Below are positions 1 to 49,510 of a DNA stretch of 49,510 nt, piece by piece. The notes beneath the pieces are model-generated. The model was given only the letters and a program-made list of their open reading frames with translations, was not told where the DNA came from and did not search any database. The first letter of the stretch is position 1. Every line of letters starts with the position of its first letter. Location of the stretch: the NCBI GenBank assembly GCA_019695485.1, contig JAEUAF010000412.1, positions 1 to 49,510 on the forward strand. The letters run 5' to 3'. Both the position numbers and the translations under genes were made by a program. The stretch comes from Sorangium sp. (GTDB lineage: Bacteria; Myxococcota_A; Polyangia; Polyangiales; Polyangiaceae).

Positions 1-87
1 TTTTCCGCCGGAGGCTGCACCGGCCGAGGTCGCGCCGCTTTTTCCGCCAGCGGCGCGACCTCGGGCGGTGAAGCCTCCGGCGGAAAA
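1..87. repeat. Near-perfect inverted repeat (39-bp arms 1-39 and 49-87, 37/39 matches, 9-nt spacer)
   Basis: Reverse complement of 49-87 is ttttccgccggaggcttcaccgcccgaggtcgcgccgct; 1-39 is ttttccgccggaggctgcaccggccgaggtcgcgccgct; mismatches only at 17 and 23. Confidence 0.95.
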
Positions 88-729
88 GCAGCGACGGGCG
101 GCGCAGGCGGAACCGCGGGAACGGGCGCAATGGGCGGCGCGAGTGGCGCGAGCGGTAGCTGCGCGGGCTTCGTGCTCTGCGACAATTTCGAAGATGGCAA
201 CATCACCCAGAATCCGGCCTGGATTGCCACGCCCTCGGCTTTTACGGTGGTCGCGGACGGCTCGCAGGTGCTGAACCAAAAAGCGAGTTCAGAGGCCTGG
301 GCTTACGCGGGCAACGTCAGCTGGACGGACGTCACGATCAGCGCGCGCGTGAAGGTCATCGACTTCGCTGGAACGAGCACGAGCAACTGCGGCGGCCTCG
401 TGGCGCGCTTTCAGGGCAGCAGCAATCCGAACTACCAGGCAAGCCTGTGCGCGAAGGGTAGTGTCGGAATTTACAAGGACGGCGGCTTGGTCGACGAGAC
501 CAACGGCACGAAGAATCTCTCCCTCGTTGCCAACACTTGGTACGCCCTGAAGTTCAGCGTCTCGGGTGCGCCGGGTCAGGTGAAGCTCACGCTCAGCGTC
601 GACGGCACTGAAGCGATCAACATCACCGATACCGACACCAGTGCCTCCGTCGCATCGGGCTACATCGGTCTCGGTAGCAAGAAGACGTTGAACATCGAGT
701 TTGACGATATTCAGATTTCCACGCCATGA
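1..729 (+). CDS. Partial secreted/lipoprotein-like protein with Gly/Ser/Ala linker and concanavalin A-like (LamG/DUF1080-like) domain; 5' end outside window
   Basis: Frame open from base 1 to stop at 727-729; linker GGASGASGS then CDNFEDGNI...LSLVANTWYALKFSVSG...IEFDDIQIS, typical of jelly-roll lectin-like domains. Confidence 0.65.
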   Translation, partial: FSAGGCTGRGRAAFSASGATSGGEASGGKAATGGAGGTAGTGAMGGASGASGSCAGFVLCDNFEDGNITQNPAWIATPSAFTVVADGSQVLNQKASSEAWAYAGNVSWTDVTISARVKVIDFAGTSTSNCGGLVARFQGSSNPNYQASLCAKGSVGIYKDGGLVDETNGTKNLSLVANTWYALKFSVSGAPGQVKLTLSVDGTEAINITDTDTSASVASGYIGLGSKKTLNIEFDDIQISTP

Positions 730-943
730 CAGCGGGACCGGCGACGCTTTAAACCCTCGTGCCCGGCAAGCCAGCCCTGCACGCTGGCGCGTGCCCTTGG
801 CCTGATGCCCGGATCCTTCCAAACTCCCCATACGCTCCCTGCTCCCGCACCTTGCTGGCGCGCGGCCAATTCGACGAATCGAGGGCGCGTCCGGACCCCA
901 GCCTCGCTTGTGACCCGCCGGGCAACGCACTAACCTCGGCGCC

Positions 944-1894
944 GTGAGCACGCACGGCGCGGATCCAGAAAAGACAGTCAAAGCCGCCTTGGCGGCGAAT
1001 GCCGGCATCGCGGTGGCCAAGCTCGTGGCAGCGCTGCTCAGCGGGAGCGCCACCATGCTCGCCGAGGGCGTTCACTCGGTCGCCGATACGTCGAATCAAG
1101 CGCTGTTGCTGCTCGGCATGCGCCTGGCCGGCAAGAAGCCGAGCATTTTGCATCCGTTCGGGCGCGATAGCGAAAGCTACTTCTGGGCTTTCATCGTGTC
1201 GCTACTGCTATTCTTCTTGGGCGGCGTATTCGCGATTTGGGAAGGCGCCCACAAGTTGATGGCGGGGGGTGAACATGGCGGCTCGCTGTGGGCTCCGCTG
1301 CTCGTGCTGGGGGTTTCGCTGCTACTCGAGTCCACGAGTTTCATGGTCGCCTTGCGCGAGTTCAACAAAGGGCGGCAGGGACGCAGCGTCTTTCAGGCCC
1401 TATTTGGCGGCAAAGATCCGGTCATTCCACTGGTTTTGTTGGAGGATACCGGCGCGGTCATCGGCCTCTTGATTGCTTTCGCCTCGCTCGCCGTCAGCGC
1501 GTCGATGAAGAGCGCTGCGGCCGATGGCGTGGGGTCGATTCTGATCGGCTGTCTGCTGTGTGGCATCGGGCTACTGCTGGCGCGCGACACGCGCTCGCTC
1601 CTGATCGGCGAAGGGATTGACGAACAGGCGCGCCAAGAAGTGATGCGCGTCGCGCTCGCCACACCGGGGGTGTTGGCCGTGACGCAGCTGCTGAGCCTTC
1701 ATTTGGGCCCGGCATCCGTGCTTCTGGCGCTCAAAGTGCGCTTCCCACCGGCGGCGCCGGTATCGGAGGTTGAGCGCGTGATCGACGATTTGGAAGCGCG
1801 GATCCGTGCCGCCGAGCCGCGCATGAAGCGCATTTTCGTCGAACCAGACGGCGACTACGAAGGCGCGCGCGATCCTGAGTACGCCGGCGATTGA
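944..1894 (+). CDS. Cation diffusion facilitator (CDF) family transporter
   Basis: GTG start; multiple TM segments, LAEGVHSVADTSNQALLLLG and LLEDTGAVIGLLIA CDF motifs, C-terminal cytoplasmic domain. Confidence 0.88.
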   Translation: MSTHGADPEKTVKAALAANAGIAVAKLVAALLSGSATMLAEGVHSVADTSNQALLLLGMRLAGKKPSILHPFGRDSESYFWAFIVSLLLFFLGGVFAIWEGAHKLMAGGEHGGSLWAPLLVLGVSLLLESTSFMVALREFNKGRQGRSVFQALFGGKDPVIPLVLLEDTGAVIGLLIAFASLAVSASMKSAAADGVGSILIGCLLCGIGLLLARDTRSLLIGEGIDEQARQEVMRVALATPGVLAVTQLLSLHLGPASVLLALKVRFPPAAPVSEVERVIDDLEARIRAAEPRMKRIFVEPDGDYEGARDPEYAGD

Positions 1895-1901
1895 AGCCTG
1901 T

Positions 1902-2864
1902 TTACCAGCGAACGTTGACGCTCGGCGGCTGAATTTCAGCCTCGGCGTGCATCAGCTCGACTCGCAGCTTGACGATGGCCGAGCCGTGACGCTGCTCTTT
2001 CAAGTCGAGCCCAGGGACCTGGCTGAGGTCAGCGCGGGGCACGACTTGCTCGGCCTTGAGTGCGTGCACGACTTCGGGTGAGCCGAACACGACCACGTCC
2101 ACCGCGCGTGGCGCGCTGCTCCCCGCCGGGACACCGCTGATCTCGACCGGGCGATTGTCGAAGCGCGCTTCGGCGAGTCGCCGCGCAACGGTCACCGAGA
2201 CCGTCACCGAGCTTGGCCCGATGAAGCGCACGCGGGCAGGCGGCGCGTCGAGTGCGATGTGTCGCCGATGAACGCCCTCGCTCAGGCCGGAGACGTCGAA
2301 GGGCGCCAGCCGCGCCGACTGCATGACCTCCACCAGGCTGCGCGGCCCTCGCGCGGTGAGCTGCGCAGGGTCCGGATCGGGCTCGCCTTTCACCACGAAG
2401 CCGGCCGCAGGCTGCCCTGAGACTGATGCTTGCACCGGAATTTGGCGCGCGACTACGTCTTCCCAGTCGAGATCGATGCTGGGGGGATCGATGATGCTAA
2501 CTTTCGTGTCCGGCGGAAGCTGAAAGCGTCGATCTTCGAAGATGATCTGCTCGCGATTGCCGCTGCGCAGGTCGATTTCGATGGGGGGCACGCCTTCTTG
2601 TGCCAACTTGTCGAGCGCGCGCGCCGGGCCGCGGAGCGTCAAATGAATGCTGGCCGGGATTTGCGTCATGAGCTCGCGATCCGAACCCTCGGCGGGGGGT
2701 CGTAAGACGACCGGTACCGGCAAGGTGCGCAGTTGCTCGTCCTGCTGGCCGTAAAGGAACGCGAACAACGCTACGGCGAAGCCCATCGAAATGGCCTTGA
2801 GCCCCACGTTTTCGCTGACGGACTCCTTGGCGAACGTCAATAGCCAGGCGAGGAGGCGCGTCAT
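1902..2864 (-). CDS. YbbR-like domain protein (CdaR-like), follows diadenylate cyclase
   Basis: N-terminal TM helix then YbbR-like repeats; start overlaps the end of the cdaA-like gene. Confidence 0.8.
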   Translation of the reverse strand: MTRLLAWLLTFAKESVSENVGLKAISMGFAVALFAFLYGQQDEQLRTLPVPVVLRPPAEGSDRELMTQIPASIHLTLRGPARALDKLAQEGVPPIEIDLRSGNREQIIFEDRRFQLPPDTKVSIIDPPSIDLDWEDVVARQIPVQASVSGQPAAGFVVKGEPDPDPAQLTARGPRSLVEVMQSARLAPFDVSGLSEGVHRRHIALDAPPARVRFIGPSSVTVSVTVARRLAEARFDNRPVEISGVPAGSSAPRAVDVVVFGSPEVVHALKAEQVVPRADLSQVPGLDLKEQRHGSAIVKLRVELMHAEAEIQPPSVNVRW

Positions 2865-3982
2865 TCATCGCTCCGCGACTTACGGTCGGGGATGATCTCC
2901 ACTTCCAAAGTCTCCGCACGCGGTGCCACGCGCGGGCCGACAGGGGTGCGCAGCGGCGTCGCCGGGCCGGGCATTACCGACGGGGTTTGACGCAAGGGGG
3001 GCGGGGGTTCGCTGCGAGTGCGAATCGGCGCAGTTCCTTCGGAGGAATCCGCCACCAAGCTGATGCGCGGGTGATCCAGGTCCGGATCGCTGTGGCGCCC
3101 GGACTTGGCGGGTTCGGGCGTGCGCACGCTTTCAGGCGGCACTTCGCGCGGGACCTCGCGTTTCGGCGCCACCTTGCGGGTCTTCTTGCGGACGCGTGGG
3201 CTGAAGATGGCCTCGAGCATGGTCTTGAGCTTGGGACCGTCGAGGTTCGAGGCGATGTTGCCGTTGAAGCAGAAGCTTATCGTGCCTCGCTCTTCGCTGA
3301 CGATCACGACCACCGCGTCGGTCTCCTCGGTGATGCCGAGCGCTGCGCGGTGTCGCGAGCCGAAGCTGTCGTCTACCACGCGCCCTTCGGGCATGGGGAA
3401 GAAGACGCCGGCCTTCGCGATGCGATAGTTCCGGATGATGATCGCGCCGTCGTGGAGCTTGTTGACGGCTTCCGGAACGCAGAGCGAGACCAGGAGCTCG
3501 GCCGTGACTTGCGCGTCGACGAGGTGGCCTTTGTGCACACCGACGAACTCGTCCAGATTCGCGTCTTGTTCGAAGGCGATTAGGGCACCGATGCGGTGTC
3601 GTGCGAGATCGGTGGCCGCGTCGACGACCTCGTCGATGACTTGCGATTCCTGCCAACGCACCAAGTGGCCGAACCAAGCTCGACTGCCGACGCGTTGTAA
3701 GCCGCGCCGGATGTCGTTTTGGAACACCACGACGATGATGAGGATCATGCTGGGCAGCAGCGCGCTCAGGATCGTCAGCATGGTGACGAGGGCGAGCACC
3801 CGCGCCACGGCATAAATCAAAAGGATGACCCCGAGGCCCATGCCGATTTGCATGGCGCGGGTGCCGCGCAGCACGAGCAGCGCGCGATAGATGAGGTAGT
3901 AGACGAGGAAGATGTCGAGGGCGTCGCGCGCCAGCTGCAGCAGCGTTCGCTCCTCGATGTAGGTGCGCAGGACGTCAAGCAT
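2861..3982 (-). CDS. cdaA: Diadenylate cyclase (CdaA-type, DAC domain) with long Pro/Arg-rich C-terminal tail
   Basis: N-terminal TM helices, LHDGAIIIRN and GSRHRAALGITEETDAVVVIVSEE (DGA and RHR motifs); start taken at MLDVLRTYIEERTLLQ, longer ORF to 4009 possible. Confidence 0.9.
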   Translation of the reverse strand: MLDVLRTYIEERTLLQLARDALDIFLVYYLIYRALLVLRGTRAMQIGMGLGVILLIYAVARVLALVTMLTILSALLPSMILIIVVVFQNDIRRGLQRVGSRAWFGHLVRWQESQVIDEVVDAATDLARHRIGALIAFEQDANLDEFVGVHKGHLVDAQVTAELLVSLCVPEAVNKLHDGAIIIRNYRIAKAGVFFPMPEGRVVDDSFGSRHRAALGITEETDAVVVIVSEERGTISFCFNGNIASNLDGPKLKTMLEAIFSPRVRKKTRKVAPKREVPREVPPESVRTPEPAKSGRHSDPDLDHPRISLVADSSEGTAPIRTRSEPPPPLRQTPSVMPGPATPLRTPVGPRVAPRAETLEVEIIPDRKSRSDE

Positions 3983-4883
3983 GTGCGCCTGCCTCTCCCA
4001 GGCCAACACGGATGCCGCGTGCCACTGCCAGGGCCTGTCTCATCTCTCGCACATCGTGAACGCGCAACACGCGCGCTCCGCTCTCGACCGCCAAGAGCGC
4101 GGCCGCGATGGATCCCCCAAGACGCTCGCTCGCCGGCGCTGGATCGACGGCGCTCATGAAGCTTTTCCGGCTCGCGCCGAGCACGACGGGCACACCTTCG
4201 CCCGCCAGCCGTTCGAGCCCTCGTAATAGGGCGAACGACTGGCGCGCGTTTTTGGCGAAGCCAATCCCGGGATCGAGCCAGACTCGCTCGCGCGGCATGC
4301 CTTCACGCTCGGCGCGAGCGCGCGCCGCCCGCCATTCCTCGAGGACCTCGCCGACGACATCCACGTAGGCGTCATCGGCATACTCGGAGAAACCGGACAT
4401 CCGCTGCATCGAGCCGCGCGAGTGCATTACGATCAGCGTCGCGCCGTGGCGTGCGCAGACGCGCGCGAGCTCAGCGTCGGCGAGGCAAGAGATGTCGTTG
4501 ATGATGGTTGCGCCGAGCGTGAGCACATGGTCGGCGACCACGGCGTCGGTCGTGTCGACGGAGACCAGGGCGCCCAGATGGAGCGCGTGCTTGAGCGCGG
4601 GCTCGATGCGCGCGATTTGCTCGGCGCTCGCCACCGGCGCGGCGCCAGGGCGCGACGATTCGCCGCCGATATCCAGAATGTCTGCGCCGTCGGCGAGCAT
4701 CGATTCGACGCGCGCCAGGGCGCTCGCGGGATCCGCGTAGCGCCCGCCATCGTAAAAGGAATCGGGCGTGACGTTGAGCACGCCCATCAGCGCCGCGCCA
4801 CGCGTCGCGATGCCTTGCCCTAGGCGTGTCGAGAGAGCGCCCACCACACTTCGGTAGCAAGTGACTCCCGCCCGCGCAAGCAC
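3975..4883 (-). CDS. folP: Dihydropteroate synthase
   Basis: LMGVLNVTPDSFYDGG, DIGGESSRPGA, INDIS, WLDPGIGFAKN, LGASRKSF. Confidence 0.93.
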   Translation of the reverse strand: MLARAGVTCYRSVVGALSTRLGQGIATRGAALMGVLNVTPDSFYDGGRYADPASALARVESMLADGADILDIGGESSRPGAAPVASAEQIARIEPALKHALHLGALVSVDTTDAVVADHVLTLGATIINDISCLADAELARVCARHGATLIVMHSRGSMQRMSGFSEYADDAYVDVVGEVLEEWRAARARAEREGMPRERVWLDPGIGFAKNARQSFALLRGLERLAGEGVPVVLGASRKSFMSAVDPAPASERLGGSIAAALLAVESGARVLRVHDVREMRQALAVARGIRVGLGEAGAHA

Positions 4884-4998
4884 AAATGGCCCGATTTTTC
4901 AGCTGTTCCGCGGCGCAGGCTGGCGCTGGCGGTGTCGGCTTCGCGCGCTCTCGACGCGCATCACGGCCTTTGCGAACCCGGCACGCGCGAGCTCGAAT

Positions 4999-5814
4999 TC
5001 ACTGAACCTCGAGGCCCGTGATCCATTTCCGTTGCACCCACGTGGCGAGCCATTCACCCACCCGTTCGCCGACCAGGACTGTGGCCTCGGCGCCCAGTGC
5101 GCATGCGCTTTCGCAGGCTGCTTCGAGGGAAAGGCCCTCGGAAAATCCTTCGAGCAATCTGAACGCCACGGGATCCAGGTACTCATGAAGAATCGCGAGC
5201 TCGGCGCGGAAAACTACCAAATTCGACGGGGCACGCTGGGGCAGCGGGACCTCGTCATCACCGGCCAACAAGATGCGCTTTCTAAGGTCTACGACTGGAT
5301 AGGCGAGCCGCAGCAGGCGGAGCCCGGATTGGAGGCGTAGCCGAGCTCGCTCAAGGCCGTCCTCGCCGAAATGGGCCAGTTCGTCCGGCGTCAGCGCGCG
5401 CGGATCTTCTGCGTCGAAGACATCTGCGTACACCCACTCGAGGCGCGCCATGTCCGACACGAGTTCGTGCTGCTCGATCCAGCGGCAGTCCGCGACGAAC
5501 CGAGGCAGCTTGTCTCCCAGATCCCGCAGCGTAAAGCTGGTCGGAGGATGTGCGCCCAGATATTCCTCGACCAGCCGCTCCCAGCCTGATTGGCCGAGAA
5601 TTCCGCCCACCCCTGGGAAATCCTCGACCAGGGCTTGGGTGTGGCGCAGCCAAAATTGTTCTCGATAGATTTCGAGCTGCTCCACTGGGGACAGGCGGTC
5701 GTTGCCAGCGAGGTGTTGCTCGGCGAACGCCGTAGCAACGGAATCGCGCGTCAAGCTCCGCCGGTACAGCAGCTTTTCGGCGAGTTCAGCTTGCAACTCA
5801 CTGAGCTCCGTCAT
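4999..5814 (-). CDS. bufC: DUF2063/HvfC-BufC-like partner protein of MNIO RiPP system
   Basis: LYRRSLTRDSVATAFAEQHLAGNDRLSPVEQLEIYREQFWLRHTQALVEDFPGV resembles the DUF2063 N-terminal domain; start overlaps DUF692 stop (ATGA). Confidence 0.8.
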   Translation of the reverse strand: MTELSELQAELAEKLLYRRSLTRDSVATAFAEQHLAGNDRLSPVEQLEIYREQFWLRHTQALVEDFPGVGGILGQSGWERLVEEYLGAHPPTSFTLRDLGDKLPRFVADCRWIEQHELVSDMARLEWVYADVFDAEDPRALTPDELAHFGEDGLERARLRLQSGLRLLRLAYPVVDLRKRILLAGDDEVPLPQRAPSNLVVFRAELAILHEYLDPVAFRLLEGFSEGLSLEAACESACALGAEATVLVGERVGEWLATWVQRKWITGLEVQ

Positions 5815-6878
5815 TCAGAGGCCAGGGGAGTTTCAGCAGTCAGAATTTCGCGCGGCCCGCCCTGCTGCCAGCCGGGACGCTCCGTGCAGGACACGCGGCG
5901 TGCCTCGGCGAGCGCTTCTCGAATTGCCGTTTCGTCGACGGAAGTGGCGCCCCGGGCCCGCGCCTCGAGGGCTCGTTGCCGTTCGCTGCGAGCGCGTTCG
6001 CCTTCGGCGTGAAGCACCTCGAAGGGAGGAATTTCATCATCCCATTCGATGAGCGTTGGCACGCTGCCCGCGTGCTCGATCGTGAGCCGGTAGAGCGCCC
6101 AGACTGGCTCGGTAACGTGGCCGCGGTGGGTATCGATGATGTATTTTCCGAAGTTCGTGTGGGATGCGAGGTGGATCTGAAGAATCCGCTCGTGGGGAAT
6201 CTGCTTCACGAACGCCACGGGGTCGAAGCCGTGGTTGTAGGCTGAGACGTAAACATTGTTCACGTCGAACAAAATTCCTATCTGCGCGCGCTCGGCGATC
6301 TCAGCGACGAATTCCCACTCGGACAAAGTGCTGCCTCGGTAGGTGAGGTAGCTCGAGGTATTTTCCAGCGCGAAAGGCAGCTCCAGAAAGTCTTGAACCT
6401 GGCGCGCCCGTTCCACCACGCGCGAGATTGCCTGCCGCGTGTAAGGGAGCGGCAGCAGGTCGTGGAGGTGGGCACCCCCTGCTCCACACCAACAGAAGTG
6501 GTCGCTGACCCAGGGCGTTCGAGTTTCTCGCGTCAGGGCCCTGAGGCGCCGCAAGTAGTCGACATCCAGGGCCTCGGGTCCCCCGATGTTGAGCGACACC
6601 CCATGCTGCACCACTCTGTACGACTCAAGGACGCGCCCGAGGTGGTAGCGAGGCCTACCTCCGGGCACCATGAAGTTTTCGCTGATGATCTCGAAGAAAT
6701 CGACTGCCGGCCGCTCTTTGAGAATATGCGAATAGTGCGGCACGCGCAGCCCCAGGCCGATGCCCAAATCCGTGCCCCGGGTCGAGTTTGATGCGGGGAG
6801 GGTCGAGTTTCGAGGCAAGGCGGCGATCCCGGAAAGATGCGGCGTCAGCAGTGTGCATCGCCAGCGGCAAAGTCCCAA
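5811..6878 (-). CDS. bufB: DUF692 family multinuclear non-heme iron-dependent oxidative enzyme (MNIO, BufB-like)
   Basis: GIGLGLRVPHYSHIL, FFEIISENFM, SDHFCW, LENTSSYL, FDVNNVYVSAYNHGFD, IEWDDEIP motifs; the true start may be downstream of 6878. Confidence 0.88.
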   Translation of the reverse strand: MGLCRWRCTLLTPHLSGIAALPRNSTLPASNSTRGTDLGIGLGLRVPHYSHILKERPAVDFFEIISENFMVPGGRPRYHLGRVLESYRVVQHGVSLNIGGPEALDVDYLRRLRALTRETRTPWVSDHFCWCGAGGAHLHDLLPLPYTRQAISRVVERARQVQDFLELPFALENTSSYLTYRGSTLSEWEFVAEIAERAQIGILFDVNNVYVSAYNHGFDPVAFVKQIPHERILQIHLASHTNFGKYIIDTHRGHVTEPVWALYRLTIEHAGSVPTLIEWDDEIPPFEVLHAEGERARSERQRALEARARGATSVDETAIREALAEARRVSCTERPGWQQGGPREILTAETPLASE

Positions 6879-6996
6879 GCCCGTGCCCGCGATGGAAGCC
6901 GATGACTGCTGCCTTTTCAGGCCATGGCCACCGGCGCGCCTACGGGCACGGGCGCTGAAGGGTCAGCGCTTCAACTCGAGCGCTTCCTGGTGACCA

Positions 6997-7323
6997 CTAC
7001 TTCGGACAGTGGGCGTTGCAGCCGCCTTTGCCCTTGCAGGAGTTCTGGCCTTTGCAGCCGTTGTCAGCGGTCTTGCAGTCGCCTTTGCCCTTGCACTCGT
7101 TCTGCCCCTTGCAGCAGGACTTGCCTTCGGCCGCAGCCGCGGCCGGGTCCGCTTTGGCATCCGCCGCCGGAGCGGCGGCGTCGCCCGCCGGTGCCGGCGC
7201 AGCTGCCGCGGGCGCCGCGGGGGACTCGGCTGGAGGCGTGCTGCCGCCGCAACCCGAGAGAGCTCCCAACATCAGGCCAGCGCTAGCGGCCGCCAACATC
7301 GACTTCGAAAAATGGATCGCCAT
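6997..7323 (-). CDS. bufA: BufA-like Cys-rich lipoprotein precursor (bufferin-type RiPP metallophore)
   Basis: Signal/lipobox LSGCGGS, Ala/Pro linker, C-terminal EGKSCCKGQNECKGKGDCKTADNGCKGQNSCKGKGGCNAHCPK; AGGAGAA RBS; adjacent to DUF692/DUF2063 genes. Confidence 0.82.
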   Translation of the reverse strand: MAIHFSKSMLAAASAGLMLGALSGCGGSTPPAESPAAPAAAAPAPAGDAAAPAADAKADPAAAAAEGKSCCKGQNECKGKGDCKTADNGCKGQNSCKGKGGCNAHCPK

Positions 7324-7603
7324 GTCTTCTCCTGTTTCCCTTCGTTTTCGCGAATCACGGACGTGGGCCTCCGCGCCTTACGACGCGGATGCGGGATGGT
7401 TTCTCGCCGTGTGAACGCGCCCTTCGCTGGGCGTCACACGGCTCGACGGCCGTTCCCGGCAGCCCTTTCCTGCCAGTCTATCTGCTACGATGCTTTGGGC
7501 GAAAGTTTCGGCTCACGCTAGTGCTCGTTTTGAGTACGATCCGCGTCCGCTCTCGGATCGGATCTCACTCCCTGAGTTGCCTCCCACTCCTTGAGGCGCC
7601 CCC

Positions 7604-8995
7604 ATGTGGCCCACGACAAGCCCCCCATCTGCATTCATCGAGCGTCGCCGTCGCCTACAAGCAAAGCTCAAGGGGCCTGCGCTCTTCGTGTCGGGCTTCT
7701 CGCGGCCGCGTAACTTTGCCGGCAATCGCTACCCGTTTCGAGCGGAGAGCCACTTTCTCTACCTCGTTGGGCGTACGATCGAAGGGGCTGTGCTCCTCGT
7801 CACGCCAGACCAAGCGCTGCTCTACGCGCCCGAGCCGGATCCGGAGGAAGAGCTCTGGACCGGAGCAATGCCCTCGTTCGATGAGCTCTCCGAAGCTGCC
7901 GGCCTATCGGTGCGACCCCTCGAGGAGCTCGAGGTCGCGCCCGACACGGTCAGCCTTCCCGCCCAAGATTGGGACGGCGCACTTTTTCAAAGCGAGCTCT
8001 TGGGTCGAGATATCGATCCTGGCAGCGGCCCCGAGGTCGAGGGCGCGACAGCCGCTCTGGCCGACGCGATGATCGAGCTCCGCCTCCAACAGGACGAAGC
8101 CGCCATTTTGCAACTGCGCCAGGCGGCGTGGGCGACCGCGGCGGCGCACCGCGCAGGCCTGTCGGTCACCCGACCGGGGTTGCGTGAAGCGGCGGTTCGC
8201 GCCGCGATGGAGTCCGCGTTTGGAGAGTGGGGCTACGCAGCGTCCTACAATCCTATCGTCACGACTCGCGGGGAAGTGCTGCATGCCGAGCGATCCGACC
8301 TCGTCATGAGAAACGGAGATTTGCTGCTCGTCGATGTGGGCGCCGAAACGCCCGAAGGCTGGGCGGGTGACGTCACCAGAACCTGGCCTGTCTCGGGCGT
8401 GTACAGCCCGACTCAGCGCGCCGTCTATGAGGTGGTGTTGTCGGCCCAAGCGGCAGCTCTCGCCTGTGTCCGACCCGCAGTGCGTTATCTCGACGTCCAC
8501 CGCGCTGCGGGGCGAGCGATGGTTTCGGGTCTCGTCGACCTTGGAATTTTGCGGGGCGATCCGGGCGAGCTGTTCGAGCTCGGCGCGGCTGCGCTGTTCT
8601 TTCCCCACGGTGTCGGGCATCTGCTCGGCCTCGACGTTCACGATATGGAGGACCTCGGCGATCGCGCCGGCTACGCGATCGGGCGCGAACGGGCCACGCG
8701 GCCCTCAGATCGCTACCTGCGGCTAGACCGCGATCTCTTGCCGCGGATGGCGCTCACCATCGAACCCGGCTTTTATCAAATCCGGCGCTTGCTCGATCGG
8801 CCCGAGGAAGTCGGCGCCCTGGAGCCCTTCTTGTGTCGCGATGTGCTCGAGAAGTTCGCCGACGTTCGCGGCATCCGCATCGAAGACGACGTGCTCGTCA
8901 CCGAGCACGGCAGCGAAGTACTGAGCGCCGACATTCCCAAGCGAGTCGACGACATCGAAGCACTGGCGCGCGAAGCGCGCCAAGTTGCGAACTGA
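7604..8995 (+). CDS. Aminopeptidase P family protein (Xaa-Pro aminopeptidase)
   Basis: N-terminal SGFSRPRNFAGNRYPFRAESHFLYLVG; metallopeptidase motifs VDVGAE, GDVTRTWPVSG, PHGVGHLLGLDVHD, TIEPGFY. Confidence 0.92.
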   Translation: MWPTTSPPSAFIERRRRLQAKLKGPALFVSGFSRPRNFAGNRYPFRAESHFLYLVGRTIEGAVLLVTPDQALLYAPEPDPEEELWTGAMPSFDELSEAAGLSVRPLEELEVAPDTVSLPAQDWDGALFQSELLGRDIDPGSGPEVEGATAALADAMIELRLQQDEAAILQLRQAAWATAAAHRAGLSVTRPGLREAAVRAAMESAFGEWGYAASYNPIVTTRGEVLHAERSDLVMRNGDLLLVDVGAETPEGWAGDVTRTWPVSGVYSPTQRAVYEVVLSAQAAALACVRPAVRYLDVHRAAGRAMVSGLVDLGILRGDPGELFELGAAALFFPHGVGHLLGLDVHDMEDLGDRAGYAIGRERATRPSDRYLRLDRDLLPRMALTIEPGFYQIRRLLDRPEEVGALEPFLCRDVLEKFADVRGIRIEDDVLVTEHGSEVLSADIPKRVDDIEALAREARQVAN

Positions 8996-9020
8996 GCGCG
9001 GCTACTCGCGTCTGCCTCGA

Positions 9021-10241
9021 TCAGTGCGCGTAGCACTGCTCGAGTCGTGCCTCGGCCTCGACCACGGCCTCGTGCCAGAACGGATCGACCGGCGTCACCA
9101 TGGCGACCACGTCTTCCGGCGAGGCGCCGTCCGTGATGGCGTGGCGCGCGCGATCAGAGCCCGTCAGAAGGTCGAAGGCAGGGCGCGAGGCTTCGAACTC
9201 ATAGGGCGTTTCGCGGAACGCGAAGTCGGCGGGAGCAAGCTTTCGCGCCAGCGTGATCAACGATAGGTACGTCGCAACGGGCCGGAACAGGGCCGGCGAG
9301 GTCACGTGCACCATGACGCCCTGACACACCTGTCCGGCGTGCTTCTCGAAGGTGGGACGGAAACTCAGCGGGCGCACCCACGCGCCCGGCACGCCGGTTT
9401 GCTCGAGCTGACGGGCGAGCTCGCGCCCGTCGAGGAACGGCGCACCGACGATTTGAAACGGGGAGGTCGTTCCTCGGCCCTCGGAGAGATTGGTGCCCTC
9501 GACTAGGCACGCCCCCGGGTAGACCAGCGCGGTCTCCAGGGTCGGCATGTTCGGCGACGGCATCACGAAGGGGCGACCCCAAGCCTCCGCGGTTCGCAGT
9601 CGCTCCCAACCCCGCACCGGAACCACGCTGAGCGCGCCGTCGGGCCCCAGCGGACGGCCATCGCGCGCCAAGAACAGCGCCAGAATCTCGGCGATCGTTA
9701 GCGCGTGCCGGATGGGCAGCGGTTCGAGCCCCACGAACGAAAGGAACTCCGCTGCTTGCGGCGCGCCTTCGAGCGTCGCGGGATCACCGGAAATCGGATT
9801 CGGTCGATCCAGCACGACCGTGTGCACGTTGGCCGCATCCGCGGCGCGCAGGGCCAGCAAGGCACTCCAGACGTACGTGTAGTAGCGACTGCCCACATCG
9901 GCGAGGTCGATCACGAGTACGTCAATTTGCTCGAGCAACTCGGCGCGAGGCGAGAGCTCCTCACGCGTCTGGCCGTAGAGGCTGATCACGGGGGGCGGCC
10001 CGCCCTCGCTGCCCTCTTCCGAGCGCACGGGTTCCTCGGCTTGCGCGACGGCGGAGAGGCCGTGTTCTGGCGCGAAAATAAGTTTCGGCGCGACGCCGAG
10101 CTCTTCGAGCACCGACAGGGTCGTTCTGCCCCGGCGATCCACGGCGGCGGCGTGCGTGAGCACTCCGACGCGACCGTCTCGCAGGCGGCGGCGCAATGAC
10201 GCGAGCTGATTACCGGAGAGTTGGTCGATTCCGCAAAGCAT
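9021..10241 (-). CDS. DUF1343 domain protein (NamZ-like exo-beta-N-acetylmuramidase family)
   Basis: FAPEHGLSA, VLVIDLADVGSRYYTYVWS, LDRPNPISG, VMPSPNMPTLETALVYPGACLVEGTNLSEGRGTTSPFQIVGAPF. Start set at ATG 10241; ORF-track extension to 11084 is antisense to the NtrC-like gene. Confidence 0.88.
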   Translation of the reverse strand: MLCGIDQLSGNQLASLRRRLRDGRVGVLTHAAAVDRRGRTTLSVLEELGVAPKLIFAPEHGLSAVAQAEEPVRSEEGSEGGPPPVISLYGQTREELSPRAELLEQIDVLVIDLADVGSRYYTYVWSALLALRAADAANVHTVVLDRPNPISGDPATLEGAPQAAEFLSFVGLEPLPIRHALTIAEILALFLARDGRPLGPDGALSVVPVRGWERLRTAEAWGRPFVMPSPNMPTLETALVYPGACLVEGTNLSEGRGTTSPFQIVGAPFLDGRELARQLEQTGVPGAWVRPLSFRPTFEKHAGQVCQGVMVHVTSPALFRPVATYLSLITLARKLAPADFAFRETPYEFEASRPAFDLLTGSDRARHAITDGASPEDVVAMVTPVDPFWHEAVVEAEARLEQCYAH

Positions 10242-10442
10242 GGTTCGCTCGTTTTGGGCCGTTGGCCGGAAGAAGGAGAGTTCGGGCGCCCCGTTCCCTC
10301 GGCGTGCGGCCAGAGGGCGTGCTCGTCGAGGGGCTGCAGCGTATCGGAGCGTGCGCCAGGATTGCCACGGAATTCGCGCACTTCGGCGCCAACATGTCAA
10401 TGGTTGCGGGGCAGATGGGTAGCAGGTAGCATTTTTTTCACA

Positions 10443-11807
10443 GTGCGCCGCGTCCTCGTTGTCGATGATGAAGAGAACCTGAGGCTTGTCCTCCGGACGT
10501 TGCTTCGCCGCCACGGCTACGAAGTGGAGACTGCCGCGAGCGGCGAGGAGGCCCTCGGAATGGTCGACTCGTTCGGTCCCGACGTGGTGCTGACCGACGT
10601 GCGGATGCCGAAGATGGGCGGACTCGACCTTCTCCAGACGCTGCGCGCGAAGGGCAACGACGCGACGGTGATCGTGATGAGCGCGTACGGCAACATGGAT
10701 CTCGCCATCGAGGCCATGAAGGTCGGCGCGTATGACTACGTTCAGAAGCCGTTCAAGCCCGACGAGGTCGTGCTCGCCCTCCGCAAAGCGGAGGAGCGCG
10801 AGGCGCTGCGCCGCGAGAACCGCGCCCTGCGCGATGAGATTCGCAAAGAGCACCGCTTCGAAGACATTCTGGCGAAGAGCGCGCGGATGCAGGAAATCTT
10901 CCGCACCATCGCCAAGATCGCCGATTACAAGACCACCGTGCTCGTCACGGGCGAAAGCGGCGTGGGCAAGGAGCTCGTGGCGCGCGCCATCCACCGCCGC
11001 AGCAGTCGACGCGGTGGGCCGTTCGTGGCCGTCAATTGCGGAGCGATCCCTGAGAACCTGCTCGAAAGCGAGCTCTTTGGGCATAAAAAAGGCGCGTTTA
11101 CCGACGCCGTGCAGGATCGCCGCGGGCTGTTCGAAGAGGCCAATCTGGGCACGCTATTCCTCGACGAGATTGGCGAGCTGCCGCTGTCTCTGCAAGTCAA
11201 GCTCTTGCGTGTGCTCGAGGATGAGCGCATCCGGCGCCTCGGGGACTCGCGGGACGTGCAGGTCGACGTGCGCATCATCGCGGCCACCCACCGAGACCTG
11301 ACGGCCGAGACCAAGGCGGGCCGCTTCCGGGAAGATCTGTTCTACCGTTTGAATGTCCTCCACATTCACAGCCCGCCACTGCGCGATCGGCGTGAGGACA
11401 TCCCGCTGCTCATCGATCACTTCTTGGCGCGCAACAATGCAAGGCTCGGCACGGCGATCCGCGGGCTCGACACCGAGGCACGGCGTCTGCTCTACGAGTA
11501 CTCGTGGCCCGGCAACGTACGCGAGCTAGAAAACACCATCGAGCGTGCCATGGTGCTCGCCGAGGGCGAGCAGATCGTGGCGAGCGACCTTTCGGAACGC
11601 ATCCGCGAAGCGCGGGACCCCGTCCAGCTGCAGCTGGCGAGCGGCGAGCTCAGCGTGAAGAAGACGATGCGCATCATCGAAGAGCTTCTGATCCGGCGCG
11701 CGCTCCAGAAGACCAAAGGCAACCGCACGCGAGCCGCCGAGGTGCTGGAAATCAGTCACCGCGCCCTGCTCTACAAAATCAAGGACTACGAAATCAGCGA
11801 CCTTTGA
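10443..11807 (+). CDS. Sigma-54-dependent NtrC-family response regulator
   Basis: Receiver domain [12 protein letters not shown]...; AAA+ [31 protein letters not shown]; Fis-type HTH at C terminus. GTG start at 10443. Confidence 0.93.
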
Positions 11808-11909
11808 GCCCTCAGCCAGGGTTTCAGCGGGTGAGCTTCCTTCCAGCGGGAATTTTACGCTCAAGAGACCGTTCCCCCGTGCGCATCCCGTGATGTAGTA
11901 TCCGCGGCC

Positions 11910-12443
11910 ATGAAACGGCTGGTTTTTGCAGTTCTCGGCGTGGTTCAGGTGGCGTGCGGTCCCTCCTTCGATTCGGAGAAGCCGAAGAGCCCCGACGAAA
12001 TCGTGGCGGAGCAGGAGGCGCTCGGCGCCGAGCAACAGAAGAAGGCACACAACGCGGGCGACTACGCCGAACCGACGGGTTCGACGGAGGAAGAGAAGAA
12101 GCGGCAGTGGGACGACAACTACGCGGCGCTCGAGCTGCGTCGCGCCTCGCGTTCGGCGGAGACTTGCCCGGAGTCGGTGACCGAGAAGTCGCCGAAGGGG
12201 AAGGCGAAGGTCACGCTGCTCTTCGTCAACGATGGCCATGCCAAGGATCCCACGGTTGACCCGCCGTACGCGGACACCGCGGTCGGCAAGTGCATTTTGC
12301 GCGCGATGGGCGCCGTGATCGTGAAAAACTTCGAAGGCTCACCGAAGACGATTCATTACGAAATCGATCTCACCGGCGGCAAGAAGTCGGGGCCTCTCGA
12401 CGGCGTCGACGAAAAGGCCGGCAAAGACGAGGACGAGAAGTAG
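11910..12443 (+). CDS. Hypothetical lipoprotein
   Basis: Signal peptide with VVQVACGPS lipobox, charged C terminus. Confidence 0.65.
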   Translation: MKRLVFAVLGVVQVACGPSFDSEKPKSPDEIVAEQEALGAEQQKKAHNAGDYAEPTGSTEEEKKRQWDDNYAALELRRASRSAETCPESVTEKSPKGKAKVTLLFVNDGHAKDPTVDPPYADTAVGKCILRAMGAVIVKNFEGSPKTIHYEIDLTGGKKSGPLDGVDEKAGKDEDEK

Positions 12444-12515
12444 CGCTTTCGCGACGCGCCGCGCGCATCCAGCGAAGGCCTCGCTCGATGCGCGCTCCGG
12501 TGATTCGTGCGGCGG

Positions 12516-12716
12516 CTACCAGAACCAAACAGCCGCGACCACGAGCAACGCAGACACCCCGACCGCGACCATGGCCGCTGCCTCCCAGGGCCCGCTCTTC
12601 GAATCGACGAAGCGCAGTTCGATCGACGCCAAGCGGCTGACCTCGCGATGCTTGCGGCCGGTCAAGGCGAGATTGGCTGCGCGAAGCGCGGGGTCGAATA
12701 GCTCCTCGTCGCTCAT
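12516..12716 (-). CDS. Small protein with C-terminal TM helix
   Basis: 66 aa ending in WEAAAMVAVGVSALLVVAAVWFW; sits alone between convergent and tandem neighbours. Confidence 0.5.
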   Translation of the reverse strand: MSDEELFDPALRAANLALTGRKHREVSRLASIELRFVDSKSGPWEAAAMVAVGVSALLVVAAVWFW

Positions 12717-12859
12717 CGGATCCGGTTTTGCCTGAGAGCGCCTCGGGTGTCGACCCCTGACGAACGTTCAGGCCACTTCTCACTCGAAGACTCAGGGGTT
12801 TCTTGCAGTGACGCGGCTGATTTCTTCGCCGGCAGCGGGGAAAATACCAGTTTGGGACG

Positions 12860-15800
12860 TCAGGGCGCGCTCATGAAGCGTGCTTTGCCTTTGCTGTCCC
12901 ACCAGTCGCGATAGCGTTTCTGCGCGCGCTCGCGCTCGCGGGCCGGCAAATCGTCGTAGTAGCCGAAATACTCTTTGGTGAGGCTCTTCAGTTCGTCACC
13001 GGCCGCGCGACGCACTTCTTGGCTTTCGTGCATCAAGGCGTCGATCAGCCACTCGATGCGGTGTCGCGATGAGTTGACGCGCCACCATTCGTCCCACGCT
13101 GCGGCGTTGTCTGCGTAGTCCGTGCGCGCCAGCACCACCAGCGCCCAATGTGCGGAGCGCTGAATCTCGGGCGACCCGGTCGCGAGCAGAGTGGCGAGCG
13201 CAGGGACAGAGCGCGCTTCGCGCAAATCGGCGATGGCTTCGACCACCATGTGCTGAAGGCGATCCTGGCGCGTCGCATCCAGCAACATCTCCGATAGGGT
13301 GCTCGCCAAGACGGCGCCCGCGTTCGGATGAACCTGCAGCATGCGACCCGCCGCCAGCGCCGCGCGACGCACTTCTGCGTCGTCGTCGACGAAGCGTCGG
13401 CTCACCGCCCTGGCCGCATCGAGGCACGGCATTTCGCCGAGCAGGCGCGTGGCCCACGCGCGCGTCGTCGGCTCTTTGTCGTTGCTGCGCACGGCCAGCA
13501 CACCCGCGGCTTTGGGGCCAATGCGGGCCAGCACCTTGAGTAGCGGGCCGCAGTCGGACGCACGAGGTGGCCCTTCCCCCGCTGCGCGTCGCAGTTCTGC
13601 GGTGATGGGTCCCGGAAACGCGCCGACCAGCGCGGGCACCGCCGCCGCGCCGATTTGCACCAAGCGTTCGGTGGCTGCGGGATCGGACGCCGCAGCGCGC
13701 GCCACGAGCTCTTCGGTGTCTTGCGCCAAATCGACGATCACGGCCGGCAAGCGCAGCTCTTTCGAATTTTGAGGAGCTGGTAGCGGACGAGCGCTGTGAG
13801 CGAGCGAGCGCGAACGCGGCGCAATCGGCGCGCTGTCTTCGTCCGTGTCGTCGGTCGAGAAAATGTTGCCGGGTGCGTTGGCGCCGAGCGAGACCTCGGG
13901 CGACTCCTCCGCGCCGAGCGAAAGCTCCGGAGAGTCGTCTTGCTGCTCGCGGATCTCGATTTCAGCCAGCGGGGCTTCTGGTTCGAACGGGCGAGGCGGC
14001 GGATCGGTCCGAAGCTCATCGCGCGGCGCGGCTGGCGCTTGCTCCGGGAAGTGATCGGGCGCGAGGGCGCGTTCGATCTGCTCGACCGGCATTCGATAGC
14101 GCTGCGTCCGCTCGAGCTCATGCGGCTCTTCGGGCGGCAGAGCCGCTCCGCTCGCGGGAGGTGCCGGCATGTGCAGGGGCGTCGCTTGGCGCGCGCGCGG
14201 TGAAAGGCTCACCGGCGGTACAGAGCCGACGCCGGGCTTTGTGGGCGGCTCTTTGGCGTCAAATGGTGGGTCGGGATCGTCCCAGCCTTCGTCTGGCGTC
14301 GGCTGGCTGGGTGCTAGGATCGGCCGACGCTCTTGGGGCACAATCTGATGTGGGGGTGCACCGGGAGCGAAACTCGACGGGATCGGTGTGGGGCGGGCGG
14401 AAGGGTACGGTCGTAGACTCGCGGTCGCCGGTAGCGACGGCAACTGCGCCGCCGAGGGCAGCTCGGCTTGGGCCGGCTGCGAGGTCGCGGTCCGCGAGGG
14501 CCCAATCGAGATCATTGGGCGCGCGAGCGGTGGCACGGAGCGGAGCGGGGAGGCCTCGGCCTCCGGCGCGCGGCGCAGCGTCGAAGACTCGAGCACGGAG
14601 GCCAGCGCCGACGCGCGTTCGCCGCGGCTTGGTAGGTCCGCCCGGCGCGGCTTCCGCGACGCTGGGGAGGGGAGCCCCGTCGGCGCCTTGTCACCCGTGC
14701 GAGCGCGCTCTTTACGTCGCAAGATCATGCGCTCGAGTGCGTTGGCGGCGAGCGGCGCAAACGAGAGCACGTCGCCAATCGCGTCGAGCGCGACGTCGTT
14801 CCCACCGTGATCGCCGTAGAAGACGAGCACCGCGCGCTCGCGCACGCGAATCGGCAGTACCAGCACGGCGGGGCCCGGGCGACGCTCCAGATCCTTGGCG
14901 AGCGCACCGTCGAGGCCCGACGCGCTCAGTCGGACGAGCCGATAGGGGTCCGATGCCACGACAGCGGCCAGCGTGCTCGGCAAGTCGAGCGGTACACCGA
15001 TGGCCTGCACCTTCGCGCGCGCGGCGCCAGCGCCGTGCGCATTGCGCCCTTCGGCGAGGTCGCCATGAACCGCGAAGAGTGCGGCATATTCAAAGTACTG
15101 CGCGCAGAAATCGAAAAACGCGGCAACGACCTCGTCCCGTGTTTCGGCGTCGAGCAGATCCTCCTCGGCCATCGCCAGCGTGTAAGGTCCCCGCCGCCGA
15201 AGTTTGGGTTGCCCTTTGCGGCCGGCTCTCGCCATCGCGAACAGGTCGACGTTCGGGAGGTTGACGCGCCGTGCGGCCTTAGTAGGAGGGAGGGCGGGTT
15301 CCGGAGGTGCTGGCGCGGTTGACGGCCCGGGGTCGACATCCGCCAACGGTGGCGCCATCGAAACGGCCGCGCTTGCCGCTTGGGGAGCAGGGTCGCTTAC
15401 GCTCGCGTCTTGCTCGGGATGCGCCGGCAGTAACGGCGCTGCGAGCTCGGCCTCGGGAAGTGGGTCAGGCGCAGCGGCCGGCACCGATGGATGCGGATCA
15501 GGCCTGCCCGCCAAGCGGGCCAACACCCGCTCCATGCGTTGGTCCAGAGCGACGCCGTAGTCGCGAGCGATCGCTTGCTGAATCCGAACGAGAGTGGTCG
15601 AGCGCTGTAAGATGGGGAGCCCGAGCGAGAACTCCAAGTCGCTCAGAACTTCCGGCGGCAACGGATCGCTCACCGCCACTATCAAGCGCCCGTCTGCCTC
15701 CGCCAGCGGGCAAAGTCCGTAGCGTTGCGCGACGTCGCCCGAAACTAGGCGACGAATGCGATCCGGCGCTGCGGGGAGCTCCCCCGCGGGCGCCGGTTCG

Positions 15801-15973
15801 AGCCCCAGGCTCTCCGCGAGCACTTCGCTCAGGCGCGCTTCACTGACGCTCGAGAGCTCGAGGAGATTGGTCGCCAGATCGCCGCCGTACATGGCTTGGC
15901 GAGCGAGCGCCTCCTCGACGTCTTGGACGGACGCGACCTCGCGCTTGACGATGTTTGAGCTAAGCGTCGGCAT
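12860..15973 (-). CDS. GspE N-terminal (MshEN-like) domain, central GAF-like and Pro-rich region, C-terminal HEAT repeats
   Basis: N-term MPTLSSNIVKREVASVQDVEEALARQAMYGGDLATNLLEL...LGLP; C-term HEAT-like AAAVPALVGAF, RAWATRLLGEM, HWALVVLARTDYAD. No Walker ATPase recognised. Confidence 0.75.
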   Translation of the reverse strand: MPTLSSNIVKREVASVQDVEEALARQAMYGGDLATNLLELSSVSEARLSEVLAESLGLEPAPAGELPAAPDRIRRLVSGDVAQRYGLCPLAEADGRLIVAVSDPLPPEVLSDLEFSLGLPILQRSTTLVRIQQAIARDYGVALDQRMERVLARLAGRPDPHPSVPAAAPDPLPEAELAAPLLPAHPEQDASVSDPAPQAASAAVSMAPPLADVDPGPSTAPAPPEPALPPTKAARRVNLPNVDLFAMARAGRKGQPKLRRRGPYTLAMAEEDLLDAETRDEVVAAFFDFCAQYFEYAALFAVHGDLAEGRNAHGAGAARAKVQAIGVPLDLPSTLAAVVASDPYRLVRLSASGLDGALAKDLERRPGPAVLVLPIRVRERAVLVFYGDHGGNDVALDAIGDVLSFAPLAANALERMILRRKERARTGDKAPTGLPSPASRKPRRADLPSRGERASALASVLESSTLRRAPEAEASPLRSVPPLARPMISIGPSRTATSQPAQAELPSAAQLPSLPATASLRPYPSARPTPIPSSFAPGAPPHQIVPQERRPILAPSQPTPDEGWDDPDPPFDAKEPPTKPGVGSVPPVSLSPRARQATPLHMPAPPASGAALPPEEPHELERTQRYRMPVEQIERALAPDHFPEQAPAAPRDELRTDPPPRPFEPEAPLAEIEIREQQDDSPELSLGAEESPEVSLGANAPGNIFSTDDTDEDSAPIAPRSRSLAHSARPLPAPQNSKELRLPAVIVDLAQDTEELVARAAASDPAATERLVQIGAAAVPALVGAFPGPITAELRRAAGEGPPRASDCGPLLKVLARIGPKAAGVLAVRSNDKEPTTRAWATRLLGEMPCLDAARAVSRRFVDDDAEVRRAALAAGRMLQVHPNAGAVLASTLSEMLLDATRQDRLQHMVVEAIADLREARSVPALATLLATGSPEIQRSAHWALVVLARTDYADNAAAWDEWWRVNSSRHRIEWLIDALMHESQEVRRAAGDELKSLTKEYFGYYDDLPARERERAQKRYRDWWDSKGKARFMSAP

Positions 15974-16105
15974 AGATTGAGCCGCGAACCAGGATCGAGC
16001 TTCGCGCATTTTCCTGGGGCTCGCGCGGCTGTCAACTTTGCCGGTAACCGCGTTCTCCGCCTACATGCGGACCAGCGCGCGGGCCGGCCCCTCCCTGGAG
16101 GCCCA

Positions 16106-16117
16106 GGCCCGCGGGCC
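16106..16117. terminator. GC palindrome GGCCCGCGGGCC just downstream of recA; possible terminator stem
   Basis: Perfect 12-bp palindrome immediately after the recA stop (minus strand); no clear T tract. Confidence 0.3.
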
Positions 16118-16121
16118 CTAG

Positions 16122-17144
<1,023 letters not shown>

Positions 17145-17463
17145 TGGCTGCTTCTCCTTGGGCGCCAAAACGGCGCTGTTCCCTGAGAAGAGCAGCCTGT
17201 GTGCCGAGCTCCTTTATCGGCGTTCGAAGCGGGCCCAAGCTGGCGGCCACGGGCATGCGCCGGCTGCGCGCCACGACGCAGGGCGTCCTAGCCGTGCGAG
17301 GCGCAGCGTGCCAGCCGCGCGAGTGAGGCCTCCACCTCGATGGGGTCTGCCCAGATCACCCGCTCGTCGGTTATCCCAGTGCTCACCGATCGCCTCGAAA
17401 TGAGACGCCGACCACTGAAGGCCCAGAAATCCCGAGTTCAGGTTCAGGCAGGGGACGAAGCGC

Positions 17464-17595
17464 CTAGAGCGCTTTGTTCTCTGCGCCTTTGGCGCGCCGA
17501 CGCAGCTCGCTAGCGGCTAGGAAAGGCAGCAAGAAGACTCCGCCGGGAGCGACGACGACTGCCGCCCATAAGATCACGCGGAGCACGTTGGCCAT
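17464..17595 (-). CDS. 43-aa single-pass membrane sORF (not in the ORF track)
   Basis: MANVLRVILWAAVVVAPGGVFLLPFLAASELRRRAKGAENKAL*; ATG preceded by TTGGGAGAA; hydrophobic helix followed by basic tail. Confidence 0.6.
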   Translation of the reverse strand: MANVLRVILWAAVVVAPGGVFLLPFLAASELRRRAKGAENKAL

Positions 17596-17705
17596 TTCTC
17601 CCAATACATAAGTGCATCCTGCGTGCCAGCAAGGGGGCCTCGCGCATCTTGCTTCAAATTTCTATAGTGGATGCTTCGGCCCAGCGCGCTGCCCTGATCG
17701 CCGTG

Positions 17706-18956
17706 TCATGGGTCGCCGCGTTTGCGCCGCCCGCTCGGCGTGATCTTGTGTGGGCTATCAACCGCACGGGTGATCGCGCCAGCACCGAAGCGCTCGACGA
17801 TGGCGTCCAGCGCTGGGCCTAGCCGATCTTCCCGCGGCCTGCCGAACAGTTCGAGCTGTTCCTCGGCGCGCGCTTCAAGGTTCGAGAGCGAGGCGCCCAG
17901 CAGGCGCACCGGTTCCTTGAGAGCGGCGTCGTCCCAAAGTTCGAGCAGAGTCGCGCGGATCAAGCGCCCATCATCCGTCGCCGTCGAGAGGGTTCGGCTA
18001 CGACTGAGCAGTGGGTATTGCGGTTCGGTTTCGGCATGGGGATCCCGCGAAACCCGCGTGCCTCGCGCTCGGGCGAGCTTCATTTTGAGCGTCACTGTAC
18101 GGCCCCGATAGCCGTCGCGGCGGAGCCGTCGGGCCACGGCTTCCGCGTGCGCCGTAAGCGCGGCGCTTACGAGGTCCCGCGCGAGCACGTCCTGCTCGAA
18201 GGTATTCTCCTCTCCGTACGACTTCGGGATCCGATCCGCCTCTACTGGTCGTGGATCGATCCCCCTTGCGAGCGTCTGGAGCTCACCCGCCCGCCGCCCG
18301 ATGGCGCGCTCGAGCCGACCTTCATCGAAGCGCACGAGGTCCCCGAGCGTCTTGATACCGAGCGAGTCCAAGCGCTGAGCGAGGACGGGGCCGACTCCCC
18401 AGAGCCGCCGAATGGGCAGCGGATCCAGGAATTCGGGCACCTGCTCAGGGCCGACTTGACGAAGCCCGTCCGGCTTGCCGAGCGTGCAGGCGATCTTGGC
18501 GACGAGCTTGCACGGGCCGAGGCCAACGGACACCGTGAGCCCCGTTTCTTCGGTCACGGCCTGCTTGAGCTGTTGGGCGACGTCAATCGGCCTCCCGAAG
18601 AGCCGCATCGATCCGCTGATGTCGAGGAAGGCTTCGTCGAGCGCGAGTGGTTCTACCTCAGGGGTGAAGCGTAAGAACACGTCATGGATTTGCGCCGATA
18701 CCGCCGCGTAGTGCGCCATGTTGGCCGACAGGAAGATCCCCTGTGGACAGAGTTCGCGCGCCCGAAAGCCGGGCATCGCGGAATGCACGCCGTAGCGCCG
18801 CGCCTCGTACGACGCCGCGGCCACCACGCCGCGCGCGGCGGTTGCCCCGACAATCACAGGCTTGCCGCGCAACTCTGGCCGATCGCGCTGCTCTATGGAC
18901 GCGTAAAAGGCGTCCATATCGGCGTGTAGGATCCAGCGAGGTGTCGACACGGGCAT
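17706..18956 (-). CDS. dinB: Y-family DNA polymerase IV
   Basis: WILHADMDAFYASIEQRDRPELRGKPVIVG, YEARRYGVHSAMP, LDEAFLDISGS, GLGPCKLVAKIA; internal QLELF beta-clamp-like pentapeptide. Confidence 0.94.
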   Translation of the reverse strand: MPVSTPRWILHADMDAFYASIEQRDRPELRGKPVIVGATAARGVVAAASYEARRYGVHSAMPGFRARELCPQGIFLSANMAHYAAVSAQIHDVFLRFTPEVEPLALDEAFLDISGSMRLFGRPIDVAQQLKQAVTEETGLTVSVGLGPCKLVAKIACTLGKPDGLRQVGPEQVPEFLDPLPIRRLWGVGPVLAQRLDSLGIKTLGDLVRFDEGRLERAIGRRAGELQTLARGIDPRPVEADRIPKSYGEENTFEQDVLARDLVSAALTAHAEAVARRLRRDGYRGRTVTLKMKLARARGTRVSRDPHAETEPQYPLLSRSRTLSTATDDGRLIRATLLELWDDAALKEPVRLLGASLSNLEARAEEQLELFGRPREDRLGPALDAIVERFGAGAITRAVDSPHKITPSGRRKRGDP

Positions 18957-19091
18957 TCGTCTCGTTGAGGCAGACGACTTTACACCAGCCGACAGCTGTC
19001 GACCCGAGCGGCCCCGCAACTGAGGGGAATAGGCGCGAGAACCGATTCGGTTTCGCTGCCCTCGCGGGACAGTGACGAGGGCGGCGAAATC

Positions 19092-19535
19092 CTAAGTCGC
19101 GGGAGCGGCAGGGCTCGGATCGCTGCCGCCTTCTCGCTTCGGGGGACGAAGGCTGCGCGCCTTTTTCGCACCCGATGCGTCATCTTCGGGAGCGTCGCCG
19201 ACCGCGAGCTCGCAGTCGCCGAACATGACTTGCATCTTCGCGTCTTCCGAGGCGAGCTTCACCTCGATCGATTTCGCGCGAATGATGGTGTTGTCTTTGA
19301 CGCGACCCGCTAGCTCCACGGTGTCTGCATCGAACTCGCCCGACAGCTCTCCGAGCGAGCGAATGGAGCCCACTCGCGCGCGCCCGTGCACGGAGCCTTT
19401 TTCGCTCACCGAGAGCGACGGCGTCTCTACCTCGCCCTCGATGCGGCCGCGGACCACGATCGGGCAAGTCGAGGTCAGGATCCCTTTGAATTCCGTGCCT
19501 TCCTCGACGATGGTCTGCTTTCCGTTCGTGCTCAT
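19092..19535 (-). CDS. Bactofilin family protein
   Basis: TIVEEGTEFKGILTSTCPIVVRGRIEGEVETPSLSVSEKGSVHGRARVGSI, typical bactofilin/DUF583 beta-helix core. Confidence 0.9.
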   Translation of the reverse strand: MSTNGKQTIVEEGTEFKGILTSTCPIVVRGRIEGEVETPSLSVSEKGSVHGRARVGSIRSLGELSGEFDADTVELAGRVKDNTIIRAKSIEVKLASEDAKMQVMFGDCELAVGDAPEDDASGAKKARSLRPPKREGGSDPSPAAPAT

Positions 19536-20779
19536 TCTCTACCTGACCTTTCCGTAGCTGCGCGGGCTGTGAGGATTTTGACTCGCAGCCGGCAACCCGG
19601 CTGAAATGCGAATTCCGTAGATTCTGTGGCTTGCTCGATGGTTCCGACCAACGCGCCGCTCGAGCTCACGACCAAGCGTTTGGGGCCTTGAATTCCGGGG
19701 CTCTCACGCTCGAAGAATTGGCCCAAGACCGTGATGTTGCCGCCGCCCTTGATGCGGCAGTGGCTGAGCACACCGGCTTCGCCGATTACGAGATCGGTGC
19801 CCGCGCCTAGCGTGATCGAGCAATTCTCGAAGCGACTCTCGATTTCGATGCTCGAGCCCTCGCCGAACTCGAGCGATGCGTCGCGCAAGACGTCGCCTTT
19901 GCCGAAGTAGCGCGCCGCGCGCGTCGGCGACGTCAGCTTCCCTGCGAGCAAAGCGTCCACATCGTCGCCGCGCACTGGGCGTGAGCCGTCTGCGCCGGGG
20001 CTCCCGTCGAGCCACTCTGCCGCAGGGGTACTCCACTTCGCAGACGCCGTGGCAGCGCCGAACACCTTGGCCCCTGTCAACAACGCGCCGCTAAGCTCGG
20101 CACCGGCGAGATTGCAGTGCCGCAGGTCCGCCGCTTCCAAGTTTGCTCCCGGCAAGCGCGCTTGACTCAGGTTCGCACGTTGCAGACTGGCGCCGAAGAA
20201 GTTTGCTTTGGGCGCGCTCGCGCCGACTAGCTCCGCCTCGCGCAGGTTGGCCTTCTCGAGGTTCGCCTCCTCCAGATTGGCCGACGAGAGCACCGCGTTC
20301 ACGAGCTCTGCCCCCTTCAGGTTCGCGCCGCCGAGGTAGCACTCGCTGAGCTCCGCGTGGGAGAGCAACGCATTCTCGAGGTTCGCCTTGCCGAGATCGG
20401 CCGAGTCGAGCTGAGCGCCGGTCAGTCGCGCGCCGCGCAGGGTGGCGCGGCCGAGCTTGGCGCCCTCGAGCGTGGCTCGATTCAGGTTCGCCAGGCCGAG
20501 ATCGGCCCCCTCGAGATTGGCGCCCTCGAGGTCGGCCTTGTCGAGGTTGGCCTCGCGCAAGTCAGCGTCCTTGAGAAATGCCTCCCGCAAACTAGCGTTG
20601 CGGAACGACGCGCCCTTCAGCTTGGCGCCGGACAGGTTTGCGCCGTCGAGTTCCGCGCGCCCGAAGTCGAGTCCCTCGAGCGTGGCATTCGATAGATCTA
20701 TTCCACGCAGATCGGCGCGCGCAAAGCTCTGCTTTGCTGCCGCCCGCTGCAAGACTTCATCGCGAGTCAGCTCCGCCAT
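19532..20779 (-). CDS. Pentapeptide-repeat protein with bactofilin-like C-terminal domain
   Basis: Roughly 200 aa of A(D/N)LXX repeats then ASLEFGEGSSIEIESRFENCSITLGAGTDLVIGEAGVLSHCRIKGGGNITVLGQF; ATGA overlap with the bactofilin gene. Confidence 0.85.
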   Translation of the reverse strand: MAELTRDEVLQRAAAKQSFARADLRGIDLSNATLEGLDFGRAELDGANLSGAKLKGASFRNASLREAFLKDADLREANLDKADLEGANLEGADLGLANLNRATLEGAKLGRATLRGARLTGAQLDSADLGKANLENALLSHAELSECYLGGANLKGAELVNAVLSSANLEEANLEKANLREAELVGASAPKANFFGASLQRANLSQARLPGANLEAADLRHCNLAGAELSGALLTGAKVFGAATASAKWSTPAAEWLDGSPGADGSRPVRGDDVDALLAGKLTSPTRAARYFGKGDVLRDASLEFGEGSSIEIESRFENCSITLGAGTDLVIGEAGVLSHCRIKGGGNITVLGQFFERESPGIQGPKRLVVSSSGALVGTIEQATESTEFAFQPGCRLRVKILTARAATERSGRE

Positions 20780-20808
20780 CTAGTAGGGTCCTCCGTCTTC
20801 ACTCGGTC

Positions 20809-22425
20809 TCACTCGTTTCTCACAGAGAGGTAGCGCCTGAGGGCGTCGGCCTTTTTCTGAAAAGGAAGCGGCTCCAGCGCCTGAATCAGATCCACCTCAC
20901 CGAGCCGCGCCAGCAACAGGCTGATGTCGAGCAGAGTCGCGTTTCGCTCCTGGCGAATGCGCCGCTTTTCATCGGTGTTCGACCAGCCCTTGGCGTTCAG
21001 ATCGTAGGAGTTGTTCTGATCCTCGAGCTTCTTCAGCAAGGCTTCGAGCTGGCCCTTCTCCCGCTGACGCTTGGGAGTGGGCGGCAAGGAGCCGAGCTCG
21101 CGCTTGTAGCGCTGGAAACGCGCCACGATACGCTCGGCCAGGTCGCGGCCGATACCAGCAGCTTCCGCAATATCGTTGGGTTTCGCTTTGTAGAATTGGT
21201 CGAGGCTCATGAGCCCCGCCGCCACGATGCGGTCGAGCGCCACGCGGCGCACGTCGGGCACTTGCTGCAGCAGCGAGAGCACGATGATGGGCTCACGCCG
21301 ATTGCGGGCCTCCTTCACCTCGAAGGCTTGCGGCAGGTCGGCGGCGAGCTTCTGATAAGTCGCTTTGAGCCCGTCGCGCGTGCGCGCGTCGAGCACGTTG
21401 CCGATCGCGCGTTCGCCCTGTTCGATCACCGCGAGCAACGCGCTCAGACCCGCCCCGAGGTCCACGAGGGACATGTCGAGCGCTGCGCGGCGTAAGGACG
21501 CCACGGCAGGGCGGCACACGGACAGCCACTCCTTCGTGGGCTCACCGAGCTCGATCTCGACGATCAGGTCGCGCACCGGGCCCAAATGATTGGCGGAGAT
21601 CTCGAGAAACAGGCGTTGTGCATCGCCGATCTCGTGCTTCGAGAGATCTTGTCCGGGGCTTGCTCCGGTGCTCGGAGGGTCCGACAAGATCGTGTCGAAC
21701 TTGCGATCGATGTCGTCTAGCAAGCGTCGCGCCCCCGACGCGGTGGACGTCGCGGCTGCGGAGGTGGAAAGTTCGGGATTCGGCAGGACGGGCGCTGCAA
21801 CGGCCGCGGCGCTCGCATCCGCGTCGACCGTAGCGGCGCTGGCCGGGCCCGGCGTTGGCGTTGCAACGCGGGGTCCCCAAGAGGCCCGTGGCGAAGCTCC
21901 GCTCGCTGCGGCGTTCGAGGGGGCCGGCGACGGCGCGGCCACTTCCACGGCTGAGGGTGAAGTCGCAGCCGTGGGGGCGCTGCCGTCGGCGCTCGGAGCC
22001 ACGCGCGGCGCCTCACCTGGGGACGACGGTCGCTTCTCGGGAGTGGCGTCGCCGACGGCGTCAGCCAGCGCTTCGCTGATCGAGCCGGGGCTCTCGCCGG
22101 GCGGCGGCTTCGAAAGGCGGGCACCAGCGCCGGGCAACGTTGAGCGTCGTGGGGCTACCGGTCGCTTCGACGGAAACGGAGGCAAGCCGGGCCCCCGCGA
22201 TTCGGGAGCAGGCGGCGCTTGCGGTGGCGCGGTCGATGGCCCGTGCGTGATGGTGCGCGTCCCCAAGGGGGGCAATGCGGGACGGGGCGCACTCGGCCGA
22301 GGCGGTTCGGCCGGGGCTGGGGGGCGGTCGCCGAGCGCCATGCGGCCGCCGCACTCCACGCAAAACACCGCGCTTTCGAGTCCGAGCGCGCCGCAATGGG
22401 GACACCGTGCCGTGAGGCCCGCCAT
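20809..22425 (-). CDS. Zinc-ribbon protein with Pro/Ala-rich linker and helix-hairpin-helix-like C-terminal region
   Basis: CPHCGALGLESAVFCVECGG at N terminus; KPNDIAEAAGIGRDLAERIVARFQRYK HHH-like; start set at MAGLTARCPHCG. Confidence 0.7.
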   Translation of the reverse strand: MAGLTARCPHCGALGLESAVFCVECGGRMALGDRPPAPAEPPRPSAPRPALPPLGTRTITHGPSTAPPQAPPAPESRGPGLPPFPSKRPVAPRRSTLPGAGARLSKPPPGESPGSISEALADAVGDATPEKRPSSPGEAPRVAPSADGSAPTAATSPSAVEVAAPSPAPSNAAASGASPRASWGPRVATPTPGPASAATVDADASAAAVAAPVLPNPELSTSAAATSTASGARRLLDDIDRKFDTILSDPPSTGASPGQDLSKHEIGDAQRLFLEISANHLGPVRDLIVEIELGEPTKEWLSVCRPAVASLRRAALDMSLVDLGAGLSALLAVIEQGERAIGNVLDARTRDGLKATYQKLAADLPQAFEVKEARNRREPIIVLSLLQQVPDVRRVALDRIVAAGLMSLDQFYKAKPNDIAEAAGIGRDLAERIVARFQRYKRELGSLPPTPKRQREKGQLEALLKKLEDQNNSYDLNAKGWSNTDEKRRIRQERNATLLDISLLLARLGEVDLIQALEPLPFQKKADALRRYLSVRNE

Positions 22426-22542
22426 GGTGATTCCGTTACTACCATCATCACCCCCGCCCTGGGCCCCCAAATTCGAGCGAGTTTGGAAAGAGAGCCGAGC
22501 GGACCAGGTTTTTGCAGGGTCCGGACGGCGGTCCGGTGAGGT

Positions 22543-23640
22543 CTAATGGACACCCGAAGCGGCGTAACTAGCGAGCGCGAGCGCGGTGTTCTCTGCCGAG
22601 CGCACAGCGGCGTCGATCCCCGAACCGTGGAATGCCGCGCCAGCGAGGAAGACACCGCGCCCCGTGAGCGCCGACTCGAGCGTGCGAACCCGTTCGACAT
22701 GTGCAGCATCGAACACTGGCAGCGCGTTTCCCCAGCGCGAGACCCAGAAGTGTTGCGGTGCGCTGCGGAGCGAAAGGACTCGCGAAAGGCCGCGCGTTGC
22801 CCGCGCCAGCCATGCGGAGTCGTCGAGCCCAGCGATCTCTCCTGCGGCCGGGCGAAAGAAGAGTCGTAGCAGTGCGTGCGAGGCCGGTGCGCGTGCCGGT
22901 AGCTTCGTCGAGCTGAAGGTGCAGGCGCGGAGCCCGTCCTGTTGCGCATCGAGTGCCACCACGAAGCCGGTGCCGTCGAGCGGATGTTCGACAGCATCGC
23001 GTGCGTAGGCAAGTGAGACGGTGACGCTCGACAGCGTCGTGGCGGCGCCGAGCGCCTCCGCCGCTGGCCCGATCTCGGGTGTGAGTAACGCGGCGGCCTG
23101 GGCGGCGTTCGTTGCAAGCACCACCGCGTCGAAGCGCTCCGGAGCCCGCTGGTGAGCGGTCAGGGTCACTCGAGCGGACGCTTCGCAGCGCACGCTCACG
23201 ATCTGCCTCTCGAGCTGAATGCGCGCTCGCCCTGCAATGGCAGCGGCGAGCGCTGTCGGCAGCGCTTGCATTCCGTCGCGGAAGGAGCGAATGCCCCGAC
23301 CAAGCTCGTCTTTGGCCACTTGGAAGCCGAGAAACTTCGCCGCTTCGCCAGGCTGGAGTTCCTTGAGCGAAGTGCCATCGAAGCCGTACGAGCGCTGCAC
23401 GAGCTGGTCGACGATGTCAGCGCCGACTCCGACGGCGCGAGCGATGCTTGGTACCGCCTCGCTGCGCGCGACGAAGCCTTCCGCCCCGTGCTCTACGTTG
23501 AAACCATGCAGCGATTCGGTATGAAGCTGACCACCAAGGCGCGCGGAGCCCTCGAACACCACCACCTCGTCACCGGCCTCGACGCGGCGTACGGCGACGA
23601 CGAGCCCGGCCAGGCCGCCACCCACGATGGCAACTTTCAT
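22543..23640 (-). CDS. hemG: FAD-dependent protoporphyrinogen oxidase-like protein
   Basis: MKVAIVGGGLAGLVVAVRRVEAGDEVVVFEGSARLGGQLHTE; C-terminal GRGVFLAGAAFHGSGIDAAVRSAE. Confidence 0.8.
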   Translation of the reverse strand: MKVAIVGGGLAGLVVAVRRVEAGDEVVVFEGSARLGGQLHTESLHGFNVEHGAEGFVARSEAVPSIARAVGVGADIVDQLVQRSYGFDGTSLKELQPGEAAKFLGFQVAKDELGRGIRSFRDGMQALPTALAAAIAGRARIQLERQIVSVRCEASARVTLTAHQRAPERFDAVVLATNAAQAAALLTPEIGPAAEALGAATTLSSVTVSLAYARDAVEHPLDGTGFVVALDAQQDGLRACTFSSTKLPARAPASHALLRLFFRPAAGEIAGLDDSAWLARATRGLSRVLSLRSAPQHFWVSRWGNALPVFDAAHVERVRTLESALTGRGVFLAGAAFHGSGIDAAVRSAENTALALASYAASGVH

Positions 23641-23948
23641 GCGCCGCGCCTCGTCGGCGTGCCGCTCGGAGCGGCGGTCGCGTCATCGTTCATGCGCCGA
23701 GCGGCGGTGTGTACGTGCGTGCTTCGGCCGAGCATTCGCCCCTTATAGCAGGCTCGGCTGCTTGCAGATTCAGGCCCCTCGGATCTGAGCGAGCGTCACG
23801 AATTCAGGCCCGGCTTACCGGCGTCCTGCCGCGCTCGCGCCTGGCGGCCGCTGGTTCGGCTTGCCCGCAACGCGGGCGAAACGCTAAGTTCAGCCCCTTC
23901 CCAGCAGGACCTGGGCGCGTACCCGCGAACCCGAAGAGGACACTCAAA

Positions 23949-26336
23949 ATGCAGTATGGACACTTCGACGACGACGCCCGCGAGTACGTGGTGACGCGCC
24001 CCGATACTCCACGTCCGTGGAGCAACTACCTCGGCAGCACCGAATACGGCGCGATCATTACCAACAACGCCGGAGGCTATAGTTTCTATCGAAGTGCGGC
24101 GAATCATCGTTTTTTAAGACTCCGTAGTAATTCGGTTCCGCTCGATCAGCCGGGTCGATACTTCTATTTGCGCGACCGTGATGACGGGGATTACTGGAGT
24201 GCAAGCTGGCAGCCTGTCGGCAAACCGCTCGACCGCTACAAGTCGACGTGTCGTCACGGCACCGCGTACACGATCATCAGCTCCGAGTATGCCGAGATCG
24301 AGTGCGAGGCGACCTACTTCGTGCCCCTCGGCCAGATCTTCGAGTACTGGCGCTTGCGCGTCAGCAATCGTTCGACGCGGCGACGCCGCATCAGCGTCTA
24401 CACGTTCTGCGAGTTTACGGGTGTCGGAAACATCATCAACGACCTGACCAACCTGCAGTATTCGCTGTTCGTGAATAAGGCCGATTGGGTCGATGGCATG
24501 CTGAGCATCGCCTCGCACCCGTACGAGCCCTACGACGCCAGCATGCTCGATAAACTCGGCCGCTATTTCATGAAAGTGACGGGCGGCGAAGTGGCTGGGT
24601 TCGAAACACTGCGCGATCGCTTTCTCGGAAATTACGGCACCTACGCGAACCCCGAGGCGTTGCGGGAGGGCAAACTCACGAACTTCGAAACGGCAGGTGA
24701 GAACGTGGTGGGAGTACAGCAGATCGACCTCGATCTCGCGCCCGGCGAAACACGCGAGCTCATCGTAATGCTCGGCCTTGGTAGCCCGGAAACCCACGGC
24801 AAGGCGCTGGTCGCCGAGTTCGGCAATCCCCAGCGCTGCGAGCTCGAACTCGAGAAGCTCAAGCAGTCGTGGCACGCGCTCTTGACGTCCACGCGCGTCA
24901 AGACTCCGGACCCCGAGTTCGACTCGATGGTGAACGTGTGGAATGCCTACAACGCGCTCGTTACTTACGCTTGGTCGCGAGCGGCCTCGTTGATCTACAA
25001 CGGTGAGCGCGATGGCCTCGGCTACCGCGACACCGTGCAGGATTTTCTAGGTGTGACGCCGCTCCTGAAAGAGCAAATGCGCGGGCGCCTAGAGCTCATG
25101 TTGACGGGGCAGGTCGAGTGCGGCGGCGCCATGCCGCTCGTGCGCCCGTTCTCGCACAAGCCTGGTCACGAGTCCGCGCCGGCGAAGGAACATTTTCGCA
25201 GCGACGACGCGCTCTGGCTGTTCAACGCGGTGCCGGCGTACGTCGCTGAAACGGGAGACGTCGCGTTTTACGAAAAGGTGCTGCCTTACGCCGATCACGG
25301 CGCCGCCAGCGTGTTTGGGCACTTGCGGCGCGCGCTCGAGTTCAACCTCGAACGCAGTGGGCAGCACGGCTTGCCCTGCGGGCTTTCGGCTGATTGGAAC
25401 GACTGCTGCAATCTCGGCTACACGGGCGAAAGCGTGATGGTCGCGTTCCAGGTTCGCTATGGCCTAGGCGTCTACGCCGAGATCGCGGAGCGCCTCGCGC
25501 GCCCATTGGAAGCCTCGTGGGCGCTCGCCGAGCGCGAGAAGCTCGACCGCGCGATTCAAACCACGTGTTGGGACGGCGAGTGGTTCATTTGGGCCACGGG
25601 CAAGGACGGCACCATCTTCGGCACCAAGAACATGGACGAAGGCAAGGTGTACATCAACACCCAGGCCTGGGCCGTGATCAGCGGTGCCGCGACGCCCGAA
25701 CAAGCCCGGCTCGCGATGAAGTCCATGAAGGACTATTTGGCGACGCCGTATGGGCTGATGCTGAGCGCTCCGCCGTTCCAGAAGACGTCGCGCGAGGTGA
25801 TGGGGGGCGTGATCTACAACTTGGGGATTAAGGAGAACGCTGGCATCTTCAATCATCCCCAAAGCTGGGCGGTGATGGCCGAATGCCAACTCGGCAACGG
25901 CGATCAGGCGTACGAGTATTACCGCGCCTACATGCCGTCGGCGTACAACACCCGCGCCGAGGTTCGCGAAATCGAGCCGTACGTTCACAGTCAAACGACC
26001 TACGCTACTTGCAACTCCAACGCCGGCAAATCGAGGGTGCCTTGGCTCACCGGCACGGTGTCCTGGAGCTATTTCGCGGCGTTGCAGTCCATCCTGGGGA
26101 TTCGCCCCGAAATTGACGGCCTGCGTATCGACCCCTGTATCCCCAAGGACTGGCCCGGCTTCGAAATCGAGCGCGTCTTTCGCGGCAAGACGCTGAAGAT
26201 CTCGATCCGGAACCCCAACGCCAAGTGCCGCGGCGTGAAGAGCCTGCGCCTTGGCGGCAAAGTCGTCAGCGGAAACTTGCTCCCCATCGCAGAGCTTGCC
26301 GACGGCCTGCGGGTGGAGGCAACCCTCGAGGGCTGA
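23949..26336 (+). CDS. GH94 family glycoside phosphorylase (cellobiose-phosphorylase-like)
   Basis: MQYGHFDDDAREYVVTRPDTPRPWSNYLGSTEYGAIITNNAGGYSFYRSAANHRFLR; YRDTVQDFLG, GLSADWNDC, GTVSWSYFAALQSILGIRPEIDGLRIDPCIP. Confidence 0.93.
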   Translation: MQYGHFDDDAREYVVTRPDTPRPWSNYLGSTEYGAIITNNAGGYSFYRSAANHRFLRLRSNSVPLDQPGRYFYLRDRDDGDYWSASWQPVGKPLDRYKSTCRHGTAYTIISSEYAEIECEATYFVPLGQIFEYWRLRVSNRSTRRRRISVYTFCEFTGVGNIINDLTNLQYSLFVNKADWVDGMLSIASHPYEPYDASMLDKLGRYFMKVTGGEVAGFETLRDRFLGNYGTYANPEALREGKLTNFETAGENVVGVQQIDLDLAPGETRELIVMLGLGSPETHGKALVAEFGNPQRCELELEKLKQSWHALLTSTRVKTPDPEFDSMVNVWNAYNALVTYAWSRAASLIYNGERDGLGYRDTVQDFLGVTPLLKEQMRGRLELMLTGQVECGGAMPLVRPFSHKPGHESAPAKEHFRSDDALWLFNAVPAYVAETGDVAFYEKVLPYADHGAASVFGHLRRALEFNLERSGQHGLPCGLSADWNDCCNLGYTGESVMVAFQVRYGLGVYAEIAERLARPLEASWALAEREKLDRAIQTTCWDGEWFIWATGKDGTIFGTKNMDEGKVYINTQAWAVISGAATPEQARLAMKSMKDYLATPYGLMLSAPPFQKTSREVMGGVIYNLGIKENAGIFNHPQSWAVMAECQLGNGDQAYEYYRAYMPSAYNTRAEVREIEPYVHSQTTYATCNSNAGKSRVPWLTGTVSWSYFAALQSILGIRPEIDGLRIDPCIPKDWPGFEIERVFRGKTLKISIRNPNAKCRGVKSLRLGGKVVSGNLLPIAELADGLRVEATLEG

Positions 26337-26363
26337 CCGCCTATGGGGTCAGAGCTCGTGGTT

Positions 26364-26398
26364 AGCCGCCAAGCAGCGCTCGCTGCGGCTTGGCGGCT
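26364..26398. terminator. 11-bp stem hairpin (AGCCGCCAAGC/GCTTGGCGGCT) between convergent genes; candidate bidirectional terminator
   Basis: Perfect 11-bp arms 26364-26374 and 26388-26398 with 13-nt loop in the GH94/HTH convergent gap. Confidence 0.5.
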
Positions 26399-26457
26399 TC
26401 CGGCGGAGGGCCGTGCGGCTTCACACGACGAGGGCGCCGCATTGCTGCGTGGGCGCG

Positions 26458-27255
26458 CTAGCCGTTGACGACGCCAGCGATGGCTGGCTGGTTCGCGGCT
26501 CGCAGGCGCGTGAGCGACGCTTCGCGTTCCGCGACGACCGGAGCAAAGCGCGGTCGCGCGGCGAGGTCCGACTGGGTAGCGATCAGACCGCACAACAGCT
26601 CCGAGCGGCCCGACACCCCGAGCTTATGGAACGCCGCGGCGAGCTGATTTGCCACCGTACGCACCGACGTGTGGCGAAGCTTGGCCATTTCGGCGTGTGA
26701 GAGGCCTTCGATGAGCAGCTTGATGACGTCCGCTTCGGCGCGCGAGACGAGGCTTTCGAGTCGCAATTCCGGGCGCGGGACGCCCAAAATCGTGTAGCTC
26801 TGCTCGCCGTGGGTCACGCGGCTGAAGCGTGCCTCATGGTACGGCGTGTTGCGGTGCAGCGCATGCACGGAGAGCCACAAGGGGAGTGGCGCTCGCGAGG
26901 CGCCGCAGTCCATGCCCATCGCACGCAAGCAGCCGCCCGCAATGATGGCGACGGTTGACGGCGCCAGCCCGAGCTCCGCGGCTACCGCCTTCTGTCCCCC
27001 ACGCAACAAGACTCGCTCCAAGACGCGCAGCTTCTTCGGCAGCAAACGGCGGTCGGTGCGTCGCTCTGGGGCCTTCGCCTCGACCGCGATCAGGCAGTCT
27101 CGCTGAGTGAAGAAGCAGTCGCGCACGACTAGCGTCGCGTTCGTGAGCTCGCGCCACAGGCCGCCGAGGTCGATGCGCTCGCGCGACTCCGCGTCCGCCC
27201 TGACTGCTTTGAAGCGTTCGAGCTCTCCGAATCCCTGGGTCAGTTCGTCGACCAT
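26458..27255 (-). CDS. LuxR-family regulator with two HTH-like segments
   Basis: C-term LVSRAEADVIKLLIEGLSHAEMAKLRHTSVRTVANQLAAAFHKLGVSGRSEL; N-term LPKKLRVLERVLLRGGQKAVAAELGLAPSTVAIIAGGCLRAMGM. Confidence 0.75.
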   Translation of the reverse strand: MVDELTQGFGELERFKAVRADAESRERIDLGGLWRELTNATLVVRDCFFTQRDCLIAVEAKAPERRTDRRLLPKKLRVLERVLLRGGQKAVAAELGLAPSTVAIIAGGCLRAMGMDCGASRAPLPLWLSVHALHRNTPYHEARFSRVTHGEQSYTILGVPRPELRLESLVSRAEADVIKLLIEGLSHAEMAKLRHTSVRTVANQLAAAFHKLGVSGRSELLCGLIATQSDLAARPRFAPVVAEREASLTRLRAANQPAIAGVVNG

Positions 27256-27499
27256 GAGTGTCCTCCAAATCGGATAAATCTAGACCCCCAAGGATGTTCC
27301 GCGCGCGACCGAGAGCGCACCGGACCTCCACGTCTTCAGGCACTCTGAACGAGGCCCCGCTCACTGTCGATTACAGCGGATTACAGGGAAATTCGGCCGC
27401 TATTTCGCGCTCGCAACGCGCGCTCCGACGGGCCTCGAGCGGAACCCGCCAGGGTGACTGACTGAGCGCTGGCGTGCGCTGAAGCGCGCGCGCCCAGCG

Positions 27500-28417
27500 T
27501 CACACGATCCGAATGTCGAACGTCGCAAATCCGAGTCGTAGTTGCTTGCTACGGGGACGACGCTCGATGACGTTGACGACGCCTGGCAGACCGGCTCGCG
27601 CGAAGTGTTGGCGAATGCGAAAGACGTCGATATTGAGCTGCGTAGAAGTGATGTGCAGCAACGTGAGCAAGTCTTCCTGGTGGATCCAGCCGCAGGAGGC
27701 GTCCGGAAAGCCGTTCTTCTCGTCGTCGCGCCGCGCGCGAGCCAAGGTCAACAGCAAGTAGTTATGCGAGCGACTGCCGAGGTCGACTACGATTTCTCCC
27801 TGTTGTGCGCGCAGCTCCACGTGCTCTTCGTCACGCGAGACCGTGAAATGCAAGGAGACCGGCGTCTGCGTGGACGAAGACAGAGAAGTCGACGTTGGGC
27901 CCAGAATATCGGGGCTCGCGAAGCGCCAGGGCCGTCCGGCCACTTGAAATAGCTTGCTGGGGTCGAGCACGATGCGGTCACCGTCGATCGTCTCGAGCTT
28001 CCATAATCCGTCGACGTCGCGGAAGATGCTGGCCTGAGGATTGGCGCTCGTGGGCAAACCAATCACGTCGTTTTCCGGGGTGAGCGGGTCGCCGCCGTCG
28101 AGCGGGATGGCCATGGCCGGGGGCGGCAGGTCATCCTGGAGCACCCAGAGCTCCGCCTCGCTTCCGAAGGTCAGCTCTGCGCCCTGCGCCACGACGTACG
28201 CCTTGCCCACTTCGAGCCGGGCCCCGTTCAGGAACGTGCCGTTTCGGCTGCCGAGGTCTTTGAGCTCCCAGCGCGTGCTGCCCCAGCGCAACGCCGCGTG
28301 CTGCGCCGAGACGTACGGCTCTTGGATCTGCAAGCCGCAGTTGGGGGAACGCCCGATGATCAGCTCCGGCTCGACCAAGAGCGTGCGTTGCGTTCGACGC
28401 TGGAACAGAAACGCCAT
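27500..28417 (-). CDS. FHA domain protein with C-terminal winged-helix-like region
   Basis: IIGRSPNCGLQIQEPYVSAQHAALRW...LKDLGSRNGTFLNG FHA core; C-term LNIDVFRIRQHFARAGLPGVVNVIERRPRSKQLRLG. Confidence 0.82.
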   Translation of the reverse strand: MAFLFQRRTQRTLLVEPELIIGRSPNCGLQIQEPYVSAQHAALRWGSTRWELKDLGSRNGTFLNGARLEVGKAYVVAQGAELTFGSEAELWVLQDDLPPPAMAIPLDGGDPLTPENDVIGLPTSANPQASIFRDVDGLWKLETIDGDRIVLDPSKLFQVAGRPWRFASPDILGPTSTSLSSSTQTPVSLHFTVSRDEEHVELRAQQGEIVVDLGSRSHNYLLLTLARARRDDEKNGFPDASCGWIHQEDLLTLLHITSTQLNIDVFRIRQHFARAGLPGVVNVIERRPRSKQLRLGFATFDIRIV

Positions 28418-28629
28418 GGCAGCGGGAGTCCGGGGGTCGCCTTCGAAAGAGTTCCTTCGTTTTTCCCTCAGCCGTCCGCGCGGATCAACCGGGGCCACTC
28501 GGCGAGCCGCGCCAGCGCCTAGAACTACGAGGATTTTCGCGAAAAACGTGCGACGCGGCCCGCCCGTATCGCCGTGAAACCTTGGACTGAAGGCACGGTG
28601 TCGGGTGGCCGGTCGGTAATTGTCGGGGC

Positions 28630-29067
28630 TCAGCCCTTCCGGCGCGCGAACTTGAGCCCGGAGAAGACCGAGTCGATCGCGCACACTTTGTGGTCGACCA
28701 GGCCGCGGGCAAGCCCGGACGCGCGGATCTCGGCTTCACTGAGATCCGTCTCGATGCCTGACGCCTTCTTCGGCCAGCAGATCCAAAGGCCGAGCGCCCC
28801 GAGTTTTTGGACGCGACGCTCCATGTCCCGCACGAGCTCACGCCGGTTGCTCGGAAACCAAATCCAGAGCTCACACGCTCGTCGCTGGGATGAGACGAGC
28901 TCCGCTCCCGCCGGCAACGGGGCACAGAGCGCCTCGAAGTCGCTCGGCGCGCCCACCAAGCCGACTCGCGCGCCCTCGCGGATTCCGAGCTTCTTAGCGA
29001 GCGGCGTGCCTGAGTAGCCGGCCGGGACAGCGCTCCGTTTGCGTGAATTGTAGGTGTTTGACGACAT
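28630..29067 (-). CDS. DUF3052 family protein
   Basis: GYSGTPLAKKLGIREGARVGLVGAPSDFEAL...LWICWPKKASGIETDLSEAEIRASGLARGLVDHKVCAIDSVFSGLKFARRK. Confidence 0.82.
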   Translation of the reverse strand: MSSNTYNSRKRSAVPAGYSGTPLAKKLGIREGARVGLVGAPSDFEALCAPLPAGAELVSSQRRACELWIWFPSNRRELVRDMERRVQKLGALGLWICWPKKASGIETDLSEAEIRASGLARGLVDHKVCAIDSVFSGLKFARRKG

Positions 29068-29135
29068 CGTTTTCTCGCCAGGTTCGCTCACGCGTGGTGC
29101 GGACGCCGAGCGCTTCCTTGACCTATGATGTGCCG

Positions 29136-30392
29136 ATGGGCAAACGCGACAGCAAGCCACCGTACGTCGTTCGTCCGCCGACGGCCGTGCTCACGCGGGG
29201 CTTCGACCCGAGGCTCAGCGTCGGGTCCGCGCGGCCTGCCGTGTTTCGCTCGTCGACCTACGTCTTCTCGAGCCCGGAAGCGGCCGAACGAGCCTTCTCG
29301 GTGGCACTCGGCAGGGCTCGCCCGGACGCTGGCGAAAGCGTCGACTTGATCTATTCGCGGCTGTCCCATCCGAACGCCGAGATCTTGGAAGATCAGATCG
29401 TTCCGCTCGAGCCGGGGGCGACCTCGGCCGCAGTTTTCAATTCAGGGATGGCCGCGATTTCCACGACATTTCTGACGTTTTGTGCGCCGGGCTCGCACTT
29501 CATTTATTCGACACCCGTCTACGGCGGGACGCAGCACCTCATTCATCAGCTGCTCGAGCCGCTCGGCATCAAAGGGATCGGCGTGCCCGCGCACGCCACC
29601 GACGAGCTCATTCAGACGATTCGCGACACGCCGGAGCTTGGCCTGGTGTTCTTGGAGACGCCAGCGAACCCGACGCTTGCTATGTGCGATATCGCGGCCT
29701 GTGCGCGAGCGGTTGCGGCGCGCGCGGAACGTCCGCTGCTCGCGGTCGACAACACGTTCTTGGGGCCGTCCTTCCAGCACCCGCTGGAATTCGGGGTCGA
29801 TCTGGTGCTGTACTCGGCGACGAAATTTCTGGCCGGGCACAGTGACATGCTGGGCGGAGTGGTGCTGGGTCGGGACGCCGAGTTGCTCGCCTCGTTGCGC
29901 GGGACGCGCGCCGTGCTCGGCAATATTCTGCAACCTGACGAATGTTGGATCTTGGATAGCCGGTTACCGACGGTGGATCTTCGAATGGTGCGTCAGAGCA
30001 AGAACGCGCAGCGCATTGCCGAGTCGTTGGCGGGGCACGCCCAAATCGAGCAGTTTTTTTATCCGACGCTGCTCGAAGACCCTGAGCAGATCCGTATTCG
30101 GGACGCCCAATGCACGGCGCCCGGCTCGATCTTCGCCTTCGAATTGAAGGGCGGCAAGCCTGCGGCATTCGACTTTCTGCGTCGACTGACGATTGCCCGC
30201 AACGCAGTGAGCCTCGGTGGCGTCGAGACGCTCGCCTGTCACCCCGCGTCTACGACGCACTCCGAGCTCTCTCCCGAGGAGCTGCGAGCCTCGGGCATCG
30301 GCCCAGGTCTGGTCAGGGTTTCAGTGGGCGTCGAACACTACCGAGATCTGCTGGACGACTTTCGCGCCGCGCTCGACGCACTCGAGTCGTGA
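29136..30392 (+). CDS. Cys/Met-metabolism PLP-dependent enzyme (cystathionine gamma-synthase family)
   Basis: YSRLSHPNAEILEDQI, FNSGMAAISTT, VDNTFLGPSFQHPLEFGVDLVLYSATKFLAGHSDMLGG (PLP lysine), SLGGVETLACHPASTTHS. Confidence 0.93.
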   Translation: MGKRDSKPPYVVRPPTAVLTRGFDPRLSVGSARPAVFRSSTYVFSSPEAAERAFSVALGRARPDAGESVDLIYSRLSHPNAEILEDQIVPLEPGATSAAVFNSGMAAISTTFLTFCAPGSHFIYSTPVYGGTQHLIHQLLEPLGIKGIGVPAHATDELIQTIRDTPELGLVFLETPANPTLAMCDIAACARAVAARAERPLLAVDNTFLGPSFQHPLEFGVDLVLYSATKFLAGHSDMLGGVVLGRDAELLASLRGTRAVLGNILQPDECWILDSRLPTVDLRMVRQSKNAQRIAESLAGHAQIEQFFYPTLLEDPEQIRIRDAQCTAPGSIFAFELKGGKPAAFDFLRRLTIARNAVSLGGVETLACHPASTTHSELSPEELRASGIGPGLVRVSVGVEHYRDLLDDFRAALDALES

Positions 30393-30397
30393 GCCGG

Positions 30398-30871
30398 CTA
30401 TCCCGCGGCTTTCCCGAGCAACGCGCTCAGGCGTTCCAAAAACGGCAGCTGCGCCAACATGAGCTTTTGCTCCGCCGCGTGCAGCGGAAAAAACTCGGCG
30501 CGATCGATCTCTGGAAAACGGCGAAGCTTGCCTGAGCCTCGCGGCCATTCGATTTCAAACTCGTTGCTCTTCAAACGGAAGTCAGCAGGCAAGCTGCTAT
30601 CGCTCGCCCACGCGTGCACGACCTTGCCACTTTTTTGTCGAATGTGACCGAGCTCGAGCAGAGGCGGGCCGATCGCGACTCCAACCTCTTCTGCGAACTC
30701 CCGGATCGCGGCGTCGATCAACGCCTCGCCCGGATTGGGCGCACCCTTCGGGATAGTCCAGGCGCCGCTGTCTCGCTTTGCGAAGAAGGGGCCGCCAGGG
30801 TGCGCCAAAAAGACCTCGAGTCCGGACGCGGCGGCCCGGTAAAGCAGCAGTCCTGCGCTGACCTCGCTCAT
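30398..30871 (-). CDS. NUDIX hydrolase
   Basis: Nudix box region GAPNPGEALIDAAIREFAEEVGV; SAGLLLYR start. Confidence 0.9.
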   Translation of the reverse strand: MSEVSAGLLLYRAAASGLEVFLAHPGGPFFAKRDSGAWTIPKGAPNPGEALIDAAIREFAEEVGVAIGPPLLELGHIRQKSGKVVHAWASDSSLPADFRLKSNEFEIEWPRGSGKLRRFPEIDRAEFFPLHAAEQKLMLAQLPFLERLSALLGKAAG

Positions 30872-30927
30872 GCCTCAGTCTAGCCTGAGCCCGAGGAAAA
30901 CGAGGCGTGCGCCCCGTTGTCTCCGGC

Positions 30928-31845
30928 TCAGCGGATCGCGACGATGCAGCAGCCGAGTGAGCAAAATTGGTCAATCGGGCAGGCGGGCAAGTCCGGCCCG
31001 CAGACGGTCTCTCCGGCGTCGCAGGTGTAAGCCGGGGGCGGCGGCGTACCGTCGGGCGGGGTGGCAGGTGTGCAGCTCGCCGGCAGGTCTGCGGCAGTTT
31101 TTCCCGCACAGAGTTCACACTCGCCGCAATCGTTGCCGCACTGGACGCTCTTCTGACAGCGCGGGCAGGCTTTGGTGTCGCCAACGTTGGCGAGTGAACA
31201 GGTCGCGCTCGCCAAGACGTCCACCGAGCTGCCGTCGCTCAGTGCGACCGAGCAACACCCGAAGCAGTCGCAGCCGTTCTGGGTCAGCGGGCTGCAGAAT
31301 TTGATGCACGCGGCGGTGACGGAACACGCCGGATCCGTACTCGGCAATTTGCCGGTGAGACAATCCGTGCTGTAGCGACAGCCGTCATCACCCGCGCCTG
31401 AATTGCCATCGAAGAAGCAGTCTTGCCACTTGGGATCGCGATTGTCTCCGGGAATGCCGGTCGCATACGAGCTTTCGTCGTTGTCGAGCGGGCCGGTGCA
31501 CTCTGGGTCGAAGCCGTCGATCAGACCGTCCCCATCGTCGTCGATACCGTTATTGCACTGCGAGCTCGCAGCGCTGGCGCCTCCGGAGCTCGCAGCGCTA
31601 GCGCCTCCCGAGCTCGTTGCGGTTGCGACAGAGCCTCCTTGGGCGCTGCCAGTGGTTGCCGCGGAGCCGCCCTGGCTGGAAAGCTTCCCGCCAAAGCTCA
31701 CCACGCTGGACCCTGCGCCGCCGCTTGAGTCCGTACTACTAGTGGAGCTGCCTCCGCAGCCCACATTGAAGAGCCCGAGGCTCAGGACAAAGCCCAGTGC
31801 GGCCGCCGGGGCAAGCCGCGCCTTCTGCAGAGGTGAGGGGAGCAT
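30928..31845 (-). CDS. Cys-rich lipoprotein (paralogue of 34382-35284)
   Basis: Lipobox FNVGCGGS, Ser/Gly/Ala linker, [31 protein letters not shown]. Confidence 0.8.
31562..31609. repeat. 24-bp tandem duplication within lipoprotein linker
   Basis: gagctcgcagcgctggcgcctccg / gagctcgcagcgctagcgcctccc; encodes SGGASAAS twice. Confidence 0.9.
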
Positions 31846-31997
31846 CGCCAGGGTAGGTGGCAACGACACAGCCGGTTTTCTGAACGGCGGCTCAGAATCT
31901 TTTCGGTCGCGAAATTGCCCTACGCAAAGGCCGCGCTTTCCGCGGCGAGCGAAAAACCGAGGCGCCGCAGGCACCTCCGATACTAAAGTCACGCGTC

Positions 31998-33047
31998 GTG
32001 AACGCCCGGTTCCCCCTACGCCACGCGCTCGGGCTGCTGCTCGTGGCCGCGCCCGCTGCGGCGGCGCCACACGCCCCCGCGGAGCTCGCGCTCGAGCGTG
32101 GCGCTGACGCTGGCCAGTGTATCGACGCGGCGCACCTGGTCTCGAGCGTCGAACGGCGTCTGCATCGCAAGGTCTTCTATCCCGAGGCGAAGGCGGAGCT
32201 TCGCCTTACTGTGCGGTTGCTGCGCCGCGCCGAGGCCTGGGTGGCGGAGATTTCGCTCGCCGATGCGCTGGGTCAGCTCGGCGAGCGCGAGCTCACGACG
32301 CGGGCTCGCCACTGTTCGGCGCTCGACGATTCCCTCGCGCTGATCGTGTCCCTGTTGGTCGACACGCCGCCCGAGCGCCCTTCAGAGCTCGCGAAACCGA
32401 GCGCACCGAGCAGAGCCGCGGCTTCGAATGCGGCCGAGCCGACGTCTCGACCCAACGCGCCCCCAACGGCGAGTCCTCGCGCGACGCCGCTCGAGATCCC
32501 GGCGGAGACGCTGGCGCCCCGAGAACCTTGGCAAATCGACGCCGCTGTGGGCGTTTTCGCGGGCTACGGCTTGCTCCCGGAACTGGCGTTCGGTCCCGAG
32601 CTCATGGCGGGCTTTACTCCACCCCGGGGTCCACTCTTCCGGGTGGTAGGGGATTTTTCGCTGCCGAAGGAGAGCTCACTCGACGGGCGCGCCGCTGGGG
32701 TGCGTGTCTCCCTCCAGCGCTTGGGGCTCGATGTCTGCGCGAAAGTGTTCACTCGGCCGGTGCTTGGGGTGTCGTTGTGTGCGGGACAACGCCTTGCGCG
32801 CGTTCGGTCTTCCGGTTTTGGATTCGTAGAGAACCGGGACGATAGCCGTGTTGTGCTCTCGCTCGCCGCGGGCGCCGACGCGCTGATTCCGCTCGGACGG
32901 TACCTTGGGATCGCCCTGGGTGCTGGGGGCGAAGCCCTGCTCAATCGTCTCCAATTCGTGGTCATCGAGGCGAACGGCACGCAAGGCGTGGCAGAAAGCA
33001 GCCGGACGGCGGGCATCGTCAGAATCGGCTTGGCGGGGCGGATTTGA
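31998..33047 (+). CDS. Hypothetical secreted/outer-membrane-like protein
   Basis: Signal peptide [17 protein letters not shown]; Pro/Ala linker; C-terminal Gly-rich alternating hydrophobic segments; GTG start. Confidence 0.65.
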
Positions 33048-33132
33048 TCGGAAATCTGCGGCCATGCTTGCCACTCACCAGTCACGCGCTGTATCGCGGC
33101 TCCAGAAGAGCCCTGAAGATAGGTGACCGCGC

Positions 33133-33648
33133 GTGACATCCTCCCATGGCTCGCTCGATCTCCGTCAGCTCTTCGATGAACATGCGCGCTACATTTGGCG
33201 TGCGCTACGCCATCTCGGGGTCGCCGACGCGGACATTGAGGACATTTGCCAAGAGGTCTTCCTCGTGGCGCACCGAAAGCTGTCAGAATTCCAGGGCCGT
33301 TCGTCGCCTCGCACCTGGCTCTATGGGATCGCGTTGCGCGTTGCGTCGGACTACCGCCGCCGTGGCTACATCCGGCGTGAGCGGGCGGTCGCAGATGTCT
33401 CCGAACTGGTCGAGCGTCGGGACGACCGGACGCCGGAGGGGGAGTCTCGGCAGCTGCTCGGCAAGCTGCTCGCCCTACTCGAGGCGGACAAGCGCGAGGT
33501 GCTCGTGCTCTACGAGCTCGAAGGGTTTACCATGAAAGAGGTCGCAGACATGCTCGGCTGCCCCTTGCAAACTGCCTATTCGCGGCTCTACTCAGCCCGG
33601 CAATTACTCAAGGACGCCGTGAGTGCGGCCGGGTCCGGTCGCCCATGA
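33133..33648 (+). CDS. ECF-type RNA polymerase sigma factor
   Basis: LFDEHARYIWRALRHLGVADADIEDICQEVFLVAHRKLSEFQGRSSPRTWLYGIALRVASDYRRR; region 4 YELEGFTMKEVADMLGCPLQTAYSRLYSARQLLK; GTG start. Confidence 0.92.
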   Translation: MTSSHGSLDLRQLFDEHARYIWRALRHLGVADADIEDICQEVFLVAHRKLSEFQGRSSPRTWLYGIALRVASDYRRRGYIRRERAVADVSELVERRDDRTPEGESRQLLGKLLALLEADKREVLVLYELEGFTMKEVADMLGCPLQTAYSRLYSARQLLKDAVSAAGSGRP

Positions 33649-34385
33649 CAACCGCTCCTGATCCGCCACGGCTGAGCGCGGGCGACGCCGAGTCCCCCGA
33701 GCTGTCTGCGTTGTTCCGTGCGGGCGAAGCGGACCTGCCGAGTGGCGCCCAATTGCGTGCATTGCAAGCGCGGCTCGGGCCAGTGCTCGCGCCGGCGGGT
33801 GGTGCCGGGGGGGACCTGCGACGGTTTCTGAAGGTGCCTCGCGTCGGGTTCAAGCTCGGCGCGCTGGTCGGCTTGGGTGTCGCGCTCAGCGTCGCGCTGC
33901 GTTCGGCCACGGTCTCGACGCCGAGCGCGGTGCCCTCCGTGTCGAGCGCGCACGCACTGTCTCCAAGCGCGGCAGCGACGGCTCCGTTCTCGGAGAACGC
34001 TCCGCCCGCGCCAAGCGCCCAACCCGTTGAGACTACTCCCGAGGTGTTGCCCGAGCCGTCGTTGGCGCCACCTGAAACGGCCTCTTCGGCGGCGACCTCG
34101 CGGGGCAATCGCGTGCCGCAACCGGGCTCGGTCAGCGAAGCCGCGCTTCTCGAGCAAGCGCGGCGCGCGCTGAATTCCGACCCGGCACGCGCGCTGGCAC
34201 TCACACGTCAATATCAGCTCAAGTTTCCGAATGGCGTGTTGGGGCAAGAGCGCGAAGTGATCGCCATCGAGGCGTTGCGCCGGCTCGGTCGCACCACGGA
34301 AGCGAGCGAGCGCGCTCGGTCTTTTTCGACGAGCTACCCGGACTCCGCGCATCGACGCGCGGTCGAGACAGGGCGCGCTCCGTGA
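33645..34385 (+). CDS. Single-TM protein coupled to ECF sigma factor (putative membrane regulator/anti-sigma)
   Basis: ATGA overlap with sigma gene; central TM VGFKLGALVGLGVALSVALRS; C-term helical/TPR-like LLEQARRALNSDPARALALTRQYQLKFPNGVLGQEREVIAIEALRRLGR. Confidence 0.65.
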   Translation: MTTAPDPPRLSAGDAESPELSALFRAGEADLPSGAQLRALQARLGPVLAPAGGAGGDLRRFLKVPRVGFKLGALVGLGVALSVALRSATVSTPSAVPSVSSAHALSPSAAATAPFSENAPPAPSAQPVETTPEVLPEPSLAPPETASSAATSRGNRVPQPGSVSEAALLEQARRALNSDPARALALTRQYQLKFPNGVLGQEREVIAIEALRRLGRTTEASERARSFSTSYPDSAHRRAVETGRAP

Positions 34386-35284
34386 AGTGCGGCCGTGCGC
34401 GGGCTCTGCTCCTTTTATGGGTCGGGGCGGGCGCGGGCTGTTCCGAGCAGGTCGCAGTGGGTTCGGACCTTGCACTCTCCCACGCTGGAGGCACCGCCAA
34501 TGGCGGTGCGGGCGGGGCGGCGGCAGCCGGCAGCGCCGGAAGTTCGATGGCCGGGAGCGCAGCGGCCGGCGCGGCCGCCTGCACGCAGAAGACGTGCGGC
34601 GGCAAGCTCTACGCGTGCGGCGATTGCCTCGACAACGACGGCGATGGAGCGATTGACGAACTCGACGGCGAGTGTTTGGGGCCGTGTGACGACGCGGAAG
34701 ATGCGTACTACGCAGGGTTGCACGGTCAAAACAGCGCCGCGTGTCACCAGGATTGCTACTTCGACAACGATGCTGGCCCGGGCAACGACCGCTGTGACTG
34801 GACCTCCACTTGCGACCCACTCTCTGTCGCCCCGAACTTCCCACCCAGCGGGGATGCCAAGTGCGCCTATGATTCCGCCACGCTGAGCCAAGGCAGTTCG
34901 TGTCAGGACTTGCTCACTGTGCAGCCGCAAGTATGCGAGGACGTGTGTCTCCCGTTGACGCCGAACGGCTGTGATTGTTTTGGCTGTTGCGAGCTGCCCG
35001 CGCGGAGCGGACGCTTCGTGTGGATTGGCAGTGACGTTACGCCGCGCTGCGACGCCGCGCATCTCGGGGACGCCTTGTCGTGTCCGCCGTGCACGCCCGT
35101 GCCCTCCTGCTTCAACCGTTGCGATCCGTGCGAGCGCTGCGTTGGCGGTGGCGGCGTCGCGTCCTCGTGTCAGTCCGGTTCGATGCCCGCTTGTCCCGCG
35201 GGCGTTACGGCGTGCGATTCGAGCAACGGCTGCGGAACGAGCGGCTATTGCCTCACCGGCTGCTGCGTCGACGTGCCGCGCTGA
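34382..35284 (+). CDS. Cys-rich lipoprotein (paralogue of 30928-31845)
   Basis: GTGA overlap with preceding gene; lipobox GAGCSEQ, Gly/Ala linker, [28 protein letters not shown]. Confidence 0.8.
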   Translation: MKCGRARALLLLWVGAGAGCSEQVAVGSDLALSHAGGTANGGAGGAAAAGSAGSSMAGSAAAGAAACTQKTCGGKLYACGDCLDNDGDGAIDELDGECLGPCDDAEDAYYAGLHGQNSAACHQDCYFDNDAGPGNDRCDWTSTCDPLSVAPNFPPSGDAKCAYDSATLSQGSSCQDLLTVQPQVCEDVCLPLTPNGCDCFGCCELPARSGRFVWIGSDVTPRCDAAHLGDALSCPPCTPVPSCFNRCDPCERCVGGGGVASSCQSGSMPACPAGVTACDSSNGCGTSGYCLTGCCVDVPR

Positions 35285-35294
35285 AGCGTCGTTC

Positions 35295-36320
35295 TTAGAT
35301 CTCCATGTAGAGAGGCGGTCGCTCTTGGCAGTAGCGTGCGATCGCGCTCAGCGCGTCCTCCGCCAAGTCGCCGAATGCGACGCCCATTCCCGGTCGTTCC
35401 CCCTGTGCCGCATCCCCGCGCAACCAGCGAACGCGGCCGCAGGTCTTGATGAGCGTGCCGTCCGGCAATTGAAACGAAAGCTCCAAGCGCGTTCCTACGG
35501 GAAACAGGTGATAGGTGGCGATGAACACCCCGCCCTCGGAGATGTCCTGCGTTAGCCCCGCATAGAAATGCGTTTCCTCCGTGAACTCGAGTTCGAGCGC
35601 GCAGACCTTGCGCTGCGCGCGTCGCTGCGACGGGGGGGTGCTGTCCGCGCTCCGCGGCGGGAGCGAGCTAGCGCTGAGAGCGACCGCGATGTTCGACAGC
35701 ACCGGATACCCTGCACCGACTTGCTCGCTCTCCCTTGGCGCCACGGATTCCGGCGGAATCGGGGCCGCGAACTCTCGAGAGAGAGCCGAGACCTCCGATC
35801 GCAAGGGGGCGAGCCCCGCTTGCGCCGTCGAGCCTGCGAGCGCCGTTTCGGCGTTAGGCACTACGCTGGCAACGGGGGACGGCGTTGCCGTAGCCTGCAG
35901 TTCGGCTGCGGGAGCGGGGGACGGCGTTGCAACGCTGCGTGCTGCGGCGAGCTCCGCTTCGAGCGCGCTGACGCGACGTTCGAGTTCAGCGATCGTCCGA
36001 TCGCGCTCGCGCAGCGTGGCTGCGAGCCGTTCGGCTCGCGATGAGGAGCTTTCGTCGAGGCTGGCGACGAACTCTGGATCCGGCTCCAGAAAATCCTCGA
36101 GCGCTGGCGACACTTTCGCGTGCGCCCCGCTGAGCGGATTTGTCGCGGGTCGCTGTACTTGTGGATGCTGGCGCTTTGCCACGGCGATCGGCAGTTGTTG
36201 GCCCCAGTCAGACTCAGCCTCCGTCGAGCGTTGCAGCTTCTCCGCGGATTCGCCAAGCAAATCTACGGCTCGAAAGCGTTCGCCGCTGGCGGGCCCCTCC
36301 GGCATCCTCGCAAGTTTCAT
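35295..36320 (-). CDS. PilZ domain protein with N-terminal coiled-coil-like region
   Basis: RRAQRKVCALELEFTEETHFYAGLTQDISEGGVFIATYHLFPVGTRLELSFQLPDG...VRWLRG; AATLRERDRTIAELERRVSALEAELAAA. Confidence 0.82.
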   Translation of the reverse strand: MKLARMPEGPASGERFRAVDLLGESAEKLQRSTEAESDWGQQLPIAVAKRQHPQVQRPATNPLSGAHAKVSPALEDFLEPDPEFVASLDESSSSRAERLAATLRERDRTIAELERRVSALEAELAAARSVATPSPAPAAELQATATPSPVASVVPNAETALAGSTAQAGLAPLRSEVSALSREFAAPIPPESVAPRESEQVGAGYPVLSNIAVALSASSLPPRSADSTPPSQRRAQRKVCALELEFTEETHFYAGLTQDISEGGVFIATYHLFPVGTRLELSFQLPDGTLIKTCGRVRWLRGDAAQGERPGMGVAFGDLAEDALSAIARYCQERPPLYMEI

Positions 36321-36539
36321 TGGCACGGTTCGCGCGACCGATTCCTCTCTTTCTTATACGTGGCGGGTCGCGCCCAGATTCATGCTGGCTCTGACGATCT
36401 TTGTGGGTCGATGCGGGCCGAAGTGCGAACGTTCCCAAAACCACGCCCGAATTTGGAAGCGCTTGGCAGCGTGCGTTGGGAGATGATAGCCGTCGTTCGC
36501 ATGAATCCGCAGTTACTCGGAGTCGGTGTGGGACCCCGG

Positions 36540-37316
36540 ATGCGTGTATCCCTCCCGAGCCGTCGGTCGCCCACAGCGCCCGCGCTCGCCGCGTGCTGTT
36601 TGCTTCTGTTCGGCGTCGCGTGCAAGGACGAGGCGACCATCGCTTGCCAAGCCGAGCTCGCCAAGGCGCAGGGCATCGTGAAGAGCTCCGGTTCGACGGC
36701 GAGCGGGGTCAAAGAAAGCCTGGCTGCCGTCGATGCTGCGCTCTCGGCTTGCCGCGCCGCGGGTCGTACGAGTGAAAGCGAGGAGCTTAGCAAGGCGCGG
36801 AGTGAACTCGCGTCCCACCTCGAGGTGCTAAACCAGCGCAGTGGTCGCCAGCGCCGCGCCAAGCCTTCGGCCGCAGAGACCGAGGAGCTCATCAAGCACG
36901 GCGATCCGAGCTGTCCGCGCGGAATGGCCTACAAAGCGGAGGACAGCGACAAGCAGGTGCGCTGCATCGGGCCACAACCGATTCGAATGCCCTGGGCCAA
37001 GGTGCGCGAATACTACAAAGCGCAGGGTTTCCGCGTCGACGCGACGGACGCGCCGCCCACGCTGCGTGTCGAGTATGGAGCTGAGCGTATCGTCTTCGGG
37101 TACGAGGCCGCAAATTCAGCGAATGCACCGAAGTGTCTCACCTACTACCCAGCTCCGGGGATCCCTTGGCAAGAGGCGGTTGCGCGGGTCACGGGTGCAG
37201 ATCTGCGTCGCATCAAGCTGGATTCGCCCGTGCCTTTGCCAGACGGTGACGTCCCCCTGCACGTCGACGAGACCAAGGACAAGCTCGTGATCGCGCTTGG
37301 CGCCTGTTCGCCGTGA
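36540..37316 (+). CDS. Hypothetical lipoprotein
   Basis: MRVSLPSRRSPTAPALAACCLLLFGVACKDE signal/lipobox; upstream part of ORF is antisense to PilZ gene. Alternative ATG at 36501. Confidence 0.65.
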   Translation: MRVSLPSRRSPTAPALAACCLLLFGVACKDEATIACQAELAKAQGIVKSSGSTASGVKESLAAVDAALSACRAAGRTSESEELSKARSELASHLEVLNQRSGRQRRAKPSAAETEELIKHGDPSCPRGMAYKAEDSDKQVRCIGPQPIRMPWAKVREYYKAQGFRVDATDAPPTLRVEYGAERIVFGYEAANSANAPKCLTYYPAPGIPWQEAVARVTGADLRRIKLDSPVPLPDGDVPLHVDETKDKLVIALGACSP

Positions 37317-37440
37317 GACCGGTCCGGCTGTCATACCAACGGGTGACACGTGGATTACCTCAGCGACGGGTGGGGCAGGACGAACCACTCATTTTTTGTC
37401 GAGCACTTCATGCGTCAAAAGCTTGACCGTTCCTCCCGTC

Positions 37441-38859
37441 ATGAAGTTCCGCGTCCGCGCCGCGTCGCTGGTGGTCTGGGGTGCGCTGAGTGCGCTGAGT
37501 TCCGGCCTCGCTCTCGCCGACGCGCCGGCCACGGCGAAGGTCGTGAGCGGAGCGGGCAGCAGTGTTGGAGGGCTGTTTACGGCTGGCCCGGAGGGAGCGG
37601 AGCTCGCTCTGCCGAGCGGCGCTCACCTGCGCTTGTCAGCGGGGGGCGCGGTTCGCGTCTTTGGCCAACCGCAGCGCCTCGATCTCGATCGCAGCGGTAA
37701 GACCCCAACCTGGTCCGTGTCCCTGACCCGCGGGCGGCTCGACTTGGACGTCCCCGCGAAGCCAAAGAACGCCTTGCTCATCTCGACCGAGAGAGGCTCT
37801 GTCTTCGTGCTGAACGGGCGGGCCAGTGTTCTCGCTGAAGCCAGCGATCTATTCGTCGTGAACGAATCCGGTAGCGTGCGAAGTTACATCGATAATCGCT
37901 GGACGACGATCGAGGTCAATCATCTCTCGCACATCGACGCCGAACATCCGATGGGCGCGGACGAAACGCTGTTGCCTAGCCCGGCGTTGGCCTCGAGCAG
38001 GCGCATGTGGTTCGCAGCCGGTGAGGCGCCCGAGCTCGAGGGGTTCGGCTGGCAAGCGGTCGTCGGAGCGCGCGGCTATCAGCTGGAATTGCGCGAAGGC
38101 GAGCGAGTGCTCGCGACTCGCACAACCGACGCGACGCACCTGACGGGGGCCCTCGGCCGCTTCGAGCCAGGGGACTATCAGCTGGTCGTACGCGCGATTG
38201 ACGCGCATGGCTTCGTTGGGCATTGGTCCGAGCCGCGCGCGCTGCGAGTGATTGGTATCGACCTACCGAAGGGCGCGTACGTGGAGAATGGCGGCATCTT
38301 CCTCACGGGCGGGCAGAAGGTTCGCTTTTCGCACACCGACGGCCTGGAGATGACCTACGTCGGTGCCGGTCGCTACCTACCCGCCAGCGAACAGGTGGGG
38401 CTCTATCGTAATGAGCGCACCGTCGTAAGCTTTCGGTTTCCGAATTCGCAAGAGAACGTGATTGCGCGGCTCGAGCCGCGCGACGTTTATGCGCAAGTCT
38501 TCGCGGGTCCGAAGAAGGCCGTCTGGCCGCGAGATCGGATCGAGCTTTCGGTGCGTTTGCGGACCCGCGCGGGCGGCCCGGTGCCCGCATTTCTCAATGT
38601 CGTGCCGAACGTCTCGCTGGGCGTGGAGCACCTCAACGTCGAGTGGCGTCGCGAAGGCGATGAGCTGCATGCCGTCGTCCCGCCCGCGATTGGGAGCGGC
38701 CCGTGGGTCATTCGCGTCGAGGTCGCGGACCAGTACGGAATCCCGCTTGGCCGCGATTTCGTCGAGGTTTTGGGACAACCCAGTCAGCCTCGCGAGCGCG
38801 CGCAGACACCGAAACAGAGCGACACGCGTGTCAGCGTAACCAGCCCTCTTACCGACTGA
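37441..38859 (+). CDS. FecR domain-containing secreted protein
   Basis: Signal peptide; GAELALPSGAHLRLSAGGAVRVFG...VSLTRGRLDLDVPAK...VFVLNGRASVLAEASDLFVVNESGSVRS FecR-like. Confidence 0.75.
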   Translation: MKFRVRAASLVVWGALSALSSGLALADAPATAKVVSGAGSSVGGLFTAGPEGAELALPSGAHLRLSAGGAVRVFGQPQRLDLDRSGKTPTWSVSLTRGRLDLDVPAKPKNALLISTERGSVFVLNGRASVLAEASDLFVVNESGSVRSYIDNRWTTIEVNHLSHIDAEHPMGADETLLPSPALASSRRMWFAAGEAPELEGFGWQAVVGARGYQLELREGERVLATRTTDATHLTGALGRFEPGDYQLVVRAIDAHGFVGHWSEPRALRVIGIDLPKGAYVENGGIFLTGGQKVRFSHTDGLEMTYVGAGRYLPASEQVGLYRNERTVVSFRFPNSQENVIARLEPRDVYAQVFAGPKKAVWPRDRIELSVRLRTRAGGPVPAFLNVVPNVSLGVEHLNVEWRREGDELHAVVPPAIGSGPWVIRVEVADQYGIPLGRDFVEVLGQPSQPRERAQTPKQSDTRVSVTSPLTD

Positions 38860-38871
38860 GCGCGCGGGCGC

Positions 38872-38910
38872 GCCGAGCGACCGCTCGGCTCGTCACCCGA
38901 CCGGTCGGGT
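38872..38910. terminator. Two tandem hairpin-capable palindromes in convergent gap; candidate bidirectional terminator
   Basis: GCCGAGCG-AC-CGCTCGGC (38872-38889) and perfect 16-bp palindrome ACCCGACCGGTCGGGT (38895-38910). Confidence 0.5.
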
Positions 38911-38919
38911 TAGATCGAC

Positions 38920-39381
38920 TTAGCCGCCGACGCGACCGCCGACCGCCGCAACGGCTTCACGGGGCTCCGAGAGAAACTGCGCGAGTCTCCGAATTTCCTG
39001 CTCGGTGAGTACCTCTGATAGCCAGGCGAAGAGCGCGTCGGTCTCGAAAAAGAGGCGCCGCTCCTGGTGTCCGCTCCGACGCACCAATCGCAGGAACTGC
39101 AGCACGGCAACCTCGGAGCCGTGCGAGGCAATGGCTCCGCTGCGCTGCACCCGGGGATTGTTCGCCGACATCCGAGCCAGTGCACGTTCGGCGGCATCGC
39201 TCGCCATCAACGGACAGTTGCGCCAATCGACCACGGTGACCGCCCGTTGGTCCGGCGCGAGCGTGGCCATGGCCGCGCCGATTGATTCGAAGAGCTCGTC
39301 CACGTCCGCTACCCGCTGAAAGCCGCGATTCACGCGGATTTCGAGGAGGCGCCCGGTGTGGATAGCTGCCCAGTTGACCAC
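38920..39381 (-). CDS. Hypothetical STAS/SpoIIAA-like protein
   Basis: RLLEIRVNRGFQRVADVDELFESIGAAMATLAPDQRAVTVVDWRNCPLMASDAAERALARM; fold guess only. Confidence 0.55.
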   Translation of the reverse strand: MVNWAAIHTGRLLEIRVNRGFQRVADVDELFESIGAAMATLAPDQRAVTVVDWRNCPLMASDAAERALARMSANNPRVQRSGAIASHGSEVAVLQFLRLVRRSGHQERRLFFETDALFAWLSEVLTEQEIRRLAQFLSEPREAVAAVGGRVGG

Positions 39382-39633
39382 GATGACTCTCTGGACGGCC
39401 GTGCGGGGCTACGGCTGAAGGGGTGAGCTCGCGCGCGTGTGGGGCGATGTGCGCCGCACCACTGGCGGTGGCGACGGTGGGCCCGAGCAGCAGGGCCTGG
39501 TTTCAAGTGAGGCCCTGTGTTCTTTGTTGGTGGATGCAGGTCAGCGGTTCTGACGCTTCAAGACGACGACAGTGCCGCCGTCGTTCCCTGCTACGAGCCG
39601 CGCGGCTGAGCCTCGCGCTAAAGGGGCGCTTTG

Positions 39634-41160
39634 ATGAATAGTGAACCGCGAGAGCTGTTGCTCACTGGGCAGGCGCTGCGAACCCTCGAGATTGAGGCTG
39701 TCGCGCGTGGGGGCTGGGCCGTGCGATTGAGTGCGGAGGCGCTCGAGAACTTGGAGCGTTCGCAGCAGCGGTTAGCAGATGCCATCCAGCGCGGCGAGGT
39801 AATCTATGGCGTCAACACCGGATTCGGGTCGCTGGCACAGAAGCGGCTCGACGGCGACATGTTGCGAGACGTGCAGAGAAACCTGATCTTGTCTCACGCC
39901 GCGGGCGTGGGCGAGCCGCTCGCCGTCGAGGTCGTGCGCGCCATGCTGCTATTGCTGGTGGCCTCGCTCGCGCGTGGTTTTTCTGGCGTGCGCCCGCTCG
40001 TGGCCGAGCGCATCGTCGCATTGCTGAACGGCGACGTGACACCGATCGTCCCCGCCCTCGGGTCCGTCGGTGCGTCGGGCGACTTGGCACCCCTTGCGCA
40101 CGCCGCGCTGGTCTTGATCGGCGAAGGCGAGGCACTGATCGCGGGCGAGCGCGTGAGCGGCGCCGAAGCATTGTCGCGCCTCGGGCTTCAGCCGCTCGAA
40201 CTCGGGGCAAAGGAAGGGCTCGCGCTGGTGAACGGGACACACCTGATGGCGGCTCAAGCGGCGCTGTTTTTTGCGGACGCCGAGCGACTGATCGCAGCCG
40301 CGCTGTGCGCCGCCGCGATGTCGATCGATGCTTGTCGTGGGAGCGATGCATTTTTGGACCCGCGCGTGCACCAAGTTCGCGGTCAGCTCGGGCAGCTCGA
40401 GGTCGCGCAACGCATTTCCGCGCTGATCAAAGGCAGCCAGATCGTTCCCAGTCACCTCCACGATGATCCTCGCGTGCAAGACCCGTATTCGTTGCGCTGC
40501 GTGCCTCAGGTGGTCGGCGCGGCTCTCGATGTATTGGGCTTTGCGCGAGGCGTGGTTGAGCGAGAGTTCGGTGCCGTGACCGACAATCCGCTGGTGTTCG
40601 AGGCGGACTCCGGACGATCGATCATTTCTGCTGGCAATTTCCACGGCATGCCGCTCGCGGTCGCGCTGGACAGCGCCGTGATCGGACTCGCCCATGTGGC
40701 GGGGATCGCGGAGCGGCGCGTGTACTACATACTTGCCGCTTCCGATGCCGAAAATCCGCTGAATCCGCACTTGTCGCCGTCGCCCGGCTTGCACTCGGGC
40801 CTGATGATCACGCAGTACGTCGCGGCGGCGTGCTGCAACGAGATCGTGGGTCTTACGCTGCCGTCGAGCGCCATGAATCTTCCGACCAGCGCCGGCATGG
40901 AAGACTATAACTCGTTCGGCGCTCGCTCTGCAGCCAAGGCGCGACGAGCCTTGGAGCTTACGAGAGCTGTGGTAGCGATCGAACTCTTGTGTTCCGCGGA
41001 GGCGCTCGAGTATCAACGGCCGTTGCGTTCGGGGCCGGGTGTCGAGCGCGCGTACGAGAGCGTGCGTCGCGTTGTGTCCCGGCGCGCGGCAGACCGGCCC
41101 CCTGCGCCCGACATCGCGGCAATCTCAGCGCTGATTGCCGAAGGCTGCTTTCAGGGTTGA
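39634..41160 (+). CDS. hutH: Histidine ammonia-lyase
   Basis: YGVNTGFGSLAQKRL, GSVGASGDLAPLAH (MIO), NGTHLMAA, GNFHGMPLA, SSAMNLPTSAGMEDYNSFG. Confidence 0.95.
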   Translation: MNSEPRELLLTGQALRTLEIEAVARGGWAVRLSAEALENLERSQQRLADAIQRGEVIYGVNTGFGSLAQKRLDGDMLRDVQRNLILSHAAGVGEPLAVEVVRAMLLLLVASLARGFSGVRPLVAERIVALLNGDVTPIVPALGSVGASGDLAPLAHAALVLIGEGEALIAGERVSGAEALSRLGLQPLELGAKEGLALVNGTHLMAAQAALFFADAERLIAAALCAAAMSIDACRGSDAFLDPRVHQVRGQLGQLEVAQRISALIKGSQIVPSHLHDDPRVQDPYSLRCVPQVVGAALDVLGFARGVVEREFGAVTDNPLVFEADSGRSIISAGNFHGMPLAVALDSAVIGLAHVAGIAERRVYYILAASDAENPLNPHLSPSPGLHSGLMITQYVAAACCNEIVGLTLPSSAMNLPTSAGMEDYNSFGARSAAKARRALELTRAVVAIELLCSAEALEYQRPLRSGPGVERAYESVRRVVSRRAADRPPAPDIAAISALIAEGCFQG

Positions 41161-41319
41161 AAGCGCTGAGGCAATTCGAAAGCGCGCGCCGGCGCCGCGA
41201 ACCCGCGCGGATTGCAAAGAAAGTACCAAAAGGTCGGGCGCTTGCGGCTCAAGGCGACACTTTTTCAGCCGTTCACCCTCCATGCTTACGTTCCGGCGCC
41301 GGTAGCCGTTTTAGGCTCT

Positions 41320-42198
41320 ATGCGGGCAGGGCGTTCTGCTCGCTTTTTCATGAACCGAGAACTGAGGCGAAGGGCCCCGGAGGGCATGCAGGGACTTTCG
41401 GAGATCACCGAGAGCCTGGTTCCTCTATTGGTTTCGCGGGCTCCCGCGGCGCGCCCCCGCACCCAAGTCGTCACGCCAAGTCGCGTGCGCATGGCCGTCT
41501 TGAGTGGGGTTGCGGGCTTCGTGGATGCGGCGGGATTCGTCACCTTGGCGGGCTTGTTTCCAGCGCACATCACGGGGGAGTTGGTGGGTGCAGCGGCGGG
41601 CATGTCGGCGGCCAGTGGCGCGGTGGAGGCGTCGCGTCTATCCGTGATCGCGGTCTTCCTGGGTGCGGTCGTGGTGGGCGCTCTAGTCTCGCGAGCGTTT
41701 CGGCAACGGGGAAGGTCACCATTGGCCGCCCTGTTCGGGCTGATGGCCCTCTTGTTGCTGCTTTTCAGCGCGACAGGCGGGCTGCTGCCGTGGCTGGTTC
41801 GCGCTGAGAGTCCGTTCAACGAGTCGTTGAAGCGCTGCAGCGTGGTGGCGGCGATGGGGCTCCAAAACGTGGTGATGCGCCACGCGCTGACGAGCTCTTG
41901 TCCGACCACGGTGATGACTGGCAACTTGACGCAGTTCATCGTCGAGCTCGTCGAGCTGCTGCTCCCGCGGATGAAGGTTCCTGGTCGCGTCTCCGAGCGA
42001 CCATCCAAGTCTCAGGTCCGCTTGCGTGTGCTCGGCACGGCGCTCGGCGCATTTCTGCTGAGCGCAACACTCGGCGGCGCACTCACCTCGAAGTTTGGCG
42101 CGATCAGCGTATCGCTGCCCGCCTTGGCTGTCGCACTGCTTGCCATTCGCGAAGTGCGTTACCCGACCGCGCCGACCCGCACAGGAACGCTCTTCTAG
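41320..42198 (+). CDS. DUF1275 (YoaK-like) membrane protein
   Basis: [29 protein letters not shown]...[26 protein letters not shown]; several TM helices; exact start uncertain. Confidence 0.82.
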
Positions 42199-42319
42199 GA
42201 AGCGCGGCTCGGCGCGCCGGCAGACCACAGCCGCCTACCTTGGCCCGTCGGCTACTCCGCCTGAACGATGGCCGCGACTCGAGCGAAACGCTAAGTTCTG
42301 CTTTCGAAGAAGGGTCCCC

Positions 42320-43999
42320 ATGGTCAGCATTCTGAGTTCCTCCTCGGTTGGCGCGCGGCCCGTACGTGCGGCTCGCGGTTCCGTTCGGACCTGCAAAACC
42401 TGGCAGGCCGAGGCGGCCTTGCGCATGCTCATGAACAATCTGGACCCTGAGGTGGCGGAAGATCCGAATCACCTCGTAGTGTACGGTGGTCGCGGGCAGG
42501 CCGCGCGCTCGTGGGCGGCGTTCGATGCCATCGTGCGCGAGCTCGTCGCGCTCGAATCCGATCAAACGCTGCTGGTCCAATCGGGAAAGCCGGTCGGGGT
42601 GCTGCGCACACACGATGACGCTCCGCGCGTGCTGATCGCCAATAGCAACTTGGTGCCTCATTGGGCCACCGACGAGCACTTCGATGATCTCGCGCGGCGC
42701 GGACTCATCATGTTCGGTCAGATGACGGCCGGGTCCTGGATTTACATCGGGACGCAGGGCATCGTGCAAGGAACCTACGAAACCTTCGCGGAATGTGCTC
42801 GCCAGCACTTCCGTGGCAGCCTTCGCGGTCGACTTTTGGTGACGGCCGGTGCCGGCGGCATGGGCGGGGCGCAGCCGCTTGCCGCTACGATGAACGAGGC
42901 TGTGTGTCTGATTGCGGATGTCGATGCGAGCCGGCTCGAACGGCGCCGCGCCTCGGGCTACCTCGACGAGATCGCCGCCGGCCTCGACGCTGCGATCGAC
43001 CGTGCGCTGTCCGAGCGTGCTGCCGGCGTCGCTGTTTCGATTGGCGTCGCGGTGGACGCACTCACGCTCCTGCAGCGCTTGCTCGATCGCGGCGTGTTGC
43101 CCGACATCGTGACGGACCAGACGCCCGCCCACGACATCCTGAGCTATGTTCCGGCAGGCCATTCAGTTGAGTCAGCGGCACGGCTTCGAGATAGCGACGC
43201 CAAGAGCTATGCGGAGCAGAGCCTCGACACGATGGTCCAGCACGTGCAAAAGCTGGTGGAACTCAAGCGCCGTGGCGCCGTGGTGTTCGACTACGGAAAC
43301 AACCTGCGTGCGCGCGCCGAGCAGCGAGGGTTTGCCGAGGCGTTCGAGTTTCCCGGCTTCGTTCCGGCCTACATTCGGCCCCAGTTTTGCTTGGGGCGTG
43401 GCCCATTCCGCTTCGTCGCGCTCTCCGGCGACGTGCGCGACATCGAGCTCATGGACCGCGAGCTCATTCGCCTGTTTCCCGAAGACACTGGGCTCGCGCG
43501 CTGGCTTTCGCTGGCGGGGGAGCGCATTCAGCACCAGGGCCTGCCGGCGCGGATTTGCTGGCTCGGCCTCGGTCAACGCCAGCGCGCGGGGCTCTTGTTC
43601 AACGATTTGGTGCGGCGCGGGGCGCTGCGAGCCCCGATCGTCATCGGTCGAGATCACCTGGATTGCGGCTCGGTCGCGTCTCCTTATCGAGAGACCGAGG
43701 GCATGCTCGACGGCACGGACGCCGTCAGCGACTGGCCGCTGTTGAACGCTCTGGTCGCGACCGCGAGCGGAGCGTCTTGGGTGAGCCTGCACCATGGCGG
43801 CGGAGTCGGCATTGGATACTCACAGCACGCCGGACAGGTCATCGTTGCGGACGGAACCCCTGAGGCCGCCGGCCGCCTGCTGCGCGTGCTCACCAACGAT
43901 CCGGCGCTTGGCGTCTTGCGTCATGCGGACGCCGGCTACGCCGAAGCCAGCGCGGCCGCGGCTCAGCATGGACTCGCAATCCCCATGGCCCCGCGATGA
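42320..43999 (+). CDS. hutU: Urocanate hydratase
   Basis: [100 protein letters not shown]. Confidence 0.96.
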
Positions 44000-44937
44000 C
44001 GCGCATCCCGCACACGCGGCCAGGCGTTTGGCCGACGCGCCGCGACGATCGCGCGTCGGCCCTGTTCGAGCTCGAGCGGGCGCGTTTCGCTCGCGTAGCC
44101 CTGATCGGCTTGCCTGACGACACCGGCGTTCGGCTAAATGGCGGTCGGCCCGGTGCCGCGCTCGGGCCGCATGCTTTTCGCGCGGCCTTGGCCGGCTTCG
44201 GAACGCCCTACGACGCCGCCACGCGCAGTGTCATCGAGCTTCGTGTGTTCGACGCGGGCGACGTCGAACCCGCAGAAGGGAATGACGAGGCGGCGCTCTT
44301 CGAGACGCACGCGCGCGTCGAAGCGGCGCTGACCGCTCTCCATGAGCTCGGCTTGGTGCCTGCCTGCGTGGGCGGTGGCCACGATCTCAGCTTGCCGAGC
44401 ATTCGAGCGCTGTCACGGCTGTCAGGTGCTAGCTTGGGCGGACTCAACGTCGACGCACATCTCGATGTGCGGAAGCGTGTCGGCTCTGGCATGGCTTTTC
44501 GGCGCCTCATCGAGGAAGAGTGCCTCGCGCCGACGCGCTTCGTCGAGTTCGGGCTGGGTCGCTTCGTGAATGACGAAGCAGATTGCGTGTGGCTCGAGTC
44601 GCTCGGGGCCGAGCTCATCACCGCCGAACAGGTCGCGCGCCGCGAGGTGTCCGTCGAGGCTTGTCTCGGGCGCATCGTTGCGAGTGGGACTAGCTTCGTG
44701 AGCATCGATTTGGACGCCATCGACGCTGCCGCCATGCCCGGCGTGAGCGCGCTGAATCCAGCCGGGCTCGACGTGCACGTCGTGACAGCGCTGGCCGCAG
44801 CGGCAGGCGCCACGAGCGCGGTTCGCCACTTCGACTTGATGGAGCTCTGCCCCGAGCAGGACAGCAGCGGGCGGAGCGCGCGCATCGCGGCGCAGCTCTT
44901 CCTCGCGTATCTCTCGGGGTTTGCGAGGCGCCCTTGA
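43996..44937 (+). CDS. hutG: Formimidoylglutamase/arginase-family ureohydrolase
   Basis: ATGA overlap with hut[42 protein letters not shown] metal-binding motifs. Confidence 0.9.
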
Positions 44938-46115
44938 GCGGCTTTTTGATCCGCGGGGCACGTGTCGTGGCCGGGGACGGCTCGCCGCCAGCGCGCCTGG
45001 ATGTGCGCACGCGCGATGCCGAGATCGTGGCCGTGGGCGAGGCGCTCGCGAGCGAAGCCGGTGAGAGCCTCGTCGACGCGGGGGGGCGCGTGCTGATGCC
45101 CGGCTTCGTCGCTGCCCATACGCATGCGCTGTGGGCTCAGGATCGACTGCACGCTCTCGAGCTCACTCTGCGCGGCGTTTCGTACCCGGATATCGCGCGC
45201 ATGGGTGGCGGCATCTTCTCGACGGTGCGCGCCGTGCGCGAGGCGTCGGAAGCGGAGCTTGTCGCAAACCTGACGGCGCGACTCAGAGTGATGCTCGCCG
45301 AGGGCACCACCAGCGTCGAAGTCAAATCCGGCTACGGCCTCGACACCGAAAACGAACTCAAAATGCTGCGCGTGATTCAGCGCTGCGGAGAGGCATTCCC
45401 GGGAACGGTGGTCGCGACGGCGCTGCTCGGTCACGCGATTGACCCGGACGAACCCGCGTTCGTGGAGCGCACGCTTCGCGAGACGCTGCCGGCCGTTCAC
45501 GCCGAGTTGCCACGCATCGCAATCGACGCCTACTGCGAGCAAGGCGCTTGGTCGCTCGCCGATTGTCGGCGCTTGTTCGAGCGTGCCCGCGAGCTAGGTC
45601 ATCCGCTGCGCATTCACGCCGATCAATTCGAGCGACAGGGCGCCCTCGGCTTGGCGCTGTCGCTCGGCTTTCGGAGCGTCGACCACTTGGAGCGGAGCTC
45701 GGCTTCGGAGCTCGAACAGCTGGCGAGGAGCGCAACCTTCGGGGTGATTCTGCCGGCCAGCGCCTTTCACCTCGACGGCTGCTACGCGAATGTTCGCGGC
45801 TTTCTCGATGCAGGTGGCAAGCTGGTCTTGGCCAGCAACTGTAACCCAGGTTCAGCGCCGACCTCCTCGATGCCATTCGTGATTGCCCTCGCCGTGCGCC
45901 ACTCCGGCGTTCGGATAGACGAAGCCATCACCGCGACGACCAAGAACCCAGCGCTCCTGCTAGGCCTCACCGATCGCGGCGTCGTCCGTGCCGGGGCGCG
46001 CGCAGATTTGCTCTTGCTGCGCCACACGGACGAACGCCTGCTGGCCTATGAGTTCGGGGGTAACCCGGTGAGCTGGGTGATGGCAGGGGGCAGGGTAGTG
46101 CGCGAGGACGCTTAG
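44934..46115 (+). CDS. hutI: Imidazolonepropionase
   Basis: TTGA overlap with hutG; PGFVAAHTHALWA, TTSVEVKSGYGLDTENELKMLRV, IHADQFE, LASNCNPGSAPTSSM. Confidence 0.93.
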   Translation: MSGFLIRGARVVAGDGSPPARLDVRTRDAEIVAVGEALASEAGESLVDAGGRVLMPGFVAAHTHALWAQDRLHALELTLRGVSYPDIARMGGGIFSTVRAVREASEAELVANLTARLRVMLAEGTTSVEVKSGYGLDTENELKMLRVIQRCGEAFPGTVVATALLGHAIDPDEPAFVERTLRETLPAVHAELPRIAIDAYCEQGAWSLADCRRLFERARELGHPLRIHADQFERQGALGLALSLGFRSVDHLERSSASELEQLARSATFGVILPASAFHLDGCYANVRGFLDAGGKLVLASNCNPGSAPTSSMPFVIALAVRHSGVRIDEAITATTKNPALLLGLTDRGVVRAGARADLLLLRHTDERLLAYEFGGNPVSWVMAGGRVVREDA

Positions 46116-46624
46116 TCCTTCTTGTCCTTCTTCTCGCGCTCCTTTTCCTTGCGCTCCTCTTCCTCGCGTTCCTTCTTCTCTTTGGCTTCCTCTGCCTTGC
46201 GCTCTTTTTCGGCTTGCTCCTTGATCTCGCGCTCCTCTTTGTCCTTCTGCGCTTGCTCTCGCTTCTTCTCGTCCTCTTGCTGCATCTCGAGGGTGTTGCA
46301 GTGGAGGGCTCGGCCGTTGATGACCACTTCGCGTTGGCTGGTGGTGCCGATCGGTCCGCCGCGCGTGTTCTCCACGAGCGCGAAGTTGCCTTTGAGCGCG
46401 GCAGCCTGATTGCGGAAATCGTTCTCCGCACCTTTCCGCGCGGACTTCTCGTCGTCGGCGTGTGACGTGCCGGTGATCTTGCCGAGAGGTTTGCAATCCA
46501 CGGGTTTGTCCGTGTCGTGCACGATGGTCACGTTCTCGGCCTTAGACTCGAGCTTGGCGACGCTGTTGAATACACAGCCACTCAGCGCGAGCGCCACTAC
46601 GAAAAGCGTTGATTCTTTGGTCAT
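46112..46624 (-). CDS. DUF4156-like lipoprotein with highly charged K/E-rich C-terminal helix
   Basis: LALSGCVFNSV lipobox; KITGTSHADDEKSARKGAENDFRNQAAALKGNFALVE; tail EDEKKREQAQKDKEEREIKEQAEKERKAEEAKEKKEREEEERKEKEREKKDKKD. Start at ATG 46624. Confidence 0.75.
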   Translation of the reverse strand: MTKESTLFVVALALSGCVFNSVAKLESKAENVTIVHDTDKPVDCKPLGKITGTSHADDEKSARKGAENDFRNQAAALKGNFALVENTRGGPIGTTSQREVVINGRALHCNTLEMQQEDEKKREQAQKDKEEREIKEQAEKERKAEEAKEKKEREEEERKEKEREKKDKKD

Positions 46625-46748
46625 TTGCGGGTCCGTCTCCGCGCGCAGACTATCCCAGTGCCTCGCCGAAAACGAGCCGGGCGCCGCGCGCTTTTGCCGA
46701 CGATCGCTCAGGTCGAGCTCCGGTTTCACTGAGCGCAAAGCTTTCCGC

Positions 46749-47504
46749 TCAGTGTGCCGCCGGCCGCGGTGCGCACAGTCGCAACGTGGGTTTGAAGTCC
46801 GATCCCGCGGGATCATCCACGCATTGAGAGTCAGCCGGACAGTCGGAGTCGAGGTGACAGGCGATGCGCCCATAGCGCTCGAGGCAGTAGTTCTTGGACG
46901 AACACTCCGTGGCAGCGGCGGACCCGAATTCCCTCCCGAAGTCGGGATTCGCGCAGCACGCCTTCGGTTTTTCGCAACCTTCGGGCCCTGAGCAGCTCGC
47001 ACGAAACGGGAGGCACTGCGAACTTTCGCGGACGCAGGCCGGCTTGACCAGAGCTTGGTCCCCACAAAAGCGCCGATTCTCGTCGCGCCGAATCGGATAG
47101 GGCGAGTAATGCGGCGCGATATGTGCGTCGTAGACCGTCTCGTTGCCGCTCTTGATGGCGAGCCCGAAGCGTTTGGGTGCGGCCGCGAAGGTGAGTCCGA
47201 CGATGCTTTGGTGCTTGCCGCGGCTTTGCGTCTTCAATTCGACGGCCATGGTGCAGCGACTGGTGTCCACCCGCGCAGGCACGGGCAGCGAAACCTCGAA
47301 CTCGCAGGGCTTGAGTGCCTCATCGAGCGAGAGCTTGAAAACGTAAGGGCCGGGCTCGGTGAGCGGTGGCTGGAACTCGATGAACACTCCACCAGGGCAC
47401 GGCTTGGGGCCGAGGCGTGCCCAGGCGAGCCATCCCATGAAACCAAAGGCTGCCAGTGCTCCGAGTATTTGGGCGGAAGTCTTGGTCACGGCTAGTCGAG
47501 GCAA
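46749..47504 (-). CDS. Hypothetical Cys-rich protein with N-terminal TM/signal anchor
   Basis: ILGALAAFGFMGWLAWARLG TM; C-terminal Cys-rich CHLDSDCPADSQCVDDPAG. Confidence 0.65.
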   Translation of the reverse strand: MPRLAVTKTSAQILGALAAFGFMGWLAWARLGPKPCPGGVFIEFQPPLTEPGPYVFKLSLDEALKPCEFEVSLPVPARVDTSRCTMAVELKTQSRGKHQSIVGLTFAAAPKRFGLAIKSGNETVYDAHIAPHYSPYPIRRDENRRFCGDQALVKPACVRESSQCLPFRASCSGPEGCEKPKACCANPDFGREFGSAAATECSSKNYCLERYGRIACHLDSDCPADSQCVDDPAGSDFKPTLRLCAPRPAAH

Positions 47505-47995
47505 ATCTCTGGAGGCGGTTCGTCGAGCGCAACGGCTCCCATTTGTCGTTGGCCGCGGGCGAGCATCCGAAAGCAGCCGAAGGTTTTCACGAACTCGGAG
47601 CAGCGCCCCACGAAGTAGCCGCGCTCGGGAGGCCCGGGCTCCGAAACCTCACGGCGGATTGGCTCGAGAATACATTGCCCGGCGCAGTCCGCAGCATCGC
47701 GACAGTCGCGGCCTTTATCCGCGGTTCGACACAAACAGTAGACCGCCTGCGCCAGCCCGTGTGGGCCAAATTCCCCGGCGCATTGCCGGGAGCATTCTTC
47801 CGCCGATGTGGGCGGCGTCTCGACCAACGCGGTCGCCTGCGCGCCGTCGGCTCCGCCCCCGCTCGCTGAGTCGGCGGACTCCGCTTTAAGCTCGGGTGGC
47901 GTCGTCGCCGGCGAGGCGACGGGGGCTGTCCCAGGTTGGGGCAGCGAGCAGGCCCACGAGCACAGGGCGAAAAGTGAGCTCCGAACGCCACGCAT
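47492..47995 (-). CDS. Hypothetical Cys-rich lipoprotein-like protein
   Basis: MRGVRSSLFALCSWACSLPQ signal; EECSRQCAGEF...CLCRTADKGRDCRDAADCAGQC; overlaps next gene by 13 nt. Confidence 0.65.
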   Translation of the reverse strand: MRGVRSSLFALCSWACSLPQPGTAPVASPATTPPELKAESADSASGGGADGAQATALVETPPTSAEECSRQCAGEFGPHGLAQAVYCLCRTADKGRDCRDAADCAGQCILEPIRREVSEPGPPERGYFVGRCSEFVKTFGCFRMLARGQRQMGAVALDEPPPEICLD

Positions 47996-48119
47996 GCTGC
48001 CACTTTCGCCGATTTTCCTGCGTGCGCCAACAGCTCTCCCCGCGGCCTACCGCGAGCGGCCGGCCAAGCTCGCAAGGCCGGAACTAAACTCCGGTCACAC
48101 CGAGGTCGTTGTAGAACGA

Positions 48120-48719
48120 ATGGTCGACGGCCAGAGGTCCGAGGTGCTGGTTTCGACACCTCCCGGGGAGTCCGGGACGGAGCGTTCGTCCACTCGCCTC
48201 AGTGCTCGGCGTGAGGCCCTAAACGAGATGTTCGCTGCCTGCGCGCGCGAGTTGCTCGAAGGCTACGCCGCGTCGGTCACGCCGTTAGTGCCCGAGGTCG
48301 ACAAGCGTGCGTTCGACGGCTGGGCCGCGCGTATCCAGTTCACGGGTGAGCAGCTCCACGGCACCATTTGGCTTCGCGTCAGCCGCACGCTGAGCCAAGC
48401 GACGCTCTGTGCTGCTTCCGGCAGGGGCTCTGTCTCGGAGCATTTGTTGCCCGACTGGAGCGGGGAGCTCGCCAACCAATTGCTCGGCCGTTTGAAGAAC
48501 AAGGTGCGCCCCTTCGCAGTCTCGTTCGAGCTCTTGGTGCCGCAGGTCTTTGTCGAGAGTGAGGAGTCGCCACTTTCGCCCAAAGGTGTTTGCCTTCGAT
48601 GGGGAGGGCAAAGTGGAGAGTTCTGGTGCTGGCTCGATGCGACCCTGGCGCCCGATACGCAGTTCGTCGTCGATGAGACGATCGTCCCCGTTGAAGAGGG
48701 CGAGCTCATTCTGTTTTAG
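48120..48719 (+). CDS. CheX/CheC-like domain protein
   Basis: MFAACARELLEGYAASVTPLVPEVDKRAFDGWAARIQFTGEQLHGTIWLRVSRTLSQ...LPDWSGELANQLLGRLKNKVRPFAVSFELLVPQV. ELANQLLGRLKN resembles the CheX/CheC EN motif. Confidence 0.65.
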   Translation: MVDGQRSEVLVSTPPGESGTERSSTRLSARREALNEMFAACARELLEGYAASVTPLVPEVDKRAFDGWAARIQFTGEQLHGTIWLRVSRTLSQATLCAASGRGSVSEHLLPDWSGELANQLLGRLKNKVRPFAVSFELLVPQVFVESEESPLSPKGVCLRWGGQSGEFWCWLDATLAPDTQFVVDETIVPVEEGELILF

Positions 48720-48728
48720 GCGCGCGCG

Positions 48729-49142
48729 TTACCCGGAACTGTTCGCCGCGAGTGCCCGCGTCACGGCGCTCACCAGGTCGTCGATCGTAAACGGCTTGTT
48801 CAGGATCGGTCGGCGGTGCTGGGGATCGGCGAGTTCGAGCTCGCGCAATGCGTCCGTATCCGCGTAGCCCGTCATGAAGGCGACCGGCAGCTCGGGGCGA
48901 AGCTTGCTCACTTCGCGGGCGAGCTCGGCACCGCCCATTCGCGGCATGACCAAATCCGTCAGCAGCAAGTCCGCCTGAACGCCCGTAAGAATGAGCTCGA
49001 GCGCGGCTTGCCCGTCTTCACGGCTCGTGACACGCGCGCCTGCGCGCGACAGACCGCGTTCGATGGTGCGGCGTACCGCTTCAACGTCCTCTGCTACTAG
49101 GATGTGTAGGTCTGCAAGTCGTTGGGCGTTGGGTCTTGTCAC
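48729..49142 (-). CDS. CheY-like response regulator receiver protein
   Basis: HILVAEDVEAVRRTIERGLSRAGARVTSREDGQAALELI...LLLTDLVMPRMGGAEL...FMTGYAD...LNKPFTIDDL. Confidence 0.9.
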   Translation of the reverse strand: MTRPNAQRLADLHILVAEDVEAVRRTIERGLSRAGARVTSREDGQAALELILTGVQADLLLTDLVMPRMGGAELAREVSKLRPELPVAFMTGYADTDALRELELADPQHRRPILNKPFTIDDLVSAVTRALAANSSG

Positions 49143-49372
49143 CTGCGCCAGGGGTCGGACTCAATGGCCCGTCGAGTTCCGATCGACCAGGTTTCGAGCC
49201 GACCGTCCAAGCGTAGCGATCCCTTCGCTACCCTGCGAGCGAAATGTCACGCAATCCGCCTGCGCTTCGATATGTGTTTATTCAAAGACGCCCGGCGACC
49301 CGAGGTGTCGGCGACGTTCGCGTTTCAGCGGTGAGTCGGTTCTGAGCCTTTGTTCGCCCTCAAGTGTTGGCG

Positions 49373-49510
49373 CTAGAGCAACCAGCCAGTGACGCCGATC
49401 AGGAGGGACGCAGTGAGGAGGGACCCGTGCGCCTTGATTTTTCCGTACGGGAGGGGCTCATTGACCGTGCCGGCGCCATAGCCGCCGCCGACCCGAAACG
49501 CGGGATCGAT
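49373..49510 (-). CDS. Partial C-terminal end of a protein with terminal TM helix; rest lies beyond window
   Basis: Reverse frame open from window end: IDPAFRVGGGYGAGTVNEPLPYGKIKAHGSLLTASLLIGVTGWLL*; stop at 49373-49375. Confidence 0.45.
   Translation of the reverse strand: MDPAFRVGGGYGAGTVNEPLPYGKIKAHGSLLTASLLIGVTGWLL

Follow-up and report, generated by a model that had tools for sequence, protein, structure and literature searches.

Here, we describe three co-directional genes of a Polyangiaceae bacterium that quite probably form a bufferin cassette of the Buf2 type (BufA2-like). It would be the lipoprotein form of such a cassette, with a tethered copper peptide as its product. The cassette is a new BufA2-like lipid-anchored bufferin within an already described family and is common in its lineage. 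Assignment to the bufferin type is supported by sequence comparison, and the chemistry and metal binding are predicted from characterised relatives.

The three genes of the cassette

The host genome has a size of 7.7 Mb in 945 contigs and is 84% complete. Among the open reading frames of the window (the whole stretch of 49,510 nucleotides that was analysed), the three genes are encoded by the minus strand and run in one direction, from the precursor gene (6997..7323) through the MNIO gene (5811..6878) to the DUF2063 gene (4999..5814). The stop codon of the MNIO gene and the start codon of the DUF2063 gene overlap in an ATGA at 5811-5814. A lipobox precursor, a DUF692 enzyme and a DUF2063 protein in this order and at these positions, the ATGA overlap and two near-identical copies of CKGQN[E/S]CKGKG[D/G]C in the precursor had all been claimed in the original prediction and were confirmed here. 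The same holds for the claimed absence of an adjoining DoxX gene, a frequent but non-obligatory member of bufferin clusters: a profile search seeded with the DoxX of the same genome found no homologue in the window. The cassette is not a chance arrangement, as six further Polyangiaceae/Myxococcales loci also have the precursor, MNIO and DUF2063 genes as a conserved group next to pepP.

The precursor gene begins with ATG, is kept in relatives and encodes a BufA2-like lipoprotein of 108 aa. This protein consists of a signal peptide with a lipobox (L22-S-G-C25), an Ala/Pro linker, two core units and a CNAHCPK end. The signal peptide (aa 1-25, LSGC at 22-25; 7249..7323, minus strand) has the n-region, hydrophobic core and lipobox of a Sec signal, and C25 was invariant across 12 aligned lipobox relatives, in which the adjoining linker was not conserved. 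The first core unit, CKGQNECKGKGDC (aa 71-83; 7075..7113, minus strand), contains Cys residues that are invariant in the alignments, and the second is CKGQNSCKGKGGC (aa 90-102; 7018..7056, minus strand). Nine Cys are present in total (25, 70, 71, 77, 83, 90, 96, 102 and 106). Cys 71, 77, 83, 90, 96 and 102 correspond to the twin CxGxNxCKG pattern of Buf2, which has six or twelve conserved Cys, and Cys 70 and 106 are two extras beyond these six.

An HMM comparison with the BufA models had been proposed along with the original prediction. The best model of the precursor was NCBIfam NF050166 BufA2 (E 6.2e-12), yet its score of 45.6 bits did not reach the cut-off of 60 bits; the protein is hence called BufA2-like and not a confirmed equivalog. 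It shares with the Buf2/BufA2 bufferins (NF050166; PMC12452194) the Sec-type signal peptide, the twin core, a BufB-type MNIO, a DUF2063-RRE partner and the gene order. It differs from them in scoring under the curated cut-off, in a core of eight Cys that starts with CC and ends with CNAHC, where six are usual, in its lipobox, and in a compact C-terminus that lacks the W-x8-C-like segment of above-cut-off BufA2 members. An eight-Cys subtype (CC...CNAHCPK) exists in Polyangiaceae under the current model thresholds, which is of modest novelty.

The second gene encodes an MNIO (DUF692/PF05114) maturase of the BufB type. Its start is uncertain, since the frame has no ATG near the expected start and only TTG codons at 6878, 6818 and 6767. 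The protein matched PF05114 (E 3.2e-102) and passed the cut-off of NF050167 MNIO_BufB (330.5 bits, cut-off 310), and it was under every cut-off of the HvfB, ApyH, MbnB and ChrH models. By sequence comparison it matched PDB 3bww and TglH (8hci). Over the length covered by the alignments printed for 3bww, TglH and MbnB, its residues H92, H127, E172, D205, N208, H236, D249, H251 and E278 align with identical residues of these solved MNIOs. In Cys-Lys MNIOs, Asp replaces Phe250 of FonB (PMC13097082); here, an EWDD motif (within EWDDEIP) puts D281 at the equivalent site, which was placed by motif. It should be noted that this site is occupied by Ala, Glu or Gly in some relatives whose precursors are of the Cys-Lys type. 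The captophorins fontiphorin, oxazolin (HvfABC) and gonophorin (PMC13097082) also combine an MNIO and a PME1 (DUF2063-RRE) with a Cys-rich exported precursor, but their cores are of the EGKCG (Lys-Cys) type with Phe at the specificity site, whereas the present system has Cys-Lys cores and Asp.

The last gene encodes a DUF2063 partner (PME-type 1) with a C-terminal RRE-like winged helix. It matched PF09836 (E 1.4e-15) and was under the cut-off of the HvfC equivalog model. A phmmer search of the partner against PDB gave nothing relevant, and structural matches came from the fold search alone: in Foldseek, its AlphaFold2 model (pLDDT 93.4) matched TglI (8hci/8hi7) and NGO1945 (3dee), as well as the leader-bound RRE of TbiB1 (5v1v) over about 70 residues with a weak E-value. 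The combination of DUF2063 and an RRE-type domain expected of a PME-type 1 (BufC) protein is therefore seen from PF09836 and the predicted fold, with the TbiB1 match being weak.

Together, the BufB score over the cut-off, the sub-threshold best match to BufA2, the Asp of Cys-Lys enzymes and the PME-type 1 fold support the bufferin-type family that had been proposed. On the other side, we counted against this reading the sub-cut-off BufA2 score with the missing W-x8-C-like segment, the finding of no metal-responsive regulator or further copper gene in the operon, and the fact that Buf2 chemistry was unsolved at the time of the published survey (PMC12452194).

Signal peptide motif and predicted maturation

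Within the signal peptide, the hydrophobic core carries an AxxGLxxG motif (ASAGLMLG, aa 13-20; 7264..7287, minus strand), which is a candidate for leader recognition. Counted in related sequences, A-x-x-G-[LIM]-x-x-[GA] was found in 24 of 34 lipobox MNIO-linked precursors (shuffled mean 1.6) and in 63 of 75 non-lipobox ones (shuffled mean 3.5), compared with 0 of 77 heuristically picked control signal-like N-termini from the same loci. These counts show conservation of the motif in both lipobox and non-lipobox precursors, which fits the published role of the Sec signal peptide as a leader for bufferin and HvfA (PMC12452194, and the statement in PMC13419390 citing Junger 2026). As the element recognised by the MNIO partner, the motif is a candidate that is both concrete and testable.

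By analogy with characterised relatives, we propose the chemistry and sites of modification, the sequence in which export and lipidation take place, and copper as the bound metal. The precursor would be synthesised in the cytoplasm and probably recognised by the DUF2063-RRE partner, partly via the signal peptide, and the MNIO would oxidise Cys of the CKG units to Cu-binding 5-thiooxazoles. We predict the five Cys-Lys positions (C71, C77, C83, C90 and C96) as the likeliest modified sites. The modified precursor would then undergo Sec export, lipidation at C25 and cleavage by signal peptidase II, which would leave a copper sponge tethered to the membrane through a flexible Ala/Pro linker. For NedA and DybA, lipidated products of MNIOs have been obtained in experiments (PMC12636315). 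These DAG-RiPPs, lipo-NedA and lipo-DybA, share with the present cassette a lipobox precursor beside a cytoplasmic MNIO and the predicted course of modification, export and lipidation; they differ in having EGKCG repeats (NedA) or CPACGMG (DybA), whereas the window precursor has Cys-Lys units and its lipidation is a prediction.

The same cassette might instead yield a lipidated thiooxazole peptide that mainly serves another soft metal (Zn, Cd, Hg or Au) or redox buffering, which we regard as unlikely. Gold-induced gig operons and MerC fusions do occur among bufferin loci (PMC12452194), and extra ligands could come from the C-terminal CNAHC, with His-rich tails (CGGGHDHH) present in some relatives; nevertheless, copper is the metal bound by the bufferins and oxazolins that have been characterised (PMC12452194, PMC13097082). 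A cation diffusion facilitator (CDF; PF01545) gene that lies some 3 kb away (944-1894) would also speak for another metal, but it was not found in the compared stretches of relatives, which end near that distance. Moreover, its strand is opposite to that of the cassette, and three genes (folP, cdaA and ybbR) lie between the two, so that it could be ruled out as an operon member.

Relatives of the precursor and the association with DoxX

The duplicated core, the lipobox and the missing DoxX gene had each been considered as unusual, and all three turned out to be ordinary for this group. Among 68 precursors chosen by profile alone, 67 contained at least two Cys units; therefore, the twin core is the family architecture, and duplication could be ruled out as a novelty. 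In addition, 150 distinct precursors and their neighbours were compiled in a table. As inclusion in this table needed two units, it holds no evidence on duplication, and its signal types come from a regular expression, corrected by hand in a few cases, instead of SignalP. On this basis, 53 of the 70 Myxococcota Buf2-like precursors had a lipobox; Antoine et al. reported lipoprotein signals in about 16% of Buf2, together with six or twelve conserved Cys (PMC12452194).

Of the genomes sampled, 51 of 98 from the family and 46 of 189 from the phylum had BufA2-like matches. Thus, about half of the sampled family genomes carry Buf2-like precursors, mostly with a lipobox. Few matches were seen in the phylum that was sampled through genome G098. 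At least 496 relatives came out of a contig scan, and the 80 best were mostly from Acidobacteriota, Verrucomicrobiota and Polyangiaceae.

For MNIO-linked precursors with enough flanking DNA, a nearby DoxX was present for 56 of 71 precursors without a lipobox and for 1 of 30 with one (Fisher p 3e-13), so that its absence beside a lipobox precursor is the usual condition. A possible addition to the best explanation is that lipidation functionally replaces DoxX, which would serve only soluble bufferins. This strong contrast argues for it, but the contrast is largely one of lineage: within Myxococcota, DoxX was near 1 of 30 lipobox and 4 of 13 non-lipobox precursors (p 0.024). In addition, correlated change of lipobox and DoxX was not significant in independent pairs on the MNIO tree, where the pairs were too few for significance, and counterexamples exist: in L228 a lipobox precursor has DoxX at a distance of 78 bases, and L088 and L093 are orphan lipobox precursors that likewise have a nearby DoxX. 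We therefore consider functional replacement improbable, and reject exclusion of DoxX by the lipobox as an evolutionary rule, since the strong raw counts are not backed once phylogeny is controlled for and the counterexamples speak against it. The link between lipobox and DoxX is an association.

Conservation of the locus and further loci in the genome

The MNIO tree places the MNIO of the window among lipobox cassettes, in a starred clade of seven rows that is nested in a 13-row clade in which all rows have a lipobox. The gene pepP adjoins the cassette in all six other loci examined, with folP on the far side in three of them (L055, L079 and L089). The clade and the shared neighbours point to vertical inheritance of a chromosomal locus. 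One member of the family group and Sorangium cellulosum So ceGT47 have the same locus (L081 and L104), and on this basis the family was taken to be Polyangiaceae. A search for regulators and promoters found only a short shared block, TAGCAGATAGACT (7475..7487, minus strand), in the intergenic region between the divergent bufA and pepP, which might be a promoter element of either gene. The sequence CAGATAGACT is common to 4 of 7 orthologous bufA/pepP intergenic regions, which share the block in part.

The host genome contains five MNIOs and three BufA2-like precursors. One of them belongs to a canonical locus of DoxX, BufA2, MNIO and DUF2063 genes (contig C771, 3142-5830; L009, G000). This BufA2 has an ordinary non-lipobox signal peptide and the same twin units as the window precursor. 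We counted such a paralogue, with the twin motif and an adjoining DoxX in the canonical layout, in favour of the bufferin reading. A sigma-factor-like gene follows the locus. Another of the three precursors, on contig C708, is an orphan with a lipobox. With lipobox and non-lipobox paralogues in one genome, tethered bufferins could be compared cleanly with soluble ones.

MNIO-less lipobox precursors are common in Polyangiaceae (L010, L051, L056-L061, L090, L097 and L110). Genomes with such orphan lipobox precursors had MNIO genes elsewhere in 13 of 13 cases checked; no MNIO genes were seen in a Phycisphaerales MAG (G101). The frequency of these orphans, and the number of MNIOs and precursors in the host genome, would be compatible with a precursor that is an unmodified metallothionein-like lipoprotein, with the MNIO pair acting on other genomic substrates. 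However, the precursor, MNIO and DUF2063 genes are co-directional and occur together in 7 of 7 loci of the nearest MNIO clade, and the core motif of the signal peptide is common to other MNIO-linked precursors, making an unmodified lipoprotein very improbable compared with a modified bufferin. A broader proposal is that the standard bufferin of Myxococcota would be a lipid-anchored thiooxazole copper sponge, with an eight-Cys subtype in Polyangiaceae (CC...CxxHC), tethering in the role of DoxX and orphans modified in trans by MNIOs elsewhere. Taken as a whole, this proposal is doubtful.

Two further loci contain MNIO and DUF2063-type genes beside other lipoproteins. In L011 (contig C504, 2200-4768), the two genes adjoin a lipoprotein in which CKG/CKGMNSCGGAGC motifs precede a CxxCH haem-binding-like segment; it may be a fusion of a bufferin with a cytochrome. 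In L012 (contig C935, 2126-4308), an Ala/Pro-rich lipoprotein-like ORF ending in KGGCGAGTCG precedes the genes for an MNIO (ERDNDVP) and a DUF2063-like protein; this is a different precursor type. Elsewhere in the window, two Cys-rich lipoprotein-like ORFs on opposite strands (30928-32070 and 34382-35284) both have an NGCDCFGCC-type pattern and appear to be paralogues. Translations of 39631-46115 read as an apparent histidine-utilisation cluster (HutH, HutU, formimidoylglutamase-like and HutI), with a membrane-protein-like ORF (41212-42198) between hutH and hutU.
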